Of a stretch of DNA of 64,000 nucleotides, positions 1 through 64,000 are shown piece after piece. This stretch comes from an uncultured Nitrospiraceae bacterium (GTDB taxonomy: Bacteria > Nitrospirota > Thermodesulfovibrionia > Thermodesulfovibrionales > SM23-35): NCBI GenBank assembly GCA_937138415.1, contig CAKZPA010000001.1, positions 62,001 to 126,000 of the forward strand, given 5' to 3'. How positions within the stretch are numbered: the first letter of the stretch is position 1; each line of letters begins with the position of its first letter. The notes under the pieces are model-generated. The model was not told where the DNA came from. It did no database searches and worked only from the letters and a program-made list of their open reading frames with translations. The translations under genes were made by a program, and so were the position numbers.

Positions 1-658
1 AGACGATGCGCGCATCATCGCCGAGTTATCGGGCCGGTTCGGCTTCGATCTGACCTACGATAGTATCGAAGACGTGTTCCGAGAAGCAGGTCGCCTCTGG
101 CCCGCACTCGCCGGCATCACGTACCGGCGTATCGCGAAAACAGGTCTTCAGTGGCCCTGCCCCACACGCGATCACCCCGGAACGCGGTACCTCTTCAAAG
201 GTTCATTCCCGAGAGGGAGAGCGGCATTTCAGACAGTCCGCTTCCGGCCACCGCTCGAACTGCCGGACGAGGACTATCCACTCCTCCTCTCGACAGGGAG
301 GCATCTTTTTCATTATCATACAGCGTCGATGACGGGACGCGTCGAGTCGTTGGTCCGCATAGAACCGAAGCCGTACGTTGAGATAAGCGCGGCTGACGCG
401 GAGGCCCTCGGCATCCTCCACGGCGAGAACGTCCGTGTCAGCTCCCGCCGTGGGGCGATCGAACTGGAAGCGCGCATTTCGGCAAGGCCGATCAAAGGGG
501 TCGTCTTTATCCCGTTCCATTACCGCGACGCGGCAGCGAACGCGCTCACGCACAGCGCGCTCGATCCTCTCTCGAGGATTCCGGAATTGAAAGTCTGCGC
601 GGTGAAGATCGAGCGCGTGGCGCAATCAACCGCGACAACACGTCAAAAGGAGGATTGA
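1..658 (+). CDS. Molybdopterin oxidoreductase, formate dehydrogenase alpha-type, C-terminal part (5' end outside window)
   Basis: The frame is open from base 2 to the TGA at 656-658, so this is the last ~218 residues of a larger gene. The visible part has the hallmarks of the C-terminal half of formate dehydrogenase catalytic subunits. A GLQWPCP-type segment is followed by the molybdopterin-dinucleotide-binding domain, with STGRHLFHYHT, VEISAADAEALGI, RVSSRRG and GVVFIPFHY. The family oxidises formate or reduces CO2 at a Mo/W bis-pterin centre; the active-site and Fe-S cysteines lie upstream of the window. The neighbouring formate-tetrahydrofolate ligase supports a role in C1 metabolism. A GTG at 74 is an internal codon, not a start. 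Family call is confident; the exact substrate is inferred. Confidence 0.85.
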   Translation, partial: DDARIIAELSGRFGFDLTYDSIEDVFREAGRLWPALAGITYRRIAKTGLQWPCPTRDHPGTRYLFKGSFPRGRAAFQTVRFRPPLELPDEDYPLLLSTGRHLFHYHTASMTGRVESLVRIEPKPYVEISAADAEALGILHGENVRVSSRRGAIELEARISARPIKGVVFIPFHYRDAAANALTHSALDPLSRIPELKVCAVKIERVAQSTATTRQKED

Positions 659-661
659 CAG

Positions 662-1117
662 ATGGTTGCCACCGATATACTCAAACAGCAGGTTCTTCTC
701 CAAGACATCGACGAAGAGGGGCTGGAAAAGATTGCCAAGATTGCGCAGCAGGTCTCGATCAAGAAAGGCGAGCAGCTCTTTAAGGAAAAGGACGAGACGA
801 AGGGCCTGTGGCTGATCCGTTCCGGCAGAATAGAAATATCGAGGATCACCGCCGACGGATGGCGACAGACGCTCGTCGTGCTCACCGCAGGACATTTCTT
901 CGGGGAACTCTCCATCCTGGAGAACAGGAAGCACGTCGCGACGGCGACGGCGCTCGAGGACACGGATCTGCTCCTCATCCCGAAAGAAGATTTCGAGGAA
1001 CTCGTCCGCGAAGAATGCGCGTTGGCTCTGAAAATCGTCATTAAGCTCGCCATAACGATGAGCAAGAACCTCCGGCGAATGAACGACAAGTTTTTGAGCG
1101 CACTCATCAGCTACTGA
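662..1117 (+). CDS. Cyclic-nucleotide-binding domain protein without DNA-binding domain
   Basis: This 151-residue protein is almost entirely one CRP-type beta-roll cyclic-nucleotide-binding domain. The phosphate-binding cassette is [18 protein letters not shown]. The glutamate is present, but the Arg-Ser pair that contacts cAMP in CRP is not obvious, so the ligand may differ or be absent. After the roll there is only a short helix, with no helix-turn-helix, kinase or channel, so it is not a transcription factor by itself. It starts 3 bases after the formate dehydrogenase stop behind a strong AAAAGGAGG, so the two are co-transcribed. It may act as an accessory or regulatory subunit for its neighbour; that is inference. 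Confidence 0.8.
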
Positions 1118-1268
1118 AACAATTGTTCTCCGGCAGGCGCGTGGCAGACGGCAGAAAACGGGGCAACGGCAAGCGAACGACCTTCTCTGTTCGACGGCGG
1201 GAACATTCGTTGACCACTTCCCCCTGCCCGCCTCATGCAGCTTTTCCACCCAGGAGGAAAGAACGGAA

Positions 1269-3038
1269 ATGAACACGATCATCGATCCAACGAAACACGC
1301 GGACTGGGAGATCGCGGAAGCGGCCGAGCCGTACATGAAGACCGTTTACCAGCTCGGCGACGAGCTCGGTCTCGCGAAACACGAACTCCTCCCTCACGGG
1401 CACTATATCGCGAAGCTCGATTTCAAGAGCATAGTGAGCCGCCTCCACTCGAAGCCCGACGGAAAGTACATCGATGTCACTGCCATCACGCCGACGCCAT
1501 TAGGCGAAGGCAAATCGACCACGACGATGGGTCTCACGCAGGGGCTCGGCAAACGCGGGAAGAGCGTCATCGCCGCGATCCGACAGCCGTCCGGCGGGCC
1601 GACCATGAACATCAAGGGATCGGCGGCGGGCGGGGGTCTCTCCCAATGCATTCCGCTCACGCCATTCTCCCTCGGTCTGACCGGCGATATCAACGCGATC
1701 GTGAACGCGCATAACTTAGCGATGGTCGCGCTCACCTCGCGCATCCAGCATGAATTCAACTACAGTGACGAACAACTGGCGAAACGCGGACTGAGAAGGC
1801 TCAACATCGATCCCCGAGCGGTAGAGATGAAATGGGTCATCGATTTCTGCGCCCAATCGCTCCGCGATATCATCATCGGCATCGGCGGGAAAAACGACGG
1901 GTTCATGATGCAGTCGGGATTCGCCATTGCGGTCTCCTCTGAAATCATGGCGATCCTTTCGGTCTCGACCGATTTGCGGGACCTCCGCGAGCGCATGGGG
2001 AAGATCGTCGTCGCGTACGACAAGACCGGACGCCCCGTGACCACCGAGGATCTCGACGTTGCGGGCGCAATGACTGCGTGGATGATCGAGGCGATCAAAC
2101 CGAACCTCATGCAAACGATCGAGGGGCAGCCGGTGCTCGTGCACGCGGGGCCCTTCGCGAACATCGCGATCGGACAATCGTCCATCATCGCCGACAGGGT
2201 TGGCCTCAAGCTCGCGGATTACCACGTCACCGAGTCGGGGTTTGGCGCCGACATCGGATTCGAGAAATTCTGGAATCTCAAGTGCAGATTTTCCGGATTG
2301 AGGCCGAACGCAGCGGTCATCGTCGCGACAATCAGGGCTCTGAAGTGCCACGGTGGTGCCCCCGTGCCCATACCCGGCAGGCCGCTGCCGCCCGAGTACA
2401 AAACCGAAAACATCGAGTGGGTGGAGAAAGGGTGCGAAAACCTCATCCACCACATTCAGACGGTGAAGAAAGCGGGGATCAATCCCGTCGTCTGCATTAA
2501 CGCGTTCTATACCGATACCGATCAGGAAATCCGCACTGTGAGACGCCTCGCGGAGGCTGCGGGCGCCCGTGTCGCCCTTTCGAAACACTGGCAGTTTGGC
2601 GGTGCCGGCGCACTCGAGCTCGCCGACGCCGTCATCGACGCGTGCGAAGAACCGAACCGCTTTCATTTTCTCTACGACATGACGGTTCCCCTCCGCGCGC
2701 GCATCGAACGCATCGCGCTCGAGGTTTACGGTGCAGACGGCGTCGAGTTTTCGCCGGACGCACTCGCGAAACTTCGGAGACTGGAAGAAGATCCCGAGAC
2801 GTCGCAGCTCGGCATCTGCATGGTGAAAACGCACCTGAGCCTGTCGGATAATCCCCTCCTGAAGGGCGTGCCGAAAGGGTGGCGACTCTTCGTGCGGGAC
2901 GTCCTCACCTACCGGGGAGCGGGCTTCGTCGTCCCCGTCGCGGGTGCAATTAAACTCATGCCCGGGACGGCATCCGATCCCGCGTTCAGGAGGATCGATG
3001 TCGATGTCGAAACCGGAAAGGTGAGAGGTCTTTTCTGA
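1269..3038 (+). CDS. fhs: Formate--tetrahydrofolate ligase
   Basis: Fhs condenses formate with tetrahydrofolate, using ATP, to give 10-formyl-THF, the formate-fixing step of the methyl branch of the Wood-Ljungdahl pathway and an entry to purine and serine synthesis. The 589-residue protein is slightly longer than the usual ~555. The family P-loop is visible as [10 protein letters not shown] near residue 78, followed by [19 protein letters not shown] and later [10 protein letters not shown] and KCHGG. The C-terminus ([16 protein letters not shown], ending GLF) carries a small variation on the common 'MPGLP' form. A clear AGGAGG Shine-Dalgarno lies 11 bases upstream. The formate dehydrogenase end lies upstream and a deacetylase gene follows after 4 bases. 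The 151-base gap before it shows no convincing promoter or structure. Confidence 0.95.
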
Positions 3039-3042
3039 CGCG

Positions 3043-3975
3043 ATGAAAAAAGTCGGTTTCGTCTACGATGACATTTTTCTGAAGCACGAGATGCCGTCGG
3101 GGCATCCGGAATCGCCGCAGCGGCTGATGAAAATCGTCGAGGTGCTGAAAGACTCCGAGTATTGGGAAAAGCTCGTCCACATCCGACCGAGACCAGCAAC
3201 TGATGAGGAAATCCTCGCGGTGCACACTCCTGACTATTTCCGCAGCATCCGCGCTTTCACGGGATTCTACGACGGCGACACCTATGTTTCTCCGAACTCG
3301 TTCGAAGCCGCGCAGTACGCGGCGGGCGCCGTCATCGAAGCGATCGACCGCTGCAAAAACGGGGACATCGAGAGGGCGTTCTGCGCGGTGCGACCGCCCG
3401 GACACCACGCGGAGGCGGACCGCGCCATGGGGTTCTGTATTTTCAATAACGTCGCGGTCGGCGCGCGCTACGCGCAGAGGCTCGGTTACCGAAAGGTCTT
3501 CATCATCGATTTCGACGTTCACCACGGCAACGGCACGCAGCATATCTTCGAAGAGGACGACTCCGTTTTCTACTTCAGCACCCACCAGTACCCGCACTAT
3601 CCCGGAACCGGCAGAGATACCGAGCGGGGAAGAGGGAAAGGAGAAGGGTATACGTATAACATTCCCATGCCGTGGGGGAGCGGCGATAAAGACTTTTTCT
3701 TCGCCTACCGCGATATTCTCCCGCGCCTCGTCAAGAACTTCCGCCCCGATATCATGCTCGTATCGGCCGGGTACGACATCCACATGAGGGATCCCCTCTC
3801 CGGCATAAGGGTCACTCATGAAGGGATGCGGAACATCATACGCGGAATACTTCTCCGCTCCACATCGACGTTCCTCCCGCCGATGCCTTACGTCTTTGCC
3901 CTGGAAGGAGGATACGACCTTGAAGCCCTCGGCGATTCGGTTCTCCAGACGATCAGAGAGCTGCTCGAACTGTAG
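3043..3975 (+). CDS. Histone deacetylase-family (arginase-deacetylase fold) hydrolase
   Basis: This 310-residue cytosolic zinc hydrolase belongs to the class II HDAC / acetoin-utilisation / acetylpolyamine amidohydrolase superfamily. Catalytic features are present: the double histidine in RPPGHHAE, the zinc aspartate and histidine in DFDVHHGNG, the second aspartate in SAGYDIHMRDPLSG, and the C-terminal ALEGGYD tyrosine loop. Known members deacetylate lysines (for example on acetyl-CoA synthetase) or acetylpolyamines; nothing visible fixes the substrate. It starts only 4 bases after fhs with no good ribosome-binding site, so it is probably translationally coupled. That coupling suggests, as inference, deacetylation of a C1 or acetyl-CoA enzyme. 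Confidence 0.88.
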   Translation: MKKVGFVYDDIFLKHEMPSGHPESPQRLMKIVEVLKDSEYWEKLVHIRPRPATDEEILAVHTPDYFRSIRAFTGFYDGDTYVSPNSFEAAQYAAGAVIEAIDRCKNGDIERAFCAVRPPGHHAEADRAMGFCIFNNVAVGARYAQRLGYRKVFIIDFDVHHGNGTQHIFEEDDSVFYFSTHQYPHYPGTGRDTERGRGKGEGYTYNIPMPWGSGDKDFFFAYRDILPRLVKNFRPDIMLVSAGYDIHMRDPLSGIRVTHEGMRNIIRGILLRSTSTFLPPMPYVFALEGGYDLEALGDSVLQTIRELLEL

Positions 3976-3999
3976 CAACCCCCGCTTTCTCCTTGTCGC

Positions 4000-4029
4000 T
4001 TGATTTCTTTTTAGGTAACGTTCTATAAT
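4000..4029 (+). promoter_or_regulatory. Sigma70-type promoter of nfeD
   Basis: TTGATT at 4000-4005 and a perfect TATAAT at 4024-4029 are separated by 18 bases. The expected transcription start falls near 4036, about 6 bases before the ATG at 4042. No Shine-Dalgarno is present in between, so the mRNA would have a very short leader. Confidence 0.75.
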
Positions 4030-4041
4030 TCTTTTTAAAAA

Positions 4042-5367
4042 ATGGGCATTAAGAATGTAATCTTAAAGCATAGGTTTATCTTTATCGGTTTCGTGTTCTC
4101 TTTTGCGTCTCTCTTTCTCCTCTCTCGACCTTCTCATCCACAACAGGAAAGGCATCAGAAGGTCATTGTGATCACGATCAGCGGTGTCATCAACCCGGTT
4201 TCGGCCGAATTCATCGGACGAAGTGTCAGGAAAGCCCAGGAGAAAGGTTTCGAAGCGTTGGTCATAGAGCTCGATACGCCGGGCGGACTCGATACCTCTA
4301 TGCGGAGCATCGTCAAGGATATCATCGGGAGCGAGGTACCCGTCATCGTCTTCGTTTCGCCGAGCGGAAGCCGCGCGGCCTCAGCCGGGGTCTTTCTCAC
4401 GCTCGCGGCGCACATCGCGGCGATGGCACCCGGCACGAACATCGGCGCCGCGCACCCTGTCGGAATCGGTGAAAAAATGGACAAGACGATGGCCGAGAAA
4501 GCCACCAACGATGCGGCAGCGTACATAAAATCCCTTGCCGAGCGGAAAGGGAGAAACGCGCGGTGGGCCGAAAACGCGGTGCGGAAGAGCATCTCCGCGA
4601 CAGAAAAAGAAGCGCTCAGGGAAGGCGTTATCGATCTCGTCGCGAACGACCTCGCGTCTCTGCTAAGAGACATTGACGGGCGGCGCGTGCTGACCGTCAT
4701 GGGCGAGCGGGTGCTGAAAACGAAAAACGCGGAGGTTGTCCGGGAAGAATTGGGACTGCGGCACAGAATACTCAACTTGATCTCGGATCCGAACATCGCG
4801 TACATCCTCATGCTCCTCGGCTTCTACGGCCTCTTCTTCGAACTGACGAATCCGGGATCGATCTTCCCCGGCGTCATCGGCGGCATCTGCCTCATCCTTG
4901 CTTTCTACGCTTTCCAGACCCTTCCCGTGAATTATGCGGGCCTGCTCCTCATCATCCTCGCGCTCATTCTCTTTATCCTCGAGATAAAAATAACGTCCCA
5001 CGGCGTCCTGACGCTTGGAGGCATCATTTCGATGATCATCGGCTCACTCATGCTCTTCGAATCCCCTGCCCCGTTCATGAAACTGTCTCTGGCGCTCGTC
5101 CTCCCGGCGGTCGTCGTCACCGCCATCTTCTTCACGGTCACGCTCAGCCTCGCATTCAAGGCGCAGCGAAGGAAGCCGGTGACCGGGGTCGAAGGTCTCA
5201 TTGGTGAATCGGGCATCGCTGACACCGATGTCACCAAAGAAGGGGGTATGGTGTCACTGCACGGCGAACGGTGGACAGCCTTCTCGGATGAACCGATTCC
5301 GAAGGGATCACGGGTCGTCGTCGATAGAGTATCCGGCCTCAAAGTCAAAGTGAGGAGATCGGAGTGA
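4042..5367 (+). CDS. NfeD-type membrane serine protease (ClpP-class, long NfeD1b form)
   Basis: This 441-residue membrane protein starts with a signal anchor (residues ~11-28) followed by a ClpP/crotonase-type protease domain. The nucleophile is in SRAASAG (Ser114) and the general-base lysine is in AAAYIKSLAERKG (Lys163), the Ser-Lys dyad seen in archaeal and bacterial NfeD/STOPP proteases. Four or five hydrophobic segments follow (residues ~248-365). An OB-fold NfeD domain closes the protein (GLIGESGIADTDV to VSGLKVKVRR). Long NfeD proteins cleave hydrophobic stretches of partner stomatins, and the stomatin gene follows directly. The start is chosen at 4042; TATAAT ends only 12 bases before it. 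Confidence 0.92.
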   Translation: MGIKNVILKHRFIFIGFVFSFASLFLLSRPSHPQQERHQKVIVITISGVINPVSAEFIGRSVRKAQEKGFEALVIELDTPGGLDTSMRSIVKDIIGSEVPVIVFVSPSGSRAASAGVFLTLAAHIAAMAPGTNIGAAHPVGIGEKMDKTMAEKATNDAAAYIKSLAERKGRNARWAENAVRKSISATEKEALREGVIDLVANDLASLLRDIDGRRVLTVMGERVLKTKNAEVVREELGLRHRILNLISDPNIAYILMLLGFYGLFFELTNPGSIFPGVIGGICLILAFYAFQTLPVNYAGLLLIILALILFILEIKITSHGVLTLGGIISMIIGSLMLFESPAPFMKLSLALVLPAVVVTAIFFTVTLSLAFKAQRRKPVTGVEGLIGESGIADTDVTKEGGMVSLHGERWTAFSDEPIPKGSRVVVDRVSGLKVKVRRSE

Positions 5368-5421
5368 ACCAGGTTCGATTTTCGCATCTACGGAGAAAAA
5401 CACCTTAAGAAGGAGGTACAA

Positions 5422-6222
5422 ATGCCTTTTTTTGCACCATCGTTCATGACTTTTCTTTTGATCCTCTTCCTCGTCGTCTATTTCCTCTCGAGCGCGATAA
5501 AGATTCTGAAGGAGTACGAGAGAGGGGTGGTCTTCAGGCTCGGGCGGATCATTCCCGTCAAAGGGCCCGGCCTCGTCATCATCTGGCCTATCATCGACAA
5601 ACTGGTACGGGTGAGCCTCCGGATCGTGACGATGGATGTCCCGGCGCAGGACATCATCACGAAAGACAATATCACGGTGAAGGTGAACGCCGTCGTCTAT
5701 TTCAGGGTCATGGACCCCATCAAGGCGATTACTGAAGTGGAAGACTTTTATTTCGCCACATCGCAAATAGCGCAGACAACCCTCCGAAGCATACTCGGCC
5801 AGAGCCAGCTTGACGACCTCCTCACAAAACGGGAAGATCTCAATGCGGAACTTCAGAAGGTGATCGATTTCCAGACCGAACCGTGGGGCGTGAAGGTCAC
5901 GGCAGTCGAAGTCAAGAACGTCGACCTCCCAGCGGAGATGTTGAGGGCGATCGCGAAACAGGCGGAAGCCGAACGGGAAAGGCGCGCGAAAGTCATTCAC
6001 GCAGAGGGCGAATTCCAGGCGTCACAGAAACTCGCCGACGCGGCAAACATCATTTCGACCGCTTCTTCAGCCCTTCAGTTGAGATTCCTCCAGACGCTCA
6101 CCGAAATCGCGACCGAGAAGAACTCCACGATCATATTCCCCGTGCCCATCGACCTTTTGAAGCCATTCCTCACGCAGGAACAGAAGACCGTGTCACCCCA
6201 GTCTTCGGGAGAACAGAAATAG
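5422..6222 (+). CDS. SPFH/stomatin-like membrane protein (slipin)
   Basis: A 266-residue prohibitin-homology protein with one N-terminal membrane hairpin (residues ~8-25), the SPFH domain ([41 protein letters not shown]) and a C-terminal alpha-helical oligomerisation region ([20 protein letters not shown]). Stomatins assemble ring-shaped membrane microdomains and are partners and substrates of long NfeD proteases. Gene order nfeD then stomatin, separated by 54 bases, is the classical pairing. A strong AAGAAGGAGG lies 6 bases before the ATG. The C-terminal tail after PFLTQEQKT is the site where related slipins are trimmed by NfeD; that is family knowledge, not tested here. Confidence 0.92.
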
Positions 6223-6471
6223 CTCCGCGCAACGGCACCATACCTGTCGGCATGGGGACGACCCTCACCGTCGCACTTTGGCGGAAGGGGTTCGTCGGTG
6301 GCGCCGGGACACGAACCGGGTGCCAGCCCGTTCCAAGGATCCCCACATCCGTAACCACCGCCAGAAAGAAAGGAGTGAGCCACGCATGTTTCCTGGCTGA
6401 GGAGGACACAGACCGCTGTGAAAGGGCGCATCGCGCCACAAACATAAAACTAAGAGGGGGAGTAGTGCACT
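6223..6471 (+). other. 249-base intergenic leader rich in inverted repeats, no recognised gene
   Basis: No supported gene lies between the stomatin stop and the PilZ-methyltransferase start. The stretch holds nested complementarity. GGCGCC (from about 6300) can pair with GGTGCC about 20 bases later. GTCGGTGG (about 6295) is largely complementary to CCACCGCC (about 6356). AGCCACG with TGGCT (about 6378-6400) forms another short hairpin. The order (outer pair, inner hairpin, trailing hairpin) could be a structured 5' leader or a dispersed palindromic repeat. I looked for the conserved cores of c-di-GMP, cobalamin, THF and SAM riboswitches and saw none. The last 20 bases carry AGAGGGGGAG, a plausible ribosome-binding site for 6472. 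Confidence 0.35.
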
Positions 6472-7752
6472 ATGAACAACGTTTCGAGCCAAAAGGCACA
6501 CGATATGAGGAGACACATGCGCCACCCTGCCGCGCAGCCGGTCACGTACGCCGTGAGCGCGATCGAAACGAAGAATGGTACGTGGTTGTCCCGCAGGGGT
6601 GAACTCGTCGACGTGAGCGAGACGGGGGTCTGCATGAGAACGGATCACCCGCTTTCGCCCGGGCACGTGGTCTGGCTTGACGGCACACCCGGAACGATGG
6701 TGGGCATCGTCCGCTGGTGTCGGCAGCTCGACACGCTTTATCGCATCGGCATCGAATTGGAAAAAACCTACGTCAAGATACTTGACGACGCAACGACCCG
6801 CTTCAACGAGACACTCCTCGAAATAGAGAAGAGGTGCCAAAATCCCCATGAAGCTCCGGACGACCTCTACAAGGCAACATCGAAAGCCGTCGACGACGTG
6901 CTCGCCGCGTGCAAAATCTTCGAGAACGGAGTGCGGGATAAGGCCATGATCCATGATGCCCGCGTCCGATTCCGGGAAAAGACGAATCCAATCTTGTCGA
7001 AAAGCGTTCTCGTCACTCATACGAGGACCTGGCCCCAAGGGTACCAGGGCGACTATAAAATGCTCGAGAACCTGTACCGAAATACCCCCCTTTCGGAGGG
7101 GATAGGATACTATCTGGATTTGTGCTGTTTGAACGCGCAACTCGCCATCGCCGTGAGGAACCGACTGAAACTCCTCGAGAGCATCCTGCGGAACGAGTTC
7201 CGGCGCCGGCAGCGGCCGTCCGTCATGAATATTGCGTGCGGCTCATGCCGTGAAGTATTCGAACTGGCTGAAGATATCAAGAGGTCCGACGCCACGGTAA
7301 CCTGCATTGATCTCGATAACAACGCCCTCGCGTTCGCTGCCGACCGTTTGCTGTTCTCGAGCATGTCTCTGCTCTCCTCCGAGCAGGTAATCCTCAGGAG
7401 GTACAATGCGCTCAGAATGTTCGATCACGAACTGAACCTCGCAGAATTCGGCATGCAGGACATCATTTACAGTGTGGGCTTCTTCGATTACCTCAATTCC
7501 GATTTCCTTTCCAACCTCTTCGGATCACTCTACGATCTGCTGAACCCCGGCGGTCGCCTGATCGCTTCCTTCAAAGACGCCGACCGATACCGCCACCAGG
7601 ATTATCACTGGATCGGTGACTGGGACGGGTTTCTCCAGAGGACGGTGAAAGATTTTCGGGATATCTTCCGCTACGCTGGCATTCCCGAATCATCGATATC
7701 GGAGCTTCGAGAGGAATCGGGCATGATCGTTTTCTACCTCGTCGACAAATAG
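6472..7752 (+). CDS. PilZ domain - class I SAM-dependent methyltransferase fusion
   Basis: Residues ~10-105 form a PilZ domain with the c-di-GMP-binding signatures RHMRHP (RxxxR type) and DVSETGVCM (D/NxSxxG). After a helical linker (~105-215), residues ~235-426 form a Rossmann methyltransferase with motif I NIACGSCREVFELA, an acidic residue in CIDLDNNALAFA, and the post-motif LLNPGGRLI. The C-terminal part (NPGGRLIASF, then a tryptophan-rich DWDGFLQRTV region) resembles methyltransferases annotated as PhcB-like, which methylate 3-hydroxy fatty acids to ester signals; this is a resemblance only. The gene ends exactly where the ketosynthase-like gene starts, so it belongs to the lipid/polyketide cluster. 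Its activity may be gated by c-di-GMP (inference). Confidence 0.85.
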   Translation: MNNVSSQKAHDMRRHMRHPAAQPVTYAVSAIETKNGTWLSRRGELVDVSETGVCMRTDHPLSPGHVVWLDGTPGTMVGIVRWCRQLDTLYRIGIELEKTYVKILDDATTRFNETLLEIEKRCQNPHEAPDDLYKATSKAVDDVLAACKIFENGVRDKAMIHDARVRFREKTNPILSKSVLVTHTRTWPQGYQGDYKMLENLYRNTPLSEGIGYYLDLCCLNAQLAIAVRNRLKLLESILRNEFRRRQRPSVMNIACGSCREVFELAEDIKRSDATVTCIDLDNNALAFAADRLLFSSMSLLSSEQVILRRYNALRMFDHELNLAEFGMQDIIYSVGFFDYLNSDFLSNLFGSLYDLLNPGGRLIASFKDADRYRHQDYHWIGDWDGFLQRTVKDFRDIFRYAGIPESSISELREESGMIVFYLVDK

Positions 7753-9000
7753 ATGAACGAGAAGCGAAACATCGTGATAACTGGAATCGGCGTCGTTTCG
7801 CCCATCGGCATCGGCAAGAATGCGTACTGGGAAGGACTGATCGAGGGGAAAACCGGTTTCAAAGCGATCACGCTCTTCGAAACAGCGCCGTTCGGTATCC
7901 ATGTCGCCGGGGAGATCAGCGATTTCAACCCCGTCGATCTCCTCGGCAAGAAAGGACTTCGCGAACTCGACCGGAGCACGCGACTCGTCAATGCGGCCGC
8001 AAAACTCGCCCTCGACGACGGCCGCCTCGACATTACGGAAGACAATACGCACTCGACCGGCGTTTCTGTCGGTTCGACGTTCGGCAGTCTCCACAGCATC
8101 TCCCAGTTCGACCGCCAGGGTCTCATCGATGGGCCGCGGTACGTCAATCCTTCGCTCTTTCCGAACACCGTTCTCAATTCCCCGGCGAGCAGAATTTCCA
8201 TCCGCTTCAGAATCAAAGGGTTCAACACGACCATCTCCACAGGATTCTGCGCCGGACTCGATGCCATATCGTATGCGTGCGACTTCATACGGTTAAAGAG
8301 AGTCCATCGCGTCCTCGCGGGTGGCGTCGAAGAATTGTGCGAGGAGACGTTCCATGGTTTCCACGCCCTGGGATGTCTCTCGGGGTCCGATGGTTCCGAG
8401 CCGCGGTGCTGCCCTTTCGACAGGAGGAGAAACGGGACCGTGCTCTCCGAAGGCGCGGCCGTTCTGATTCTCGAGGATGAGGAGCAGGCGGTGCGGAGGG
8501 GGGCGCACATCACGGCACGGATACTCGGATGCGGAAACCATTTCGACCCGGAAGCGAAGAGAGATTTTAGCCACGAAGGGAAAGGATTGAAGGAGGCGAT
8601 CGCGCTCGCCCTGCACGATGCCGGTATCGCTTCTGAGGACATCGAGTGTATAATTGCGGGTGCCAATTCGACGAAAGGGCTCGACAGGCTGGAGACGCGC
8701 GCCATTAAGGAGATGTTCGGAAATCGTGCGTACGCGATACCGGTCACCGCGATAAAATCCATGATCGGCGAGTCCTTTTCCGCCTCAGGCTCGTTGGCAG
8801 TGGTCGCCGCTGCCGGCATCGTCACGCGTCACGTCATTCCGGCGACCGTCAATTACCGGGAAAGAGATCCCGAGTGCGACCTTGACTGCGTCCCCAACGA
8901 ATCAAGGCAAAAGAACGTCGGCACGGTGCTCGTCCTTGCAGCCGATCCCTATGGAAACAACTCTGCCGTTATCGTGGGAACCTTTCCCGGAAATGGATAG
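7753..9000 (+). CDS. Ketosynthase-like protein lacking all catalytic residues (chain-length-factor/KS-beta type)
   Basis: This 415-residue thiolase-fold protein aligns end to end with FabF/KAS II, from MNEKRNIVITGIGVVSPIG to AVIVGTFPG. The active-site triad is gone. The nucleophile position, which is Cys in STAC(A/S)xG, is Phe165 in ISTGFCAG; a cysteine sits one place later. The first catalytic His of AHGTxT is Gly303 in IAGANST. The second His of SMIGH is Glu340 in SMIGESF. Loss of all three is the signature of chain-length factors, which pair with an active ketosynthase and set product length. A true ketosynthase is encoded two genes downstream. The ATG follows the previous stop directly, so translation is coupled. 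It could still have another non-condensing role. Confidence 0.85.
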   Translation: MNEKRNIVITGIGVVSPIGIGKNAYWEGLIEGKTGFKAITLFETAPFGIHVAGEISDFNPVDLLGKKGLRELDRSTRLVNAAAKLALDDGRLDITEDNTHSTGVSVGSTFGSLHSISQFDRQGLIDGPRYVNPSLFPNTVLNSPASRISIRFRIKGFNTTISTGFCAGLDAISYACDFIRLKRVHRVLAGGVEELCEETFHGFHALGCLSGSDGSEPRCCPFDRRRNGTVLSEGAAVLILEDEEQAVRRGAHITARILGCGNHFDPEAKRDFSHEGKGLKEAIALALHDAGIASEDIECIIAGANSTKGLDRLETRAIKEMFGNRAYAIPVTAIKSMIGESFSASGSLAVVAAAGIVTRHVIPATVNYRERDPECDLDCVPNESRQKNVGTVLVLAADPYGNNSAVIVGTFPGNG

Positions 9001-9006
9001 ACGAGG

Positions 9007-9444
9007 ATGACGCTCGATTTCGAAGGAATAAAAAACCTGCTCCCGCAGCGGTTCCCGATCATCATGATCGATAGGATCCTCGAGCTCGATCCCGGCAAGT
9101 CCGCGGTGGCGGTAAAGAACATCAGCGGCAACGATATTTTCTTCCTCGGCCACTTTCCCGACAAGGCTATCATGCCCGGCGTGGGCATCATAGAGGCTAT
9201 GGCACAAACTGCCATCGTCCTTTTCGCCTCAGCGGACAGACACGATTCGCGGGGCAATCTTTATTTTCTCGGCTCTGTCAAAGCACGCTTTTTCCATCCC
9301 GTCGTCCCGGGCGATCAGATACTCATTACGGCGGTGAACGTGAAGTCTCTGCCCGCCGGAGCCTATGTCGCAGCAGAGGCCAAAGTGGGAGATCAAAAGG
9401 TTTCCGAGGCTGAACTCGTTTTCAGTGTGAAAAGAAATGACTAA
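9007..9444 (+). CDS. FabZ-type (3R)-hydroxyacyl-ACP dehydratase
   Basis: A 145-residue hot-dog-fold protein with the FabZ active-site segment LGHFPDKAIMPGVGIIEAMAQ. It contains the catalytic histidine and, on the following helix, the glutamate. LLPQRFPIIMIDRIL is the typical FabZ N-terminus. The enzyme removes water from beta-hydroxyacyl-ACP to make a trans-2-enoyl chain. Its position between two ketosynthase-type genes, 6 bases after the first and overlapping the second by 8, shows it belongs to a dedicated chain-building pathway rather than only housekeeping fatty acid synthesis. A GACGAGG ribosome site overlaps the upstream stop. No ketoreductase gene is nearby. Confidence 0.92.
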   Translation: MTLDFEGIKNLLPQRFPIIMIDRILELDPGKSAVAVKNISGNDIFFLGHFPDKAIMPGVGIIEAMAQTAIVLFASADRHDSRGNLYFLGSVKARFFHPVVPGDQILITAVNVKSLPAGAYVAAEAKVGDQKVSEAELVFSVKRND

Positions 9445-10651
9445 GAGGGTCGTCATCACGGGACTGGGAGTCGTGTCGTCCATCGGCATCGGGTGGAGAG
9501 ACTTCTGGCATAGTCTTCTCGCAGGCACGTCGGGCATAAGCCCCGTAACGTCTTTCGATACCTCGGACCACTTCACGCGAAAAGGCGGCGAGATCAAACA
9601 GTTCCGCCCTGAGCGATTCATGCCCGAAGAAGACGTGAAATTCCACAACCGTGCATCCCATTTCGCTGTCGCCGCTGCCAGGCTCGCGCTCGAGGACAGC
9701 CGCCTCACCGACGATGATCTTTCGCGGTGCGGGACAGGCATCTGTATGGGGACAACCCTCGGGTCCGTGCAGAGCGTGGAGATCATCAATGAGATGGACG
9801 TCATCCGCAAAGAGCAGACGATCCCTGCGGAATTGATCGGCCAGGTGCCGACGCACTCCACACCCTCTCTCGTATCCCGGCACTTCGGCATCAAAGGCCC
9901 CCTCATGATGTTTTCGACAGCGTGCGCGGCGGGGAACTACGCGATCGGGTACGGTTTCGACCTCATCCAGCTTGGAAAGGCGGATATCGTCCTCGTCGGC
10001 GGTTCCGACCCCTTCTCGAAAGTGGCATTTACCGGGTTCAACCAGCTCTCGGCGGTTGCTCCCGAACAATGCCAGCCCTTCGACAAGAACAGGAAAGGAA
10101 TGATGGTGGCGGAAGGCGCTGGGATCCTCGTCCTCGAATCGCTCGACAATGCGCGCGAGAGGAGCGCGCCGATCTACGCTGAATTGCTCGGTTACGGATT
10201 GAGCTGCGACGCCGGTCACATGACGAATCCTTCGATCGACGGCGTCGCGACATGCATGGTGAAGGCGCTTCAGGCGGCCGGCATCGACGCGAATGACGTC
10301 GATTACATCAGCGCCCACGGCACTGGGACACTCGCGAACGACAAAACCGAATGCGCCGCGATCAAGAAAGTGTTCGGGGATCGGTACCGGGAGATACCGA
10401 TCAGTTCCATCAAGTCCATGATCGGGCATACGATGGGGGCGGCATCGGCGCTCGAAGCCATCTGCTGTGCGCTCACGGTGAAACATGACATCATCCCGCC
10501 GACAATAAACTGGGAGACGGCCGATCCCGAGTGCGACGTGGACTGCGTGCCCAATAGGGCGAGGGAACACGTCGTCACCATCGCGTTGAACAACTCGTAT
10601 GCGTTCGGTGGCAATAACGCCTCACTGGTTCTGAAAAAATACATAGCGTGA
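9437..10651 (+). CDS. Beta-ketoacyl-ACP synthase II (FabF-type), catalytically complete
   Basis: A 404-residue condensing enzyme with an intact Cys-His-His triad: Cys163 in FSTACAAG, His294 in SAHGTGT and His331 in SMIGHTMG. It ends with the usual FabF tail NNSYAFGGNNASLVL. It catalyses decarboxylative Claisen condensation of malonyl-ACP with an acyl chain. It overlaps the FabZ gene by 8 bases and is followed by an acyl carrier protein gene at 12 bases, so these are made together. With the triad-less homologue upstream it forms a KS-alpha/KS-beta pair as in type II polyketide, aryl-polyene and some ladderane-type clusters. The pairing is inferred from gene order and residues. Confidence 0.92.
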   Translation: MTKRVVITGLGVVSSIGIGWRDFWHSLLAGTSGISPVTSFDTSDHFTRKGGEIKQFRPERFMPEEDVKFHNRASHFAVAAARLALEDSRLTDDDLSRCGTGICMGTTLGSVQSVEIINEMDVIRKEQTIPAELIGQVPTHSTPSLVSRHFGIKGPLMMFSTACAAGNYAIGYGFDLIQLGKADIVLVGGSDPFSKVAFTGFNQLSAVAPEQCQPFDKNRKGMMVAEGAGILVLESLDNARERSAPIYAELLGYGLSCDAGHMTNPSIDGVATCMVKALQAAGIDANDVDYISAHGTGTLANDKTECAAIKKVFGDRYREIPISSIKSMIGHTMGAASALEAICCALTVKHDIIPPTINWETADPECDVDCVPNRAREHVVTIALNNSYAFGGNNASLVLKKYIA

Positions 10652-10662
10652 AGGAGGAAAAT

Positions 10663-10935
10663 GTGCTCATGGACGGAAACAGCGTGGAACGGGAGGTCAT
10701 CGCCATCATCGGAGACGTCTCCGGATTCGATGTCCAAGAGATACGTCCCGATATGAAACTCGCGGAGGACCTCGAAATCGACTCCATCAAAGCGATCGAG
10801 ATCGTCGTGGCCATCGAGAAGAAATATAAGTTAAAGATCAGGGATGAAGATGTCCCGTCGATCACGACCGTCGGACAGGCGATCAGTCTCGTCAACAACC
10901 TGCTCACTGCCCAGGAGACGCATGCAGAAGCGTGA
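10663..10935 (+). CDS. Acyl carrier protein
   Basis: A ~90-residue four-helix carrier protein with the phosphopantetheine attachment serine in EDLEIDSIKAIEIV. The GTG at 10663 is preferred because AAGGAGG ends 5 bases before it; the ATG at 10669 is an in-frame alternative, 11 bases from the same site. A GTG at 10648 lies upstream of the ribosome site and is unlikely. The ACP would carry the growing chain between the FabZ, ketosynthase and chain-length-factor proteins. The DSIKAIE form rather than the housekeeping DSLDxVE form is typical of ACPs in secondary lipid and polyketide clusters. It overlaps the next gene by 14 bases. Confidence 0.92.
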   Translation: MLMDGNSVEREVIAIIGDVSGFDVQEIRPDMKLAEDLEIDSIKAIEIVVAIEKKYKLKIRDEDVPSITTVGQAISLVNNLLTAQETHAEA

Positions 10936-12340
10936 TGCCGACCGTTACGACGCTGTCATAATCGGTGCAGGGATCGGCGGCTTGGTCTGCGGTTGCTATC
11001 TCGCAAAAGCGGGGCTTAAAGTACTCATCGCAGAGCAACACGCGAAGCCCGGCGGGTACTGCACGTCGTTCCGAAGAGGTGGGTTCACATTTGATGCCGC
11101 CGCACACTCTTTCGGGGGATATCGAGATGGTGGACTGGTCAATCGCGTTTTTCGCACTTTTGCAATAAACGAATTGATATCGATTGCGCGATATGATCCG
11201 TCCGATAGTATCGTCACCCCTGATTACCACGTTTCATTTTGGGCCGATGTAGCCAGGACAACGGAAGACTTCAGAAGCGCTTTTCCACACGAACATCGTG
11301 CGCTGAAAGATTTTTTTGACTTCTTAATCGCCCCTGATCCTCTGTCTTTGGCTCATATGCGAAAGTGGACCATGAAGCAGCTTCTCGATAAATACTTCAG
11401 GGACCAACATTTAAAAAGCATCCTGGCTTTTCCGTTATTTGGAAATGGCGGACTCCCTCCGTCACAGATGTCCGCATTCATTGGCATTAACATATTCCGT
11501 GAATTCATGCTTGATGGCGGCTATTATCCAAACGATCGTATGCAAAGCTTACCGGATGCTTTTGCTGCGCGATTCCGCGAATATGGCGGGGACTTAAAGT
11601 TGTCAGCCCACGTCGATACCATTACCGTCAAGGACGGGAAAGCAGAAGGTATACGGATTAAAGGAGAGAGGTTCTATCCCGCAAAATATGTCATAGCGAA
11701 TTGTGATACCAGACAGACGTGCCTCCTCCTCATTAAGGGACAGACGATCCATGAAGCTTTCATCACAATGATCAAAAAAATGGTGCCCTCACTTTCGATG
11801 TTCATTGCATACCTAGGCCTGAACAAGGATATCGATATGCTACCGTTGCCCGGGAGCAATATATGGTTTCTTTCGGAATACGACTTGGACAAAGCTTATT
11901 CTGCCGCGCAAAAGGGCGACCTCTTCGGGATCGACAGGTTCATGGTTCGCGTCTTACCTGGCAAGAAGTGTATCATGGCTCTTGTCAATTCATCGTTCAA
12001 AAACAAACACTTCTGGCAACAGAATAAAAAGAACTATCTGCATCTGTTTATGAAATCGATAGAGCGGACTGTAATACCGGGTTTGACCTCCGCTGTTTCC
12101 TTCTGCGATGCAGCGACTCCGATGACGCTTTTCCGCTATACGCTCAACTACAGAGGAGCCGCCTACGGGTGGGCAAGTACGCCAGCACAAATAGCAAATA
12201 CTGATTTTAGACTTTCCACCATAATAAAGAATTTATACAGTGTTGGACACTGGACAACACAAGGGTTAGGAATTCCAGGGGTAATATACTCCGCTTATGA
12301 CACCGCGCAAAGGATTCTAAAAAGAAAAGACACTGTTTAA
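10922..12340 (+). CDS. Phytoene-desaturase/carotenoid-isomerase-like FAD oxidoreductase
   Basis: A 472-residue flavoprotein of the CrtI/CrtISO/amine-oxidase superfamily. The dinucleotide fold VIIGAGIGGLVCGCYLAKAGL is followed by EQHAKPGGYCTSFRRGGFTFDAAAHSF, and the C-terminal FAD loop TQGLGIPGVIYSAYDTAQ is present. Family members desaturate or isomerise polyenes; in ladderane and aryl-polyene-like clusters such enzymes act on the ACP product. The ATG at 10922 has AGGAG 4-8 bases upstream and overlaps the ACP stop; a start at 10844 would run far into the ACP gene. From about 11150 onward the codon use turns clearly more AT-rich than in the preceding genes. The hydrophobic substrate is unknown. 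Confidence 0.85.
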   Translation: MQKRDADRYDAVIIGAGIGGLVCGCYLAKAGLKVLIAEQHAKPGGYCTSFRRGGFTFDAAAHSFGGYRDGGLVNRVFRTFAINELISIARYDPSDSIVTPDYHVSFWADVARTTEDFRSAFPHEHRALKDFFDFLIAPDPLSLAHMRKWTMKQLLDKYFRDQHLKSILAFPLFGNGGLPPSQMSAFIGINIFREFMLDGGYYPNDRMQSLPDAFAARFREYGGDLKLSAHVDTITVKDGKAEGIRIKGERFYPAKYVIANCDTRQTCLLLIKGQTIHEAFITMIKKMVPSLSMFIAYLGLNKDIDMLPLPGSNIWFLSEYDLDKAYSAAQKGDLFGIDRFMVRVLPGKKCIMALVNSSFKNKHFWQQNKKNYLHLFMKSIERTVIPGLTSAVSFCDAATPMTLFRYTLNYRGAAYGWASTPAQIANTDFRLSTIIKNLYSVGHWTTQGLGIPGVIYSAYDTAQRILKRKDTV

Positions 12341-12354
12341 TTGTTTCTTATAGA
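12327..12354 (+). promoter_or_regulatory. Possible weak promoter of the histidine kinase gene
   Basis: AAGACA (12327-12332) and TATAGA (12349-12354) are separated by 16 bases, and the ATG follows 6 bases later with no Shine-Dalgarno. Each hexamer matches consensus at four of six positions, so this is tentative. Confidence 0.35.
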
Positions 12355-12360
12355 AATTTT

Positions 12361-14154
12361 ATGGTGCACAAATTTTTAGCCACTTATGCAATCGATGACG
12401 AGAAACATCTTCATGCCCGCCGGGCAATCGTCGATCTGACTCACACGTACGGACCTATCCTCCTCATTATCGGAGCTGTGACGTTCCTCTCGCTCGCTGT
12501 GCTTGATTATTTTGTGATCCCCGCAAACTTCACGCTTTTTTTGATATATCGGTTAATCGCTTTTTTTCTGCTCATCTTCCTAGCACTACTTATAAGACTG
12601 AGAAAAAACATCGCGTTCCAATCAGTGATAATATCTCTTGCCGTCATTGTTACGTGCGTGACGATTGAACTGATGATCCTTGCATATGGAGGTCACCGCT
12701 CGCCTTACTATGCCGGAATAATTCTCGCACTCATTTTCATTTTCGGATTTGTTCCTGTTTCTCCTCTGTTAACCGCTTTTTTTGCTTTTTTTGCCTACGG
12801 CGTTTACGTCATACCTATCCTTATATTTGACACCATCACCGATCATAGGCTGTTCTTGATGAATAATGTTTTTTTAATCGCTTCAATCAGTATTGGACTT
12901 TTCTGGAGATATCAGAGCCACCAACAACTACTTAGGAACCTTACGCTCGAATATGAATTACAAAAGGATAAAGCTCGACTTAAAGAATATTCGGAACAGC
13001 TTGAGAAATTAGTAGATGAGCGCACAAAAGATCTCGCCGTTTCCGAGTCGTGGCACCGGTCGATATTCGAGAACGCTACCGACGGCATCGTCATTCTCGA
13101 CAGGAACGGCCGGATCCTCAACGTGAATCAGAGAGCATGCGAGATCACGGGACTTGAGAGAGAGGCGCTGATCGGCAACGATATCGCGTCGATCGAGGGC
13201 ACGAATGACCCTGAACGTCACCGTGAGAGAATGCGCAGGATCCTCGCCTCGGAATCGATCATCTACGAAATCGCCCTCGACAAAGACAGGGGCGGTACCG
13301 TCATTATCGAAGTCAGCGCAAAAGCAATCGACATCGCCGGTGACACGTACATCCAGTCATTCTACAGGGATGTCACCGAGAAGAAGAGGTTGGAGGAACA
13401 GTTGATGCATTCGCAGAAGATGGAGTCGCTAGGCATTCTCGCCGGCGGCATCGCCCACAACTTCAACAACATCCTGACCTCGATTCTGGGCTACGCGCAG
13501 ATCCTGCTCGAGTTCGGGAATCTTGATGACCTGTCGAGACAGAGGGTCTTGAATATCGAAAGCTCCGCGCGCAAGGCGGGAATCATGATCGCTCAAATGT
13601 TGCGGTTCGCGCGGCGGGAACCCCATGAAATGCTGACGATCGATCTCCACGATGTGATCAATGACACCGTTAAGCTTTTCGAGGGGGCCCTCCCAAAGAC
13701 GATCACATTCAACCTCGCCCTCGACAAGAACACGTATATTATCAGGGGGGACCCTAACCGACTCGAACAGGTTATCATGAATCTCCTCGTGAACGCAAAA
13801 GACGCTATGCAGGAGGGAGGCGTTCTGACCATGTCGACGTGCTTCGTGGACGCGGAAACCGGGCACGGCGACATACCGGCCTTTGTAACGCCCGCGCGAT
13901 ACGTCGTCCTGTCGATATCCGATACCGGGACGGGCATACCAGCGGAGATCCTGCCCAGAATATTCGATCCGTTCTTTACGACGAAGGAAAAAGGAAAGGG
14001 TACCGGTCTCGGTCTCGCTACTGTTTACGGGATCGTCAAAGATCACAAGGGATACGTCGATGTGAAGAGCGTCGCCGGCAAAGGAACCACCTTTGATATC
14101 TACTTTCCGGTCATCGACATGATCGTTGAGAAGCTTCCCGCGTCGCAGCAGTAA
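12361..14154 (+). CDS. Membrane PAS sensor histidine kinase
   Basis: A 597-residue kinase. Residues ~31-185 contain about six transmembrane helices with almost no periplasmic loops, so a ligand would have to be lipophilic or membrane-borne. A short coiled coil (195-225) leads to a PAS domain (~228-340). The dimerisation helix has the phospho-acceptor His366 in [19 protein letters not shown], and the ATPase domain shows [43 protein letters not shown]. There is no receiver domain and no response-regulator gene nearby. The DNA for the membrane part is AT-rich and changes to GC-rich near 13020, just before the PAS domain. It lies 20 bases after the flavoprotein gene, so co-expression with the lipid cluster is likely. 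Confidence 0.9.
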
Positions 14155-14170
14155 GCAGAGCGTACGGCGA

Positions 14171-15334
14171 TCACAACCATCTCCTGAAGACGCCGAAGAA
14201 CCGTTCCTTCACCCTCTCCCACGGGGGACGCCGTTTCCATTCTTCAAGCCTCACCTGCGACGAATGTGCGAGGTCTTCGAAGAAGAGTGCCGTCATCCGG
14301 TTTCCGAAATCCCGATCGATGATGCCGACATTCCCCTCGTCATTCTTTCGCAGGGACTGGAAATCGAGGTTCGCAGACCCGATCACACTCCAGACACCGT
14401 CAAAGACAGCCGTTTTCGCGTGGAGGATTTCCCCCTCGTAGGTATACACGTCTACACCTGCCTTCAAGAGCTTCGTGAAAAATGCTCTTCCCGCATAGTA
14501 CGCCGCGACGACGTCCGACTTTCCCGGGAGCAGGAGTCTTACGTCCACGCCACGGGCCTCGGCTTCCGCCAACGCGTGGAGCATCCTCCTGCTCGGCGCG
14601 AAGTACGCCGTCGTCAGGTAGATACAGCGCTGCGCCGCCGCGATGCTGAAATAGAGAAGTTTTCGCATTCTCCGGCGACCTCTCGCCGAGTCGGCGAAGA
14701 TCGGAATGACGGGCAAGCCGTCCACCACGGGAGAAACTGTTCCTTCAAAACCGATCGGATCGCCCCCCCACGCCCGCCAGCTCTTCTCGAATATCGACAG
14801 GAGTGTCCTCGCGATCGGTCCTTCGAGCAGGATGCCAGTATCTCTCCAGCCCCGCACCTGCCGCAGGCGATGAAACCCTCTGTACTCGTTCGCGATGTTC
14901 AATCCCCCGGTAAAAACTTTCACTCCGTCGACGATAATCAACTTTCTGTGATCGCGGTGAATGTAGCGAAACGGTCTCGACCATTTGAACGGACGCGACG
15001 CTCTGATCTCGACCCCCGCTTCCTTCATTTCCGCCCAAAATCGGCGGGGGGTGCCGAAGGAGCCGAAGTGATCGTAGAGGACGCACACCCGTACCCCTTG
15101 CTTCGCCTTTCTCTTCAAAATCGCCGCAAGCTCGGTTCCCGTCTCGTCGTTGCGAAAGATATAGAATGCAAGACAGATGAGGTGCAGCGCGGATTCGAGG
15201 GCATCGAAGATCGAGCGAAATGAATCGGCGCCTTTCCAGAGGAGTGTCACCCTGTTGCCGTCGGTAAAGGGAAACCCGTAGAGGCCTTCTATCGCCGGTC
15301 GCGTCAATTCGAGAGAACGTGTCCCACCCGCCAT
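14171..15334 (-). CDS. Phospholipase D family / cardiolipin synthase-like protein
   Basis: A 387-residue protein with two HKD catalytic motifs: HRDHRKLIIVDG with GGLN, and HAKTAVFDG with GSANLD. This is the paired arrangement of cardiolipin synthases and other phosphatidyl-transferases that exchange phosphatidyl groups through a phospho-histidine. It lacks the two N-terminal transmembrane helices of classical Cls, so it resembles ClsB/ClsC-type soluble or peripheral enzymes. The start at 15334 (ATG before AGGTRSLELT) is chosen because upstream sequence in frame reads as antisense of the pepA region and shows no protein-like pattern. No good Shine-Dalgarno is visible. It converges on the histidine kinase with a 16-base gap. 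Confidence 0.85.
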   Translation of the reverse strand: MAGGTRSLELTRPAIEGLYGFPFTDGNRVTLLWKGADSFRSIFDALESALHLICLAFYIFRNDETGTELAAILKRKAKQGVRVCVLYDHFGSFGTPRRFWAEMKEAGVEIRASRPFKWSRPFRYIHRDHRKLIIVDGVKVFTGGLNIANEYRGFHRLRQVRGWRDTGILLEGPIARTLLSIFEKSWRAWGGDPIGFEGTVSPVVDGLPVIPIFADSARGRRRMRKLLYFSIAAAQRCIYLTTAYFAPSRRMLHALAEAEARGVDVRLLLPGKSDVVAAYYAGRAFFTKLLKAGVDVYTYEGEILHAKTAVFDGVWSVIGSANLDFQSLRKNDEGNVGIIDRDFGNRMTALFFEDLAHSSQVRLEEWKRRPPWERVKERFFGVFRRWL

Positions 15335-15526
15335 GAAGACATGATTACGAAAAAAAAGGCTCCTGTCAATTCGTCGCACGTCCCCGAATCTCCCGCTTGA
15401 CCATTCTCGTCGCCTCCCGTCTACGTGCGACGTGACGTTTAGAGACGGCCCTCGATCTGCCCGTTCGTATGCTCTTTCCTCCGCCGGGGCTCGCTGCCGC
15501 ACGCGACCTTTTTTGCGGGAATCCGC

Positions 15527-15532
15527 TATAAT
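15527..15532 (+). promoter_or_regulatory. Perfect -10 box (TATAAT) upstream of pepA
   Basis: TATAAT lies 20 bases before the ATG at 15552 and overlaps another in-frame ATG at 15531. That position rules out 15531 as the start if this promoter is used. The -35 region is weak (GCGACC, 18-base spacer). Confidence 0.55.
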
Positions 15533-15551
15533 GAACCATATCTTTACCGCA

Positions 15552-17006
15552 ATGGATATTTCGATCCGGAAACAGAGAGAAACCGATTGCGCCTGTGACG
15601 CGTTAATCCTGCCTTTTGTCGAGAACGAAAGAGAGCGATACGCCGATCTCCATCCCTCGCTCGCGGCTCTCATCGGCAGGGTATTCGGCAGAGAATTTCG
15701 CGCCCAGAAGAACGAATCGCTCCTCGTTCCGGCGCCCCCGGAGATAAAGCCGCAGAGAATTTTTTTCATCGGTCTCGGCAAAAAAGGGGATCTTTCTCCG
15801 GAGCGAGTCCGCCAGGCGGGCGGAAAATCAGGGACGAGCCTCCGCGAGGTCCGTATGAACGACATTGCCCTGTCAACGACTCTTCTGCGTGCGCACGGAT
15901 TGTCCGAGGCCGACTTCCTCGAGGGATTGCTCCTCGGCACCTATCGATTCCGAAAGTACGCCAGCGAAAAAAAGACGAGCGAGATCGCGCGCTGTACCGT
16001 CCTCGCGCAGCCGTCGACAGACCTTCGGACGAAAGTGAACTGGATACGGACGCTTTCATCGTCCGTTCACTTTGCGCGAGATTTAGTGAACACCCCGGCG
16101 AACGATATGACGCCATCGGACCTCGCCCGGGCGGCGTGCTCCCTCCGGACTTCCCGGCTCAGAGTGACGATCCTCGACGAGAAGGATGCCAAAGGTCTGG
16201 GCATGGGATCTTACCTCTCCGTCGCGCGCGGATCGGATCAACCTCCCCGATTCATCATACTCGAGTACAGGGGATCAAAGGGAAAACCGATTGTTCTCAT
16301 CGGGAAATCCGTTACCTTCGACAGCGGCGGGATCTCTCTGAAGCCGGCGGACGGCATGGAAAAGATGAAGTACGACATGGCGGGAGGTGCGGCGGTGCTC
16401 GGTGTCATGAGGGCGATCTCTCTGGCGCAGTTGCCGGTCCATGTGATCGGGATTCTGCCCGCTACGGAGAATCTGCCGGGGGGATCAGCGTCCCGGCCGG
16501 GAGATGTCGTCCGCTCGCTCAACGGCAAGACGATCGAGATCATCAGTACCGACGCTGAAGGACGCATGACCATTGCAGATGCGATCGCTTTCGCATTACG
16601 CTATAAACCGAGAGCGATTATCGACATCGCGACGCTGACGGGCGCGTGTGCCATCGCGTTCGGCCATTGCGCGATCGCAATGATGGGGAATAGGAGAGAG
16701 CTGCTCGACGCAGTGAAAAGAGCGGGCGAGCAGACACAGGAGACGGTGTGGGAGATGCCGCTTGCCGAAGACTGTGCCGAGTATCTGAAGAGCGACGTGG
16801 CTGATCTCAAAAATACAGGCGGGAAAAGTGGCGCGCTCCTCACCTCCGCGTACTTTCTCTCCCAGTTCGTCGGAGACACGCCGTGGGTTCACCTCGACAT
16901 AGCGGGAACCGCGTGGGCGGAGCGAGAACGACCCTACATTCCCAAAGGAGCTTCGGGCATCGGCGTCAGACTGCTCGCGACCCTCGTGAGGGACTTCGCA
17001 CGATAA
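15552..17006 (+). CDS. pepA: Leucyl aminopeptidase (M17 family)
   Basis: A 484-residue M17 aminopeptidase that removes N-terminal residues from peptides with two metal ions in the cytosol. The metal and active-site segments are visible: IGKSVTFDSGGISLKPADGMEKMKYDMAGGA, NLPGGSASRPGDVV, the signature NTDAEGRL-like STDAEGRMTIADA, and ATLTGACAIAFG. The N-terminal macro-like regulatory domain spans ~1-160. The ATG at 15552 is chosen because TATAAT overlaps the in-frame ATG at 15531. The stop overlaps the next start by one base. The 217 bases between the PLD start and this gene contain only this promoter-like box. Confidence 0.93.
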   Translation: MDISIRKQRETDCACDALILPFVENERERYADLHPSLAALIGRVFGREFRAQKNESLLVPAPPEIKPQRIFFIGLGKKGDLSPERVRQAGGKSGTSLREVRMNDIALSTTLLRAHGLSEADFLEGLLLGTYRFRKYASEKKTSEIARCTVLAQPSTDLRTKVNWIRTLSSSVHFARDLVNTPANDMTPSDLARAACSLRTSRLRVTILDEKDAKGLGMGSYLSVARGSDQPPRFIILEYRGSKGKPIVLIGKSVTFDSGGISLKPADGMEKMKYDMAGGAAVLGVMRAISLAQLPVHVIGILPATENLPGGSASRPGDVVRSLNGKTIEIISTDAEGRMTIADAIAFALRYKPRAIIDIATLTGACAIAFGHCAIAMMGNRRELLDAVKRAGEQTQETVWEMPLAEDCAEYLKSDVADLKNTGGKSGALLTSAYFLSQFVGDTPWVHLDIAGTAWAERERPYIPKGASGIGVRLLATLVRDFAR

Positions 17007-17839
17007 TGGCATTCATTCTTCTCCTCGTCATCTCCCTCCTGTGCGTGCCGTCACTCGCCTTTGCCTGGGGTCCGCTGACCCACACGTATCTGGGCAATGA
17101 GGTATTGTCGCTCGGTGCGCTCATCCCTCCGAGCATTTACAGAATAATCAAGCGTCACCGGAAGGACTTCATTTACGGTAATCTCATGGCGGATATCGTC
17201 GCGGGGAAGAAGTATCTTCCCGACCACAGGAACTCGCACAACTGGGGATTCGCGTTCAACCTTCTGAGCCTCGCAAAGACGAACCAGCAAAAAGCGTTCG
17301 TGTATGGGTACCTCTGCCATCTCGCGGCGGACACGGTTGCCCACAACGTGTACACGGCGAACAAGAAGAGCGTGCGCCATACGCTGCTCGAAATGAAAGC
17401 GGACGCGATCATCGACAGAAAATACTGGCAGCAGGCCGTTTTCATCGAGCCGGACGTTCAGATGAGGAACGACATCTTTCTCCAGAATTCTCTCGACCGC
17501 TTCATCTTTTCCTTCAAGACGAACAAGAGAATCCTCAGGGGAGTGGTTTACCTCACGATCTGCTACCCGCCGCGCGTGGGCGACTTTATCGACAGAAATC
17601 TCGTCACGAACCTGCCCGACAGGGAGCAGATCGAGAAACTGCACCGGGAGTCACTCGACAGAATCGTGGACTTTCTCCAGCACTGGGAGCATTCGGTGGC
17701 ACTCAAACTGAATCCGACCGGTCGCGCGCACAGGAAACGCTTTCTGAACGGGCAGTTCACATCGTTTCTCTTCAGACCGATTCGGCTGAGACCGGCTCAG
17801 CTCCTGCGGAGAGCGGCGAGACGCGTCACGGACGCGTGA
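17006..17839 (+). CDS. Secreted zinc-dependent phospholipase C-like protein
   Basis: A 277-residue protein with an N-terminal signal peptide (MAFILLLVISLLCVPSLAFAWG, cleavage after AFA), giving a mature Trp at position one as in bacterial zinc phospholipases C. Histidines consistent with the zinc site are in THTYLG, DHRNSHNW and GYLCHLAADTVAHN, the last being the typical HxxxDxxAH-like segment. The long helical C-terminus is common in the uncharacterised branch of this family, where phospholipase activity is not proven. The ATG overlaps the pepA TAA (TAATG), so the start is well set. It converges with nifS and overlaps its end by 14 bases. Confidence 0.82.
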   Translation: MAFILLLVISLLCVPSLAFAWGPLTHTYLGNEVLSLGALIPPSIYRIIKRHRKDFIYGNLMADIVAGKKYLPDHRNSHNWGFAFNLLSLAKTNQQKAFVYGYLCHLAADTVAHNVYTANKKSVRHTLLEMKADAIIDRKYWQQAVFIEPDVQMRNDIFLQNSLDRFIFSFKTNKRILRGVVYLTICYPPRVGDFIDRNLVTNLPDREQIEKLHRESLDRIVDFLQHWEHSVALKLNPTGRAHRKRFLNGQFTSFLFRPIRLRPAQLLRRAARRVTDA

Positions 17840-19007
17840 ACGTTTCCGAACGAGCTTTGCCGAAGGGGGACATCCTCCTCAGATCCGCGATGACCTGCGG
17901 CATCACGTCTATGACCCGATCCACCTCGGCTTCCGTCGTAGAGCGACTGAGTGAAAAACGGACGGACCCGTGTATCATGGTAAAGGGGACGCCCATAGCG
18001 CGGAGGACGTGCGACGGTTCGAGGGAACCCGATGAACACGCGGACCCCGACGACGCGCAGATACCGTGCTCGTTCAGCCGGAGCAAAATCGCCTCACCTT
18101 CCACGTAAGCGAAGCTCAGGTTCGTCGTGTTCGGCAATCTGTTCGACACATCGCCGTTGATCCGCACGTCAGGGCAGCGCTCGAGGAGCGCTCGCTCGAG
18201 TTTATCCCTCAGTCGGGACATGCGAGATACATCCTCTTCCATCGTTTTTGCCGCAATTTCACACGCCTTCCCGAGACCGATGATGGATGCAACATTCTCC
18301 GTGCCGGCACGCCTCCCCCGCTCCTGGTGCCCGCCGATCAGGTACGGAAAAAAACGGGTTCCCTTGCGGACATAGAGCACGCCGATCCCCTTGGGCGCGT
18401 GCAGCTTATGTCCGGACAATGACGCCATGTCGACCGGCAGCTCTTTCATATTCAGCGGAATTTTCCCGGCGGCCTGCACCGCATCCGTATGGAAGAGGAT
18501 GCGGCGTTCTTTCAGCACGGAAGCGATCTCGGCGATCGGGAAAACGTTGCCGACCTCGTTGTTCGCATACATGACCGATACGAGAATTGTGTCATCATCG
18601 AGAGATTTGACAAGTTCGGCGATGTTCAACTGGCCCTGACCGTTCACCGGCACGAACGTAATTCGGTATCCCTTCCGACCGAGGTGCTTGCAAAAATTCA
18701 ATACCGCCGGATGCTCAACGCGAGTCGTGACAATGTGTCTCTTCTGCGGAAAAGACTCGACCGCACTCATAATCGCCGTGTTGTCGCTCTCCGTCCCGCA
18801 GCTCGTGAAAATAATCTCTTCGGCCTCGGCTCCGATGAAGGCCGCGACCTTCGCCCGCGCCTCTTCGATCGTCCGGTGCAACTGGCCCCCGAAGGTATGC
18901 ATGCTCGAAGGATTGCCATACCACTCGCGGAGATAGGGGATCATTTCCTCGAGCACTTCGGGCGCGACCCGCGTCGTCGCGTTATTGTCGAGGTAGACGG
19001 TCTTCAT
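17826..19007 (-). CDS. nifS: Cysteine desulfurase, NifS/IscS class
   Basis: A 393-residue PLP enzyme that takes sulfur from L-cysteine and passes a persulfide to the Fe-S scaffold. YLDNNATTRVAP is the typical N-terminus. The PLP lysine sits in SLSGHKLHAPKGIG, and the catalytic cysteine loop is CASSGSACSSGSLEPSHVL, of the long group I (NifS/IscS) type. The ATG at 19007 overlaps the TGA of the NifU-like gene (ATGA). In-frame codons further upstream lie within the NifU gene and do not look like a desulfurase. The pairing with a full-length NifU suggests the main Fe-S assembly pair of an anaerobe, not necessarily nitrogen fixation, since no nif genes are present. Confidence 0.93.
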   Translation of the reverse strand: MKTVYLDNNATTRVAPEVLEEMIPYLREWYGNPSSMHTFGGQLHRTIEEARAKVAAFIGAEAEEIIFTSCGTESDNTAIMSAVESFPQKRHIVTTRVEHPAVLNFCKHLGRKGYRITFVPVNGQGQLNIAELVKSLDDDTILVSVMYANNEVGNVFPIAEIASVLKERRILFHTDAVQAAGKIPLNMKELPVDMASLSGHKLHAPKGIGVLYVRKGTRFFPYLIGGHQERGRRAGTENVASIIGLGKACEIAAKTMEEDVSRMSRLRDKLERALLERCPDVRINGDVSNRLPNTTNLSFAYVEGEAILLRLNEHGICASSGSACSSGSLEPSHVLRAMGVPFTMIHGSVRFSLSRSTTEAEVDRVIDVMPQVIADLRRMSPFGKARSETFTRP

Positions 19008-19834
19008 ACCGCCTCGACGGAAATACCGTCGGAGACCAGTTCCCTGAGCTTTGCCTCGATGCCGCTCACCGTGACCCCCGACATCACGCACCCGGTGCAC
19101 ATGCCGCGGAGTGCGATCGTCACCTTATTTCCCTCGATATCGATCAATTCCACATCGCCGCTGTCAGCTTGCAGTGTGGGCCTGATTTCCCGTTCTATGA
19201 TTTCTTGAATGAGTGCAATCTTCTGGAGGTTCGTCAACGCTCTCTTCTTTTCCGGTTTCTCGGGAGGTGCGAACGACCAGACGTCTTTCAGAATGGCTTC
19301 TATCTCACCGCGACACTCGCCGCATCCTCCGCCTGCCTTCGTATAATCCGTGATCTCATCGACGCTCGTGAGGTCGTTTTCCCGGGCGACCCGCCTGATT
19401 TTCTCTTCCGTCACACCGAAGCACTTGCAGACGACCTTCCCCTCCTCCTCGGCAGCGAGCGGAATGCCACGATAATTCGCGATTGCGGCTTCGAGGGCTT
19501 CACGCCCCATGACAGAGCAGTGCATCTTCTCCTTCGGCAGCCCTCCGAGGTAATCCGCGATATCCTGGTTCGATATCCGGAGCGCCTCATCGATCGTTTT
19601 ACCCTTGATCATCTCGGTGAGCGCCGAAGAACTTGCGATCGCGCTCGCACAACCAAATGTCTGGAACTTCGCATCCAGTATGGTATCTGTCTCACGATCG
19701 ATCCTGAGGGTCAGTCGCAGTGCGTCGCCGCACACGATACTGCCGACATCGCCAACCGCGTCCGGATTCTCGATCTCTCCGATATTTTTCGGATGGAGAA
19801 AGAATTCCCGAACCTTCTCCGTATATTCCCACAT
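19004..19834 (-). CDS. nifU: NifU-type Fe-S cluster scaffold (three-domain)
   Basis: A 276-residue protein in three parts. The IscU-like scaffold (~1-125) has Cys35, Cys62 and Cys106 in IVCGDA, FGCASAI and MHCSVMG. A BFD-type [2Fe-2S] domain (~133-180) has CKCFGVTEEKI and GGGCGECRGEIE. The C-terminal Nfu domain (~200-276) has MCTGCVMSG. Full-length NifU is typical of nitrogen fixers, Epsilonproteobacteria and several anaerobic lineages. The ATG at 19834 is chosen because MWEYTEKVREFFLHPKN is the conserved start and a strong promoter ends right before it. Upstream in-frame codons to 19960 fall inside the promoter region. It overlaps nifS by 4 bases. Confidence 0.93.
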   Translation of the reverse strand: MWEYTEKVREFFLHPKNIGEIENPDAVGDVGSIVCGDALRLTLRIDRETDTILDAKFQTFGCASAIASSSALTEMIKGKTIDEALRISNQDIADYLGGLPKEKMHCSVMGREALEAAIANYRGIPLAAEEEGKVVCKCFGVTEEKIRRVARENDLTSVDEITDYTKAGGGCGECRGEIEAILKDVWSFAPPEKPEKKRALTNLQKIALIQEIIEREIRPTLQADSGDVELIDIEGNKVTIALRGMCTGCVMSGVTVSGIEAKLRELVSDGISVEAV

Positions 19835-19839
19835 GCTTA

Positions 19840-19869
19840 ATTTAATCAGACGATTCAGAGAGATGTCAA
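19840..19869 (-). promoter_or_regulatory. Promoter of nifU-nifS, positioned for a leaderless transcript
   Basis: On the minus strand a consensus TTGACA (19869-19864) is followed after 18 bases by TTAAAT (19845-19840). The expected start of transcription is at or next to the A of the ATG at 19834. No Shine-Dalgarno precedes the ATG. Confidence 0.75.
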
Positions 19870-19924
19870 TTTGACTGACGACCGAGCAGGGAGACATTTG
19901 TGACCATCGTGATGCGCCGGGACC

Positions 19925-19952
19925 TTGCAATCGAATATTTGTCTGGTATAAT
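19925..19952 (+). promoter_or_regulatory. Extended -10 promoter of the GYD-domain gene
   Basis: TTGCAA (19925-19930), a 16-base spacer ending in TGG, and TATAAT (19947-19952) form an extended -10 promoter. The leader to the ATG at 20022 would be about 60 bases and carries a strong AAGGAGGAG. Confidence 0.75.
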
Positions 19953-20021
19953 GAGAGCACGCCTGGGGAAAATCGATACGTCGTTTTCTAGCAGGCGATA
20001 TCATAAGACAAGGAGGAGAGA

Positions 20022-20306
20022 ATGGCATATTATGTCGTCCTGAGCACACTCACCGACGAAGGGAGAAAAACGATCAAGGAAAATCCGAAGAGGATACTGG
20101 AGGTAAACAAAGAACTGGAAAAAATGGGTGTTAAGGTCAAAGAACAGTACGCCGTTCTCGGACCATACGACTTCGTCAATATTGTCGAGGCCGCCGACAA
20201 CACGACGATCATGAAAATGTCTGTAGAACTGGGGTCCCGCGGTTCGGTGCAACTCCTCACACTTGCAGCACTCCCCGTCGAGGAATTCATAAAGAAGGTC
20301 GAGTAG
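20022..20306 (+). CDS. GYD-domain protein
   Basis: A 94-residue single-domain protein of the GYD family (ferredoxin-like fold, dimeric). It starts MAYYVVLSTLTDEGRKTI and has the defining LGPYDFVNIVEAAD segment, with GPYD at the usual GxYD position. Function in the family is unknown. AAGGAGGAG lies 6-14 bases upstream of the ATG and a strong promoter is at 19925-19952. It is transcribed away from nifU and may be a stand-alone gene. Confidence 0.85.
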   Translation: MAYYVVLSTLTDEGRKTIKENPKRILEVNKELEKMGVKVKEQYAVLGPYDFVNIVEAADNTTIMKMSVELGSRGSVQLLTLAALPVEEFIKKVE

Positions 20307-20376
20307 CGAATGACGCGTTGCACGATCGGTCGCTTTTCGCGCAGCGCGTGAATCGCGGGAGAGAGCGGAGTGCGCT

Positions 20377-20682
20377 ATGAAAACATGTGCACTGTGCGGA
20401 AAACAGATCGCCCTCGATAAGTATTTTTCGAGGAAATCGATCTGCCCTCACTGTGGCGGTGATCTCCACATCTGTCTGAACTGCACGTTCTATTCCGAGA
20501 AAAGTCATAACAAGTGCAGAGAACCGAAAGCGGAATATCAGCGTGTTCGGGACAAGGCAAACTTCTGTGATTTCTTCACGTTCGGGGAATCGCAGGTTGC
20601 GTCCGAGGATGCAACGAACGCAGACGCCCGGAAGGCGCTCGAGAATTTGTTCAGGAAGGGCACGCCTTCATCGATGACCTGA
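20377..20682 (+). CDS. Small zinc-ribbon protein of unknown function
   Basis: A 101-residue protein whose first half is cysteine-rich: CALCGK at the start, then CPHCGGDLHICLNCTFY and NKCREPKAE, then FCDFFTFG. The two CxxC pairs and the following cysteines suggest one or two zinc sites. The last 30 residues are acidic and helical (NADARKALENLFRKG). I recognise the pattern from uncharacterised proteins of anaerobes but no function. The upstream GCGGAG is a moderate ribosome site. Its end overlaps the oppositely oriented gene at 20668-21147 by 15 bases. Confidence 0.7.
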   Translation: MKTCALCGKQIALDKYFSRKSICPHCGGDLHICLNCTFYSEKSHNKCREPKAEYQRVRDKANFCDFFTFGESQVASEDATNADARKALENLFRKGTPSSMT

Positions 20683-21147
20683 CCGCCATTTTTCTTTCGA
20701 CGCCACGGCACGGAGTCCGATACCGGTCGCGATCAAGAAGAGTCCGCCGAAAAAAAGTGACCGATTGGACACGGCTACCTTCTTCTGCACAGTGACCACC
20801 TTCTTTTTGGTCAGTTTCGTGATGAAGGTCATCCTCGGCATCAGTCCTCTATAACGCGCGTCGTAGAACACGTCGATCCGCTCTTCTTCCGAGAGCGATT
20901 TCATATACGGGTGCGCCCCGCTAAAGTTTAAAAACTCCTCGTATAATGCTTCGTCCCGATCCGGCTCTATGCTCATCCTTCCTTCCCGTAGGACAACCTC
21001 GCCCGTCCAGATTCCACGCACGACTCGCCAGAGAAGACTATCGTCACCGTCGAACGCTGACGACGATGGAATACTGACGAGAGGAACGATGACGCCGAGC
21101 GCACAGAGTATGAGCCCGATGAATCGTAACCGGCCATGTGTCGACAT
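20668..21147 (-). CDS. Uncharacterised membrane-associated protein
   Basis: A 159-residue protein with an N-terminal signal or anchor (RFIGLILCALGVIVPLVSIP), an extracytoplasmic acidic domain (residues ~35-120; many Glu, Asp and aromatic residues) and a C-terminal transmembrane helix (SLFFGGLFLIATGIGLRAV). I do not recognise the family. The ATG at 21147 is preferred over an in-frame ATG at 21186, because TATAAT occupies 21162-21157 on this strand, only 9 bases before 21147 and downstream of 21186. No Shine-Dalgarno is visible. Confidence 0.65.
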   Translation of the reverse strand: MSTHGRLRFIGLILCALGVIVPLVSIPSSSAFDGDDSLLWRVVRGIWTGEVVLREGRMSIEPDRDEALYEEFLNFSGAHPYMKSLSEEERIDVFYDARYRGLMPRMTFITKLTKKKVVTVQKKVAVSNRSLFFGGLFLIATGIGLRAVASKEKWRSGHR

Positions 21148-21156
21148 CGTCGTCCT

Positions 21157-21162
21157 ATTATA
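21157..21162 (-). promoter_or_regulatory. Perfect -10 box (TATAAT) for the gene ending at 20668
   Basis: The minus strand reads TATAAT from 21162 to 21157; the ATG follows 9 bases later at 21147. The -35 region is weak (TGGTCT, three of six). A short or absent 5' leader is predicted. Confidence 0.5.
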
Positions 21163-21244
21163 AGAGCAACGTTGCCGGAAGACCACGGATCAGCGGGACA
21201 CCCGCGCTCGCGCCGTTCGCGCTGTTGACCCGGGATTCGATCGA

Positions 21245-21274
21245 TTGACTCATATTCCGGCAATCCCTTACAAT
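21245..21274 (+). promoter_or_regulatory. Promoter of tRNA-Leu
   Basis: TTGACT (21245-21250) and TACAAT (21269-21274) are 18 bases apart. The predicted transcription start (21281-21282) falls on, or one base before, the first base of the mature tRNA. Confidence 0.75.
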
Positions 21275-21281
21275 CAAGCGT

Positions 21282-21368
21282 GCCGAAGTGGCGGAATTGG
21301 TAGACGCAAGGGACTTAAAATCCCTCGGAGTCCGCTCCGTGCGGGTTCGAGTCCCGCCTTCGGCACCA
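21282..21368 (+). tRNA. tRNA-Leu (anticodon TAA), CCA encoded
   Basis: A complete class II tRNA. The acceptor stem GCCGAAG pairs with CTTCGGC, the D-arm is TGGCGGAATTGGTAGACGCA, the anticodon stem is AGGGA/TCCCT with loop CTTAAAA (anticodon TAA at 21316-21318), and the long variable arm CGGAGTCCGCTCCG is that of leucine tRNAs. The T-arm is GCGGGTTCGAGTCCCGC, the discriminator is A at 21365, and CCA is encoded at 21366-21368. It reads UUA/UUG codons. Confidence 0.97.
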
Positions 21369-21415
21369 ACCGAGTTCATCCCTCCAGTTTTTTCCTGCGT
21401 CCTACCTCCGTAGGA

Positions 21416-21443
21416 TTGGCCGGCACAATCCTCTTCTTATACT
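21416..21443 (+). promoter_or_regulatory. Promoter of the diguanylate cyclase gene
   Basis: TTGGCC (21416-21421), a 16-base spacer and TATACT (21438-21443). The ATG at 21465 has AAGGAGA in the leader. Confidence 0.5.
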
Positions 21444-21464
21444 AAGCGAAAGGAGACAGATAGG

Positions 21465-22718
21465 ATGACCCCCTTCGTGATAGGAGCAGGAGTACTGGTG
21501 CTGATCGGAATCTTCGTCGCCGCATTCCGGATCGGAAAATATTTCGGAAACCGGGAAGGCCAGGTGACCGAGCGGAAAGAAAAAGACGACACCTATGTCA
21601 GGGAGATCCTCTCCCGCGACAGGGAAATCAGGAATCTCCAGCGGAAAATCGATGGGCTCAATGCGCTCAACTCCCAGTACTTGATGTTCATGTTCAAGGT
21701 CCCGACCATCATCCAGCATCTGAACTCAACGCTGACCTTACGGCAAATAATCGACTCCGTTACCCTCCTCATTCAGGACATCATTCCAGCTCCTTTTGTA
21801 GCACTCTATTTGTACAATTTTTCGGACGGCACACTCCGTCGATATCAGTCCCAAAGCGGTTCCGCCGAGTGCTCCGCCGATGACGCGAACAACCTCGAAT
21901 TGATCGAGCGCGCTGCACGCGACAAGATCGTGAGGACGAGGAATCAGATACGAAGGGCGCCCCTCCGGGAGAACGGGGATGACTCGACCGCATACGAATA
22001 CTGGATGGCTGCGCCGATTCTCTTCCGGCAAAAAGTCCTCGGTGTCATCGGCATCGGAAAACCACAGAACATCTCCGGGAACGAGAGCAGCCTTCTCAAG
22101 ATGATCGCGGACATTGCGGGGGTGGCACTCGTGAACCAAACAATGCTCGGAGAGGCCAAGCAACAGGCCAATACCGACCCTCTGACCGGTATCAGCAATC
22201 GAAATTATTTCATCGAAATGGGGCACTCTTTCGTCGAAAAGGCCATACGCGACGGCAGCCAGATTGCCATCTTCCTCTTCGACATCGATCATTTCAAGAA
22301 CTATAACGACACGAACGGACACGACGCGGGGGATAAACTCCTCATCGAACTCACGTCTTTAGTGAGCAGCATCACGCGAAAACACGCCGTTTTTGCGCGC
22401 TATGGCGGTGAGGAATTCATCGTTATGATGTTAGGAACCTCGAAACAAGACGCGCTCATTTATGCTGAACGCGTCCGCGAAACGATCTCCAATCATCCGT
22501 TCGAAAATCGTGAATCGCAGCCTTTGGGGTGCATATCGATCAGTGGAGGGGTAGCCGTCTTCCCGGACGATGCAGACTCCCTTTCCAGAACGATTCAGCT
22601 TGCCGACGGATTGCTCTATCGCGCCAAACAGGAAGGGAGAAACCGGATTATTGCGCATAAGACCCGCTACTTTGCCGATCAAGACATCGCGCCAGAAGAG
22701 ATCCCCTCTGAAAGATGA
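21465..22718 (+). CDS. Membrane-anchored GAF-GGDEF diguanylate cyclase
   Basis: A 417-residue protein with one N-terminal transmembrane helix (~3-24), a short coiled coil (35-65), a GAF domain (~75-225) and a GGDEF domain (~235-400). The catalytic loop is GGEEF in FARYGGEEFIVMM, preceded by the substrate-binding DIDHFKNYNDTNGHDAGDKLL, so it should make c-di-GMP. The product-inhibition site RxxD expected five residues before GGEEF reads RKHA, lacking the aspartate, so feedback inhibition is probably absent. It lies beside a double-PilZ protein in convergent orientation and about 15 kb from the PilZ-methyltransferase. That makes c-di-GMP signalling a recurring theme here. Confidence 0.9.
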   Translation: MTPFVIGAGVLVLIGIFVAAFRIGKYFGNREGQVTERKEKDDTYVREILSRDREIRNLQRKIDGLNALNSQYLMFMFKVPTIIQHLNSTLTLRQIIDSVTLLIQDIIPAPFVALYLYNFSDGTLRRYQSQSGSAECSADDANNLELIERAARDKIVRTRNQIRRAPLRENGDDSTAYEYWMAAPILFRQKVLGVIGIGKPQNISGNESSLLKMIADIAGVALVNQTMLGEAKQQANTDPLTGISNRNYFIEMGHSFVEKAIRDGSQIAIFLFDIDHFKNYNDTNGHDAGDKLLIELTSLVSSITRKHAVFARYGGEEFIVMMLGTSKQDALIYAERVRETISNHPFENRESQPLGCISISGGVAVFPDDADSLSRTIQLADGLLYRAKQEGRNRIIAHKTRYFADQDIAPEEIPSER

Positions 22719-22748
22719 GGGGAGCACGGGAAACGTTCTTAAGAGAAG

Positions 22749-25700
22749 TCAATGTGCCGACTGCGGCAATCTTGTCCTCACAACCTTCCCCTTTCCTCCC
22801 GGCAGAACGATTTCTTGTCCGTCGAACACCACTTTCACACCGGCTGCATTACCGATGACGAGAGAGACGTTCCTTTTCACCGTCCATGATATCCTGTCGC
22901 CCGGCCTGAGGAGCATCTCCTTGGTCGTCTTCTCGTCAAACGTCGCAGATACCCATGTCGTATCGGAGGCGATAAGGCTAACGGTATGGAGTGCAACGCC
23001 CGGGGCAACGGCAGGGGGTGTTTTCGCTGCATCCGGAGAGCTGGGCCCACTGCGTTGTGGTTCGACCCCGCTCGTCACGGCCGTGCCCCCGATCGGTCGG
23101 GCACGCTCGACCACCGCTTTTTGCCCATCCGGCAACGAGATAAAGAAGAAAGATACGCCTGCCGCCATCAAAAAGAGCACGGGCACGAGGATATACCATA
23201 GCCTCTTCTTCTTCGGTGCACGCCTCGCACGCGGAACGTCGGCGTTCATTTCCGAAGAGCGCTCGGCGGGCTCTTCCGCTAGGTATTTCTCCACAGTCTC
23301 GGGTATGTCGACAAATGCGTCCTGCCACACCTCGTCGGATGGAAGCGAACTATCTCGCTCCGATACCTCCGATCTCGGAGCCGTCACAGCCCCACGGAGA
23401 TCCCGTGTTTCAGGAATGACGACATCTTTACCGGAAGTGACAGCGCGGAGTTTAGCGACCTCTTCTCGGAACTCGGCAATCAATGTCTTTATCTCCTCCG
23501 TAAGCTCGATCAAGCGGTCGTGGGTTATTCCGAAGGTCACGGATTCTCCGTCCACTGTGCTGCCCGTCTCTGAGTGCGTTTCGTCTTGGAGAGGTGGTTG
23601 CTCCCCGACGTCTCTTTCCAGCCGTGCAACGGAATTAACGATCTCCGTCTCCCGCCCCTCGATTCCACCGCGCATCACGCTCTCGCGATCGATAGAATCC
23701 AGGAATTCTCTGAGAATCTCCTTGCCGTCCCCGGAGAACTCCATAAACTCTATAGCGATCTCATACCGTTCCCCGCGGTGAGGGAGAGCCCTGCACGAAA
23801 CAACCCTTCCCGAAATGTCGACGTTTCTGCCATGGGCGAGCGATATGGTCATTCGCAGCGTATCATTGATGCCGGCGGTGTTTTGACTTTCGATGAGCAT
23901 TCCGCATAGACTTAACACCTTTACTTCACACCGCGTCTTGAGATCGAGAACTGTCGTCGCGGCATCGACACGGAATCTCGCCTGCGCTTCGCTCCCGTCG
24001 CGCTCTTTGCCGTTCCCGGTCCGCTTTTCCTCGATCTTGCGAGTGTTAATAAACTCCTCGAGGTTCTCCCTCACTTCATCGTTAATATTTCTAAAGGCCA
24101 TCCCGACAAGATAGAGCGGAACGACGTCTCCGGATTGACTGACCTTCGATTCGATCAGCGTCGATCTCACCACCTCAGCCTTGACCGTAATCACTGAGCC
24201 GTTCCCCTGGAGATTGAGGAGATACTCCCTGCCGACCCGCAATTGCTTGTCCACCTTCAGTGCGATGCCGCTCACACTCATATCGACGATCTGAGCTTCT
24301 CTGAGACATACCATTTCCCCGCTCATGCGCGCATCCCGCACTTTATACCGCTTATGTCTTCTCCTCTCCGGCGCGTTGATGCCCGTTTCCGGCCGCTCGT
24401 TCTCGTCATTCTGAGACAATGGGGCAGGCATACCGTACGATTCTGAATCCGCGCCCTCATCGGTAACGACAGGCTCGACCGCTTGATCTCCTGTGTCACC
24501 TTCCTCCGTCCCTTCCGCTCTTCCCTCGATCGCGCTGCTCTCCTCCCAGGATAAGGTAGACTGGTCGTTGTTGAAGCCGCTGCACCGCTCATCCGAGACC
24601 TCTCCCGATACGTTATCGGGTGTGTGAGCATATTCCCCCTCGCGCGGAGCACCTTCTCCTCCGTACGCCCCGAAGGGACCGCTCTCCGGCGTCAAGGAAA
24701 TGTCGGAATCCTCCTTCCCCACCGCCACAATGCCTTCACACTGTTCCTCGAATGTGTAATCCGGGAAAGCCGGTGGCTCGTCAAGCGAAAACCCATTCAA
24801 AAGAACGTCGTGCCTTCTCTCTCCGATATCCGGTTCGACCGGTTCATCGTCCGGGGGATACGTTTCTGAGCCCTCTGCAGAAGAACCAAACGGTTCACCG
24901 CTCTCTTGCCATTCCTCGACACGTTTTCCCTCCGTCTCTCGTGATAACCTGTGGAAATAGGACTGCCTCGAAATGTCATCCTTGAGGAGGTCATACGCAT
25001 GCTGCACCGCCTCCGTAATGGCAAGCAACTTATCGAGCATCAGAGGGTCGCTCGACTCAAGGGCGTGGTCGGGGTGAAACTCCCGGACGAGCTGATGATA
25101 CGTCTCCTCGACGCTCTTGGTATCGCTCCCTTCATGAATGCCGAGTATCTCATGCGGAGCACGTGCGTAGAGATCCGCAAAGAAGTTCGCGACCCGGTCC
25201 TCGAAAGATTCCCCGTCATTCCTATCGGCAGGAACCGATGGGTCACTTGCCGTCGAAGGTATGTCTAAAGCAGAATTCGATCTCTTTCGTTCTTTTACTC
25301 TTACGAATCCCGCAACGAGGAGGACGGAAATAGTCTTCATCGCTTCGAACGTCGCGGCCGGAGTGCTATCGATCAGATCTTTCACCGTTTTTTCCCCGTC
25401 GATCATCGAGAGCATCACCTTGTCCTTCTGACTCAGAATGATATCCGGAAAGTGTCGCTCGGATTCGTGGCAGAGCTCCAGGACCGCATCCATTTGCGGT
25501 ATCGATCGCTTGATGCGTACCACGTTGCCGATCCTCTTTATACCCTCGTAGAGGAGATTCCCTATCCCCATCTGGAGGGTGATCACCTCGCGGGTCGGCA
25601 GTTCCGACTCATTGAATTCGAAATCGGCATCTTCGATCTGGAAAAGGCTATAGATGATCTCGCGCACTTGCGATTTTACGCCCAAGACGAGATCCCTCGG

Positions 25701-25997
25701 GGCGAGGTACCCTAATTCAACGAGAATCGACCCCTGCCGCTTACCCGTCTCTTTGAGAATTCTCACCGATTCTTCGTACTGTTCGAGGGTAATTTTCCCG
25801 AGCTTGATGAGGGTTTCTCCAAGCCTCTCGTCCTCGTCCGTCGACGCAGCGAAGACAGCATTTCCCCTGTCGAAATAGACTTTTTTGGTAACGTCTCCGG
25901 TGTAAACGATGAGCGTCCCCGTCTTTCGAGCCTTGTAAAGCTCGACGATTATCTCGGGAAAATTGAATTGTTTCAGCTCTCTTGCTATTGCCTCCAT
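22749..25997 (-). CDS. DUF4388 - J domain - double PilZ - transmembrane - RodZ-type C-domain fusion
   Basis: A 1082-residue multidomain protein. Residues ~1-235 match DUF4388/PATAN-type regions (KARKTGTLIVY, FDRGNAVFA, LGETLIKLGKIT). A DnaJ-like J domain lies at ~280-350 with HPD at 308-310. A long acidic linker follows (360-540). PilZ 1 (~545-655) has RRRHKRYKV and DMSVSGIAL, complete c-di-GMP signatures. PilZ 2 (~675-775) has FRVDA and VLSLCGM, a degenerate site. A coiled coil (~825-855), a transmembrane helix (~935-955) and a C-terminal beta domain (~1005-1078: VSLIASDTTWVSATFD, LLRPGDRISWTV) resembling RodZ DUF4115 complete it. The ATG at 25997 is preferred to GTG 26003, which overlaps the AGAGGTGG ribosome site. 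It may link c-di-GMP to chaperone or envelope functions; unproven. Confidence 0.8.
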   Translation of the reverse strand: MEAIARELKQFNFPEIIVELYKARKTGTLIVYTGDVTKKVYFDRGNAVFAASTDEDERLGETLIKLGKITLEQYEESVRILKETGKRQGSILVELGYLAPRDLVLGVKSQVREIIYSLFQIEDADFEFNESELPTREVITLQMGIGNLLYEGIKRIGNVVRIKRSIPQMDAVLELCHESERHFPDIILSQKDKVMLSMIDGEKTVKDLIDSTPAATFEAMKTISVLLVAGFVRVKERKRSNSALDIPSTASDPSVPADRNDGESFEDRVANFFADLYARAPHEILGIHEGSDTKSVEETYHQLVREFHPDHALESSDPLMLDKLLAITEAVQHAYDLLKDDISRQSYFHRLSRETEGKRVEEWQESGEPFGSSAEGSETYPPDDEPVEPDIGERRHDVLLNGFSLDEPPAFPDYTFEEQCEGIVAVGKEDSDISLTPESGPFGAYGGEGAPREGEYAHTPDNVSGEVSDERCSGFNNDQSTLSWEESSAIEGRAEGTEEGDTGDQAVEPVVTDEGADSESYGMPAPLSQNDENERPETGINAPERRRHKRYKVRDARMSGEMVCLREAQIVDMSVSGIALKVDKQLRVGREYLLNLQGNGSVITVKAEVVRSTLIESKVSQSGDVVPLYLVGMAFRNINDEVRENLEEFINTRKIEEKRTGNGKERDGSEAQARFRVDAATTVLDLKTRCEVKVLSLCGMLIESQNTAGINDTLRMTISLAHGRNVDISGRVVSCRALPHRGERYEIAIEFMEFSGDGKEILREFLDSIDRESVMRGGIEGRETEIVNSVARLERDVGEQPPLQDETHSETGSTVDGESVTFGITHDRLIELTEEIKTLIAEFREEVAKLRAVTSGKDVVIPETRDLRGAVTAPRSEVSERDSSLPSDEVWQDAFVDIPETVEKYLAEEPAERSSEMNADVPRARRAPKKKRLWYILVPVLFLMAAGVSFFFISLPDGQKAVVERARPIGGTAVTSGVEPQRSGPSSPDAAKTPPAVAPGVALHTVSLIASDTTWVSATFDEKTTKEMLLRPGDRISWTVKRNVSLVIGNAAGVKVVFDGQEIVLPGGKGKVVRTRLPQSAH

Positions 25998-26014
25998 AAC
26001 CACCTCTTTACGTT

Positions 26015-26037
26015 AAAATCGTAATCTTCACGATTTT
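26015..26037. promoter_or_regulatory. Perfect 8-bp inverted repeat between divergent genes
   Basis: AAAATCGT (26015-26022) and ACGATTTT (26030-26037) are perfect inverted repeats 7 bases apart. They lie upstream of the PilZ/J-domain gene, so they could be an operator for it. The repeat is not the CIRCE sequence found 80 bases further on. Confidence 0.45.
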
Positions 26038-26080
26038 TAGCACTTTCCATGCCATAATGTCGCCGCCTAAAACAAACCTC

Positions 26081-26110
26081 TTGACATTTTCCAAAAATGT
26101 GTTAAAGTAA
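26081..26110 (+). promoter_or_regulatory. Promoter of the hsp20 operon
   Basis: A consensus TTGACA (26081-26086) with TAAAGT (26105-26110) at 18 bases. The predicted start near 26117 abuts the CIRCE operator, the usual placement for HrcA control. Confidence 0.7.
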
Positions 26111-26118
26111 AACATGTT

Positions 26119-26145
26119 AGCACTCACGTATCTAGAGTGCTAACG
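26119..26145 (+). promoter_or_regulatory. CIRCE operator (HrcA binding site)
   Basis: TTAGCACTC (26119-26127), nine bases, then GAGTGCTAA (26137-26145) exactly match the CIRCE consensus with its N9 spacer. HrcA represses heat-shock genes by binding this element. It sits between the promoter and the first hsp20 start at 26191. Confidence 0.97.
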
Positions 26146-26190
26146 AAATCTCTCTAATACAAAAATTAACGTCGTAGGAGGTGACTGATT

Positions 26191-26622
26191 ATGGTATGGT
26201 CAGATTTTGAAAGGTTTGGACGACTTTGGGACCCCTGGGCAGACTTCGAGCGTATGAGGAGAGCATTGTATCGGTGGACGACCGCGCCTTTCGCGGAGTT
26301 TCCCCTCGTAAACGTCTGGGCTTCCGGTGAAGAAGCAATTGTCACGACAGAAATACCAGGCGTGGATCCTCAATCCATCGACATCTCGGTTACCGGAAAG
26401 ACTTTGACGATCAGAGGTTCTCGCGACCCCGAGGAACTCAGGGATGGGGAATCGTATCACCGGAGAGAAAGATGGACAGGGCAGTTCACGAAGACAATCG
26501 AGATGCCCTTCGCCATCGAAGCCGGCACGGTAGAAGCAAAATTCAGCAAGGGGGTCTTGCGCATCATCGCGCCGCGTGCAGAAGCCGAGAAACCGAAGAA
26601 AATCTCGGTAAAATCCGATTGA
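26191..26622 (+). CDS. Hsp20/alpha-crystallin small heat-shock protein 1
   Basis: A 143-residue ATP-independent holdase. The alpha-crystallin domain spans ~40-140, with VTTEIPGVDPQSIDISVTG, the FTKTIEMPF strand and AKFSKGVLRIIAPRAE. The C-terminal I-x-I-like anchor is weak (PKKISVKSD). The short N-terminus is Trp- and Arg-rich (WSDFERFGRLWDPW), typical of a branch of Hsp20 clustered in anaerobes. GTAGGAGGTGA lies 7 bases upstream. It is the first gene behind the CIRCE element, so heat induction through HrcA release is expected. Confidence 0.93.
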   Translation: MVWSDFERFGRLWDPWADFERMRRALYRWTTAPFAEFPLVNVWASGEEAIVTTEIPGVDPQSIDISVTGKTLTIRGSRDPEELRDGESYHRRERWTGQFTKTIEMPFAIEAGTVEAKFSKGVLRIIAPRAEAEKPKKISVKSD

Positions 26623-26646
26623 TCGCAAACAAGGAGGTGACACACT

Positions 26647-27054
26647 GTGGCATCCACAACGAAAGATGTCCAGAAAAAAGAAGCGGAAACCCCGGAAAAA
26701 GGCGAACTCACCCGGGAACGAAAGGTTTACTCCCCGGCCGTCGATATCGTCGAACGTAAAGACGATATCGTGGTAATCGCCGATATGCCGGGTGTCGACG
26801 AGAAGTCGGTCGATATTACTCTCCAAAAGAATATTCTGACGATCTACGGGAGGGTCGAACCCGACGTACCGGAAAAGCATACCCTCTCCCTTTCGGAATA
26901 TGGTATCGGTGATTATCAGAGGGTCTTCACTCTTACCGATGAAGTCGATAGAGAAAGAATCGAGGCAACCGTCAAGAACGGTGTCGTAAGAATCGTGCTT
27001 CCCAAGGCCGATATCGTCAAAACGAAAAAAATATCGGTTAAGGCAGAGGCATAG
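26647..27054 (+). CDS. Hsp20/alpha-crystallin small heat-shock protein 2 (GTG start)
   Basis: A 135-residue Hsp20 paralogue with ERKDDIVVIADMPGVDEKSVDITLQ, YQRVFTLTDEVDRERIEA and KNGVVRIVLPKAD. The GTG at 26647 follows AAGGAGGTGAC at 6 bases; no better ATG exists. The N-terminus before the crystallin domain is very short and charged, so oligomerisation may differ from the first paralogue. It lies 24 bases after the first hsp20 gene and 21 before the third, in one operon. Confidence 0.92.
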   Translation: MASTTKDVQKKEAETPEKGELTRERKVYSPAVDIVERKDDIVVIADMPGVDEKSVDITLQKNILTIYGRVEPDVPEKHTLSLSEYGIGDYQRVFTLTDEVDRERIEATVKNGVVRIVLPKADIVKTKKISVKAEA

Positions 27055-27075
27055 CAGAGAAAGGAGGGCGTTACG

Positions 27076-27567
27076 ATGGCAAAGAAAAACGTGGTACCTG
27101 TCAAGAGGGAGAGTGTCCCTGTTCGGAGGGAAGAGTTTCATCCTTTTTTGCTCCTCCGCCAGGAGATCAATTCACTGTTCGACTATTTCTTCCGGGGATT
27201 TGAGATCGAGCCGTTCAGGGGGCGTTTCGGTGCCTTCACCCCGAGTATTGACGTGAAGGAATCCGATAAAGATATATCGGTGATCGCGGAGCTGCCGGGC
27301 ATGGATGAGAAGGATATCGACGTCTCCCTCACGAGGGATGCGCTTACCATCAAGGGAGAGAAGAAGGAGGAGAAGGAAGAGAAGCGAAAGGATTATTACC
27401 GGATGGAGCGGACATTCGGCTCCTTCACGCGCACGATCCCGCTGCCGACCGAAATCGATGTGGATAAGGTGAAGGCGGAATTCAAGAAAGGCGTTCTGAC
27501 GGTTACACTCCCCAAGTCAGAAAAAGCGATCAAAGAAACCAAGAAGATTCCAGTCAAAGCGGAGTAA
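27076..27567 (+). CDS. Hsp20/alpha-crystallin small heat-shock protein 3
   Basis: A 163-residue Hsp20 of the common bacterial type: FHPFLLLRQEINSLFDYFF N-terminal helix, the crystallin domain from FTPSIDVKESDKDISVIAELPGMDEKDIDV, then SFTRTIPLPTEIDVDKVKAEFKKGVLTVTLPK, and the C-terminal KKIPV anchor (I/V-x-I/V motif). AAAGGAGGGCG precedes the ATG. It is followed by a strong terminator, so the three small heat-shock genes form one CIRCE-controlled unit. Confidence 0.95.
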   Translation: MAKKNVVPVKRESVPVRREEFHPFLLLRQEINSLFDYFFRGFEIEPFRGRFGAFTPSIDVKESDKDISVIAELPGMDEKDIDVSLTRDALTIKGEKKEEKEEKRKDYYRMERTFGSFTRTIPLPTEIDVDKVKAEFKKGVLTVTLPKSEKAIKETKKIPVKAE

Positions 27568-27580
27568 TCCCGTCATCACC

Positions 27581-27614
27581 CGAGCCGCCACGCGTGTGGC
27601 GGCTCGCTCTTTTC
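27581..27614 (+). terminator. Rho-independent terminator of the hsp20 operon
   Basis: A perfect 11-bp stem (27581-27591 with 27596-27606) around a 4-base loop GCGT, followed by CTCTTTTCT. It lies 14 bases after the third hsp20 stop. Confidence 0.93.
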
Positions 27615-27632
27615 TCCATCTCTCTCATCCAG

Positions 27633-27638
27633 TATAAT
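27633..27638 (+). promoter_or_regulatory. Perfect -10 box next to the start codon at 27644
   Basis: TATAAT ends 5 bases before the ATG at 27644, placing the transcription start on or beside the ATG. No Shine-Dalgarno is present. The -35 region is weak. Confidence 0.6.
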
Positions 27639-27643
27639 CAAAC

Positions 27644-29788
27644 ATGCCCCCCGCATCCGTGCCTTCGCCGTTCCTCTTCATCTTCATGGGCGCCGCTTCA
27701 CTACTCCTCCAGATCGCCGTGCTGAGACTTCTCCTTGCCACATTCTCCGGGAACGAGCTGACTATCGGTATCACGCTCTCCTTCTGGCTCCTCTACGTCG
27801 GAATCGGGAGCGCTCTCGGAAAACGGTTCTCGCGAGCGGACGCATTCTGTTATTCCTTCATTGTCTCAGCCCTCTTCGCGGTACCGACCGCTCTCGCCAT
27901 AAAGTTATGCCGTTCCTCGTCATGGCTCACACCGGGAGAGGCTACGTCCCTGGCGGCAACGATCATTGCGACAGCCGTCATACTGGCGCCCATTTGCCTA
28001 ATCCTTGGCGTCCAGTTTCCCCTCGCCGTCTCATACGCGGGATCTCGCAATCCCGCGGGTCGAGTCTACGGTCTCGAGTCCCTCGGCGCATGTTGCGGCG
28101 GAATCCTGTTCACCTTCGCCCTCGCTTCCAGGATCGACAGCCTCGAACTCTGCATCGTCGTCTCGCTTTGCAACGTCATTGCGGCAACGTACCTCGGGAA
28201 AAGAAAAGCCCTCCTTTCGCTCGGGTTCGTGCCCCTTATCCTCTTTTTCGCTTTCCGTGCGCAGGTTCCTTCGGTCCCAATGCGAGGAGGAGCCACTGTG
28301 CTCTCCCAGGAATCGAAGATCGGCGAGATCACGGTCGTAAGCCAAGGCACGCAGTCGAACGTTTATATAAACGGCCAGTTCGCCTACAGCCACCCCGACC
28401 CTCAGACTGAAGAAAGAGGCATTCACGTCCCGATGACAATGCACCCCTCCCCGGACTCTCTGCTTGTCATCGGCGGTTCGCCCGGCTGCCTGAGAGAAAT
28501 CCTCAAATATACCGTGTCATGCGTCGATTTCATTGAACTCGATCCGAAACTCGCCGCTCTTTCGGAGAAGCTGATCGATGCCGCTGAAGGCCCGCAGTTC
28601 CTCAAAGACCCGCGCGTTCGCATCGTCATTCAGGACGGCAGGAGATTCGTCAAGTCCGCCGCAAAAGACGCGTACGATATGGTGATCGTGAATCTGCCGC
28701 AACCGACGACCGCGAGCATCAACAGGTTTTACACACGGGACTTTTTTCGCGAAGCGAAAAGCGTTCTCAGAAAAGACGGCATCATCTCGATAAAACTGCT
28801 CTCCTCATCGGGTTACATGGGTAGGAGCATGCAGATCGCGAACGGTTCCGTCTTCAATGCGCTTGCGTCCGTCTTCCCGAACGTTGCGGTCACCTCACAG
28901 GAGTACGGGTTTCTCTTTGCCTCTGACGCCCCTATGGTGACGGACGCGCACGTACTCGAAGCGCGATTCCTCACACGATCCATTCCCGTCACCTATTTCC
29001 CTTCGTCCCTCTTCCGCGATGCTTTCTCGTCATTCGGGGTCCACTATGTCCGTGACCGCCTCCGGCTCACTGTCCCAGTGAATACCGATGCGAGGCCCTC
29101 CGCCTATCTCTATAATCTCGTCCTCTGGACGGAAGTACACGGCGGAATGTGGCTCGGTCACCTGATGCGCGCCCGAGCATGGGTAATCGTCGGTGGGATA
29201 GTGCTTTTCTTCTCTCTCATGGCTTTTGTCCTCTTCCGAAAAAAGGAGAAGACCGTTCCCTTCACGATATTCACGACAGGATTCGCGAGTCTCTCGCTCT
29301 CACTCATCGCAATCCTCGTCTTTCAATCTCTCCACGGGTATATCTACGAAATGATCGGTTTGCTGGCCGCATTGTTCATGGCGGGGGTATGGGTCGGCGC
29401 TTCGGCGGCCCGGACCTTTCACAAACCGTTCACGCCCCTGATTCTCTTGGACACCGGCCTCTTTTTTCTCGCCGTCGCCTCTTCGCTCCTCTTGAGAGAA
29501 CCTCTGATGCCTTTCTTCGTCGCGTTGTTCGCGGGCATACTCTGCGGCGCACAATTCAGCGCTGCCAGTTTTACGGTCGGATCATCGGTCGCGGGACTGC
29601 TCTACGCTCTCGACCTCTCAGGGTCGTTCATCGGCGCACTCATCACCTCGATCGCGATTGTCCCCCTCTACGGCGTACAGGCCGCCGCACTCATCGTCGC
29701 ACTGATTAAACTCGCGTCCGCGATCCTGCTCCTCGCTTTCCGCACATTCCCGCATAATTCGTTCTATAATGGAGTATGGAGAAGATAG
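27644..29788 (+). CDS. Polytopic membrane protein with internal spermidine-synthase-like domain
   Basis: A 714-residue protein. An N-terminal set of about six helices (~8-215) is followed by a spermidine-synthase/methyltransferase-like cytosolic domain (~225-500) and five or six more helices (~505-705). The nucleotide-binding loop reads LLVIGGSPGCLREILKY with the ribose-binding acidic residue in FIELDPKLA. The segment that in true spermidine synthases is DSTDPxGP reads VNLPQPTTASINRFYT, so the polyamine-binding aspartates are missing. Proteins with this layout are widespread and usually annotated as fused MFS/spermidine synthase; actual activity is unknown. The start follows TATAAT directly. 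Its end overlaps the radical SAM gene by 13 bases. Confidence 0.8.
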   Translation: MPPASVPSPFLFIFMGAASLLLQIAVLRLLLATFSGNELTIGITLSFWLLYVGIGSALGKRFSRADAFCYSFIVSALFAVPTALAIKLCRSSSWLTPGEATSLAATIIATAVILAPICLILGVQFPLAVSYAGSRNPAGRVYGLESLGACCGGILFTFALASRIDSLELCIVVSLCNVIAATYLGKRKALLSLGFVPLILFFAFRAQVPSVPMRGGATVLSQESKIGEITVVSQGTQSNVYINGQFAYSHPDPQTEERGIHVPMTMHPSPDSLLVIGGSPGCLREILKYTVSCVDFIELDPKLAALSEKLIDAAEGPQFLKDPRVRIVIQDGRRFVKSAAKDAYDMVIVNLPQPTTASINRFYTRDFFREAKSVLRKDGIISIKLLSSSGYMGRSMQIANGSVFNALASVFPNVAVTSQEYGFLFASDAPMVTDAHVLEARFLTRSIPVTYFPSSLFRDAFSSFGVHYVRDRLRLTVPVNTDARPSAYLYNLVLWTEVHGGMWLGHLMRARAWVIVGGIVLFFSLMAFVLFRKKEKTVPFTIFTTGFASLSLSLIAILVFQSLHGYIYEMIGLLAALFMAGVWVGASAARTFHKPFTPLILLDTGLFFLAVASSLLLREPLMPFFVALFAGILCGAQFSAASFTVGSSVAGLLYALDLSGSFIGALITSIAIVPLYGVQAAALIVALIKLASAILLLAFRTFPHNSFYNGVWRR
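29765..29770 (+). promoter_or_regulatory. Perfect -10 box inside the preceding gene, next to the radical SAM start
   Basis: TATAAT ends 5 bases before the ATG at 29776. A leaderless transcript is predicted. The -35 region is poor, and the GGAG at 29771-29774 is only 1 base from the ATG and too close to act as a ribosome site. Confidence 0.55.
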
Positions 29789-30750
29789 TTCAGTGCGAAC
29801 TCTGTCCGAATGGATGCATTCTGGGGCCAGGTCAAAGGAGCAGGTGTCGCACCCGTACGAACTCGGACGGGAAACTCTATAGCCTCGTGTACGGAAGACC
29901 GTGTGCCGTGCACGTCGATCCGATCGAGAAAAAACCGTTTTTCCACTTTCTTCCGGGGACGACCGCCTTCTCCATAGCGACGGCAGGGTGCGTCCTCGCC
30001 TGCAAATTCTGCCAGAATTGGCAAATTTCCCAGTCGAAACCGGAAGACACGGACACCTACGATCTCCCGCCCGCGAAAGTCATCAGCAACGCCCTCGCAT
30101 ACCGATGCGCGTCAATCGCCTACACATACACCGAACCGACCGTCTTTTACGAGTATATGTACGACACGGCCCTCGCTGCCCGGAAAGAACGGGTCAAGAA
30201 TACCATGCACTCCTGCGGTTACATAAACGAAAGGCCTTTGAGGACACTGTCGAAGTATCTCGACGCTGCCAATATCGACCTCAAAGCGTTCACTGAAGAT
30301 TTCTACAGCAACGTGTGCGGCGGCAGGCTGAAACCGGTCCTCGATTCCCTCGTCATTCTGAAGGAAGAAGGCATATGGCTCGAGATCACGAACCTCGTGA
30401 TCCCGACTCTGAACGATGACGCAAAGAAGATCAGGGAGATGTGCAGGTGGATCGTCGATAAACTGGGCAGGGACGTTCCCCTCCACTTCTCGCGTTTTTT
30501 CCCCCACTACAGATTGACCAATCTGCCGCCGACACCTATAGAGACGCTCGAAAGTGCGAGGAAGACCGCGTTGGACGCGGGAGTGAGGTTCGCGTATATC
30601 GGCAACATTCGCCACGAGGCTGAAAACACATACTGTCCGAACTGCAAGAAAGTACTCATCGAAAGGACAGGATACGTCGTGAAGGGGAACCATGTCGTCA
30701 ACGGCAAGTGCCGCTACTGCAATACCGCGATTCCGGGCGTGTGGAATTGA
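29776..30750 (+). CDS. AmmeMemoRadiSam system radical SAM enzyme
   Basis: A 324-residue radical SAM protein. The [4Fe-4S] motif is CxxxCxxC at Cys72, Cys76 and Cys79 (GCVLACKFCQNWQIS). An N-terminal cysteine cluster (Cys7, Cys10, Cys14, Cys24 in CELCPNGC...RSRC) and a C-terminal zinc ribbon (YCPNCKKV and KCRYCNTA) flank the barrel. TYTEPTVFYEYM is a family hallmark. Its partners Memo and AMMECR1 are encoded just downstream, defining an AmmeMemoRadiSam locus whose reaction is not established. Homologues I recall begin with an EAMFY-type segment before the first cysteines; here it is absent and a very similar EAMFW segment occurs in the separate small gene at 30817. Confidence 0.88.
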   Translation: MEKIVQCELCPNGCILGPGQRSRCRTRTNSDGKLYSLVYGRPCAVHVDPIEKKPFFHFLPGTTAFSIATAGCVLACKFCQNWQISQSKPEDTDTYDLPPAKVISNALAYRCASIAYTYTEPTVFYEYMYDTALAARKERVKNTMHSCGYINERPLRTLSKYLDAANIDLKAFTEDFYSNVCGGRLKPVLDSLVILKEEGIWLEITNLVIPTLNDDAKKIREMCRWIVDKLGRDVPLHFSRFFPHYRLTNLPPTPIETLESARKTALDAGVRFAYIGNIRHEAENTYCPNCKKVLIERTGYVVKGNHVVNGKCRYCNTAIPGVWN

Positions 30751-30816
30751 CAGGGGACTCGTCTTCCTTTCCGGTCAGGCATACCGCGAACTCGTGAATC
30801 TCGAAAGGAGTAACGC

Positions 30817-30948
30817 ATGAGCAGGAGGGACTTCCTCAAAACTGTTGGAGCAGGGATTCTCGCTCTCTTATTGTCGGCGGCGGTCGACGCCGGCGGGAAG
30901 CCCGAGCAGCACCTCACAGAGGCGATGTTCTGGCGTCGGGTGGAATAG
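30817..30948 (+). CDS. 43-residue peptide with twin-arginine signal in the AmmeMemoRadiSam locus
   Basis: A short frame with a good ribosome site (GAAAGGAG, 6 bases before ATG). The peptide starts with an ideal twin-arginine motif, MSRRDFLK, followed by a hydrophobic core (VGAGILALLLSAAVDA), then GGKPEQHL and ends TEAMFWRRVE. The end resembles the segment that precedes the first cysteines in other AmmeMemoRadiSam radical SAM proteins. It therefore looks like a detached Tat leader of such an enzyme, encoded after rather than in front of it. It could be a remnant of a second copy, a split gene, or a genuine small exported peptide. It ends 2 bases before the Memo-AMMECR1 ATG. Confidence 0.65.
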   Translation: MSRRDFLKTVGAGILALLLSAAVDAGGKPEQHLTEAMFWRRVE

Positions 30949-30950
30949 TC

Positions 30951-32372
30951 ATGAAAAAGCGCCTCTCCCCCCTTGCCCTTTCGTTCTTCCTCATCCTGTC
31001 GTGTCTCATCGCGAACGGATGCGCACAGACAGTGAAGGAACCTTCGGTCGCGGGAACCTTTTACCCCTCCGACAAAAAAGAGCTGCATGACATCGTCGAT
31101 ATGTTTCTGGCGAGTGCACCGTTCATTCCGCATGAAGGGAAACTCCTTGTTCTCATCTCGCCTCATGCGGGATATCGGTATTCCGGAGGCGTCGCCGCAC
31201 ATGGATACAAGCAGCTTCAGAACCTCGCCCTGCGCAGAATTATTCTGATCGGCCAGAGCCACCACGAGGCGTTCAGGGGGGCGTCTGTGTACACGTCCGG
31301 ATCTTTCGGAACACCCCTTGGAACCGTCAAGATCGATACGGCATCGGCGAACAAGCTCCTCGACGAGAATGCCGACGTAAGGTACTATCCGCAGGCTTTT
31401 GCGAAAGAGCATAGCCTCGAGGTGCAGCTGCCATTCCTCCAGTCCGTCGTGAAGTCGTTTACGATAGTACCTATCATCCTCGGGTCCCCGACAAAGAAAA
31501 CGTACAATCATCTCGTTTCGGCATTGAGCGAGATGATGGATGAACAGACCCTCATCGTGGCGAGCACGGATCTCTCTCACTATCACAGCTATCAGAGGGC
31601 TCTCGAAATGGATGGCAAGGTCATTAACGCGATAGAACGTCTCTCTCTCGTGACGGTGGGAGAACTAATCGATCGCGGTGAATCGGAAATGTGCGGAGCC
31701 ATCGCAGCGATGATCGCGATGGAAGTGGCCAAAAGACGCGGTGCAGACCGTGGTGTTCTCTTTCGCTACGCGAATTCGGGAGATGTGATAGGCGAGAAAG
31801 AGAGAGTCGTCGGATACGCCTCGATCGGTCTTTTCGCCAGTCCTCTCAATGCTCATGAGCGGAACGAACTCCTTTCACTGGCGCGCTCCGCGATCGCTAC
31901 GTACGTTCAGGACGGGCGAGTGATCGAGCCGGAGATAAACAATCCCAAGCTTCGCTCGGACGGCGCGGTCTTCGTCACGATCAAGGAAAAAGGCGCTCTC
32001 AGAGGATGCATAGGACACGTGCAGGCGGTTATGCCGCTCTATCAATCCGTCATAAAAAATGCCATTGCTGCCGCTATATCCGATCCAAGATTTCCCCCGC
32101 TCAGACAGAGCGAGCTCAAGGATATCGAGGTAGAAATCTCTATCCTTTCTCCTCTCCAGAAATTGAAGAAGGTCGAAGACATCGAAATAGGCAAGCATGG
32201 CCTCGTGATCAGGAAAGGGTTCAGGAGCGGCCTGCTGCTACCGCAGGTGCCCGTAGAGCAACGTTGGGATAGGAAGACCTTCCTTGCCCAGATCTGTACA
32301 AAGGCAGGCTTGCCTGAAGATGCATGGAAAGATTCGGAATTATATATATTTACAGCAGATACCATAAAGTAA
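30951..32372 (+). CDS. Exported Memo - AMMECR1 fusion protein (AmmeMemoRadiSam B and A)
   Basis: A 473-residue fusion. Residues 1-25 are a signal peptide with a lipobox-like IANGC (Cys24), so it is probably exported and possibly a lipoprotein; the lipobox is imperfect. The Memo domain (~28-298) keeps the metal-site residues known from MEMO1: His72 in SPHAGY, a histidine in GQSHHEA (104/105) and Cys248 in EMCGA. The AMMECR1 domain (~303-470) has the invariant LRGCIGH (350-356). The family belongs to the class III extradiol dioxygenase fold but no reaction is settled. Export is notable because most Memo and AMMECR1 proteins are cytosolic. Confidence 0.88.
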   Translation: MKKRLSPLALSFFLILSCLIANGCAQTVKEPSVAGTFYPSDKKELHDIVDMFLASAPFIPHEGKLLVLISPHAGYRYSGGVAAHGYKQLQNLALRRIILIGQSHHEAFRGASVYTSGSFGTPLGTVKIDTASANKLLDENADVRYYPQAFAKEHSLEVQLPFLQSVVKSFTIVPIILGSPTKKTYNHLVSALSEMMDEQTLIVASTDLSHYHSYQRALEMDGKVINAIERLSLVTVGELIDRGESEMCGAIAAMIAMEVAKRRGADRGVLFRYANSGDVIGEKERVVGYASIGLFASPLNAHERNELLSLARSAIATYVQDGRVIEPEINNPKLRSDGAVFVTIKEKGALRGCIGHVQAVMPLYQSVIKNAIAAAISDPRFPPLRQSELKDIEVEISILSPLQKLKKVEDIEIGKHGLVIRKGFRSGLLLPQVPVEQRWDRKTFLAQICTKAGLPEDAWKDSELYIFTADTIK

Positions 32373-32451
32373 TGCTTTCGTATTGGCAGGCATTCCCTCA
32401 GTTCGTAAAAACCGTTTAAAATCAACCCATTAAGTCGCCGGCATTTTCCTC

Positions 32452-32480
32452 TTGACTTCCACAATATATTGTGGTTAAAT
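32452..32480 (+). promoter_or_regulatory. Promoter of nrdJ
   Basis: TTGACT (32452-32457) and TTAAAT (32475-32480) are 17 bases apart; the spacer is filled by the palindrome at 32459-32474. The leader to 32542 would be about 55 bases. Confidence 0.75.
32459..32474 (+). promoter_or_regulatory. NrdR-box-like palindrome
   Basis: CCACAATATATTGTGG is a perfect 16-bp palindrome resembling the NrdR consensus (ACACwATATATwGTGT). It lies exactly between the -35 and -10 elements of the ribonucleotide reductase promoter. NrdR represses nrd genes according to (d)ATP levels. A second box, usually about three helical turns away, is not clear. Confidence 0.8.
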
Positions 32481-32541
32481 GACGGAGCACAAACGTAACC
32501 ATACAACGTATAGTCAATCGCAATTTCATAAAGGAGGGCAC

Positions 32542-34758
32542 ATGGACGCTACAAAGGTTCTCAACCTATCGCAGAACGCTCTCAAAGTACTCGAAAAAAG
32601 GTACCTGAAGAAGAACGAGGAAGGCAGGGTGATCGAGACGCCCGAAGACCTCTTCAGGAGGGTCGCGAAGTGCGTCGCTGCCGCTGATCTACGCTACAGG
32701 AAATCGCAGGATAAGGTCGAGAAGGTCGAGCAGGAGTTCTACGGAATGCTCACATCGCTCGAGTTTCTCCCGAACAGTCCTACCCTGATGAACGCAGGGA
32801 GACGGCTCGGGCAATTGAGTGCGTGTTTCGTCATTCCCGTTGAAGATTCGATGGAATCGATCTTCGATGCGGTCAAATATACCGCGATCATCCATAAATC
32901 AGGTGGCGGTACGGGATTCAGTTTCTCGCGGCTACGGCCAAACGGCGACATCGTCGGCTCGACGAAAGGCATATCGTCCGGCCCCGTTTCCTTCATGACC
33001 GTCTTTGATACCGCAACCGAAGCGGTCAAACAGGGAGGTACACGACGAGGAGCCAACATGGGCATACTGAGGGTCGACCACCCTGACATTCTCAGTTTCA
33101 TCACGTGCAAAGACGACCTGAACAAGTTCAACAATTTCAACATCTCCGTTGCCATCACCGAAGAATTCATGAGGGCGGTGCTCGAAGATAAAGAGTACAA
33201 CCTCATCAATCCGAGAACGAGAAAAGTGGTTAACTCACTGAGAGCGAAAGACGTCTTTCACCTCATCGTGGAGCATGCATGGAAAAACGGCGAGCCCGGC
33301 ATCGTCTTCATTGACAGGGTAAATGAATCGAACCCAACGCCCAAGGTGGGAACCATCGAATCGACGAACCCGTGCGGCGAGCAACCGCTCCTCCCGTACG
33401 AGTCATGTAATTTGGGCTCGATCAACTTGGCACGCATGGTCGACGCGCGGCGCCGGGAGATCGAATGGGAGAAACTTGGGGAGATCACGCGGAACGCCGT
33501 CCATTTTCTCGACAACGTCATCGATATCAACAAGTACCCACTGAAGAAGATCGAAGAAATGACCCTCGCGAACAGGAAAATAGGGCTCGGGGTTATGGGG
33601 TGGGCGGACATGCTCATTCAGCTGGGAATCCCCTACAATTCGGAGCGTGCCGTTCGCCTGGCGGAAGAGGTGATGTTATTCATTCAGAGAGAAGGGAAGC
33701 AGGCTTCGTCCGCACTCGCTGAAGAGCGGGGGGTATTCCCCAATTACGAAGGGAGCATCTATGACGGCAAGATCCGCCTCCGGAACGCGACCGTCACGAC
33801 CATCGCCCCGACGGGGACTCTTTCCATCATCGCGGGCTGTTCATCGGGCATCGAACCGCTCTTCGCCGTCTCCTACGTGAGAACCGTCATGGAAGGGACG
33901 AAATTGATCGAGATCAACCCGTACTTCGAACAGGTCGCCAAAGAACGTGGCTTCTGGTCACGGAGGCTTATGGAACAGATTTCCGAGACGGGATCGGTAC
34001 AGGGCTTCGATGAGATACCCGATGACGTCAAGGCGATCTTCGTGACGGCACACGACATATCGCCCGCCGACCACGTCATGATGCAGGCGGCGTTCCAGAA
34101 ATACGTCGACAATGCTGTTTCGAAGACCGTCAACTTTCCGAAAGACGCGACCCCGCGCGACGTCGAAAACGTGTACCTCCTCGCCTACGAACTCGGCTGC
34201 AAAGGCGTCACCGTGTACCGCGACGGGTCGAGGCAGCAGCAGGTCCTCACGAAAGGGAAAAAAGGCGAAAAACAGCCCGAAGAAGGACGACAGAAGATCG
34301 TGCCCCGGAAGAGGCCTGCCGTGATAAAAGGAACGACGCGGCTCATGAAGACCGGCTGCGGAAACCTCTACGTGACCATTAACGAAGACGAGGAAGGACA
34401 TCTCTTCGAGCTGTTCACCTCGATGGGGAAAGCGGGAGGCTGCGCTGCGAGCCAGTCCGAGGCGATCGGTCGGCTCGTCTCCCTCGCCTTCAGATCGAAC
34501 ATCGAACCGGATGAGGTCATCAAACAACTCAAGGGGATCATGTGCCACTCGCCGACATGGCACGAGGGAGGGCGCATCCTCTCCTGCTCGGATGCGATTG
34601 CGAGCGCCCTTCAACGGTACCGGGAAAAAGGGTCGAAGGGCAACGGGGACAGCCATAAAGTCGTCATGCTGATGGGCGCATGCCCGGAATGCGGCGGCGC
34701 CGTCGAGCACGAAGGGGGATGCGCGGTCTGCCACAACTGCGGGTTCACCCGCTGCTGA
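32542..34758 (+). CDS. nrdJ: Adenosylcobalamin-dependent (class II) ribonucleotide reductase
   Basis: A 738-residue class II enzyme making deoxyribonucleotides without oxygen. Seen are SGGGTGFSFSRLRP, NPCGEQPLLPYESCNLGSINL with the catalytic cysteine region, TIAPTGTLSIIAGCSSGIEPLF, and the C-terminal zinc-ribbon-like tail CPECGG...CAVCHNCGFTRC, which is typical of the bacterial NrdJ form. The ATG at 32542 is chosen because AAAGGAGGG lies 6 bases upstream; an in-frame ATG at 32479 overlaps the -10 box and cannot be the start. The enzyme needs coenzyme B12, so the cell must make or import it. Transcription is probably controlled by NrdR. Confidence 0.95.
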   Translation: MDATKVLNLSQNALKVLEKRYLKKNEEGRVIETPEDLFRRVAKCVAAADLRYRKSQDKVEKVEQEFYGMLTSLEFLPNSPTLMNAGRRLGQLSACFVIPVEDSMESIFDAVKYTAIIHKSGGGTGFSFSRLRPNGDIVGSTKGISSGPVSFMTVFDTATEAVKQGGTRRGANMGILRVDHPDILSFITCKDDLNKFNNFNISVAITEEFMRAVLEDKEYNLINPRTRKVVNSLRAKDVFHLIVEHAWKNGEPGIVFIDRVNESNPTPKVGTIESTNPCGEQPLLPYESCNLGSINLARMVDARRREIEWEKLGEITRNAVHFLDNVIDINKYPLKKIEEMTLANRKIGLGVMGWADMLIQLGIPYNSERAVRLAEEVMLFIQREGKQASSALAEERGVFPNYEGSIYDGKIRLRNATVTTIAPTGTLSIIAGCSSGIEPLFAVSYVRTVMEGTKLIEINPYFEQVAKERGFWSRRLMEQISETGSVQGFDEIPDDVKAIFVTAHDISPADHVMMQAAFQKYVDNAVSKTVNFPKDATPRDVENVYLLAYELGCKGVTVYRDGSRQQQVLTKGKKGEKQPEEGRQKIVPRKRPAVIKGTTRLMKTGCGNLYVTINEDEEGHLFELFTSMGKAGGCAASQSEAIGRLVSLAFRSNIEPDEVIKQLKGIMCHSPTWHEGGRILSCSDAIASALQRYREKGSKGNGDSHKVVMLMGACPECGGAVEHEGGCAVCHNCGFTRC

Positions 34759-34778
34759 GCGGAAGGCCTTTCGCTTTT
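34759..34778. terminator. Possible bidirectional terminator between convergent genes
   Basis: GCGGAAGG/CCTTTCGC (34759-34774) can fold on itself and is followed on the plus strand by TTTTA. It lies between the nrdJ stop and the end of the minus-strand gene at 34792. Confidence 0.45.
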
Positions 34779-34791
34779 ACCGCGCCCCTCG

Positions 34792-35382
34792 CTACTGAAT
34801 CTGTTCTTTCAGATCGGCGATGACGGCCGCGCACTCGCCGGCGAAGTATTCCTCCTGTTCCGCGAGGAATTCGTTCAACCGCGCTTTCACGGCCTCATCG
34901 ACGGAGACGGTCATCTGCATGACCGTTTTCCCGTCGGGCGTTTTCACCGGCCGCATTCTCAGCTGAGGGTGCATCTCGAGCTGCCTCCTCAAGTCCTCGA
35001 CCGCTTTCTCTCTAACACCCTGATAGTCTTTGAGCAGCGACTCGAACGCATTGAGATCAGCTTCGATCATCGCCGTGTTCCGCTTTTCCTTCAGGCTCTC
35101 GATCGCGAGTATCGCCTTCTTGCGCGCGAGAAAATCTTCGTTCGAGATGCCGATGCCCAACGTATTGATGAGATTCAATTGGGCTTCTCTCAGCACGGGC
35201 GGCTTGCTCCCCCTGAGACGTTCCCATAATCCGCCCGAATCGATCTTCCCCTGGTAGAACTCGCGAAGTACCGAGAGAAGCCGTTCCTCGTCTTTGACGC
35301 GTTCCCGCTCCTCCGGGGTATACGGCGAGATATGACCCGCCTTCTCGAGCGCGATCTCAAGAGCGGTCTTTACCTTCGACAT
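34792..35382 (-). CDS. Uncharacterised helical protein
   Basis: A 196-residue, strongly charged, mostly alpha-helical protein (KVKTALEIALEKAGHISPYTPEERERVKDEERLL ends in long amphipathic segments such as ESLKEKRNTAMIEADLNAFESLL). No cysteine cluster, membrane segment or enzyme motif is visible. I do not recognise a family. The ATG at 35382 has CAGGAGGTGACG directly upstream. It overlaps the cysteine-cluster gene at 35357 by 26 bases and is the last gene of a leftward run of four overlapping genes, so it is probably co-expressed with them. Confidence 0.7.
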   Translation of the reverse strand: MSKVKTALEIALEKAGHISPYTPEERERVKDEERLLSVLREFYQGKIDSGGLWERLRGSKPPVLREAQLNLINTLGIGISNEDFLARKKAILAIESLKEKRNTAMIEADLNAFESLLKDYQGVREKAVEDLRRQLEMHPQLRMRPVKTPDGKTVMQMTVSVDEAVKARLNEFLAEQEEYFAGECAAVIADLKEQIQ

Positions 35383-35884
35383 CGTCACCTCCTGAGCCAT
35401 TGTCCTTTTTCGCTTCGGGGAGATGGTCGAAAACTCCCTTTTTCAAGATCCTCTTTTCCCAGTCCTCCCAGACTGCCCCATCGCTCCTGCAGTCGTAATT
35501 TCTGCAGCGCTCGGGCCTGTCGTCCCAGATAGTGCAGAGGAGGGTCTTCCTGTCAAGGTGAGGGCAGTACCCGTCTTCATCCCTCGCGATGAAATACGGC
35601 CTCTTCGGATTCCATCGCGCGACCCCTCGTTCGACATCTCTCTTCGTGAGGGCGAAGACGAAGCTGCAGCAGACAGCCTTGCACTGTTTCTTCCGTCCGT
35701 CGTCGTCATAGGAGACCTCGCTCCCGTTCCCATCTTCATCTCCGTAGACGACGAGTATCCTCTTCTCCATCAGCTTCTCCACCATGCTCCTGATATAGGC
35801 ATGCTGCTCATCGGTGAAATGCTCACCGTCGGATTCCTCTCCGTTCGCATTCTCTTCAACGATGCGATCTTTCGGATCTAACAC
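35357..35884 (-). CDS. YkgJ-type cysteine-cluster protein A
   Basis: A 175-residue protein with the metal-binding pattern of the YkgJ/Fe-S-oxidoreductase-like CxxxCxxCC family: KQCKAVCCSFVFALT, then DGYCPHLDRKTLLCTIWDDRPERCRNYDC. The cysteines CxxxCC...C.H....C....RP..C..Y.C are all present. The family is thought to bind zinc or an Fe-S cluster; function unknown. A GTG start at 35884 follows GGGAGAGCGGAT and overlaps the stop of the upstream gene (ATGTGTTAG). The N-terminal 60 residues are acidic and helical (HFTDEQHAYIRSMVEKLMEKR). Confidence 0.8.
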   Translation of the reverse strand: MLDPKDRIVEENANGEESDGEHFTDEQHAYIRSMVEKLMEKRILVVYGDEDGNGSEVSYDDDGRKKQCKAVCCSFVFALTKRDVERGVARWNPKRPYFIARDEDGYCPHLDRKTLLCTIWDDRPERCRNYDCRSDGAVWEDWEKRILKKGVFDHLPEAKKDNGSGGDDVEGKDRS

Positions 35885-36597
35885 ATCCGCTCTCCCTTAT
35901 CTACTGCCCCTGCCTTATCCGGACCTCTCCTTCCCTGACGCACCGAGTCTCGGCGACCCGTCCCAAAGACGAGGCCCGCGTCGCTCACGATATCGCGCAC
36001 GGTGCGCCCGAAGAGGAAAAGTTCGAATGCGGACTCCACGCCGAGATCATTCAGTGCATAAGATCGTAGAGCGCTGTCGCGTCGGATGAGATCTGACAGG
36101 CGCCTGCGGGCTGTGCCGTCCTCGTCTTCCACGAACGCTCTCACCACCAGCGCGCTCAGCTCCGACAGCGGGCATTCCTCGTCGTGGAGAGCGATCACGC
36201 TCCGTATCGGGTCCCCTTCGTTGAGAACATCCGAACGGCGGATTGTCCCGCGCCCCATGACGCGCATGAGATCGGAGGGATCCCAGCACTTCAGGAGGCG
36301 GCACTCGAGAAAACGGAAGTCGTAGATCGTGCATGACGAATCCTCTCGACGGTAGAAGGAACAGCACCAGCTTCCCCCTCTGCCCTTTACTTTCACCATT
36401 TCCCGTTCTGCGCGCTCAACCCGATTCGTGACCGGATTGAATACCGGCTCTCCCGCCCGGATGGTCACGAGGTGCCTGAATATCGCGTGGTGATCGCGGA
36501 GGATGCCCATGTCCTCGACGTGGAGAACAGGCCCTCCCCTCTCACAGCACGTACCGCACCGGACGCACGACGCAATCCCGACGGAAGGTTCTCTCAT
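35878..36597 (-). CDS. YkgJ-type cysteine-cluster protein B
   Basis: A 239-residue second member of the same superfamily: CVRCGTCCERGGPVLH near residue 11, then GGSWCCSFYRREDSSCTIYDFRFLECRLLKC near 90. Cysteine spacing differs from protein A, so they are distant paralogues. The C-terminal half is helical with no further cysteines and ends ...GERMC. The ATG at 36597 overlaps the TGA of the upstream gene, which fixes the start; longer in-frame sequence to 36744 is antisense-like. Two such proteins overlapping in one operon suggests they act together, perhaps on a common metal centre (inference). Confidence 0.8.
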   Translation of the reverse strand: MREPSVGIASCVRCGTCCERGGPVLHVEDMGILRDHHAIFRHLVTIRAGEPVFNPVTNRVERAEREMVKVKGRGGSWCCSFYRREDSSCTIYDFRFLECRLLKCWDPSDLMRVMGRGTIRRSDVLNEGDPIRSVIALHDEECPLSELSALVVRAFVEDEDGTARRRLSDLIRRDSALRSYALNDLGVESAFELFLFGRTVRDIVSDAGLVFGTGRRDSVRQGRRGPDKAGAVDKGERMC

Positions 36598-37058
36598 CCT
36601 CGCACCGTCTCGAGTAGTTTCGCGACGTGCTGCATTCTCGCCTCGAGATGCTCCCTCAAGACGAACTCCCTCACGACCATGCCCGGCGCCACGTCGTTCT
36701 GAAGGGCGTGCAACAGATGCCTCCCGAAGCCCCGTTCGACGCATATGGCATCGATGTGATCCCCATCGGTGACATCGCGCTCGCGCGCGATGAGTTCGGA
36801 GAAACCGAAGGCTAGCACGCCCGCCGTGAGCGCGTCATCGACGCGGTACTGGGCGCTGATCCCGTAAACGCGTTCGTCGCTCCAGAGAAGCACCACCGGC
36901 TTCCGCATGAGAATCTTTTCGAACTCATCGAGCGTCAACGCCCACGAGGGCGCGAAGAGCATGAGTTCGAGGTGCGGCTTCAACAGGGAGACCTTGTGCC
37001 GGACTTCCGGAAAGCTTTCCCGTACCTCAGAAAAAATACGTATCAGTTCGTTGTCCAT
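36594..37058 (-). CDS. Uncharacterised 154-residue protein
   Basis: An alpha/beta protein starting MDNELIRIFSEVRESFPEVRH. It has no cysteine cluster, transmembrane segment or familiar enzyme motif. ARERDVTDGDHIDAICVERGFGRHLLHAL could be part of an alpha/beta domain. I do not recognise the family. It is the first gene of the leftward operon with the two cysteine-cluster proteins. Upstream on the same strand TATAGT/TAAAAT-like boxes lie within 10-16 bases of the ATG, with no Shine-Dalgarno. Confidence 0.65.
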   Translation of the reverse strand: MDNELIRIFSEVRESFPEVRHKVSLLKPHLELMLFAPSWALTLDEFEKILMRKPVVLLWSDERVYGISAQYRVDDALTAGVLAFGFSELIARERDVTDGDHIDAICVERGFGRHLLHALQNDVAPGMVVREFVLREHLEARMQHVAKLLETVRG

Positions 37059-37081
37059 GGCCGCGTAAATTTTACTATACT
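37051..37081 (+). promoter_or_regulatory. Promoter of the small zinc-ribbon gene; overlaps divergent promoter
   Basis: TTGTCC (37051-37056) and TATACT (37076-37081) are 19 bases apart on the plus strand. The same AT-rich stretch offers TATAGT and TAAAAT on the minus strand for the operon starting at 37058. Confidence 0.45.
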
Positions 37082-37121
37082 ATAGACGGGCAAAATAAAA
37101 AACCGGGAGGAGGATACCATC

Positions 37122-37397
37122 GTGCCAAAGAAGACGATCGTCACGTATGGATGCGAGCAGTGCGGATCGAAGATCGTCGTCACCTCGACCGGGGAAGGAG
37201 AACTGAGCCCGATTTACTGTTGCGGAATCGAGGTCGCGGAGATACCGTCGAAAAAGGTGCCGTCGCAGCCGACGAAGAAGGGGACGAAAGCGGCGCGGAC
37301 AGCCACGAAAAGACGGCCGATCCCGCAAAAGAACGCCGTCAGGACAGGAAGTAGAGTCGGCCCCCCTACTTCTTCTGGAGTACGATCTTGTGATTGA
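37122..37397 (+). CDS. Desulforedoxin-like zinc-ribbon protein with basic tail (GTG start)
   Basis: A 91-residue protein. The first 40 residues resemble the desulforedoxin / desulfoferrodoxin N-terminal rubredoxin-like domain: YGCEQCGSKIVVTSTGEGELSPIYCCGIEVAEI, with CxxC and a later CC pair that would bind one iron or zinc. The remaining 45 residues are Lys/Arg/Pro-rich (SKKVPSQPTKKGTKAARTATKRRP), like a nucleic-acid-binding or disordered tail. GGGAGGAGG precedes GTG at 37122 by 8 bases. Its end overlaps cooT (opposite strand) by 32 bases. Confidence 0.7.
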   Translation: MPKKTIVTYGCEQCGSKIVVTSTGEGELSPIYCCGIEVAEIPSKKVPSQPTKKGTKAARTATKRRPIPQKNAVRTGSRVGPPTSSGVRSCD

Positions 37398-37554
37398 GGA
37401 GTGAAATCTCCCTGATTTCACCGTCGAACATCTTCTGCTCGCCGAAAAGGCTCCGCAGATAGAGCTTTCCGCCCTCAGGGCGCATCACATCGACGTTCTC
37501 CAGGTAGAGTTCCTCTTTCCCGTCATGATAAATGTATGCGTTCGCCTCACACAT
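37366..37554 (-). CDS. cooT: CooT-family nickel-binding protein
   Basis: A 62-residue protein matching CooT: MCEANAYI start, KEELYLENVDVMRPEGG, FGEQKMFDGEI and LLNHKIVLQ. In Rhodospirillum CooT, dimeric, binds one nickel through Cys2 and helps nickel insertion into CO dehydrogenase. Cys2 is conserved here. A C1-metabolising anaerobe would use it for CODH or hydrogenase maturation, though neither is in the window. It overlaps the DUF3842 gene by 8 bases. Confidence 0.88.
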   Translation of the reverse strand: MCEANAYIYHDGKEELYLENVDVMRPEGGKLYLRSLFGEQKMFDGEIREISLLNHKIVLQKK

Positions 37555-37978
37555 CGCGTGACCCCTTTCCCGCCACCTGTCTCACGGACTCGATGATCTT
37601 CTCTACCATGTGGGGCAGCGGCTCTTTTTCGACCCCGATCACTTCGATTCCTTCCTGATTGAGAGCGAGGAGTATTTTCTTCGCTCCCGACGATGCGACC
37701 GCTTCTGCCATGCGCACCGTCATCTCGCCGAGCATCGCGTTCGGGAGGACAATGCTCAGCGGTCCCGTGATGAGATCGACCTTCGCCGCATTGAGGACGA
37801 TGGCGTTCTCTCCCGTCGCGCCTTTGTTCGCCCTCGCCTTCATCATAGCTGTCGTGGCCGCTGCATTCGTTCCGAGCGCGATGATCTCTATCGAGTCTCC
37901 GAATTCGTCGCGCAACCTCCTCACGATGAGGCTTCCGATGCCGCCTCCCTGCCCGTCGACCACAGCGACCCTGTACAC
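37547..37978 (-). CDS. DUF3842 family protein (GTG start)
   Basis: A 143-residue Rossmann-like protein: VYRVAVVDGQGGGIGSLIVRRL, LGTNAAATTAMMKARANKGATGENA, GPLSIVLPNAMLGEMTVRMAEAV. These are defining segments of DUF3842, a family of unknown function common in anaerobic bacteria. The GTG at 37978 is preferred because the conserved part begins there and TATACT ends 6 bases upstream; in-frame codons up to 38086 run through the promoter. It is coupled to cooT by an 8-base overlap. The pairing hints at a role in nickel or metal-cofactor handling, by context only. Confidence 0.8.
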   Translation of the reverse strand: MYRVAVVDGQGGGIGSLIVRRLRDEFGDSIEIIALGTNAAATTAMMKARANKGATGENAIVLNAAKVDLITGPLSIVLPNAMLGEMTVRMAEAVASSGAKKILLALNQEGIEVIGVEKEPLPHMVEKIIESVRQVAGKGSRDV

Positions 37979-37984
37979 GGAATA

Positions 37985-38014
37985 AGTATAAAGACAGTTT
38001 TTCGGCGATGTCAA
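37985..38014 (-). promoter_or_regulatory. Consensus promoter for the DUF3842-cooT unit, leaderless geometry
   Basis: Minus strand: perfect TTGACA (38014-38009), 18 bases, TATACT (37990-37985). The GTG start at 37978 is 7 bases after the last -10 base, the expected transcription start. Confidence 0.8.
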
Positions 38015-38065
38015 ACAGAAGTGCCGAAAAGGCATAGGTACGGGGAATATTTTGCGGACATTGGA

Positions 38066-38071
38066 TATAAT
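38066..38071 (+). promoter_or_regulatory. -10 box upstream of trpB
   Basis: TATAAT lies 84 bases before the trpB ATG. No convincing -35 is seen, and no leader peptide with tandem tryptophans or attenuator hairpin was found in the leader. Confidence 0.4.
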
Positions 38072-38154
38072 ACTGGGGTTCGGCATCTCTTTCTTTTTTC
38101 TCGATGCGCTGATCGTTCAACCGATCCCGGGAGGAAGAGGTTGCGAAAGGAGAA

Positions 38155-39348
38155 ATGAGGACGTTTTCGTCACGAAAACAAGGATATTTCGGCCCGTACG
38201 GAGGGCGATTCGTTCCCGAAACGCTCATGCCGGCGCTCCAGGAACTGGAGGAAGGTTTTTTTTCGTCGCTCCGGGACAGAACATTCCAGCAGGAACTCGC
38301 GCATCTTCGCCGAACGTACATCGGCAGACCGACGCCACTCTACCGAGCCGAACGGTTCGGCAGACGTGTCGGGGTGCCGCGCGTGTACCTCAAGAGGGAA
38401 GACCTCGCCCACACCGGCGCGCACAAGATCAACAATGCGGTCGCGCAGGTTCTCCTCGCAAAAAAGATGGGGAAGAACCGGGTCATCGCGGAGACCGGCG
38501 CGGGTCAGCACGGGGTAGCCACGGCGACGGGCGCGGCACTCGTGGGACTCGACTGCGAGATTTACATGGGCACGGACGACATGGCCCGTCAGGCGTTGAA
38601 CGTGTACAGGATGAGACTTCTCGGGGCGAGAGTAACGGAAGTTGCGACGGGTTCGCGCACGCTGAAAGACGCGATCAACGAAGCCCTCCGCGACTGGACG
38701 ACCAACGTCCGGACGACTCACTACGTAATGGGGACGGTCTTCGGGCCTCACCCGTTCCCTTTGATGGTCCGGCACTTTCAGTCCGTGATCGGCAAAGAGG
38801 CGAAACGACAGATCCTCGACGCCGAGGGAAGGCTTCCCGACTACCTCGTCGCCTGCGTGGGCGGCGGAAGCAATGCTCTGGGCCTCTTCGCGCCCTTCCT
38901 CGAAGATCCGGTCCGGATGATCGGCGTCGAGGCGGGCGGGAGGGGACTCGAAGTCGGAGCGCACGCTGCCCGCTTCGCGGGCGGTTCGGTCGGTGTCTTC
39001 CAGGGGTGCAAGAGCTACGTCCTGCAGGACGACAACGGGAACATCGTGGGCACTCACTCCGTCTCCGCAGGTCTCGATTACGCGTCGGTCGGTCCGGAGC
39101 ATTCGTTCCTGAAAGAGAGCGGCCGCGTTGAGTACACCTACGCGACCGATGACGAGGCGCTGTCCGCGTTCGACCTGCTCTCGCAAACGGAGGGAATCAT
39201 TCCGGCGCTCGAATCCGCGCACGCGCTCGCAGAGGTCGTCAAACGCGCGCGGACGCTGCCGCAGGAGACGATCATCGTGGTGAACCTTTCCGGTCGGGGG
39301 GACAAGGACGTCCAGCACGTCGCGCGTTTAAGAGGCGAAGATTTGTGA
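38155..39348 (+). CDS. trpB: Tryptophan synthase beta chain
   Basis: A 397-residue PLP enzyme joining indole and serine to tryptophan. [12 protein letters not shown], the PLP lysine in [21 protein letters not shown], the phosphate loop [10 protein letters not shown] and [12 protein letters not shown] are all present. AAAGGAG lies 5 bases upstream of the ATG. The gene overlaps trpA (GTGAGG). It is the canonical TrpB1 type that works with TrpA. Confidence 0.97.
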
Positions 39349-40124
39349 GGACGAGCATTTCGCAGACGTTCGCCCGGCTGCGCCGAGAAGGGGGGAAGGC
39401 GTTTATCCCGTATGTCATGGCGGGCGACCCGTCCATCGGGAGATCGCGCGAGATCGTTCTCCTCTTCGAGAAATGCGGGGCGGATATCGTCGAGTTGGGC
39501 GTTCCGTTCTCCGACCCGCTCGCAGACGGACCCATCATCCAGCGGGCCGCCGAGAGATCGCTCCGGCAGGGGACGAGTCTGAGGAGCGTCATCTCTTTCG
39601 TGCGCGAGGTGAGGGGAGCGACGCAGATCCCGATCGTGCTCATGACCTATTTCAATCCGGTATTCCGCTACGGCCCATCGGATTTTATCCGCGACGCGAG
39701 AGGAGCCGGTGTCGATGGGGTCGTCATTCCCGACTTGCCTCCGGAGGAAGCGACCGACTTCGTTCGCTCCGCACGCCGGCTCCGGCTCGATACGATCTTT
39801 CTCCTCGCGCCGACGTCGACCGAAGAGAGAATCAGGAAGGTCGTACACTATTCATCCGGCTTTATCTACTACGTGTCGATCACTGGGATCACCGGGGCCG
39901 AACTCCTCCTCGACGGTTCGATGGAAAGATCGATCGCGCAGATACGGCAAAGGACGACGATGCCAATCGCGGTTGGTTTCGGCGTTTCGACGCCGGATGA
40001 AGCCGCACACGTCGCTCGACTGTCCGACGGGGTGATCGTCGGCAGTGCGATCGTGAAGAGGCTCGGTGATACGCGCGAATCCCTCGAGCGGTACCTCACC
40101 GCCCTGCGGCAGGCCATTGCGTGA
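39345..40124 (+). CDS. trpA: Tryptophan synthase alpha chain (GTG start)
   Basis: A 259-residue TIM-barrel lyase that releases indole from indole-3-glycerol phosphate. The catalytic Glu and Asp are in [36 protein letters not shown] and the phosphate-binding [10 protein letters not shown] and GSAIVK segments are conserved. GTG at 39345 overlaps the trpB TGA. The remaining trp genes are not in the window. Confidence 0.96.
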
Positions 40125-40171
40125 ACGGGATGATCGCGCGCGTCCGATGAGAAGACGAGGAGGGATACGAG

Positions 40172-41005
40172 ATGGCATGGTTTAAGAAGACCAAGGAGGT
40201 ACGCGGGGAGAAGAAGGGCAAAATACCCGAGGGGCTGTGGGTCAAGTGCGACGGCTGCAAGGAGATCGTCTACAAAAAGGAGATAGACAAGAATCTCAAG
40301 ATCTGTCCGAAATGCAACTACCACTTCAGAATCAGCGCCCGGGAACGCATAAAACTCCTCGTCGACGAAGGCACCTTCGTCGAGATGGATGAGAACCTCG
40401 TCACTGTCGACCCGCTCCACTTCAGGGACACAATGCCGTACAAGGAGCGCTTGAAGGAAAATCAGAAAAAGACGGGATTGAGAGAAGCGGTCATCTCGGG
40501 AGACGCACAGATCGGCGGATACCCGGCGAGCCTCATCGTAATGGACTTCTCGTTCATGGGAGGGAGCATGGGTTCCGTCGTCGGGGAAAAAGTGGCACGC
40601 GCGGCCGAGAGGGCCATCGAGAAGAAGCAGCCCTTCATCGCCGTCGCGTCGTCCGGCGGTGCCCGCATGCAGGAAGGCATCTTTTCGCTCATGCAGATGG
40701 CGAAAGTCTCGGCAGCGGTCGGTCGCCTGAAGGAGAACGGCATCCTCTATATCTCCCTCATGTGCGATCCGACGTTCGGGGGCGTCACCGCAAGTTTCGC
40801 GTCGCTCGGCGATATCATCCTCGCCGAACCGAAGAGTCTGATCGGTTTCGCCGGCCCCCGGGTCATCGAACAGACGATGAAACAGCCTTTGCCCGATGAC
40901 TTCCAGAGGGCAGACTTCCTCCTCGCCCACGGCCTCATCGATCTGGTCGTGGACAGGAAACACCTGAAAGAAACGATTGTCCGCCTTTTCGCCCTGCTCA
41001 CGTGA
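40172..41005 (+). CDS. accD: Acetyl-CoA carboxylase carboxyltransferase subunit beta
   Basis: A 277-residue AccD. The N-terminal zinc ribbon has VKCDGCKEIVYKKE and ICPKCNYHF. The crotonase-fold part has SSGGARMQEGIFSLMQMAK, DPTFGGVTASFASLGDIILAEP and IGFAGPRVIEQT. AccD with AccA transfers carboxyl from biotin to acetyl-CoA to give malonyl-CoA, the extender also needed by the ketosynthase cluster at 7-12 kb. GAGGAGGG lies 7 bases before the ATG. It lies between trpA and folC, a common order in several phyla. Confidence 0.97.
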   Translation: MAWFKKTKEVRGEKKGKIPEGLWVKCDGCKEIVYKKEIDKNLKICPKCNYHFRISARERIKLLVDEGTFVEMDENLVTVDPLHFRDTMPYKERLKENQKKTGLREAVISGDAQIGGYPASLIVMDFSFMGGSMGSVVGEKVARAAERAIEKKQPFIAVASSGGARMQEGIFSLMQMAKVSAAVGRLKENGILYISLMCDPTFGGVTASFASLGDIILAEPKSLIGFAGPRVIEQTMKQPLPDDFQRADFLLAHGLIDLVVDRKHLKETIVRLFALLT

Positions 41006-41008
41006 GAC

Positions 41009-42334
41009 ATGCGCTACGATGAGACAATCCGCTATCTCTACAGTCTTCGCACGCACGGCATCAAACTCGGCCTCGACAACATCAGGATCCTTTCCGCATC
41101 GCTCGGAAATCCGCACGCTTCGTTCCGTTCCGTCCACGTCGCCGGCACGAACGGAAAAGGGTCCACTTCAGCGATAATCGCTTCCATCCTGCGGTCGGCG
41201 GGATTGACCGTCGGACTCTTCACGTCGCCCCATCTCGTCAATTTCACCGAGAGAATCAGAGTCAACGGCGAGGAAATCGACGAATCCGCCGTGATCCGAC
41301 TCGCGGAGGACGTGCGGGTCGCCGCGTCGCGCCATGACGGCCTGTCACCGACATTCTTCGAAGTTGTCACGGCCATGGCACTCCTCCACTTCAGCAGGCG
41401 GAAGGTCGATGTCGCCGTCATGGAAGTCGGCATGGGGGGAAGACTCGACGCGACGAATATCATCCGGCCTGATGTCTGCGTTATCACGCAGGTGGGCGAC
41501 GATCACCGTGACTACCTTGGCAACACACTCGCCGACATCGCTGGCGAGAAGGCCGGGATCGTGAAGAAGGGGGTCCCGCTCGTCACCGCCTCCCAGGTGC
41601 CCGAAGTGCTCGCGGTGCTTTCGTCGGCCGCGAGATCCCATGACGCGCCTCTCGGCGTGTTCGGGGATGCGTTTTCCGCCCGTCTCACCGAGGCGACGAC
41701 ACGCGGGATTTCTTTCGACTACGCGGATTCGGAAGTGTCTCTCCGCGACCTCTTTCTGCCGCTCGCAGGAGCCCACCAGCTCGAAAACGCGGCGCTCGCC
41801 ATCAGGACGTCCAAGCTGTTCCTCGGAGAGATTGCTTCTCTCCAGGAGATCGTTCGCGACGGGTTGGCGAAAACGGCGTGGCCGGGGAGGCTCGAGCTGA
41901 TCGACGGAGACCCGCCGCTCCTTCTCGACGGGGCGCACAATCCACCCGCCGCGCTCGCGCTCTCCCGCGCGCTTTCCGATATCTTTCTCGCACGGTACGG
42001 ATCGATCGTGCTCGTCCTGGGCATCATGGGCGACAAAGATATCGATGGTATCATGAGACCGTTACTCCCCCTCGCATCCGACGTCATCCTCACCCGTCCC
42101 TCCTATAAGAGGGCCGCGTCTGTAGAAACGATGGTGCGTATCGCCACGGGTATCGGGCATCAGAACGTACACGCCGCACCATCCGTCGGTCAGGCGATCG
42201 ATACGGCGCGCAGCATCGCGCGCGATCGTCGCTCCGGCGATGTCCTCATCGTGATTACGGGATCTTTCTACACGATCGGCGAGGCCAAAGAGTCTCTCGG
42301 ACACAAGGGTATCCTCACGCGGCTCCGGGAATGA
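41009..42334 (+). CDS. folC: Folylpolyglutamate / dihydrofolate synthase
   Basis: A 441-residue Mur-ligase-fold enzyme that adds glutamate to folates, supporting the Fhs-dependent C1 pathway. The ATP loop HVAGTNGKGSTSA, TSPHLVNFTERI, EVGMGGRLDATNI with TQVGDDH, and LLDGAHNP are diagnostic. It starts 3 bases after accD and overlaps lptD (GAATGAG) by 4 bases. Confidence 0.95.
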   Translation: MRYDETIRYLYSLRTHGIKLGLDNIRILSASLGNPHASFRSVHVAGTNGKGSTSAIIASILRSAGLTVGLFTSPHLVNFTERIRVNGEEIDESAVIRLAEDVRVAASRHDGLSPTFFEVVTAMALLHFSRRKVDVAVMEVGMGGRLDATNIIRPDVCVITQVGDDHRDYLGNTLADIAGEKAGIVKKGVPLVTASQVPEVLAVLSSAARSHDAPLGVFGDAFSARLTEATTRGISFDYADSEVSLRDLFLPLAGAHQLENAALAIRTSKLFLGEIASLQEIVRDGLAKTAWPGRLELIDGDPPLLLDGAHNPPAALALSRALSDIFLARYGSIVLVLGIMGDKDIDGIMRPLLPLASDVILTRPSYKRAASVETMVRIATGIGHQNVHAAPSVGQAIDTARSIARDRRSGDVLIVITGSFYTIGEAKESLGHKGILTRLRE

Positions 42335-44307
42335 GGATCATTCGCCGGAACATGCGGGATTCAGAAACAGCGCGCAGGCACATCGCCGTCTTCGTCGTCT
42401 TCCTCTTCGCTTTCGCCTCGCCGCCCTTCCTCGCCACGTGCCGCGCCGAGGGGGAAATGCTCATTACCGCCGAACGCATGTCGTATGACGTTCGCGAACG
42501 GACGTACACTCTCGAGGGAAACGTGGTGATCGAAAGGGGAGACACTGTTATTCGCGCGGACTCCGTCATCTACCGCGAACAGACCGCGGACATCGCCGCG
42601 ACAGGACATGTCCGATACGAAGACCCTGACCTGCTCATCACCGCTGACGAGGCGGAACTGAATCTCGACAAGAAAACGGGGGCCCTCATCCATGCCGATA
42701 TCCTCTTCAAGGAAGAAAATTGCCGGATTTCGGCTCCTCTCCTCCGGAGGACCGGCGGAAAAGACTTCTCGGGTCCAGAGGCGACGTTTACCACGTGCGA
42801 TCCCCCTGCGCCCGCATGGTCTTTCCGGGGCAAAGATGTCCATGCGGTGCTCGGCAGCACGATCGTCGCGCGGAACGTGGCCTTTCGCATCAAAGACATC
42901 CCGGTTTTGTACACACCGGTATTCTTGGCCCCCATCCTGACGGAGCGGACAACAGGGTTGCTCATCCCCACCGTTTCGTACAGCGATGCGCGAGGCTTCC
43001 AGCTCGCCCTTCCCTTTTACCTGGTGATCGCGGAAAACCAGGATGCAACCTTCGTCCTCGACGGATACTCGAAGAGAGGATTGGGCACGGGCATCGAGTA
43101 CCGTTACGTGTGGCCCGAACGCATACAGGGAACATGGTGGGGCTATGCCATTCGCGACCGAAAACTCGTCAAGGACTTCTTCGAAGTGCGATCGCGGCAT
43201 AGTCAGCGATCGGCCACAGGCGTCGGGGGGTACCTCACGATAAACTACGTGAACGAGAAAGAGTACTTCCGCGAGTTCAAAACCGATCTCGTAGCGCGCA
43301 CGAACCGTTTTCTCGAGTCGACGGGCGAAATAACGATCCCCTTTTCACGCGCACGGGCCTACCTCCTGTCGCAGTACTGGATCGATCTGAAGCCGGACAG
43401 CCCCGACCCCGCCCAGAGACTTCCTGAAGCAGGTTTCGTCCTGAACCCGATGCCGGTCGGTCCATTCATGGTATCCGGCGCGACGTCGGTTGCTCACTTC
43501 TCGCGCGAAGACGGGGCCTCCGGGCAGAGGATCGATTTCTTCCCTCGCATAACGCACTCATTCGGCAACGATTTCGTCGTACTGCAGAGCATCGGATTGC
43601 GTGAAACTGCATATGCGCTCAGGCATTACAACGACAACGCCATCCATCGCGAGTCGCTCGAATACCGAATCGCGACCCACTGCAGATTCGTCAAGCGGTA
43701 CGCATCCGTCACCCACGCGCTCGAGCCGACGATCGGTTACACCCATATCGTGAACTCGGAGGAGGACCTGCCCCTCTTCGATTCCGCGGAGCTTTCGAGA
43801 AAGACATCCACAGCGGATGTGGCGATCGTGAACAGACTCTTTTCCGATCGCGGAGAAGAGGCGGTGTTCAGGATTTCACAGGGTATCGATTTCTCGAGGG
43901 GCGACAGACCCTTTCTGCCGACAGCTCTGGATATCGGTCTGCGGCGCCCTCTGCCGCTTCGAGTGAGCGCACTCCTCGATGTCCATGCCGGAGAGATCGA
44001 ACAGCTGAATTCAGACATCACCGTGAGCACGTCCGGCGTCACGGTGACGGCCGGACAGAGATACCGCAGACTGAACGACGTGAACACTATCGTCGCGGGC
44101 GTCAGCGCTCAACCCCTCCGCCGCCTTTCCGTCAAGGGCGGTGTCTGGTACGATGCCGAAGAGTGGAAGGCGAGAGAAATCAGCCTCACCCTGACGTATC
44201 TCAGCGGGTGCTGGGGCATCAACGTGGGATTCGTGAAGAGGCCGGATGACTTCTCCGTGTCGTTCCTCGTCGAGCTGAAAGGCATCACGAAAGCGTTAAC
44301 GATGTAG
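42331..44307 (+). CDS. lptD: LPS-assembly outer-membrane protein LptD
   Basis: A 658-residue outer-membrane protein that inserts lipopolysaccharide into the outer leaflet with LptE. The N-terminal signal (~18-38, FVVFLFAFASPPFLATCRA) is followed by the OstA/LptA-like beta-jellyroll (~42-150: MLITAERMSYDVRERTYTLEGNVVIERGDTVIRADSVIY). The LptD C-terminal barrel follows, with YTPVFLAPILTERTTGLLIPTVSYSDARGFQLALPFY and many alternating hydrophobic strands, ending in LVELKGITKALTM. It lacks obvious long cysteine pairs. Presence of lptD shows a didermic envelope with LPS. Confidence 0.93.
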   Translation: MRIIRRNMRDSETARRHIAVFVVFLFAFASPPFLATCRAEGEMLITAERMSYDVRERTYTLEGNVVIERGDTVIRADSVIYREQTADIAATGHVRYEDPDLLITADEAELNLDKKTGALIHADILFKEENCRISAPLLRRTGGKDFSGPEATFTTCDPPAPAWSFRGKDVHAVLGSTIVARNVAFRIKDIPVLYTPVFLAPILTERTTGLLIPTVSYSDARGFQLALPFYLVIAENQDATFVLDGYSKRGLGTGIEYRYVWPERIQGTWWGYAIRDRKLVKDFFEVRSRHSQRSATGVGGYLTINYVNEKEYFREFKTDLVARTNRFLESTGEITIPFSRARAYLLSQYWIDLKPDSPDPAQRLPEAGFVLNPMPVGPFMVSGATSVAHFSREDGASGQRIDFFPRITHSFGNDFVVLQSIGLRETAYALRHYNDNAIHRESLEYRIATHCRFVKRYASVTHALEPTIGYTHIVNSEEDLPLFDSAELSRKTSTADVAIVNRLFSDRGEEAVFRISQGIDFSRGDRPFLPTALDIGLRRPLPLRVSALLDVHAGEIEQLNSDITVSTSGVTVTAGQRYRRLNDVNTIVAGVSAQPLRRLSVKGGVWYDAEEWKAREISLTLTYLSGCWGINVGFVKRPDDFSVSFLVELKGITKALTM

Positions 44308-44829
44308 GCCGGCCGAGCGGAGCGCCCGTCTCACCTGCTCGCCCGCTTCCTCCACCGTAGCGCTCTCCATATCGATCATCAATTCAGGATTGATCGGTTC
44401 CTCGTATGGCACCGCCACACCAGGCACGGGCCATCCTTCCGCGCCTTTTTTGTAAACGTCTCTCGGCGCTCCGCGCGTGTCCGACCGTTTTCGCTCCCGC
44501 GCCGCGCAGACGTCCGGCGGACACCGGAGATATATTTCGTAGTACACCGGTATGAGCTCTCTCGCGAGGTCGCGCCACTTTCGCCGGTGGCCGGTTGCGT
44601 CAATAACGACGTTGTGACCGAGATCGGAAAGCGCCTTCGCGAAAAAGACGAGCGACCGGTACAGGATTTCCCTCTCGCCTTCCGAATACGAAGGTTCGGG
44701 AGTCGCGATCTTTCTCAAATCGTCCATCCGGAGCACGACGAGATTCCCGAGAATCTTCTTCATCTCATCGGCAAGGCTGCTCTTGCCGCTCCCCGGAAGT
44801 CCGGTTATCCATACGACGTATCCCTGCAT
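44296..44829 (-). CDS. Adenylylsulfate-kinase-like P-loop kinase
   Basis: A 177-residue P-loop kinase resembling APS kinase (CysC). Walker A is ITGLPGSGKSS, then VVLRMDDLRKIATPEPSYSEGEREI, and late KGAEGWPVPGVAVPYEEPINPEL, equivalent to the KARxGxIxxFTGIxxPYExPxxPE segment of CysC. The APS-binding Phe-Arg loop is replaced, so the substrate may be another small molecule (for example a sugar or nucleotide-linked alcohol). The ATG at 44829 with GAGGAGAG upstream fits the GYVVWITGLPG family start. It overlaps the lptD end by 12 bases on the opposite strand. Confidence 0.7.
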   Translation of the reverse strand: MQGYVVWITGLPGSGKSSLADEMKKILGNLVVLRMDDLRKIATPEPSYSEGEREILYRSLVFFAKALSDLGHNVVIDATGHRRKWRDLARELIPVYYEIYLRCPPDVCAARERKRSDTRGAPRDVYKKGAEGWPVPGVAVPYEEPINPELMIDMESATVEEAGEQVRRALRSAGLHR

Positions 44830-44927
44830 GGAGGAACGCTCTCCTCGCGCGTCTTTCCGCACTTTATCTTAAACCGCATCCTGTTTTAGAATAATACCTG
44901 ATTCCGTGAGCGCACTGCACAGAGAGA

Positions 44928-45788
44928 ATGACGTTATCGCTTGGAGAAGAAATATGTCCAACGGCAGACCGTCCGATGAACGCGGATGAACTGAGAGAGA
45001 AAGCCCGGCGGCTCAGGATCGAAATCCTCACGATGCTCGCGTGCGCGGGCTCGGGGCACACCGGCGGATCCCTCTCCGCGGCGGATATTGTCGCCGTTCT
45101 CTATTTCCACATTTTGCGGCATGATCCCTCCAATCCGAAGTGGCGAGAGCGAGACCGGTTTATCCTCTCCAAGGGTCACGCAGCACCCGTCCTCTACGCA
45201 GCACTCGCGATGACGGGGTATTTCGACAGGCAGATCCTGAACACGCTGCGAAAAATCGGGAGCCCCCTCCAGGGTCATCCGTGTTCGTGCGCGCTACCGG
45301 GCGTCGAAATCTCGACGGGCTCTCTCGGACAAGGCTTATCAATTGCGAACGGCATCGCGCTCGGCATAAAAATGGACGGTCTTCCGTCGCGCGTCTATTG
45401 CCTGCTCGGAGACGGAGAGATTCAGGAGGGGCAGGTCTGGGAGGCTGCGATGACCGCCGCGCACTACCGTCTGGATAACCTGTGCGCCATCATCGACAAC
45501 AACGGCCTCCAGATCGACGGGCACTGTTGCGATGTGATGCACATCGAACCGATCGTGAAAAAGTGGGAAGCCTTCGGCTGGCACGTGATCGACTGCGACG
45601 GGCACGATGTGGTCGCGCTCGTTGGCGCGTTCCGGGAGGCCGCTAGTGTTAAGGGGAAGCCGACCATGATTGTCGCGAGAACGGTCAAGGGGAAAGGCGT
45701 TTCCTTCTTCGAAGGCAAAGTCGAGTATCACGGGATCGCGCCGACACAGGCGGAACTGAACGCCGCGTTGGAGGAACTTCGCGCCTGA
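44928..45788 (+). CDS. Transketolase, N-terminal (TPP-binding) subunit
   Basis: A 286-residue half-transketolase. [18 protein letters not shown], the substrate-side [14 protein letters not shown], and the TPP motif [32 protein letters not shown] are conserved. With the next gene it forms a split transketolase moving C2 units between sugar phosphates for pentose and aromatic precursors. The start at 44928 has only AGAGAG upstream; the in-frame ATG at 44976 ([13 protein letters not shown]) is a good alternative. Confidence 0.93.
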
Positions 45789-46762
45789 TGGGAGAGCGGA
45801 TCCATTCCTCGCCACCGGCACCCGAAGCTCCTCAAAAGGCGCGCGCAACGAGAGACGCGTACGGAGAGGCGCTCCTCGAACTCGGCAAGAAGCGACCCGA
45901 CGTCGTGGTGCTCGATGCCGATCTTTCGGGCTCGACGAAGACGGGAAAATTCGCCAAGGCCTTCCCCGACCGGTTTTTCAATGTCGGCATTTCCGAACAG
46001 GACCTCATCGGAACCGCGAGCGGCCTTTCCCTCGCGGGAAAGCTCCCTTTCGCCTCGACCTTCGCCGTCTTCGAGACAGGCAGGGCGTGGGAGCAGATCA
46101 GGCAGACGGTCTGCTACTCGAGGCTGAACGTAAAACTCGTGGCGACCCACAGCGGCATTACCGTCGGCGAGGATGGAGCATCCCACCAGGCAACGGAGGA
46201 CGTTGCGTTGATGCGCGTTCTCCCACACATGACCGTCATCGTTCCGGCAGACGCTCGGGAAACGAAACAGGTTATTCACGCGATCGCCGATTACGAAGGG
46301 CCGGTCTACGTCCGGCTCGGCAGAGCGAACGTTCCCATTGTGATGCCGGAGGAGTACGCGTTCCAGATCGGAAAAGCATACACCTTTCATCTAGGCCGTC
46401 ACGCAACTATTATCGCCATGGGCGTCATGGTGTCCGCCGCACTCGAAGCCGCCGCGCTCCTCCGCGCCGATGGCGTGGATGTCGGCGTCGTCAATATGTC
46501 GACGGTGAAACCGCTCGACGGGGAGACGCTCCTCAGGGCTTCGTCCCACTCTGGGCTCCTGGTCACAGCCGAAGAGCACTCGGTCATCGGCGGCCTCGGT
46601 GGCGCCGTGAGCGAGTTCCTCTCCCAACATAACCCGATACGCGTGCTGCGGGTCGGCATCAAGGATACGTTCGGGTGCTCCGGGTCGCCCGCCGAACTCC
46701 TACGCCTTTACGGCCTGACCGCGGAGAACCTCGTCCAAACCATACGGGAGGCGATTGCATAG
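45788..46762 (+). CDS. Transketolase, C-terminal (pyrimidine-binding) subunit
   Basis: A 324-residue second half. [31 protein letters not shown], then [22 protein letters not shown] with the catalytic glutamate, [24 protein letters not shown], and the C-terminal [20 protein letters not shown]. The ATG overlaps the TGA of the N-terminal subunit by one base, so the two are made in equal amounts. Such split transketolases are common in archaea, Firmicutes and Nitrospirota. Confidence 0.94.
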
Positions 46763-46837
46763 ATTGCGCGGAGTCCCCTCGACACCGGCAGATACCCCGA
46801 CCGCACCAGGAAACCCGGTACAGGAGTTCCTCCCCGG

Positions 46838-47500
46838 ATGATTCGTTTCCAGGATGTCTCGAAGCACTACGATTCCCAGACCGCTCTGCGGAAGGTGACC
46901 TTCGCCGTAGGCAGGGGCGAAATGGTCTTCATCACCGGTCCGAGCGGGTCCGGCAAGTCGACGCTCCTGAAGCTCATCTACCGGGCCGAAAAGGCGGACG
47001 AAGGGATTATCCAGGTCATGGACTGGACGATGAACGCCTTGAAAGACTCGGACGTGCCGCTCCTGAGGAGGCATATCGGCGTCGTGTTCCAGGATTTCCG
47101 TCTCCTCGACAACTGCACCGTGTTCGACAACGTCGCCCTCGCCCTGAGAATACGGGGAACGCAGGATAGAGAGCTTAAGGCGAAGGTCTTCGAGGCCCTC
47201 AAGTTGGTCAATCTCAGACACAAAGCCGACTCGTTTCCGCCGGCACTTTCCGGAGGCGAGCAACAGAGAATCGCACTCGCCCGGGCAATCGTCGCGGAAC
47301 CCCTCATCATTCTCGCCGACGAGCCGACCGGCAACGTCGATCCCGACACGTCCGCGGGAATCATGAGAACCTTCAAGGATATCAATGCGCGGGGAACGAC
47401 GATCCTCATTGCAACCCATAACCGGGAGCTTTTCCGGAATACCGGAAGGAGGGTGCTCCGACTCGATTTCGGAAATCTCGTCGGTGAGGAGGCCGCCTGA
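46838..47500 (+). CDS. ftsE: Cell division ABC ATPase FtsE
   Basis: A 220-residue ABC ATPase. MIRFQDVSKHYD, Walker A GPSGSGKSTLL, LSGGEQQRIALARAIV signature, Walker B LIILADEPTGNVD, and the His-switch IATHNRE. It forms with FtsX the complex that transmits ATP hydrolysis to periplasmic peptidoglycan hydrolase activators at the septum. FtsX starts 4 bases later. The 75-base gap after the transketolase pair shows no promoter I trust. Confidence 0.95.
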   Translation: MIRFQDVSKHYDSQTALRKVTFAVGRGEMVFITGPSGSGKSTLLKLIYRAEKADEGIIQVMDWTMNALKDSDVPLLRRHIGVVFQDFRLLDNCTVFDNVALALRIRGTQDRELKAKVFEALKLVNLRHKADSFPPALSGGEQQRIALARAIVAEPLIILADEPTGNVDPDTSAGIMRTFKDINARGTTILIATHNRELFRNTGRRVLRLDFGNLVGEEAA

Positions 47501-47503
47501 GAG

Positions 47504-48379
47504 ATGGGATCGTCCTACGCACTCCGGTTTGCCGTCGGGAGCATTCTCCGCGAAAAATGGATCTATCTTCTCTCCGTATGCACGATCGCATCGAGTCTCT
47601 TCTTTACTGCGCTGACCGTCCTCCTCCTCGTCCATGTCGACTCCGCAACCCGGAAACTTCCCCAAAAATTCTCCGTCATGGTCTACCTCGGCGAGAGCGT
47701 ATCGCCGGAAGACCGCGATAAACTCGTCGCCCTCGTACAAAAAGACAGTGCGGTCGAAAAGACCGTCTTCATATCGCGCGACGACGCCCTGAAAGAACTG
47801 AAGAGCACGCTGAAGGATTCGGCCTTCCTCCTCGAAGGTATCGGGGAGAATCCGCTCCCCGACGCGATAGAAATCAAGTTCAAGAGCGAATCGTTCGGAC
47901 CCGAAGCGGTCGAACGGATCAAGACCGCCATCAAGGACATGAAGGGCGTCCAGGACGTCGAGTACGGAGAAGAATTCCTCTCCGCCGTCCACGCGTTGAG
48001 GAAAGGCCTCAGGACGGCGGGCGTCGCGGTCGCCGTTCTCTTGATCGTCGGGATGTTGTTCGTCAGCTACAGCACGGTGAAGATCCTCTTCTACCGGAGA
48101 GAGCGAGAGATAGAGACGTTCAAACTCCTCGGCGCCACGAAACGGTTCATCAGGACGCCGTTCCTCATCGAAGGAGCCCTCATCGGCTCCGTCGGCGGTA
48201 TCGTGAGCCTCGCGGTCCTGTTCGCCCTCGCTTCCGTTCTCGTCCGCCAATTGAGCGCCGCATTCCCGCTCCTCAAGGTGCTTTCCTTCCCCCCCGGCCT
48301 GGCGTTTGCTCTCCCGCTTTCGGGACTTCTGATCGGCATCGGGGGCGCGGCCATCGCGATCGGGAGGATTCGGTATTGA
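47504..48379 (+). CDS. ftsX: Cell division protein FtsX
   Basis: A 291-residue FtsX. An N-terminal transmembrane helix (~24-48, WIYLLSVCTIASSLFFTALTVLL) is followed by the periplasmic extracellular domain (~50-170, with SVMVYLGESVSPEDRDKLVALV) that binds a hydrolase activator. Three more helices follow (~172-195, ~225-250, ~268-288). The FERREIETFKLLGAT-like cytosolic loop reads YRREREIETFKLLGATKRFI, the coupling helix for FtsE. Gene order ftsE-ftsX-EnvC-like activator is the functional unit. Confidence 0.93.
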   Translation: MGSSYALRFAVGSILREKWIYLLSVCTIASSLFFTALTVLLLVHVDSATRKLPQKFSVMVYLGESVSPEDRDKLVALVQKDSAVEKTVFISRDDALKELKSTLKDSAFLLEGIGENPLPDAIEIKFKSESFGPEAVERIKTAIKDMKGVQDVEYGEEFLSAVHALRKGLRTAGVAVAVLLIVGMLFVSYSTVKILFYRREREIETFKLLGATKRFIRTPFLIEGALIGSVGGIVSLAVLFALASVLVRQLSAAFPLLKVLSFPPGLAFALPLSGLLIGIGGAAIAIGRIRY

Positions 48380-49536
48380 GGACGCGTCGGTTTCGGTTCT
48401 CCTGCCTGATCGGGCTCCTTTCCCTCTCCTTGTTTACGGTGTGGGCGTCTGCGGCGCGCTGCGAAGCTTCATCCCCGGAGAGCGAGTACAACAAAATTCA
48501 GAGAGAACTCAAAGCCGAAAGAGAACGATTGGAAAAAGCAAAGAGGAGAGAGTCCTCGATCCTCTCGGATATCGAAGAGATAAACAGACAGATGAAGGGG
48601 ATTGAGGACGATCTCCGGAAGTACAGGGTTCGACTCAGGAATACGGAAAGACAGATGGCACAGGTGGAGGCGGAGAGAGCCGCTTCGAAAGCCGCCGTCG
48701 AACGCCACAGGCTGTGGATGAAACGGAAGTTGAGGACGATGTACAAGTACGGGCGCACGACCGACGTCATGCTCCTTTTGGTCGGGGCGCAGGACCTTCC
48801 CCAGCTCATCCGGACCGCCAAGAATCTCGAATACCTGACCGCATACGAACAGAGACGCCTGCGGACGTATCAGGAGAACCTCACGATTCTCCACGCGAGG
48901 GAGAAACAGCTCGCGCAGCTCAAAAAAGATCTCGTCGCGCAGAGGGAGAAAGTCCTCGCGGAGGAGGCCGCCCTCTCCGCGAAGAGGAAAGACAAAGAGT
49001 CGGTCCTCACATCGGTGAAGAAGGAAAAATCATCGAGCGTGAAAATGATACGGGAGATGGAAGCCGCCGCGAAGAGGCTCCTCGATATCATGAGCGCCTC
49101 GGAGGCGCGCGATCGGGTGAGCGGGAGCGGCTTTGCAGCCCTGAAGGGACGCCTGCCGTGGCCCGTCGAGGGGAAAGTCGTCGTCCCGTACGGGTCGCAG
49201 AGAGATCCCCAGTTCAATACGCCGGTGTTCCGGAGCGGGACGTTCATCGAATCGCCTGCGGATGCGGTAGCGAGGGCAATCCATGCCGGAAAGGTTGTCT
49301 TCGCCGAGTGGTTCAAAGGGTACGGGCAGCTCGTCATCGTCAACCACGGCGAGGGGTACCACTCGCTCTACGGGAGCCTTTCGGAGATTTTTACGAAAGT
49401 TGGCGATATAATAAGAGAGAACCAAATTCTGGGCAGGGTCGGGAATTCCGGTCTCATAGATCTGCCCGGCCTCTATTTCGAGCTGCGGTACAAGGGGAAA
49501 CCCCTCAACCCTTTGCAATGGCTAAGGAAACGATAG
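48376..49536 (+). CDS. EnvC-like murein hydrolase activator (degenerate LytM/M23)
   Basis: A 386-residue periplasmic protein with a signal peptide (FSCLIGLLSLSLFTVWASA), a long coiled coil (~33-245) and a C-terminal M23/LytM domain (~260-386). The zinc ligands of active M23 peptidases are missing: the HxxxD loop reads FRSGTFIE and the HxH strand reads LYFELR. It is thus an activator like EnvC, not an enzyme, and FtsEX just upstream is its expected controller. The TTG start at 48376 overlaps the ftsX stop (TTGA). Confidence 0.9.
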   Translation: MRTRRFRFSCLIGLLSLSLFTVWASAARCEASSPESEYNKIQRELKAERERLEKAKRRESSILSDIEEINRQMKGIEDDLRKYRVRLRNTERQMAQVEAERAASKAAVERHRLWMKRKLRTMYKYGRTTDVMLLLVGAQDLPQLIRTAKNLEYLTAYEQRRLRTYQENLTILHAREKQLAQLKKDLVAQREKVLAEEAALSAKRKDKESVLTSVKKEKSSSVKMIREMEAAAKRLLDIMSASEARDRVSGSGFAALKGRLPWPVEGKVVVPYGSQRDPQFNTPVFRSGTFIESPADAVARAIHAGKVVFAEWFKGYGQLVIVNHGEGYHSLYGSLSEIFTKVGDIIRENQILGRVGNSGLIDLPGLYFELRYKGKPLNPLQWLRKR

Positions 49537-49567
49537 AAAAGAAGATACACGCGGAGGAAAAGAACGT

Positions 49568-50881
49568 ATGGTCAAAAAGATGCTGAACAAGAAGTCGATC
49601 CTGATACTCTTCGTCATTTTCGCGGTGGCGACCGCGGGCGTCTCGGTCGGCCGGTTGACCGTGTCGTCGGTCAATGCCGAGGCGGATCTCTACGAAGAAT
49701 TGAAACTGTTCTCGGAAGCCATCTCCCTCGTGAGGAAGAATTACGTCGAGGACGTCAAACCGAAAGACCTCATCTACGGATCGATCAAGGGCATGGTGAG
49801 TTCGCTCGATCCTCATTCTTCGTTCATGACGCCGGAACAGTACAAAGAGATGCAAGTCGACACGAAGGGAGAGTTCGGCGGTGTCGGCATCCAAATCGGC
49901 ATGAAGGACGGCATGCTCACGGTCATCGCCCCCATCGAGGATACGCCAGCGTATAAGGCCGGCATCAAAGCCGGAGACCGGATCATCAAAATCAACAACG
50001 AATTCACCAAGGACATGAGCCTGCAGGACGCGGTGAGCAAAATGCGGGGGGTCCCTTCTTCGACCGTCAAGATCACGATCCTCAGGGAAGGCTGGAAGGA
50101 AACGCGTGACTTCACGATCACGCGGGAAATCATCAAGATCAAGAGCGTGAGATCGAAGATACTCAACGACGGCATCGGGTACATCAAGATAAACCAGTTC
50201 CAGGAGCAAACATCGGCTGACCTCGCGCAGGCGATGAACAAGCTCATCCAGGATAACGTCAACTCTCTGATCCTGGATCTGCGCAACAATCCGGGGGGCC
50301 TGTTGAACAGCGCCATCGACGTGTCGAGCCACTTTCTCCCGTCCGGAAAGCTCGTGGTATTCATCAAGGACAAGAAAGGAGAAAAAGTGGAATACCGGAG
50401 CAACAAGGCGAACGGCAACGCGACACTGCCGATGGTCGTCCTCGTCAATCAGGGGAGCTCCAGCGCCTCCGAGATCGTCGCGGGCGCTCTGAAAGACTGG
50501 AACAGAGCGGTCGTCATCGGCACCCAGACATTTGGAAAGGGATCGGTGCAGTCCGTCGTCCCGCTCACGGACGGGTCCGCTCTCAAACTGACCACCGCCA
50601 AGTACTTCACGCCGAAGGGAACATCGATTCAGTCGACAGGGATCACGCCTGACATTCTCGTCAAGGCGGAGGTGAAGAACGGAGAGAAAGGACGGCCAGT
50701 CATCCGGGAGAAAGATCTCGAACGCCACCTGAAAAACGGGGAAGAGACCGAGGACAAACCGACGGAGCCGGAGGAAATGATACCGATCGAGATGGATGAA
50801 AAGGATGACACTCAGCTCCAGAGGGCGATCGATCTCCTGAAGACGTGGCGCGTGTTCAAGGAATTACCGAAGGCCTCGTAA
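49568..50881 (+). CDS. C-terminal processing protease (S41, CtpA-type)
   Basis: A 437-residue periplasmic protease. An N-terminal signal anchor (~9-30), then a PDZ domain (~92-175: GVGIQIGMKDGMLTVIAPIEDTPAYKAGIKAGD), then the S41 core with the catalytic serine in NQGSSSASEIVAGALKDW and lysine in GTQTFGKGSVQSVVPL. LDLRNNPGGLL is the family signature. The acidic C-terminus (EEMIPIEMDEKDDTQLQRA) is typical. It degrades or matures periplasmic proteins with exposed C-termini, often peptidoglycan hydrolases, which fits its place directly after ftsEX-EnvC. Confidence 0.95.
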   Translation: MVKKMLNKKSILILFVIFAVATAGVSVGRLTVSSVNAEADLYEELKLFSEAISLVRKNYVEDVKPKDLIYGSIKGMVSSLDPHSSFMTPEQYKEMQVDTKGEFGGVGIQIGMKDGMLTVIAPIEDTPAYKAGIKAGDRIIKINNEFTKDMSLQDAVSKMRGVPSSTVKITILREGWKETRDFTITREIIKIKSVRSKILNDGIGYIKINQFQEQTSADLAQAMNKLIQDNVNSLILDLRNNPGGLLNSAIDVSSHFLPSGKLVVFIKDKKGEKVEYRSNKANGNATLPMVVLVNQGSSSASEIVAGALKDWNRAVVIGTQTFGKGSVQSVVPLTDGSALKLTTAKYFTPKGTSIQSTGITPDILVKAEVKNGEKGRPVIREKDLERHLKNGEETEDKPTEPEEMIPIEMDEKDDTQLQRAIDLLKTWRVFKELPKAS

Positions 50882-50987
50882 AAAACGTCGGTCGCCTGCG
50901 GTCCCGCGGGGATATTCTCTCGCCCCGACATCCGACCGCGCTTTCACAGAACGTGCGGAACGATCGCGCACCGACACCGCGAACCAC

Positions 50988-51611
50988 ATGCTTTTGACGA
51001 CGAAAGAAGCAATCGAAAAGAGGAGGAGCATCAGGAAATTCAAGCCGGATCCCGTGTCCCAAGAGATCCTCCTCGCCCTCCTCGATGCCGCGAGACGCGC
51101 GCCGTCCGGCTGTAACGCGCAGCCCTGGCGCTTCAAGATCGTCACCGATGAGGCCGCAAAATCGAAACTCGCGCAGGCCGCTTACGGCCAGGTGTTTCTC
51201 TCACAAGTTCCCGTCGTGCTCGTCTGCTGCGCCGATATTCAGGGCTACATGGAAGGAATGCGCTCGGGAATCGAGGAACTCGCGCACTCGGGCACAATCG
51301 ACGGAACGGTCATCCGGATACTTCAGGAGAGAGCGAAGCAAATGGACACACAGATGGCCCTCATGGCGAGAGAGCACGTTGCTTCTCGAGTAGCATTCAA
51401 TGTCGCTATCGCGGTCGAGCACATCGTTTTGAGGGCGCTGGATTTCGGCCTGGGCACGTGCTGGGTCAGGTTGTTCGACGAAGCGAAGGTGAGAGAATTG
51501 TTCGGGTGGGACGATCGTCTTTTCGTCGTCGCCCTTCTCCCCGTCGGATTCCCGGACGAATCGCCGCCGCCGAGGCGGCGCTTGCGCGTCGAAGAACTTG
51601 TGATAGAATGA
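50988..51611 (+). CDS. Nitroreductase-family FMN protein
   Basis: A 207-residue FMN-dependent oxidoreductase. EKRRSIRKFKPDPV and DAARRAPSGCNAQPWRF contact FMN phosphate, and EHIVLRALDFGLGTCWVR with LLPVGFPDE forms the C-terminal FMN site. Family members reduce nitro groups, quinones or act in cofactor synthesis; the substrate cannot be read from sequence. The 106-base gap upstream contains no clear promoter. No Shine-Dalgarno precedes the ATG. The C-terminus is short and lacks a BluB-type signature. Confidence 0.88.
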   Translation: MLLTTKEAIEKRRSIRKFKPDPVSQEILLALLDAARRAPSGCNAQPWRFKIVTDEAAKSKLAQAAYGQVFLSQVPVVLVCCADIQGYMEGMRSGIEELAHSGTIDGTVIRILQERAKQMDTQMALMAREHVASRVAFNVAIAVEHIVLRALDFGLGTCWVRLFDEAKVRELFGWDDRLFVVALLPVGFPDESPPPRRRLRVEELVIE

Positions 51612-51672
51612 CGACAGTGGGAAAGGCGTGCGCTGCAGGTGCCGCGCACGCACGGAAAAGCGTGGAAGCGAG

Positions 51673-53046
51673 ATGAGCACCTTCGAAAGAGTTCTCGGCC
51701 GGATAGCGGCGAAGAAACAGGACTATGGCCGCTACGCCTTCTCGGAGGTCGAATATACCACAATGATGACCTTTTTCGATCTCGCCCAGGAGTTCGACAA
51801 CATCACCGAATTTTACCACCTCTGCGTCGCTATCCCGTTAAGTTTTTTCAATCTCGAGGCCCGTCTTTTCCTCAGAGACCATCAATCGAATGCGCTCCAC
51901 CTCGTCGCCGAGACCGAGGCATCGGGCGCGACTCCGCCGACCCTCTTCAGCGAGAGCGCGGAACGCCTCGAGGAACCCCTTTATTCGAAGGGGAGTCTCA
52001 TCCTGCCGATTCGCGGGAAGAAACTCGCCGATCAGGCGAACGCCCCGACGGGAGAGAACGTTCTCGGAGTTCTCGAGCTGTTCCCGGTAGCGGAGCGTGA
52101 CACGAAGACCGAACTCTTCTTCGAAAAATACGCGAATCGCATCGGCTTCAACATGCACAACAAGTTTCTCGCGGAGAAGAATATCGAACACCTGCGGTTC
52201 ATCCGGACGCTCGTCGCCGATATCGAGCACAACGTCATCGTCCCGAACATCATCTACAAATTGTTCCTCAGGAGACTGCGCGGGAAGATCGCCAAGAACC
52301 GCGAATTGGAGAGCTACCTCGCGCAGGTGAGCAGTCAATCTCCGGAAGCCGACGCCTTCCTCGGCGACGTGCTGAAGGAAATGCGCGAGGTCAACACCGG
52401 CCTGAGCGAAGAACTCGAGAACATCGAAAAGCACTACAAGAACATGAGCCTCTTCCTCGAGACGCTCTTCCGCAGAGATCACTTCGATCAGGGACGGCTC
52501 ACGTTGCGGACGAAAGCGTGCAACATGAAGACGGACGTCGTGCAGCCGCAACTGGAACGGTACCTCGAGCAGTTCGAACGCGCGGGCATCGCGGTCGACG
52601 ACCGACTGAGCGGCATCCCGGACGAAGACATCATCAGTGTCGTCGACGTCGGGCTCATCGCGCAGGTCTACGCGAATCTCTTTTCGAACGCGCTGAAATA
52701 CACGCAAGAGGTCGTGACCGCCTCGGGCGAACGCAAAAAATACATTTCGTACGGCCGCGAACGCCTGAAAGACTTCTTCGGACCCGGAAAAGACGGCATC
52801 AAATACAACGTCTTCAGTACCGGCCCGCACATCCCTCCCGAAGAACGGTCGAGCATCTTCGAAGAAGGGTACCGAGCGAAGGGAGCGCTCAGCAGACCAG
52901 GCACGGGGCACGGCCTCACCTTCATCAAGAACGCCGTCGAAATCCACGGCGGAGTCGCAGGCTACGAACCGACGCTGTACGGAAACAACTTCTACTTCAT
53001 CATTCCTGAATCGGATGAAACCGAGCCGAAGAAACGTTCGGGATAA
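51673..53046 (+). CDS. GAF-domain sensor histidine kinase
   Basis: A 457-residue soluble kinase. Residues ~15-170 form a GAF-like domain (FDLAQEFDNITEFYHLCVAIPLSFFNLEARLFL). A long helical region (170-290) follows, with the likely phosphorylated His in ADIEHNVIVPNIIYKL. The C-terminal ATPase domain (~300-450) has YANLFSNALKYT (N box) and GTGHGLTFIKNAVEIHGG (G2 box). The G1 box is unusual: where DxGxGI is expected it reads FSTGPHIPPEERSSIF, so activity should be tested. The ATG at 51673 is preferred over an upstream in-frame codon at 51628 because MSTFERVLG has GGAAGCGAG in front. Confidence 0.8.
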   Translation: MSTFERVLGRIAAKKQDYGRYAFSEVEYTTMMTFFDLAQEFDNITEFYHLCVAIPLSFFNLEARLFLRDHQSNALHLVAETEASGATPPTLFSESAERLEEPLYSKGSLILPIRGKKLADQANAPTGENVLGVLELFPVAERDTKTELFFEKYANRIGFNMHNKFLAEKNIEHLRFIRTLVADIEHNVIVPNIIYKLFLRRLRGKIAKNRELESYLAQVSSQSPEADAFLGDVLKEMREVNTGLSEELENIEKHYKNMSLFLETLFRRDHFDQGRLTLRTKACNMKTDVVQPQLERYLEQFERAGIAVDDRLSGIPDEDIISVVDVGLIAQVYANLFSNALKYTQEVVTASGERKKYISYGRERLKDFFGPGKDGIKYNVFSTGPHIPPEERSSIFEEGYRAKGALSRPGTGHGLTFIKNAVEIHGGVAGYEPTLYGNNFYFIIPESDETEPKKRSG

Positions 53047-53059
53047 AGGAGTTCCGTCC

Positions 53060-55748
53060 TCACGTCCGCCCCTTCGACCTCTTGACCGTCTTCTCGATCT
53101 CGACGGCAATGAAGACGACCGAGGACAATGCGAGGGCGATGAGCGGCTCGAGAAGCGAGAGCGGTTGGGTTTTAAAGATAGGATTCAGGAAAGGCACGTA
53201 AATGGTCGCCATCAGCAGAGCGACGGTCAATAGGGCGGCACCGATGAGCGGTCTGTTCGACAGGAAGCCGAGCGAAAAAATCGATTCCCGTTCCGATCGG
53301 AGCGCGAGAACGTTGCCGATCTGACTCAGGCAGAGCACCGTAAACACCATCGTCTGCCAGTGCCTTATCCCTTTGGCGATCGACCACGCCTGCGTGAAGA
53401 TCGACACCGCACCCATCAAGAGCCCTATCCAGATAATCCAGCCACATGCCGCTGAAAATACTCTCCCGCGTGTGCCTCGGCGGCCTCGTTATGACGTTCT
53501 TCTCGGCGGGTTCCGCAGCGAGCGCGAGACCCGGCAGGCCATCGGTCACGAGATTGATCCAGAGAATGTGGATCGGCAAGAGGGGGATCGGCAGGCCGAA
53601 GAACGGCGCGAGAAAGATCGTCCACACCTCGCCCGAGTTGCTCGTCATGGTATAGCGGATGAATGTTCTGATATTGTCGAAAATCCGCCTCCCCTCCTTC
53701 ACGGCACGCACGATCGTCGCGAAGTTGTCGTCGAGGAGGATCATGCGGGACGCCTCCTTCGCGACGTCCGTTCCGGTCACGCCCATCGCGACGCCGATGT
53801 CCGCCCTCCTCAGTGCCGGCGCATCGTTGACACCGTCGCCCGTCATCGCGACGAATTGTCCCCTTCCCTGGAGCGCCCTGTGATTTTCAGCTTCTGCTCG
53901 GGCGCCACGCGGGCGTACACATGAATCTTCTCCACTCTCTCCTCGAACTCGTCGAGGGGGAGCTCCTGAAGCTTCTTACCGGTTATGATGGCCTTGAGTC
54001 GTCTTCGAGCATGCCGAGCCTCCGGGCGATGGTCTTTGCGGTTATCGGATGGTCGCCCGTGATCATGACAGGCCGTATGCCGGCGCTCTTGCACGACGAA
54101 ACGGCTTCCTCGACGCCGTCACGGGGGGTCCATGAGACCGACAAGACCGAGGATCACCATCTCCGATTCGATCGCATCCGGTGTGATCCGCGACGGAAGC
54201 ACGTCGTACCACCTCGCTGCGATTCCGATGACCCGCAGACCATCGGCCGCCATCCGTTCATTGACCTTCGCGATCTCCCCAAAGGTCGAGTGCTTTCCGT
54301 CCCTCGGGGGTCGGAACGCCCGATGCCCGCGCAAGAAAGAGACTTAGCGAACGGGTCCAATGATTCCGGGGAGCGGCGATTCGCATGCAGCATCATTACG
54401 CTCGCTCGAGCCATCCAACCCTTGACCGTTCGAAATCTGATGAATCGTCGTTATGCACTTCCAATCGGAATCGAAGGGAATCTCCGAGATCCTCGGGAGT
54501 TCTCTCGCGAGCCTTTCCCGGTCGAACCCCGATTCTCTCGCGTCCACGTAGAGAGCCACCTCCGCGGGGTCTCCGATGACCTTCCCCTCGCTGTCGGAGA
54601 GGACATCGTTGTTCAGTGCCATCGCCGTCATCAAGAGGTTCGCGACTCCTCCGCCCGCCAGCGGAAACGGCGCGTCCACGTCCTTCTCCTCCGGCGCCCC
54701 ACGTTTCATGAGTTCTCCGTCCGCATAGAGTTCCATGACCGTCATCTTGTTCTGCGTGAGCGTGCCCGTCTTATCCGAACATATGTACGTGACGGAGCCG
54801 AGGGTCTCGACCGCCGGGAGTTTTCTGATGAGCGCATTCTGTTTGACCATCTTATTCGCACCGATGGCGAGCGCGATGGTGACGACCGCGGGCGGTGCTT
54901 CGGGGATCGCCGCAATAGCGAGCGAAATCGCCGTGAGGAGCATGAGCAACGGCTGCTCCCCGCGGACGACGCCGACGCCGAAGATGAAGGCGCAAAGGAC
55001 GATCACCACGATCGCCAGCTTCTTCCCGAACGCTGCGAGCCTCTTCTGGAGCGGTGTTCTGGCCTCGTCCTCCTCCTGGAGCATCGCCGCGATCTTCCCG
55101 ATCTCGGTCTGCATACCGGTCGAAACGACGAGCCCCCTCCTCCTCCCGAACGAGACGGTCGTCCCCTTGAAGACCATATTCTTCCGGTCGCCGATGGGGA
55201 TCTCCCCGACGCCGAGCGCGCGCATGTCTTTCTCGACCGCCACCGACTCGCCGGTGAGCGCGGTCTCCTCGGTCATGAGCTGCGCAACCTCCGGCAAACG
55301 CATGTCGGCAGGCACGATCTTCCTGGCTTCGAGCACGACGACATCGCCGGGCACGAGGCCAAATGAGAGAATGTCCGCCGGCATGCCGCCGCGCATAACC
55401 GTCGCATGCGGCGCTGCCATTTTTTTGAGAGCAGAGAGCGCCTTTTCAGCCCTGTATTCCTGGATAAAGCCGATCACCGCATTCAACAGGACGATGACGA
55501 CAATGGCAAGCGTGTCGGAAAGTTCCCCGATCAGGCCGGAGACGACCGCGGCCCCGACAAGGACCAGGATCATGAAATCCCTGAATTGGTCGAGGAAAAG
55601 CGCGAGCGGCGTTTTCCTCTTTTTTTTCTTCCAGCGCGTTAGGGCCGAAACAGGAGAGGCGGGAGCGAGCTTCGCCTTCGGTGATCCCCTGCGGCGAGGA
55701 CCGCAACTCGCGGCATACCGAGTCTATATCTTTCTGATGCCAGTTCAT
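53060..55748 (-). pseudogene. P-type Ca2+-class cation ATPase, disrupted by several frameshifts
   Basis: Read leftward, fragments of one P-type ATPase (SERCA/PacL-like, about 900 residues) appear in order but in different frames. The N-terminus is MNWHQKDIDSVCREL. Next come the first helices and the actuator loop TGES, then [71 protein letters not shown], and the last helices. Frame breaks fall at an 8-base A/T run near 55620, around 54350-54430, at a G6 run near 54123, near 53880 and near 53450. The nucleotide-binding KGA segment around 54300-54440 is not recognisable and seems shortened. In the fourth helix PEGLP reads PEAPP. Recent gene decay is more likely than assembly error, because flanking genes are intact, but errors at homopolymers cannot be excluded. 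Confidence 0.8.
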
Positions 55749-55886
55749 GCGAAGAGAAAGCGGCAGCGATCGGCCGGCGCGCCGCGCATCACAGTACCGG
55801 GACAACGGCGATTCCCCGCGACGCACGATAGCATTCGAGATCGATTCCGCAAAAGGAAAGGAGACACGGCACGCCGCGCGGGCGGG

Positions 55887-57917
55887 TTACATCTTCTCGA
55901 GGACGAAAAGGAGCTGGCCTTCGACGACGAAACTATTCAGTTTGACGCAAATTTCGACGATCTGCGCATCGAATGGAGCGACGATGGCGTTTTCCATCTT
56001 CATCGCCTCGAGATTCGCGATCTCCTCGTCTTTATGGACGATATCGCCGACCTTGAGGCTCCCTCTCTCGGGATTGCCGATTCGCCAAATATTGCCGTTA
56101 ATGGGCGCACCGATCTCGTTCATCGTCTTCGCCATGCGGATCTCGGCTTTCTTCGCCCTCGGCGTTTCCACCGTATAGACACGCGTCTTGTTGTTCACGC
56201 GCATGACGACGTGCACCAGGCCCTCGTGCTCTGCGCCGATCGAAACGAGTTCGATGCTGTACGGTTTCCCCCAGAGCTCGAAATCCACCTTGTCACCCGG
56301 TTTCCGCAACCCCTTCCTCCACACGTCCGTCGGGAGCACGAGCGGCGCCTCGCCGTACTTCTCCCGAAACTCGATCATTTCGATCGCATCCTTCGGGTGC
56401 ATGAGATAGAGAATGAATTCCTCCTCGGTCGGGTTCCTCCCGAGGTGGTTAACGAGCTCCCGTCTCAGTTTGTCGAGGTCGTCGTCCTCGATCGAATCGA
56501 GAGGAGAAAGTTCCGTGCGCTCGCGAATCTTCTTCTCCCATTCCTCTCCGAACGTGCTCTGATACACCCAGTCCGGAGGCCAGCCCATCGGCAACTTTCC
56601 GTAGTGCCCGAGGAGGAGGTTTCTGAAGTCACCCGGCGCGTTCCTGAAGAGCGTGAGCAGCTCTTCTTTCTCCTCGTCACTCATCGCATCGAAATCGACA
56701 TTTTTTTCGTCCACGAACTTCGTGAGGAGATCGATCAAATGCCTGACGCCAGCTTCCCCCTTCGCCTTCGCGTATTTGTTCACGATGCCGCTGCACGTCA
56801 CCCACGTAATCTGAGACCCCGGCGTGACGTCGAAGTAGTGGATAATCCTGTTATAGAGCGACATCACCTTGAGTATGGCCGGCATGAAATGGAGGAATCC
56901 GCCTTTTTCCGCCTGTTCGAAAGAACTCGGGAACGCACCGCCCGGCATCTTATGGACGATGACGGTGTGATCCAGCCCTTTGAAAGGAGATTCCGCCCAG
57001 TCGTAGAAATTGATCCATTCGCGCACCTTCTGCACGGCGGCCTCGGCCTCGCTCCTGTCGAGGTTCACCGGAATCCCGGACTCCTCGAAATAGGCGTGGG
57101 CGCCGAGGATAGGAGAGTGACCGTAAAAACGGACCAGGGAATCCTCCTGGACGTCGAATATCTTTGCACCCGCTTTCGCGGCGGCGAGGAGGGCCGGCAT
57201 TGCAAGCCCATCCGTGATATGACGGTGGTAGTGCACGACGAGATCCGGGTACTTCTGTTTGATCGCGTCGATCAGGCTGCTGACGCGCGTGATACTCCCG
57301 ACCCCCGCCATATCCTTCACGCAGAAGATGATCTCATCGGTGCCGCCGCACAGATCGACGATATCTTTCACGACGCCGAGATAATAGTCGTTGGTCGCCC
57401 AATCCGCCATCGTGAACGATATGGCCGGTTCGAACAACCGCCCTCTCTTCAGAATGACTTCCGCGACCGTCCTCATATTCCTCACATCGTTGAGGAATGA
57501 GAAGCATCTCCATACGTCGATGTCGACCTGCGACACGACGTACTCGATCACATTGCGGGGGTACGGGCGGTATCCCCACATGTTCGTCTCTCGGATGAGT
57601 GTCTGGAGCAGGACATTCGGCATCAGCCGCCTGAGGATCTCGATCTCTTCGAAAGGACTTTCCCTCCTGTTCATGACGCCCACGTGCCACCGCGCGCCTC
57701 CGTGGCACTCCGCGCTGAACAATCCCATCCTGTTGTAGAAGGGCGCGAGCGTCGCGAGGTCGTAGATCCGGTGCCGATTCTTGAAATCCGATTGCCCCGC
57801 GTCGCGCATCCCCACCGAAGTAAAACAGACCCCGTCGAGAGACCGGACGGCGTCCACAATCTCCCGCGGCGACATGCCCGGTTTCACAAAGATAGAGCTT
57901 TCCCTCGTCCGCACCAT
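55887..57917 (-). CDS. Biotin-dependent 2-oxoacid carboxylase, carboxyltransferase/biotinyl subunit (PycB/CfiA-like)
   Basis: A 676-residue protein. An HMGL-type carboxyltransferase barrel (~25-300) is followed by the conserved PYC/OADA region (~300-500) and a C-terminal biotinyl domain with the attachment lysine in EAMKMENAIVAPF. The metal and substrate site is divergent. RDGHQS, usual in PycB/OadA, is RDAGQSDFKNRH. The HtHdTsG segment is HYHRHITDGLA. The carbamylated lysine KDMAGV is kept. It forms the second subunit with the biotin carboxylase 7 bases upstream. Split carboxylases of this kind make oxaloacetate from pyruvate, or in Hydrogenobacter carboxylate 2-oxoglutarate in the reductive TCA cycle; I cannot decide which. 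AGAGGAGGT precedes the ATG at 57917. Confidence 0.85.
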   Translation of the reverse strand: MVRTRESSIFVKPGMSPREIVDAVRSLDGVCFTSVGMRDAGQSDFKNRHRIYDLATLAPFYNRMGLFSAECHGGARWHVGVMNRRESPFEEIEILRRLMPNVLLQTLIRETNMWGYRPYPRNVIEYVVSQVDIDVWRCFSFLNDVRNMRTVAEVILKRGRLFEPAISFTMADWATNDYYLGVVKDIVDLCGGTDEIIFCVKDMAGVGSITRVSSLIDAIKQKYPDLVVHYHRHITDGLAMPALLAAAKAGAKIFDVQEDSLVRFYGHSPILGAHAYFEESGIPVNLDRSEAEAAVQKVREWINFYDWAESPFKGLDHTVIVHKMPGGAFPSSFEQAEKGGFLHFMPAILKVMSLYNRIIHYFDVTPGSQITWVTCSGIVNKYAKAKGEAGVRHLIDLLTKFVDEKNVDFDAMSDEEKEELLTLFRNAPGDFRNLLLGHYGKLPMGWPPDWVYQSTFGEEWEKKIRERTELSPLDSIEDDDLDKLRRELVNHLGRNPTEEEFILYLMHPKDAIEMIEFREKYGEAPLVLPTDVWRKGLRKPGDKVDFELWGKPYSIELVSIGAEHEGLVHVVMRVNNKTRVYTVETPRAKKAEIRMAKTMNEIGAPINGNIWRIGNPERGSLKVGDIVHKDEEIANLEAMKMENAIVAPFDAQIVEICVKLNSFVVEGQLLFVLEKM

Positions 57918-57924
57918 ACCTCCT

Positions 57925-59382
57925 CTACATCCACGGCTGTGGTCCGAGCGCCGATATCTCCGCAACATACCGTGCGATCTTCAGCACCTCGTCCTCGCTG
58001 TTCTTCTCCTTGAACATTGAGATCAGGGTATCCATATTCTCTTCGATGAACCGCGTCGAAAACTCACCAGCCTTGAATGCGGGGTGCCGGATAATGCTCA
58101 GGAGCAGCGGGGCGAGCGTTTTCACACCCTCCACACGGAGATTGCGGCTCAACACCCTATCCATGACCCGTATGGCGTCGGCACGATCAGCTCCCGCGGT
58201 GATGATGAGCATGAAGAGCGAATCGTAATACGGAGGGATGTCGGCACCTTCATAGACGCCAGACGCAATACGGACGCCGGGCCCATGGGGGACTTGAAGC
58301 CGCGTGATCGTCCCGAACGAGGGACTAAACGTCCTCGGGTCCTCCGCGTTGAGCCGTGCTTCCAGCGCCCACCGGTTTGGGTGAATGTCGGACTGCTTGA
58401 ACGGCAGTTTCTTTCCCATCGCGACATCGATCATGATGCCCACGATATCGAGACCGGTGATCAGCTCCGTGATGCCATGCTCCACCTGAAGGCGCGTGTT
58501 CACCTCGAGGAAGTAGTACTTTCTCGTCGATGAATCGAAGATGAACTCCACAGTGCCCGCCGACGTGTAACCGATCTCGCGCATGAGACGCGTCGCCGTG
58601 AAGCATATTTCCCGCCTCAGGTCGTCGTCGATCGAGGGCGAGGGCGCCTCTTCGATGATCTTCTGGTTTCTCCTCTGAATGGTACACTCGCGCTCGTAGA
58701 GGTGGACGATATTGCCGTCCTCGTCTCCGACCACCTGCACCTCTATGTGCCTGCCGCGCTCGATGTACTTCTCGACCATCACGCGGTCGTCGCCGAACGC
58801 CTTCATCGCCTCCGAGCGCGCCTGGGAGAATGCCTGCGCGAGCTGTTCTTTCTGCTCCACCTTGACCATCCCCTTGCCGCCGCCGCCCGCGACCGCCTTG
58901 ACCATGATCGGGAAGTGCACCTTGTCCTGCTTCATCCACTTCCTGATCTGTTCGACGTTCGCCACGTCCGTGATGCCCGGCACGGTCGGCACATTCGCCT
59001 TCTGCGCGAGGTTCTTCGCCTGAATCTTGTCACCGAGCGCCGCGATCACCTTCGGCGGAGGTCCGATCCACTGCAAACCGGCATCGAGGACCATCTGGGC
59101 GAATTTCGCGTTTTCCGCGAGGAATCCCCACCCCGGATGAATCGCGTCCGACCCGCTCTGCAGCGCCGCGGCGATCATCTTCTCCATGTTGAGGTACGAC
59201 TCGATGGGAGGGGCTTCACCGATGTGCACCGCCGAATCGGCCATGAAGACGTGGTGCGCGAGGCGGTCGGGCGTGCTGTAAACCGCCGTCGTCGGGATCT
59301 TTCTATCCCTGCACGTGTGCATGATCCGAACCGCCGTCACCCCGCGGTTCGCGATGAGTATCTTCTTAATTTCCCTGCCCAT
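57925..59382 (-). CDS. Biotin carboxylase subunit
   Basis: A 485-residue ATP-grasp biotin carboxylase: KKILIANRGVTAVRIM, HPGWGFLAENAKFA, the ATP loop KAVAGGGGKGM, EKYIERGRHIEVQVVGD, RECTIQRRNQKIIEEAPSP and VNTRLQVEHGITE. The common EIALRI at the N-terminus is TAVRIM and 'TE' near the bicarbonate site is 'GITE' rather than 'PVTE', both small deviations. With the next gene it makes a two-subunit carboxylase. The ATG at 59382 (MGREIKKILIANRG) is chosen over further upstream codons, which run into the promoter region shared with leuC. Confidence 0.93.
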   Translation of the reverse strand: MGREIKKILIANRGVTAVRIMHTCRDRKIPTTAVYSTPDRLAHHVFMADSAVHIGEAPPIESYLNMEKMIAAALQSGSDAIHPGWGFLAENAKFAQMVLDAGLQWIGPPPKVIAALGDKIQAKNLAQKANVPTVPGITDVANVEQIRKWMKQDKVHFPIMVKAVAGGGGKGMVKVEQKEQLAQAFSQARSEAMKAFGDDRVMVEKYIERGRHIEVQVVGDEDGNIVHLYERECTIQRRNQKIIEEAPSPSIDDDLRREICFTATRLMREIGYTSAGTVEFIFDSSTRKYYFLEVNTRLQVEHGITELITGLDIVGIMIDVAMGKKLPFKQSDIHPNRWALEARLNAEDPRTFSPSFGTITRLQVPHGPGVRIASGVYEGADIPPYYDSLFMLIITAGADRADAIRVMDRVLSRNLRVEGVKTLAPLLLSIIRHPAFKAGEFSTRFIEENMDTLISMFKEKNSEDEVLKIARYVAEISALGPQPWM

Positions 59383-59497
59383 GGTCTTCCGTCGCACCCA
59401 AAGAGAATATATTCTACCACAAAAAAGCAAGCCGGTGTCCCCGCGGGCCACGCTTCCGCATATGGTATATTAGTCGATATCACCGCGGAGGCTATTC

Positions 59498-60757
59498 ATG
59501 ACGATCACCGAAAAAATTCTCGCAGCCCATGCAGGAAAGAAATCGGTCTCGCCGGGAGACCTCATCAATGCGAAGGTCGATCTCGTGCTCGCAAACGACA
59601 TTACGGCACCGATCGCGATCTCGGAATTCAGAAAGATCGGCGCACGAGACGTGTTCGACCGAAACAGGATCGTGCTCGTACCAGATCACTTCGCGCCCCA
59701 GAAAGACATCAAGGCAGCCGAGCAGTGCCGCATACTCCGGGACTTTTCGCGCGAATACCGGCTCGGGCTGTACTTCGAGGTCGGGCGAATGGGCATAGAA
59801 CACGCCCTTCTGCCGGAAGAAGGTCTCGTCGTGCCGGGCGACCTCGTCATCGGGGCCGACAGCCACACCTGCACGTACGGCGCACTCGGCGCTTTCTCGA
59901 CCGGCGTCGGTTCGACAGACGTCGCGGCGGCGATGGCGACCGGCGAGTGCTGGTTCAAGGTGCCGGAGTCGATGAAATTCATTTACTACGGTCGCCTGAA
60001 CAAGTGGGTGGGGGGCAAGGATCTGATTCTCCACACGATCGGTGACATCGGCGTCGACGGCGCGCTCTACCGGGCGATGGAATTCGAAGGCGAGACGATC
60101 CGCACCCTCCCCATGCACGGAAGGCTCACGATGTGCAACATGGCGATCGAGGCTGGCGCGAAGAGCGGCATCATCGTGCCGGATCGCGTCACAAAGGCGT
60201 ACGTGCGTCAGCGGGCAAAGCGCGCGCCGACCTTTTACCGCTCCGACAAGAAAGCCTCCTACTGCGACATTCGGGAATACGACTGCTCGAAAATCCCGCC
60301 GACCGTCGCGTGCCCGCACCTGCCGTCGAACACGCGTCCCGCCGCAGAACTCTTCGAGGTCGCGATCGACCAGGTCGTCATCGGCTCCTGCACGAACGGC
60401 CGTCTCGAAGATTTGCGCGAAGCCGCGCAGGTAGTGCGGGGCAGAAAAGTGAACCCGAACGTCCGGATGATCGTCATTCCCGCAACCCAGAAGATTTACC
60501 GGCAGGCGATGCGAGAAAAGCTCCTCGATATCTTCATCGAGGCAGAAGCGGTCGTTTCGACCCCCACGTGCGGTCCTTGTCTGGGTGGTCACATGGGGAT
60601 CCTCGCGAAGGGCGAACGCGCGATCGCGACGACGAACAGGAATTTCGTGGGGAGGATGGGGCATCCAGAGAGCGAGGTGTACTTGTCGAATCCCGCCGTG
60701 GCGGCGGCGTCAGCGGTGCTCGGCAGGATCGGCACACCTGAAGAATTGGGGATGTAA
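59498..60757 (+). CDS. leuC: 3-isopropylmalate dehydratase / homoaconitase large subunit
   Basis: A 419-residue aconitase-superfamily large subunit. The [4Fe-4S] cysteines are in [12 protein letters not shown] and [13 protein letters not shown], with [15 protein letters not shown] and [23 protein letters not shown]. It is the shorter LeuC type used with a separate LeuD small subunit for leucine synthesis, or in related lineages for homoaconitate. No leuD is adjacent, so the partner must be elsewhere. GCGGAGG precedes the ATG. It is divergent from the carboxylase operon with 115 bases between. Confidence 0.9.
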
Positions 60758-60893
60758 ATTGATCCTCTCCAAAACTGTATTTTTCGTCATGCTTTGGTTC
60801 GACGGGTACCGTCAGCGACGCGTCTGAAACAGTGAGGGAGGCGATGAAAGCGACAATGTCGAAAGAATCATCTCAAAACACCCCTCACCCCAC

Positions 60894-60916
60894 CCCTCTC
60901 CCACAAGGGGAGAGGG
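60894..60916. repeat. Palindromic intergenic repeat (CCCTCTCCC type)
   Basis: A perfect 9-bp hairpin, CCCTCTCCC/GGGAGAGGG, inside CTCACCCCACCCCTCTCCCA-type sequence. Near-identical elements are dispersed in many bacterial genomes. It lies in the 233-base gap between leuC and the RidA gene; the rest of that gap shows nothing else I can name. Confidence 0.5.
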
Positions 60917-60955
60917 AATCAAACTGGGATAACCGGCAAAAAATGTGAGTCATGT

Positions 60956-60971
60956 CCTCTCTCTTGAGAGG
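60956..60971. repeat. Short hairpin before the RidA gene
   Basis: CCTCTC/GAGAGG around a 4-base loop, 20 bases before the chosen GTG start. It may be part of the same repeat cluster and could mask an alternative start at 60952. Confidence 0.4.
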
Positions 60972-60990
60972 GGGGATGGGGAGGATAAAC

Positions 60991-61458
60991 GTGAATAGTA
61001 CGTCTCCCGAGCATAAACTGAAAGAATTCGGTATTGAACTGCCTGAAGCGCCCCCGCCATTAGGATCGTACGTTCCCGTTGTCAAGACCGGGAATCTCTT
61101 GTTCGTGAGCGGGATGCTGCCCCTTGTGGAAGGCAGACTTCTCAGGACCGGGAGAGTCGGTGAACATCTGACCGTTGACGAGGCGAGGGAAGACGCGAGA
61201 AGGGCCGTCATCAACGCCCTCTCGGTCGTGCGATCTCATGCCGGCTCTCTCAATGCGGTCGCACGGTGCGTCAAAATCACCGGCTACGTGGCGTCTTCGC
61301 CCGATTTCACGGACCAGCCGAAAGTCCTCAACGCCGCATCCGATTTGCTCCACGAAATCTTCGGCGAAGCGGGAAAACACGCACGAGCCGCGATCGGCGT
61401 CAGCGCCCTGCCCCTCGATGCGCCGGTCGAGATAGAGTTCATCTTCGAGGTGGGTTAA
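60991..61458 (+). CDS. RidA/YjgF-family deaminase-like protein (GTG start)
   Basis: A 155-residue protein of the longer RidA subgroup. VPVVKTGNLLFVSGMLPL, DEAREDARRAVINALSVVRSHAGSLNAVARCVKITGYVASSPDF and ARAAIGVSALPLDAPVEIEF match the family. The canonical RidA catalytic Arg is near the C-terminal ARAAIGV. RidA hydrolyses reactive enamines from PLP enzymes. GTG at 60991 is chosen because GGGGAGG ends 6 bases before it; ATG 60976 is possible. Confidence 0.88.
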   Translation: MNSTSPEHKLKEFGIELPEAPPPLGSYVPVVKTGNLLFVSGMLPLVEGRLLRTGRVGEHLTVDEAREDARRAVINALSVVRSHAGSLNAVARCVKITGYVASSPDFTDQPKVLNAASDLLHEIFGEAGKHARAAIGVSALPLDAPVEIEFIFEVG

Positions 61459-61464
61459 AAGACG

Positions 61465-61519
61465 GGTTACGCTTCTCTCGTGACCCTCCTTCCGCGTAAC
61501 CGGCCTTCCCCTTTTTTAA
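61465..61519 (+). terminator. Possible terminator after the RidA gene
   Basis: GGTTACGC (61465-61472) pairs with GCGTAACC (61494-61501) across a 21-base loop, followed by a T6 tract at 61512-61517. The long loop and the gap before the T tract make it a weak candidate. Confidence 0.4.
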
Positions 61520-61534
61520 CTTCCCCTTTTTTAA
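61505..61534. repeat. Tandem duplication of a 15-base unit
   Basis: CTTCCCCTTTTTTAA occurs twice in exact tandem (61505-61519 and 61520-61534). The rest of the gap to the cytochrome gene end at 61659 is AT-rich and holds nothing recognisable. Confidence 0.85.
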
Positions 61535-61658
61535 TGGTTGAATTTCATCCGAGCTCACTGCAGAGCTTCGATTTCCATAAGATTGTGCCGATCTCCTCCC
61601 GCGCCCGATCTTCTTGGCATCGCATATCTTATAGAAAATAAAAACAGTGCCCCTTCAT

Positions 61659-62729
61659 TCAGTGCGGATAGACTGCGGGGTCATGGTCTTTGCCGTGGCA
61701 CGTGAGGGCGCATTGGCCACTCATGGGTCCGAGATCGGTGTAACCGAAGCCGCCACTGCCCGACGGGGTGACGAAGGCGCGATCGAAGTCGATAAGGTGG
61801 GCATTCTGCGTGCTCCCGTGAGGATTATGGCATGCCCTGCATGAGAAGCCCTTCAGCGAAACGTGTAACGCGTGATACGGGAAACTGTCGTTACGGAGAA
61901 TACTTTGTCGATTGTGGCATTCGTAGCAAAGCTCGTACTGAAAAGGCCCCTCAACGCCATTGATTGTCGTGTAATTCCTCGACAACAGGTACCGATAAGA
62001 TGAACCATGGGGGCCCCTCGGTCCGGCACGGTCGTCGTTTCCGTGGCAATTCGTGCACCTGATGAGGCTGGAGGGGCTCAGAGGGGGGATGAGGCTCGGC
62101 ACGTTCGGATTTCTCCCGGGGGCGGTTATCGGATGGAACGAGGGATTGGACGCGTTGAATACTTCCGCTTTATTCGTCTGATCCGCGGGCAGGTTCGCGC
62201 TGTATGAATGGCAATTGAAACAGAGTTCGTATTCGGCCGTGATCCGCACGCGCGCTCCCTCTTTACTCGTCCCCACAAGACCCGACATCGTGTTCTCCTT
62301 TGTCACGAGATGATGGTGATGGCAGTCGCCGCAGGCGGCATGCCGCGGCTTGGAAGCATCGATTTCAGGCAGCATCTCGCCGTAGCGATGGAGCACGGAC
62401 CTCTCGATCGGGTGGCGATACGGTTTCTCGAATTCCCTCTGGATATTCACGAGAACTGCTTCTCCCGACAGATCTCCCTCGCTCTTCGTCTTGTCGACGT
62501 AAACGCTGTGACCGTGACACCGGAAACAGAACAATTCTTTCCTCTCCGAAAGCATGGGAGTATTGTAGACGCCGTGACCCTTGTGGCAGCTCCCGCATCC
62601 CTTCAGAAGTTTCGTCGTATCGCCATGCGGCCTCTCTTCTCCGTTTGATGCGAACAGAATGGAAGATGTGAGAATGACGATACCGATGATAATAACTGTT
62701 AACGACCACGTTAAATAATGGGATTGCCA
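61659..62729 (-). CDS. Exported multiheme c-type cytochrome (seven CxxCH and one CxxxCH) with no standard start codon
   Basis: Heme motifs in order are CGSCH, CFRCH, CGDCH, CFNCH, CTNCH, CYECH, CRACH and a final CALTCH (CxxxCH). DUF-like loops between them match the doubled-CxxCH / cytochrome c3-like class of periplasmic or outer-surface electron carriers. Upstream of the first heme the frame encodes a signal-peptide-like run (VIIIIGIVILTSSILFASNGEE, about 62699-62634). The frame stays open to TAA at 62730-62732 but contains no ATG, GTG or TTG. Starting at the first ATG (62555) would remove the signal peptide and the first heme. The start has therefore been lost, uses a rare codon, or is separated by a frameshift from an ATG at 62730. 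Dispersed repeats begin just upstream. Confidence 0.7.
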   Translation of the reverse strand, partial: WQSHYLTWSLTVIIIGIVILTSSILFASNGEERPHGDTTKLLKGCGSCHKGHGVYNTPMLSERKELFCFRCHGHSVYVDKTKSEGDLSGEAVLVNIQREFEKPYRHPIERSVLHRYGEMLPEIDASKPRHAACGDCHHHHLVTKENTMSGLVGTSKEGARVRITAEYELCFNCHSYSANLPADQTNKAEVFNASNPSFHPITAPGRNPNVPSLIPPLSPSSLIRCTNCHGNDDRAGPRGPHGSSYRYLLSRNYTTINGVEGPFQYELCYECHNRQSILRNDSFPYHALHVSLKGFSCRACHNPHGSTQNAHLIDFDRAFVTPSGSGGFGYTDLGPMSGQCALTCHGKDHDPAVYPH

Positions 62730-62780
62730 TTACCGGAAGCGCAGCGGCGAGGAAATCTCAGCCTGCCGGAATCGGATGAG

Positions 62781-62815
62781 ATTGCCACGTCCCGAATTCT
62801 TTCGGGACTCGCAAT
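62781..62815. repeat. Dispersed palindromic repeat
   Basis: GTCCCGAA/TTCGGGAC (62789-62808) forms a perfect 8-bp stem with 4-base loop, nested inside ATTGC/GCAAT (62781-62785, 62811-62815). The flanking wording (GAGATTGCCACG...CTCGCAATGACA) is that of a repeat seen across many environmental bacterial genomes. It lies in the 261-base gap between the two cytochrome genes. Confidence 0.65.
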
Positions 62816-62927
62816 GACAGGAGGCGAGATTGAGCCGCACCTTTCAGGGCCTCGGGGTGACACCGGAGATTGGCACGTCGTGAAAGCCGCGCCTACCCCT
62901 TCTCTCCCTTGATCCCTTTTCCCTGCC

Positions 62928-62948
62928 ACCCTGAGCCTGTCGAAGGGT
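62928..62948. repeat. Second dispersed repeat between the cytochrome genes
   Basis: ACCCTGAGCCTGTCGAAGGGT has inverted ends (ACCCT/AGGGT) and belongs to the widely dispersed 'CCTTCGACAGGCTCAGGGT' intergenic repeat type. It lies 112 bases from the first repeat and 43 bases before the end of the tetraheme gene. Confidence 0.65.
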
Positions 62949-62990
62949 CTCGCTGTCTTCACGTAGCTCTTGAACCCTTACTCTTCATAT

Positions 62991-63728
62991 TTACCATTCC
63001 GCATCCGCAGGGGGAATCGGCTCATGGCAAACCAGGCACACTTCGTCGTGCGTCGTCTTCTTCCAGAATGGCGGCCAGCCGCCGGCAGCCTTGTTCTCGT
63101 GCGGATTGTGACAGGAGGTGCATTGCACTCCTCTCCCATTCTGCGCGGGGTACAGCTTGATATCGGGATCGACGATGGGCCACCTCAACTTGCTGAGAGG
63201 CGGTTCCGAAGAGTTTCTCCTCAGAACCAATGACTCGTCAAACACGATAGATATCGGGTGTCCTCCGGAAAGATCGGTGCCGAGGTATCCCGCCCCGCCG
63301 ACGAGCTTTCTGGAAGCATCGATCACGCCCGGAACCGTAACCATCTCGATTTCGGACCACTCGCTTACGACGGACCCGATAGCGACCGTGCCATCGTGGC
63401 AGCTCAAGCAGAGCTTCGAATGACCGTCGATAGGGGGCGCCTCGGCTTCCGACGCGTACGACCGCAATGTGGAACTCGCGTAATTCACGTAATTCACGAC
63501 CGCGCTGAGTTCGTGGTTCCATAGTGGTTGCGCCGGCGACGCATTGTGAGGGGTGTGGCAGAAGATGCAGATCTGCGTCTCGCTCACCGCCCTCACTTCC
63601 CCGGGACCGGTAACGGAGAGGTTATGCTTCGTTTCCTTGATTCCCGCGACGGATGTCAGGGGAAGAAGCATCTGCGCGCATAACACCAGTCGCACGACAA
63701 TGCGCGCAAGTGCCGGCCTCTGTCTCAC
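62991..63728 (-). CDS. Exported tetraheme c-type cytochrome
   Basis: A 245-residue protein with a signal peptide (RIVVRLVLCAQMLLPLTSVAG) and four CxxCH hemes: CIFCHTPHNA, CLSCHDGTVAIG, CTSCHNPHEN and CLVCHEPI. The pattern (heme, HSKLCLSCHDG, SGGHPISI, CTSCHNPH) is typical of the doubled-CxxCH proteins found with NHL-repeat proteins in metal- or sulfur-respiring anaerobes. GTG at 63728 with a G-rich ribosome site is preferred to TTG at 63740. It probably follows the NHL gene in one operon, 93 bases after that gene's stop. Confidence 0.87.
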   Translation of the reverse strand: MRQRPALARIVVRLVLCAQMLLPLTSVAGIKETKHNLSVTGPGEVRAVSETQICIFCHTPHNASPAQPLWNHELSAVVNYVNYASSTLRSYASEAEAPPIDGHSKLCLSCHDGTVAIGSVVSEWSEIEMVTVPGVIDASRKLVGGAGYLGTDLSGGHPISIVFDESLVLRRNSSEPPLSKLRWPIVDPDIKLYPAQNGRGVQCTSCHNPHENKAAGGWPPFWKKTTHDEVCLVCHEPIPPADAEW

Positions 63729-63821
63729 GCTTCCCCCCAAAAAATCTTCTTCGGTCGGCTGATCGATGCTCTCATCTTCACTCGGCTCCTCGAACCCTCG
63801 ATCCCTGCCTCTTCTTGTTCT

Positions 63822-64000
63822 TCACTTGACCCCTTGGACCCCTGGACACTCGACCTCTCCCTTTAAATAACGAAATATCTGAACCCTCATATTATATGAA
63901 TCCGCCACGTATATTCTATCATCCGCGTCTATGAATACCCCTGCCGGAAGGATCATCTCGCCGTCTCCCTTCCCCGTGCTCCCGAACGCGAGCAGAAGTC
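63822..64000 (-). CDS. NHL-repeat protein, C-terminal end (5' part outside window)
   Basis: Minus-strand frame open from the window edge to TGA at 63824-63822. The last 50-60 residues read as one NHL beta-propeller blade: AFGSTGKGDGEMILPAGVF then IDADDRIYVADSYNMRVQIF. The final dozen residues (KGEVECPGVQGVK) come from short degenerate repeats of CTTGGACC/CTGGACA type and are not part of the fold. NHL proteins are commonly encoded with multiheme cytochromes in extracellular electron-transfer clusters. The remaining bases 63729-63821 hold no gene. Confidence 0.8.
   Translation of the reverse strand, partial: LLLAFGSTGKGDGEMILPAGVFIDADDRIYVADSYNMRVQIFRYLKGEVECPGVQGVK

Follow-up and report, generated by a model that had tools for sequence, protein, structure and literature searches.

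A gene core homologous to the proposed ladderane operon recurs within a methyltransferase-kinase frame in Nitrospirota

Seven plus-strand open reading frames with assigned families (ORF list; Pfam and NCBIfam searches) follow one another at positions 6472 to 14154 of the window, a 64,000-nucleotide stretch of an uncultured Nitrospiraceae genome. They encode the proteins that the original prediction, made from the letters alone, had named: a PilZ-methyltransferase, a ketosynthase lacking its catalytic residues (KSbeta), FabZ, an intact ketosynthase (KSalpha), an acyl carrier protein (ACP), a CrtI-like oxidoreductase and a membrane sensor kinase. The spacing between consecutive genes is, in order, 0, +6, -8, -4, -14 and +20 bases; the kinase begins 20 bases past its neighbour as described, and the wording that the first six genes touch or overlap fits most junctions but is slightly loose, because KSbeta and FabZ lie 6 bases apart. 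Ketoreductase (KR), acyltransferase and thioesterase are indeed absent from the seven. Promoter and terminator scans gave fewer sites than in shuffled sequences. This gene order, looked for in the neighbourhoods of relatives, recurs through the phylum, so the cluster is more than a chance grouping. Upstream lie an NfeD-type membrane protein (4042..5367, plus strand; Pfam NfeD domains) and an SPFH/stomatin-like protein (5422..6222, plus strand; Pfam Band_7, 131.8 bits), an association found mainly in the window's family and absent from most loci outside it; several relatives carry VTT genes upstream as well.

The first gene (6472..7752, plus strand) encodes a 426-residue protein in which a PilZ domain (Pfam, 27.2 bits; cut-off 22.5) is fused to a class I SAM methyltransferase (Methyltransf_12, 31.3 bits; cut-off 30). 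The motifs R13xxxR17 and D47xS49xxG52, which we take to be c-di-GMP motifs, are retained in a 58% relative, and the PilZ domain is missing from several methyltransferases. The structure model of the protein reached a pLDDT of 51; searches gave two PDB matches (E 0.16 and 0.28), no match in PHROGs and, with tblastn against plasmids, two records, both of one PKS of an Enterobacter plasmid. The last gene (12361..14154, plus strand) encodes a membrane sensor histidine kinase, assigned by Pfam (PAS, HisKA, HATPase_c), hydropathy and an alignment of its conserved sensor. The predicted PAS kinase was thus recovered, with five or six helices rather than a firm six, because the first two of the six N-terminal hydropathy peaks overlap. 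A C-terminal receiver domain is present in the relatives checked (L105, L205, L138) and absent from the window kinase.

KSbeta (7753..9000, plus strand), a chain-length-factor-like ketosynthase by its residues, PDB match, AF2 model and position in the tree, has Phe at Cys163, Gly at His298 and Glu at His333; it is triad-less as predicted, though Lys328 is retained. KSalpha (9437..10651, plus strand; residues and PDB matches) is the intact enzyme that had been proposed, with C163, H298, K328 and H333 all present. These states are conserved: KSalpha was intact in 35 of 35 sequences checked, and both catalytic histidines were missing from KSbeta in 39 of 39. The best PDB matches of the pair are two chains of one solved complex, 9s5h_B for KSalpha (480 bits) and 9s5h_C for KSbeta (382 bits, against at most 254 for other KS/CLF among the matches listed). 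In the ketosynthase tree the two chains nest inside the Brocadiales KSalpha and KSbeta clades, the window's pair and the Kuste3605/3606 lineage form sister clades, and all KSbeta rows of the reduced row set fall on one side of a branch labelled 100*. Nine Brocadiales locus ids, eight of them with KS rows, had been thinned out beforehand, and the type-A candidates G129 and G327 lay outside the KS sampling. The residues of 9s5h_C are those printed for Kuste3606 in the accessible part of PMC2649909, and the probable anammox-type origin of 9s5h rests on these active-site residues and the tree placement. The AF2 model of KSbeta (pLDDT 90.4) has the KS fold; in a fold search FabF (Z 63), the ishigamide enzyme (61.6) and the actinorhodin KS (59.8) score close together, and the search is silent on lineage; 9s5h was absent among the 50 matches listed.

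Duplication of housekeeping fatty-acid synthesis genes would account for the best NCBIfam models being FabF and FabZ, and KSalpha does pass one NCBI FabF subfamily cut-off (PRK07314, 412; cut-off 387) without reaching that of the fabF equivalog. Grouping with FabF rows was nevertheless rejected by AU tests for KSalpha (p 1.8e-5) and KSbeta (p 4.2e-63), which rules out a FabF identity and removes the outcome, both ketosynthases among housekeeping FabF, that would have spoken against the prediction; the tests omitted the G329 rows, the third type-B KS, the KSbeta sequences from L063, L079 and L080, and 28 type-A rows drawn at random. Moreover, the genome holds a second FabZ (at C17), which scores better than that of the cluster, and a separate FabF-ACP-FabG locus (at C26), and the cassette is conserved among 27 sister loci. 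We therefore regard a housekeeping origin as having a negligible chance, and these additional copies support the proposal that the KSalpha/KSbeta pair serves a pathway of its own, with an ACP and a dehydratase reserved for it.

The private FabZ-type 3-hydroxyacyl-ACP dehydratase (9007..9444, plus strand) scores 85.9 bits with Pfam FabA-like and exceeds the cut-off of NCBIfam NF000582, falling under that of TIGR01750; its five best PDB chains are 8ayd, 7qv0, 8ayb, 8ayi and 8ayc, presumably all anammox proteins. The ACP (10648..10935, plus strand; Pfam PP-binding, 43.6 bits) has its best PDB matches in mycobacterial AcpM. The CrtI-like FAD oxidoreductase (10922..12340, plus strand) matches Pfam Amino_oxidase and, under the cut-off of 238, NCBIfam crtI_fam (145.8 bits); its start was set at ATG 10922 rather than at the 10844 of the ORF list, because this start gives a length in keeping with most relatives (470-487 aa).

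According to the accessible parts of PMC2649909 and PMC4790861, the latter with the gene list, kuste3603-3608 of Kuenenia stuttgartiensis is the proposed ladderane operon. The window's KSbeta, FabZ, KSalpha, ACP and CrtI-like genes correspond to kuste3603-3607, all five functions in one cluster, and the 9s5h/9s5i KS complex and the window's ketosynthases are each other's best solved match. The statement that the locus fits no nameable class is not supported: the core is of a known kind, in a new and conserved methyltransferase/kinase frame. The two differ in order, ACP-FabZ-KSalpha-KSbeta-CrtI in the anammox operon against KSbeta-FabZ-KSalpha-ACP-CrtI here, and the window adds the PilZ-methyltransferase first and the membrane PAS kinase last. 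Furthermore, all 21 Brocadiales loci examined have a B12 radical SAM gene after CrtI, and the window cluster has none. Among 39 Brocadiales genomes, eight lack hydrazine synthase alpha and seven of these eight have KSbeta; as completeness was not given, they are not claimed to be non-anammox. Ladderane-like genes also occur outside anammox bacteria, in antiSMASH-called 'ladderane' clusters (PMC9902471, PMC11968836); Nitrospirota is not among the phyla named in the accessible passage.

That the cluster itself makes ladderanes is very improbable in spite of the five shared functions. A search of the window's genome for the anammox B12 radical SAM protein was negative at E<=1e-40, and joint expression of kuste3603-3608 in E. 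coli yielded no ladderane, as the accessible part of PMC4790861 has it. Matches to this radical SAM, at most 40% identical, occur in 33 of 61 relatives, including the cassette-bearing G014 and G007. OleA carries PF08541, and the genome encodes one PF08541 protein, which leaves room for FabH and not for OleA besides. This single FabH-type protein speaks against Ole hydrocarbons and makes a route to polyunsaturated C31 hydrocarbons scarcely credible, even though Rattray et al. (PMC2649909, in its accessible part) tied similar clusters to such compounds and proposed them for Desulfotalea with OleABCD.

A further comparison is with the highly reducing type II PKS of ishigamide (Iga11-Iga12, 6kxd), in which an active KS and an inactive partner likewise occur with a dehydratase and an ACP. 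By PDB match scores KSalpha is closer to Iga11 than to FabF, the ishigamide KS being its second match (364 bits) above all FabF; the window cluster differs in having no KR and other partners. Lack of KR is no trait of the kind of cluster found in the window, because 15 of 27 sister loci carry a FabG-type KR. Aryl polyene clusters have, in addition to KS-CLF, another KS together with a KR, a thioesterase and an acyltransferase. None of these four is among the window's seven genes, which are set apart by gene content from the aryl polyene clusters given in part in PMC8358021. A soluble or pigment-like polyene of either style, tailored by the methyltransferase and regulated by the kinase, would suit the KSalpha/KSbeta pair, dehydratase, ACP and frequent KR; we consider it unlikely, as the cluster has no thioesterase, acyltransferase or starter-unit gene and KSbeta is far nearer to the 9s5h chain.

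The predicted link between synthase and kinase is real and conserved. In 26 of 27 sister loci the gene before KSbeta is the methyltransferase, the remaining locus being cut, and the kinase is present in all 16 loci whose contig extends that far; in five genomes kinases lie on a second contig. The interior is more variable: FabZ is missing in 11 of 27 loci (one of these cut), two of the 16 loci reaching the kinase (L109, L205) have no CrtI between it and ACP, and no ACP was recognised at L106. At six of six KS-less places, in five genomes with no KSbeta match better than 4.5e-82, the methyltransferase directly adjoins the kinase. The states with and without synthase require at least two changes on the methyltransferase tree; the methyltransferase and the kinase are conserved, and the synthase cassette between them comes and goes. 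Across genomes the sensor domain and the methyltransferase tend to occur together (20/2/7/32; Fisher p 2.3e-8, uncorrected for kinship), and 7 of 61 genomes have the sensor domain but no methyltransferase. Three outgroup rows of the kinase tree sat on very long branches.

The methyltransferase has a motif that, we assume, resembles that of PhcB. In the accessible part of PMC11960443, PhcB-PhcS of Ralstonia is a quorum-sensing system whose signal is a fatty-acyl methyl ester, and it can be likened to the window by gene context, a methyltransferase gene adjoining a sensor histidine kinase gene; the window differs in its PilZ domain and dedicated acyl synthase. It is conceivable, though doubtful, that the locus serves c-di-GMP-gated signalling, with the PilZ-methyltransferase as signal synthase, the kinase as receptor and the cassette, which would enter or leave the space between them in one piece, supplying a special unsaturated chain released as methyl ester. 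Alternatively, a membrane-lipid module could furnish membrane lipids with an acyl group made stiff by polyunsaturation, methylation or other means, under a homeostatic membrane sensor. Consistent with the latter are the core's homology to the operon put forward for membrane ladderanes (accessible parts of PMC2649909 and PMC4790861), the NfeD, SPFH and VTT neighbours, the multi-helix membrane domain of the kinase sensor and, in G005, a second methyltransferase matching cyclopropane synthases; the cluster, however, has no acyltransferase or acyl-CoA ligase, most loci beyond the window's family do not retain NfeD/SPFH, and methyltransferase and kinase persist without acyl genes. We regard this reading as less likely than not.

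We favour, at a probability of about one half, a methyltransferase-sensor unit within which a ladderane-operon-type factory would produce an unsaturated acyl chain; this chain would be methylated, and the kinase would monitor it. KSalpha, with KSbeta setting chain length, would build the chain from malonyl units by condensation on the private ACP; FabG, probably supplied by general fatty-acid synthesis here and by the cassette in the KR-bearing sister loci, would act with the private FabZ to turn keto groups into double bonds, which no cluster enoyl reductase would remove. The CrtI-like flavoenzyme may add or shift double bonds, and the PilZ-methyltransferase, probably tuned by c-di-GMP, may methylate the chain, perhaps at its carboxyl. 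The kinase would then read the product or the membrane state that it creates. While homology, active-site states, gene order and recurrence are observed directly, a methylated, unsaturated product is plausible, and we infer its unsaturation, the methylation site, c-di-GMP control and the kinase ligand.

The way ladderanes are synthesised has long been debated, and the bacteria concerned have not been brought into pure culture. The Nitrospirota loci offer a homologous core naturally without the radical SAM step, with KR, FabZ and CrtI present in some relatives and absent in others, and this radical-SAM-free core is a route to the product of the shared enzymes ahead of ring formation. The methyltransferase-kinase frame is a hint that an unusual fatty-acid-like product is put to use under regulation or in signalling, and poses a separate question: whether the chain acts as a signal or belongs to the membrane and is monitored there.

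All seven genes of the original prediction (6472-14154, plus strand), encoding a PilZ-methyltransferase, KSβ, FabZ, KSα, an ACP, a CrtI-like enzyme and a membrane PAS histidine kinase, were recovered at the positions and in the families claimed by open-frame listing, Pfam and NCBIfam. Consecutive genes are separated by 0, +6, -8, -4, -14 and +20 bases, a spacing compatible with one transcript. A putative phospholipase D/cardiolipin-synthase type protein, identified by eye, is encoded convergently on the minus strand (14171-15940). The host genome comprises 57 contigs (2.1 Mb).

KSα exceeds the cut-off of one NCBI FabF subfamily; placement among housekeeping FabF, named beforehand as the refuting outcome, was rejected by a tree test on reduced rows for both KSα and KSβ of the window. 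On the reduced row set, a single branch (support 100) separates 31 KSβ rows from the rest. A fourth ketosynthase of the window's genome, a 610 aa open frame (contig C45; L147, 3155+), groups with FabF rows in the KS tree. Among PDB entries, the best matches were to the solved ketosynthase complex 9s5h: KSα matched chain B (480 bits) ahead of the ishigamide ketosynthase (364) and a FabF (317), and KSβ matched chain C (382 bits) ahead of chain B (254) and a FabF (241). The 9s5h chains nest within the Brocadiales KSα and KSβ clades, and chain C carries V163, N298, Y300, G302, K328 and E333, the residue set printed for Kuste3606 in Table 2 of Rattray et al. (PMC2649909). The corresponding residues of window KSβ (F163, G298, N300, T302, K328, E333) are identical to neither Kuste3606 nor Kuste2805. 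The Cys-His-His residues are retained in all 35 aligned KSα rows, while both histidines are lost from all 39 KSβ rows, two of which (G011, G018) have Cys163.

For the comparison with anammox bacteria, locus L026, whose radical SAM protein contains a B12 domain, comes from a Brocadiales genome that encodes hydrazine synthase alpha. Among 39 Brocadiales genomes, KSβ (E<=1e-90) was detected in 35 and hydrazine synthase alpha in 31. Of 21 of these KSβ loci read, 20 had the order ACP-FabZ-KSα-KSβ-CrtI-radical SAM, and the last, truncated at a contig end, retained KSβ-CrtI-radical SAM; the complete set equals the kuste3603-3608 list in Table 2 of PMC4790861. The window shares the first five functions with that operon but in a different order, and lacks its B12 radical SAM gene, with no match to the anammox protein elsewhere in the genome at E<=1e-40. 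In the sister cassette of G154, a radical SAM gene without a B12 domain match (L215, 5686-6987, minus; 150 bits to the anammox protein) lies between ACP and CrtI; this cassette may be intermediate between the two types of cluster. Five Brocadiales genomes with ladderane-type operons (G069, G063, G078, G098 and G096; L172, L173, L176, L182 and L185) gave no hydrazine synthase alpha match, and may be either incomplete or non-anammox members. In G073, a second KS pair and a KR lie near the ladderane-type operon (L191, 15346-19901).

KSβ (E<=1e-90) was found in 31 of 295 genomes and 24 of 135 genera in a draw from the phylum Nitrospirota, and its distribution is therefore patchy. Five of these genomes (G239, G241, G266, G292, G329) carry other types. 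The first four have the order KR-KSβ-ACP-FabZ-KSα, no methyltransferase of the window's family and only low-scoring kinases nearby; in such clusters a third, very divergent ketosynthase-family gene stands beside KSα (L209, 10443; L211, 953; L212, 12632). We read 27 window-like loci (the window, 16 among 60 relatives and 10 from the phylum draw). The methyltransferase lies upstream of KSβ in 26, the 27th contig stopping before that point, and the kinase lies 3' of the cassette in 16, all those whose contig extends there. KR and FabZ were present in 15 and 16 of the 27 loci, respectively. CrtI occurs in 14 of the 16 kinase-reaching loci; in L109 (G005) and L205 (G260) the kinase directly follows ACP. 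Since window CrtI (10922-12340) also has a lower GC3 (0.52) than the remaining cluster genes (0.62-0.76), it may have joined the cluster later or be exchangeable. A second contig bears the kinase in five further genomes, where it follows the remainder of CrtI (G007, G017), ACP-CrtI (G011, G012) or KSα-ACP-CrtI (G026). Two genomes, G026 and G038, have the cassette divided over two sites. The G005 cassette has a second methyltransferase, matching cyclopropane synthases, between FabZ and KSα (L109, 2220-3146, minus).

Of 61 genomes, 22 carry methyltransferase orthologues (E<1e-80), at 23 places in total, and in the five that lack KSβ the gene lies immediately 5' of the kinase at all six places (G022, G045 twice, G046, G052, G054). 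Both G045 pairs (L140, L141) lack any KS cassette. To explain the KS-free state, the methyltransferase tree requires a minimum of two changes. Across the 61 genomes, the kinase sensor domain (E<=1e-5) and the methyltransferase are associated (20/2/7/32; Fisher p 2.3e-8, uncorrected for kinship). The pair is preceded by NfeD, SPFH and VTT genes in G052; in G046 it follows SPFH and a gene belonging to the family of that VTT gene. The window methyltransferase likewise has NfeD and SPFH upstream. A PilZ part is present in the window's family and G056, and not visible in several other orthologues, including that of G024, which has two receiver-PilZ genes immediately upstream (L120, 6170-7721). Thus, a putative c-di-GMP link is recurrent, not universal. 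Over 256 residues, the methyltransferase shares 27.5% identity with the final part of a plasmid-borne type I PKS from Enterobacter ludwigii (L193, 6001-6762).

Following established type II logic, KSα/KSβ with a dehydratase and an ACP, and no enoyl reductase, would yield an unsaturated chain, for which FabG would have to be supplied by the general pathway; FabF, ACP and a KR are encoded on contig C26 of the same genome. The window methyltransferase may resemble PhcB. From its pairing with the kinase, and by analogy with what is described of PhcB-PhcS methyl-ester quorum sensing in Ralstonia, we infer that the methyltransferase would methylate the chain's carboxyl and the kinase would sense the product. 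As the CrtI-like kuste3607 is recorded as giving no lycopene (PMC4790861), the window CrtI-like enzyme may instead use the acyl chain as its substrate.

Published work (PMC2649909, PMC9902471, PMC11968836) already describes clusters of the ladderane type in non-anammox bacteria, and among the matches listed from open-licence literature no description of the PilZ-methyltransferase/kinase frame was found. Hence, within that literature, the cluster represents a known ladderane-type core set in a new PilZ-methyltransferase/kinase frame.

Follow-up and report, generated by a model that had tools for sequence, protein, structure and literature searches.

A 43-residue Tat leader in all likelihood detached from the radical SAM enzyme AmrS in Nitrospirota

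A 43-residue open reading frame (ORF) lying between the genes for the AmmeMemoRadiSam radical SAM enzyme AmrS and a Memo-AMMECR1 fusion protein almost certainly encodes the Tat signal and first strand segment of AmrS, which were split from the enzyme a single time, in an ancestor of these Nitrospirota. Comparison of the sequences makes it very likely that the leader protein acts in trans for AmrS. It is also likely, if with a greater margin of doubt, that Tat exports AmrS by the hitchhiker route with the segment as docking strand, a reading that draws on both sequence and structure prediction.

The locus lies on the forward strand of the window, by which we mean the whole 64,000-nucleotide stretch of DNA analysed. 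The amrS gene (29776–30750) encodes a 324-residue radical SAM enzyme body with neither a leader nor the EAxxY segment of its fused relatives. It matches TIGR04337 with 387.5 bits (E = 4.5e-116; threshold 220 bits), and the cysteines of its CxxxCxxC radical SAM motif (C72, C76 and C79) are invariant in alignment A3. Residue 4 aligns to profile position 11 and nothing is aligned before it; since the match begins only at position 11, an N-terminal segment is missing from AmrS. This segment, which is usual in the TIGR04337 family and lies outside its cut-off, ordinarily precedes the first cysteine on the same chain; here a separate ORF encodes it. The N terminus of the window AmrS (MEKIVQCELCP) has no Tat signal, as is also the case for the other split AmrS proteins. 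A TATAAT promoter element (29765–29770) lies 11 bases 5′ of the amrS start codon, in the place that a ribosome site would occupy, and TATAAT is found at the same position, 11 or 12 bases 5′ of the ATG, in 25 of the 36 further split loci whose start could be read. Because the promoter is so near the ATG, the mRNA is predicted to begin at or beside the start codon; the sequences predict that amrS mRNA is leaderless across the clade and hence that AmrS has no hidden N-terminal leader. The same genome also has a second, dispersed and ordinary set, comprising a cytosolic AmrS on contig 3 (N terminus MREAMFYERQADAKVRCFLC), a separate Memo gene on contig 40 and an AMMECR1 gene on contig 37. Within the window's own family, additional AmrS proteins with a fused Tat leader were seen at L222 (genome G004), L223 (G013) and L053 (G016), and in G004 and G013 the fused-leader and split forms are both present.

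The leader ORF (30817–30948) begins 66 bases after amrS, running from an ATG at 30817 to a TAG at 30946–30948, and its product is MSRRDFLKTVGAGILALLLSAAVDAGGKPEQHLTEAMFWRRVE (43 residues). Within it, a Tat motif, SRRDFLK (30820–30840), is followed by a hydrophobic stretch, and the predicted docking segment, TEAMFWRRVE (30916–30945), forms the tail. The preliminary description had credited this ORF with a good ribosome site and a perfect Tat motif, and both are borne out: AAGGAG stands at 30805–30810, and the product passes the curated cut-offs of TIGR01409 (25.9 bits against 16.7, NCBIfam) and PF10518 (23.4 bits against 22.7, Pfam). Two bases after its stop comes the gene for the Memo-AMMECR1 fusion (30951–32372; TIGR04336, TIGR04335, PF01875 and PF01871), which has a lipoprotein-like signal. 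Elsewhere in the window, the gene 3′ of memo (32479–34758) encodes a B12-dependent ribonucleotide reductase, and three consecutive small heat-shock-like genes occupy 26191–27567 on the forward strand, one of which was scanned and matched Hsp20-type models.

Profile searches found homologues of the leader ORF in 21 of 61 related genomes, and the catalogue grew to 37 distinct ORFs, all from Nitrospirota, once further loci were added. Homologous small ORFs adjoin memo and AMMECR1 genes throughout this Nitrospirota clade. The twin arginine and the Phe-Trp pair are present in all 37 aligned sequences. For the four closest pairs dN/dS is 0.21, 0.08, 0.25 and 0.16 (0.06/0.28, 0.03/0.40, 0.11/0.44 and 0.09/0.57, respectively). 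That the ORF is probably translated is supported by its ribosome site, by selection at the codon level and by its conservation. It was found in 21 of 22 genomes with a short AmrS and in none of the 39 without one (Fisher p = 1.8e-15, a value that takes the relatives as units although related genomes are not independent). Five families (f2, f4, f7, f8 and f9) each include members with and members without the gene set. The short AmrS proteins of the 21 leader-bearing genomes are 58–100% identical to that of the window, and nearly all of these genomes have the Memo-AMMECR1 fusion, which was unseen in G004, where the contig is short. In G039 the short AmrS exists as two pieces at contig ends, and the leader was not found there. 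The leader had been described as encoded downstream of its body, which holds at most loci, but its closer tie is to memo: in three genomes (G027, G034 and G048) it stands directly 5′ of memo and amrS is unlinked, on another contig.

A genome search with the leader-plus-AmrS query found 80 loci. The 15 nearest belong to Nitrospirota and 14 of them carry the leader ORF; at the remaining one (L155) amrS is present and the leader ORF was not found nearby. Nearly all other loci encode one chain in which a leader, the EAxxY motif and then the first cysteines follow one another, and the phyla concerned include Omnitrophota, Zixibacteria, Aminicenantes, Planctomycetota, Bacteroidota and Ignavibacteriota. 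The fused leaders are mostly of Tat type and some are Sec-like; the Omnitrophota protein L160, for example, reads MRIKRRDFIKMTICSSGYMLSKDLGFVYASVKEKEALYYKTLKDNIIQCLHCPHKC. An AmrS from Draconibacterium (L217) lacks the segment, and a leader ORF was not recognised in its locus. Fused Tat-AmrS proteins such as L160 and L158 (Zixibacteria) share with the split system the enzyme, the kind of leader and the EAxxY segment, as well as an adjoining Memo-AMMECR1 fusion with a signal where the neighbourhood is visible; they differ in being a single chain and in having tyrosine in the segment where the split leader has tryptophan.

Phylogenetic analysis of 128 AmrS bodies with leaders removed (a quick search with SH-aLRT support only and a midpoint root) places the 38 split rows in one clade with SH-aLRT 100, nested among the fused exported forms. 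The exported group as a whole has SH-aLRT 85, and the cytosolic Nitrospirota paralogues fall outside it. Fused forms thus lie outside and split forms make up a nested clade, the pattern of gene fission, and since the split forms are a single clade among fused ones, a single fission explains them. The proposal that the leader was detached from the radical SAM protein is accordingly upheld by the homologous small ORFs beside memo and AMMECR1 genes, by the existence in other phyla of relatives that fuse such a leader to the enzyme, by the nested split clade and by the matching spacing. We infer, by analogy with the pilin genes described next, that the present order of body, leader and memo may have arisen by tandem duplication, one leader and one body being lost afterwards. 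A comparable history has been inferred for the Geobacter pilin genes GSU1496 and GSU1497, in which an N-terminal part and a globular body were split by duplication, degeneration and separation, and genes of this type are adjacent and can stand in either order (PMC5174107). As with the leader and AmrS, an N-terminal part and a globular body are now adjacent genes, although the GSU1497 body has a signal peptide of its own, whereas AmrS has none, and the export routes differ.

Residue spacing agrees with this origin. In 57 of 66 fused AmrS proteins, the glutamate of EAxxY lies 14 positions ahead of the first cysteine. In 22 of the 37 split leaders, nine residues run from the corresponding glutamate to the end, and the split bodies usually have six residues before the cysteine, the first being methionine and the next mostly serine, glycine, alanine or proline. 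An initiator methionine is normally removed before these residues, so the nine leader residues and five remaining body residues would rebuild the fused spacing of 14. The window AmrS starts with Met-Glu, from which methionine would be kept, giving 15. Against a simple profile of the fused segment, only 0.6% of control ORFs comparable in length scored as high as the window segment, and only 0.5% as high as the split-ORF median; both figures are conservative because the controls include some true copies. Spacing and profile therefore both agree with the likeness originally drawn between TEAMFWRRVE and the pre-cysteine segment of related radical SAM proteins.

For structure prediction, amrS and the leader ORF, which share one frame, were modelled in AlphaFold as a single chain of AmrS, tether and leader, with the two intervening stops read as residues. 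Fused relatives were trimmed to their bodies in the fold alignment, so the alignment gave no hint of the segment; leader ORFs, which co-alignment with AmrS bodies misplaced, were left out, as were loci from the wider genome search, and the docking region then held two sequences. AmrS is well predicted in the linked model, with pLDDT below 50 in the tether (residues 327–348) and the Tat stretch (358–377). Residues 381–390, TEAMFWRRVE, have a mean pLDDT of 93, the chains being joined artificially and the placement judged by pLDDT and strand pattern. In the linked model T381-E382 form a bridge and W386-V389 a strand; the model of the fused homologue L160 has a bridge at K34-E35, a strand at Y39-T41 and a next strand at I47-C49, the last of which corresponds to I4-C7 in the window body. 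From this common strand pattern, the segment is predicted to lie where the fused enzymes have it, docked on AmrS as the missing N-terminal strand, and the peptide HLTEAMFWRRVE would be the putative AmrS-binding peptide. The high pLDDT of the segment may come from the model recognising the family.

These features suggest how export could proceed. AmrS would be made without a leader and would receive its FeS clusters while still in the cytoplasm. The leader would then bind the folded enzyme in trans, its C-terminal (K/T)EAMFW(R/K)(R/K) predicted to fill the place of the N-terminal hairpin strand of fused relatives, and the folded pair would leave through the Tat translocase, with AmrS as the hitchhiker. 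Outside the cytoplasm the exported AmrS would meet the Memo-AMMECR1 lipoprotein, which, judging from its sequence, is likely to be its partner there. On balance we favour describing the system as a natural split signal peptide, in which a stand-alone 43-residue product would supply both Tat targeting and a missing β-strand in trans and would have been kept since one fission in Nitrospirota.

Several genomic observations bear on this route. The Tat signal is present on one partner only, the leader, and TatC is encoded in the window's own genome and in 58 of the 61 relatives; of the 21 leader-bearing genomes 19 have it, and a match was not found in the other two, G011 and G015. Where the neighbouring gene encodes an exported AmrS, split or fused, the Memo-AMMECR1 protein nearly always has an N-terminal hydrophobic signal, in many cases of lipoprotein type. 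In two genomes (G042, locus L229; G060, locus L230) the Memo-AMMECR1 lipoprotein is kept, no exported AmrS or leader was found in the genome and no leader was seen 5′ of memo. Among 28 genomes with a fused AmrS, three lack TatC and all three fall within the eight whose leaders are not Tat-like, which suggests that export itself is kept. These Sec-like or unclear leaders are those of L167, L170, L171, L175, L187, L203, L205 and L212, and the genomes in which a TatC match was not found are those of L170, L187 and L205. Export of an FeS enzyme by a Sec-like leader, without Tat, would be odd and sits awkwardly with the export reading. For radical SAM chemistry to run outside the cytoplasm, SAM and a reductant would also have to be available there, which counts against that reading, and our literature search found no report of either in that location.

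Hitchhiker export by Tat is established for systems such as HybO/HybC of hydrogenase-2 and PaoABC, in which an untagged, folded cofactor protein leaves with a twin-arginine partner (PMC4273604, PMC10924467). The split AmrS resembles them in that the sole twin-arginine signal is on the partner and the cargo has no signal. It differs in the carrier, which in the known cases is a folded, cofactor-bearing subunit and here is 43 residues comprising little beyond the cargo's former signal and first strand. Signal peptides, to our knowledge, normally belong to the exported protein itself, and the hitchhiker carriers known so far are genuine subunits. The family TIGR02811 (formate dehydrogenase region TAT target), a very small Tat-signal protein near a redox enzyme gene, resembles the leader in size, signal and setting, but it aligns only with the Tat part, residues 1–23, scoring 16.3 bits where the cut-off is 48.45, and leaves the EAMFW segment unmatched. 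Literature searches found AmmeMemoRadiSam mentioned a single time in each of five papers, nothing joining AMMECR1, MEMO1 and radical SAM, and no pertinent work on Tat signal peptides that are split. The mechanism is known in kind; what is new, as far as these searches show, is a carrier pared down to the signal and first strand that once belonged to its cargo.

Another reading takes the leader for a permanent membrane anchor rather than an export carrier: its hydrophobic stretch would stay uncleaved and, by way of the docked segment, keep AmrS at the membrane beside the Memo lipoprotein. In many homologues KK or RK follows a hydrophobic stretch that is short, and a cleavage site is not obvious (for example MTRRDFLGFFLLGGLVSLFYKKIKPAVKSEPKKAMFWRNTDET). 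We consider this reading unlikely, as anchoring alone does not need the invariant twin arginine and a credible cleavage site can be seen in some homologues (L236, ...FRAFAK), though anchoring could also come after export by Tat. A separate observation concerns an unnamed membrane protein, some 65 residues long, encoded closely 5′ of amrS at L050, L128/L151, L134, L137/L154, L138, L147 and L150; its tail, roughly YxKRRLYYERxISKKGLSLHxAxYW(R/K), recalls the EAMFWRR of the leader, and its sole match in Pfam is a weak one to DUF4492.

That AmrS modifies the leader, a short exported peptide with a conserved Met-Phe-Trp core, as in peptide-modifying radical SAM systems, seems very improbable. A short peptide with a conserved core does adjoin a radical SAM gene, and the nearest solved structure to AmrS in a fold search, which was uninformative for the leader, is pyruvate formate-lyase activase, an enzyme that acts on a polypeptide and for which a peptide-bound structure exists. 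Other phyla, however, carry the same segment within the enzyme chain, no full-length stand-alone match to the leader was found in 50 genomes with a fused AmrS, and the spacing and predicted strand fit the N terminus of AmrS itself.

We give equally little credence to the idea that the protein is unimportant and that the ORF chiefly serves memo, as a coupling ORF upstream of it or as the carrier of its ribosome site. The leader always lies directly 5′ of memo, even with amrS elsewhere, and its TGG ARR codons, for the tryptophan and following basic residue, fall in the ribosome-site region of memo. The phenylalanine codon of the FW motif is TTC in 36 of 37 leaders, whereas long ORFs of the same loci use TTC in 128 of 170 Phe-Trp pairs (p = 0.0004). 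The FW motif is thus probably also under RNA-level constraint, which may account for part of its conservation and could be the reason that the split clade has tryptophan where fused forms have tyrosine. Such constraint does not explain the twin arginine, present in 37 of 37, the lysine codons AAA or AAG that follow the tryptophan in 14 of 37, or the CGT CGG of the window, neither of which yields a ribosome site; dN/dS of 0.08–0.25 across the ORF and homology with the fused leader likewise argue for a protein function. Conservation and selection rule out a chance ORF, dN/dS and co-occurrence at unlinked loci rule out a leftover fragment, and a further stop in the same frame rules out readthrough fusion into memo.

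ORFs as short as this one are readily omitted from annotation, so similar detached leaders may have been missed elsewhere. If the proposed reading is true, the leader would be a minimal natural case for testing how a complex is accepted by Tat, and some ten strand residues would suffice as specificity for a folded FeS cargo. A function for AmmeMemoRadiSam was not found in the literature, and an exported branch would narrow where that function must lie. On this reading a whole branch of a radical SAM family would work outside the cytoplasm.
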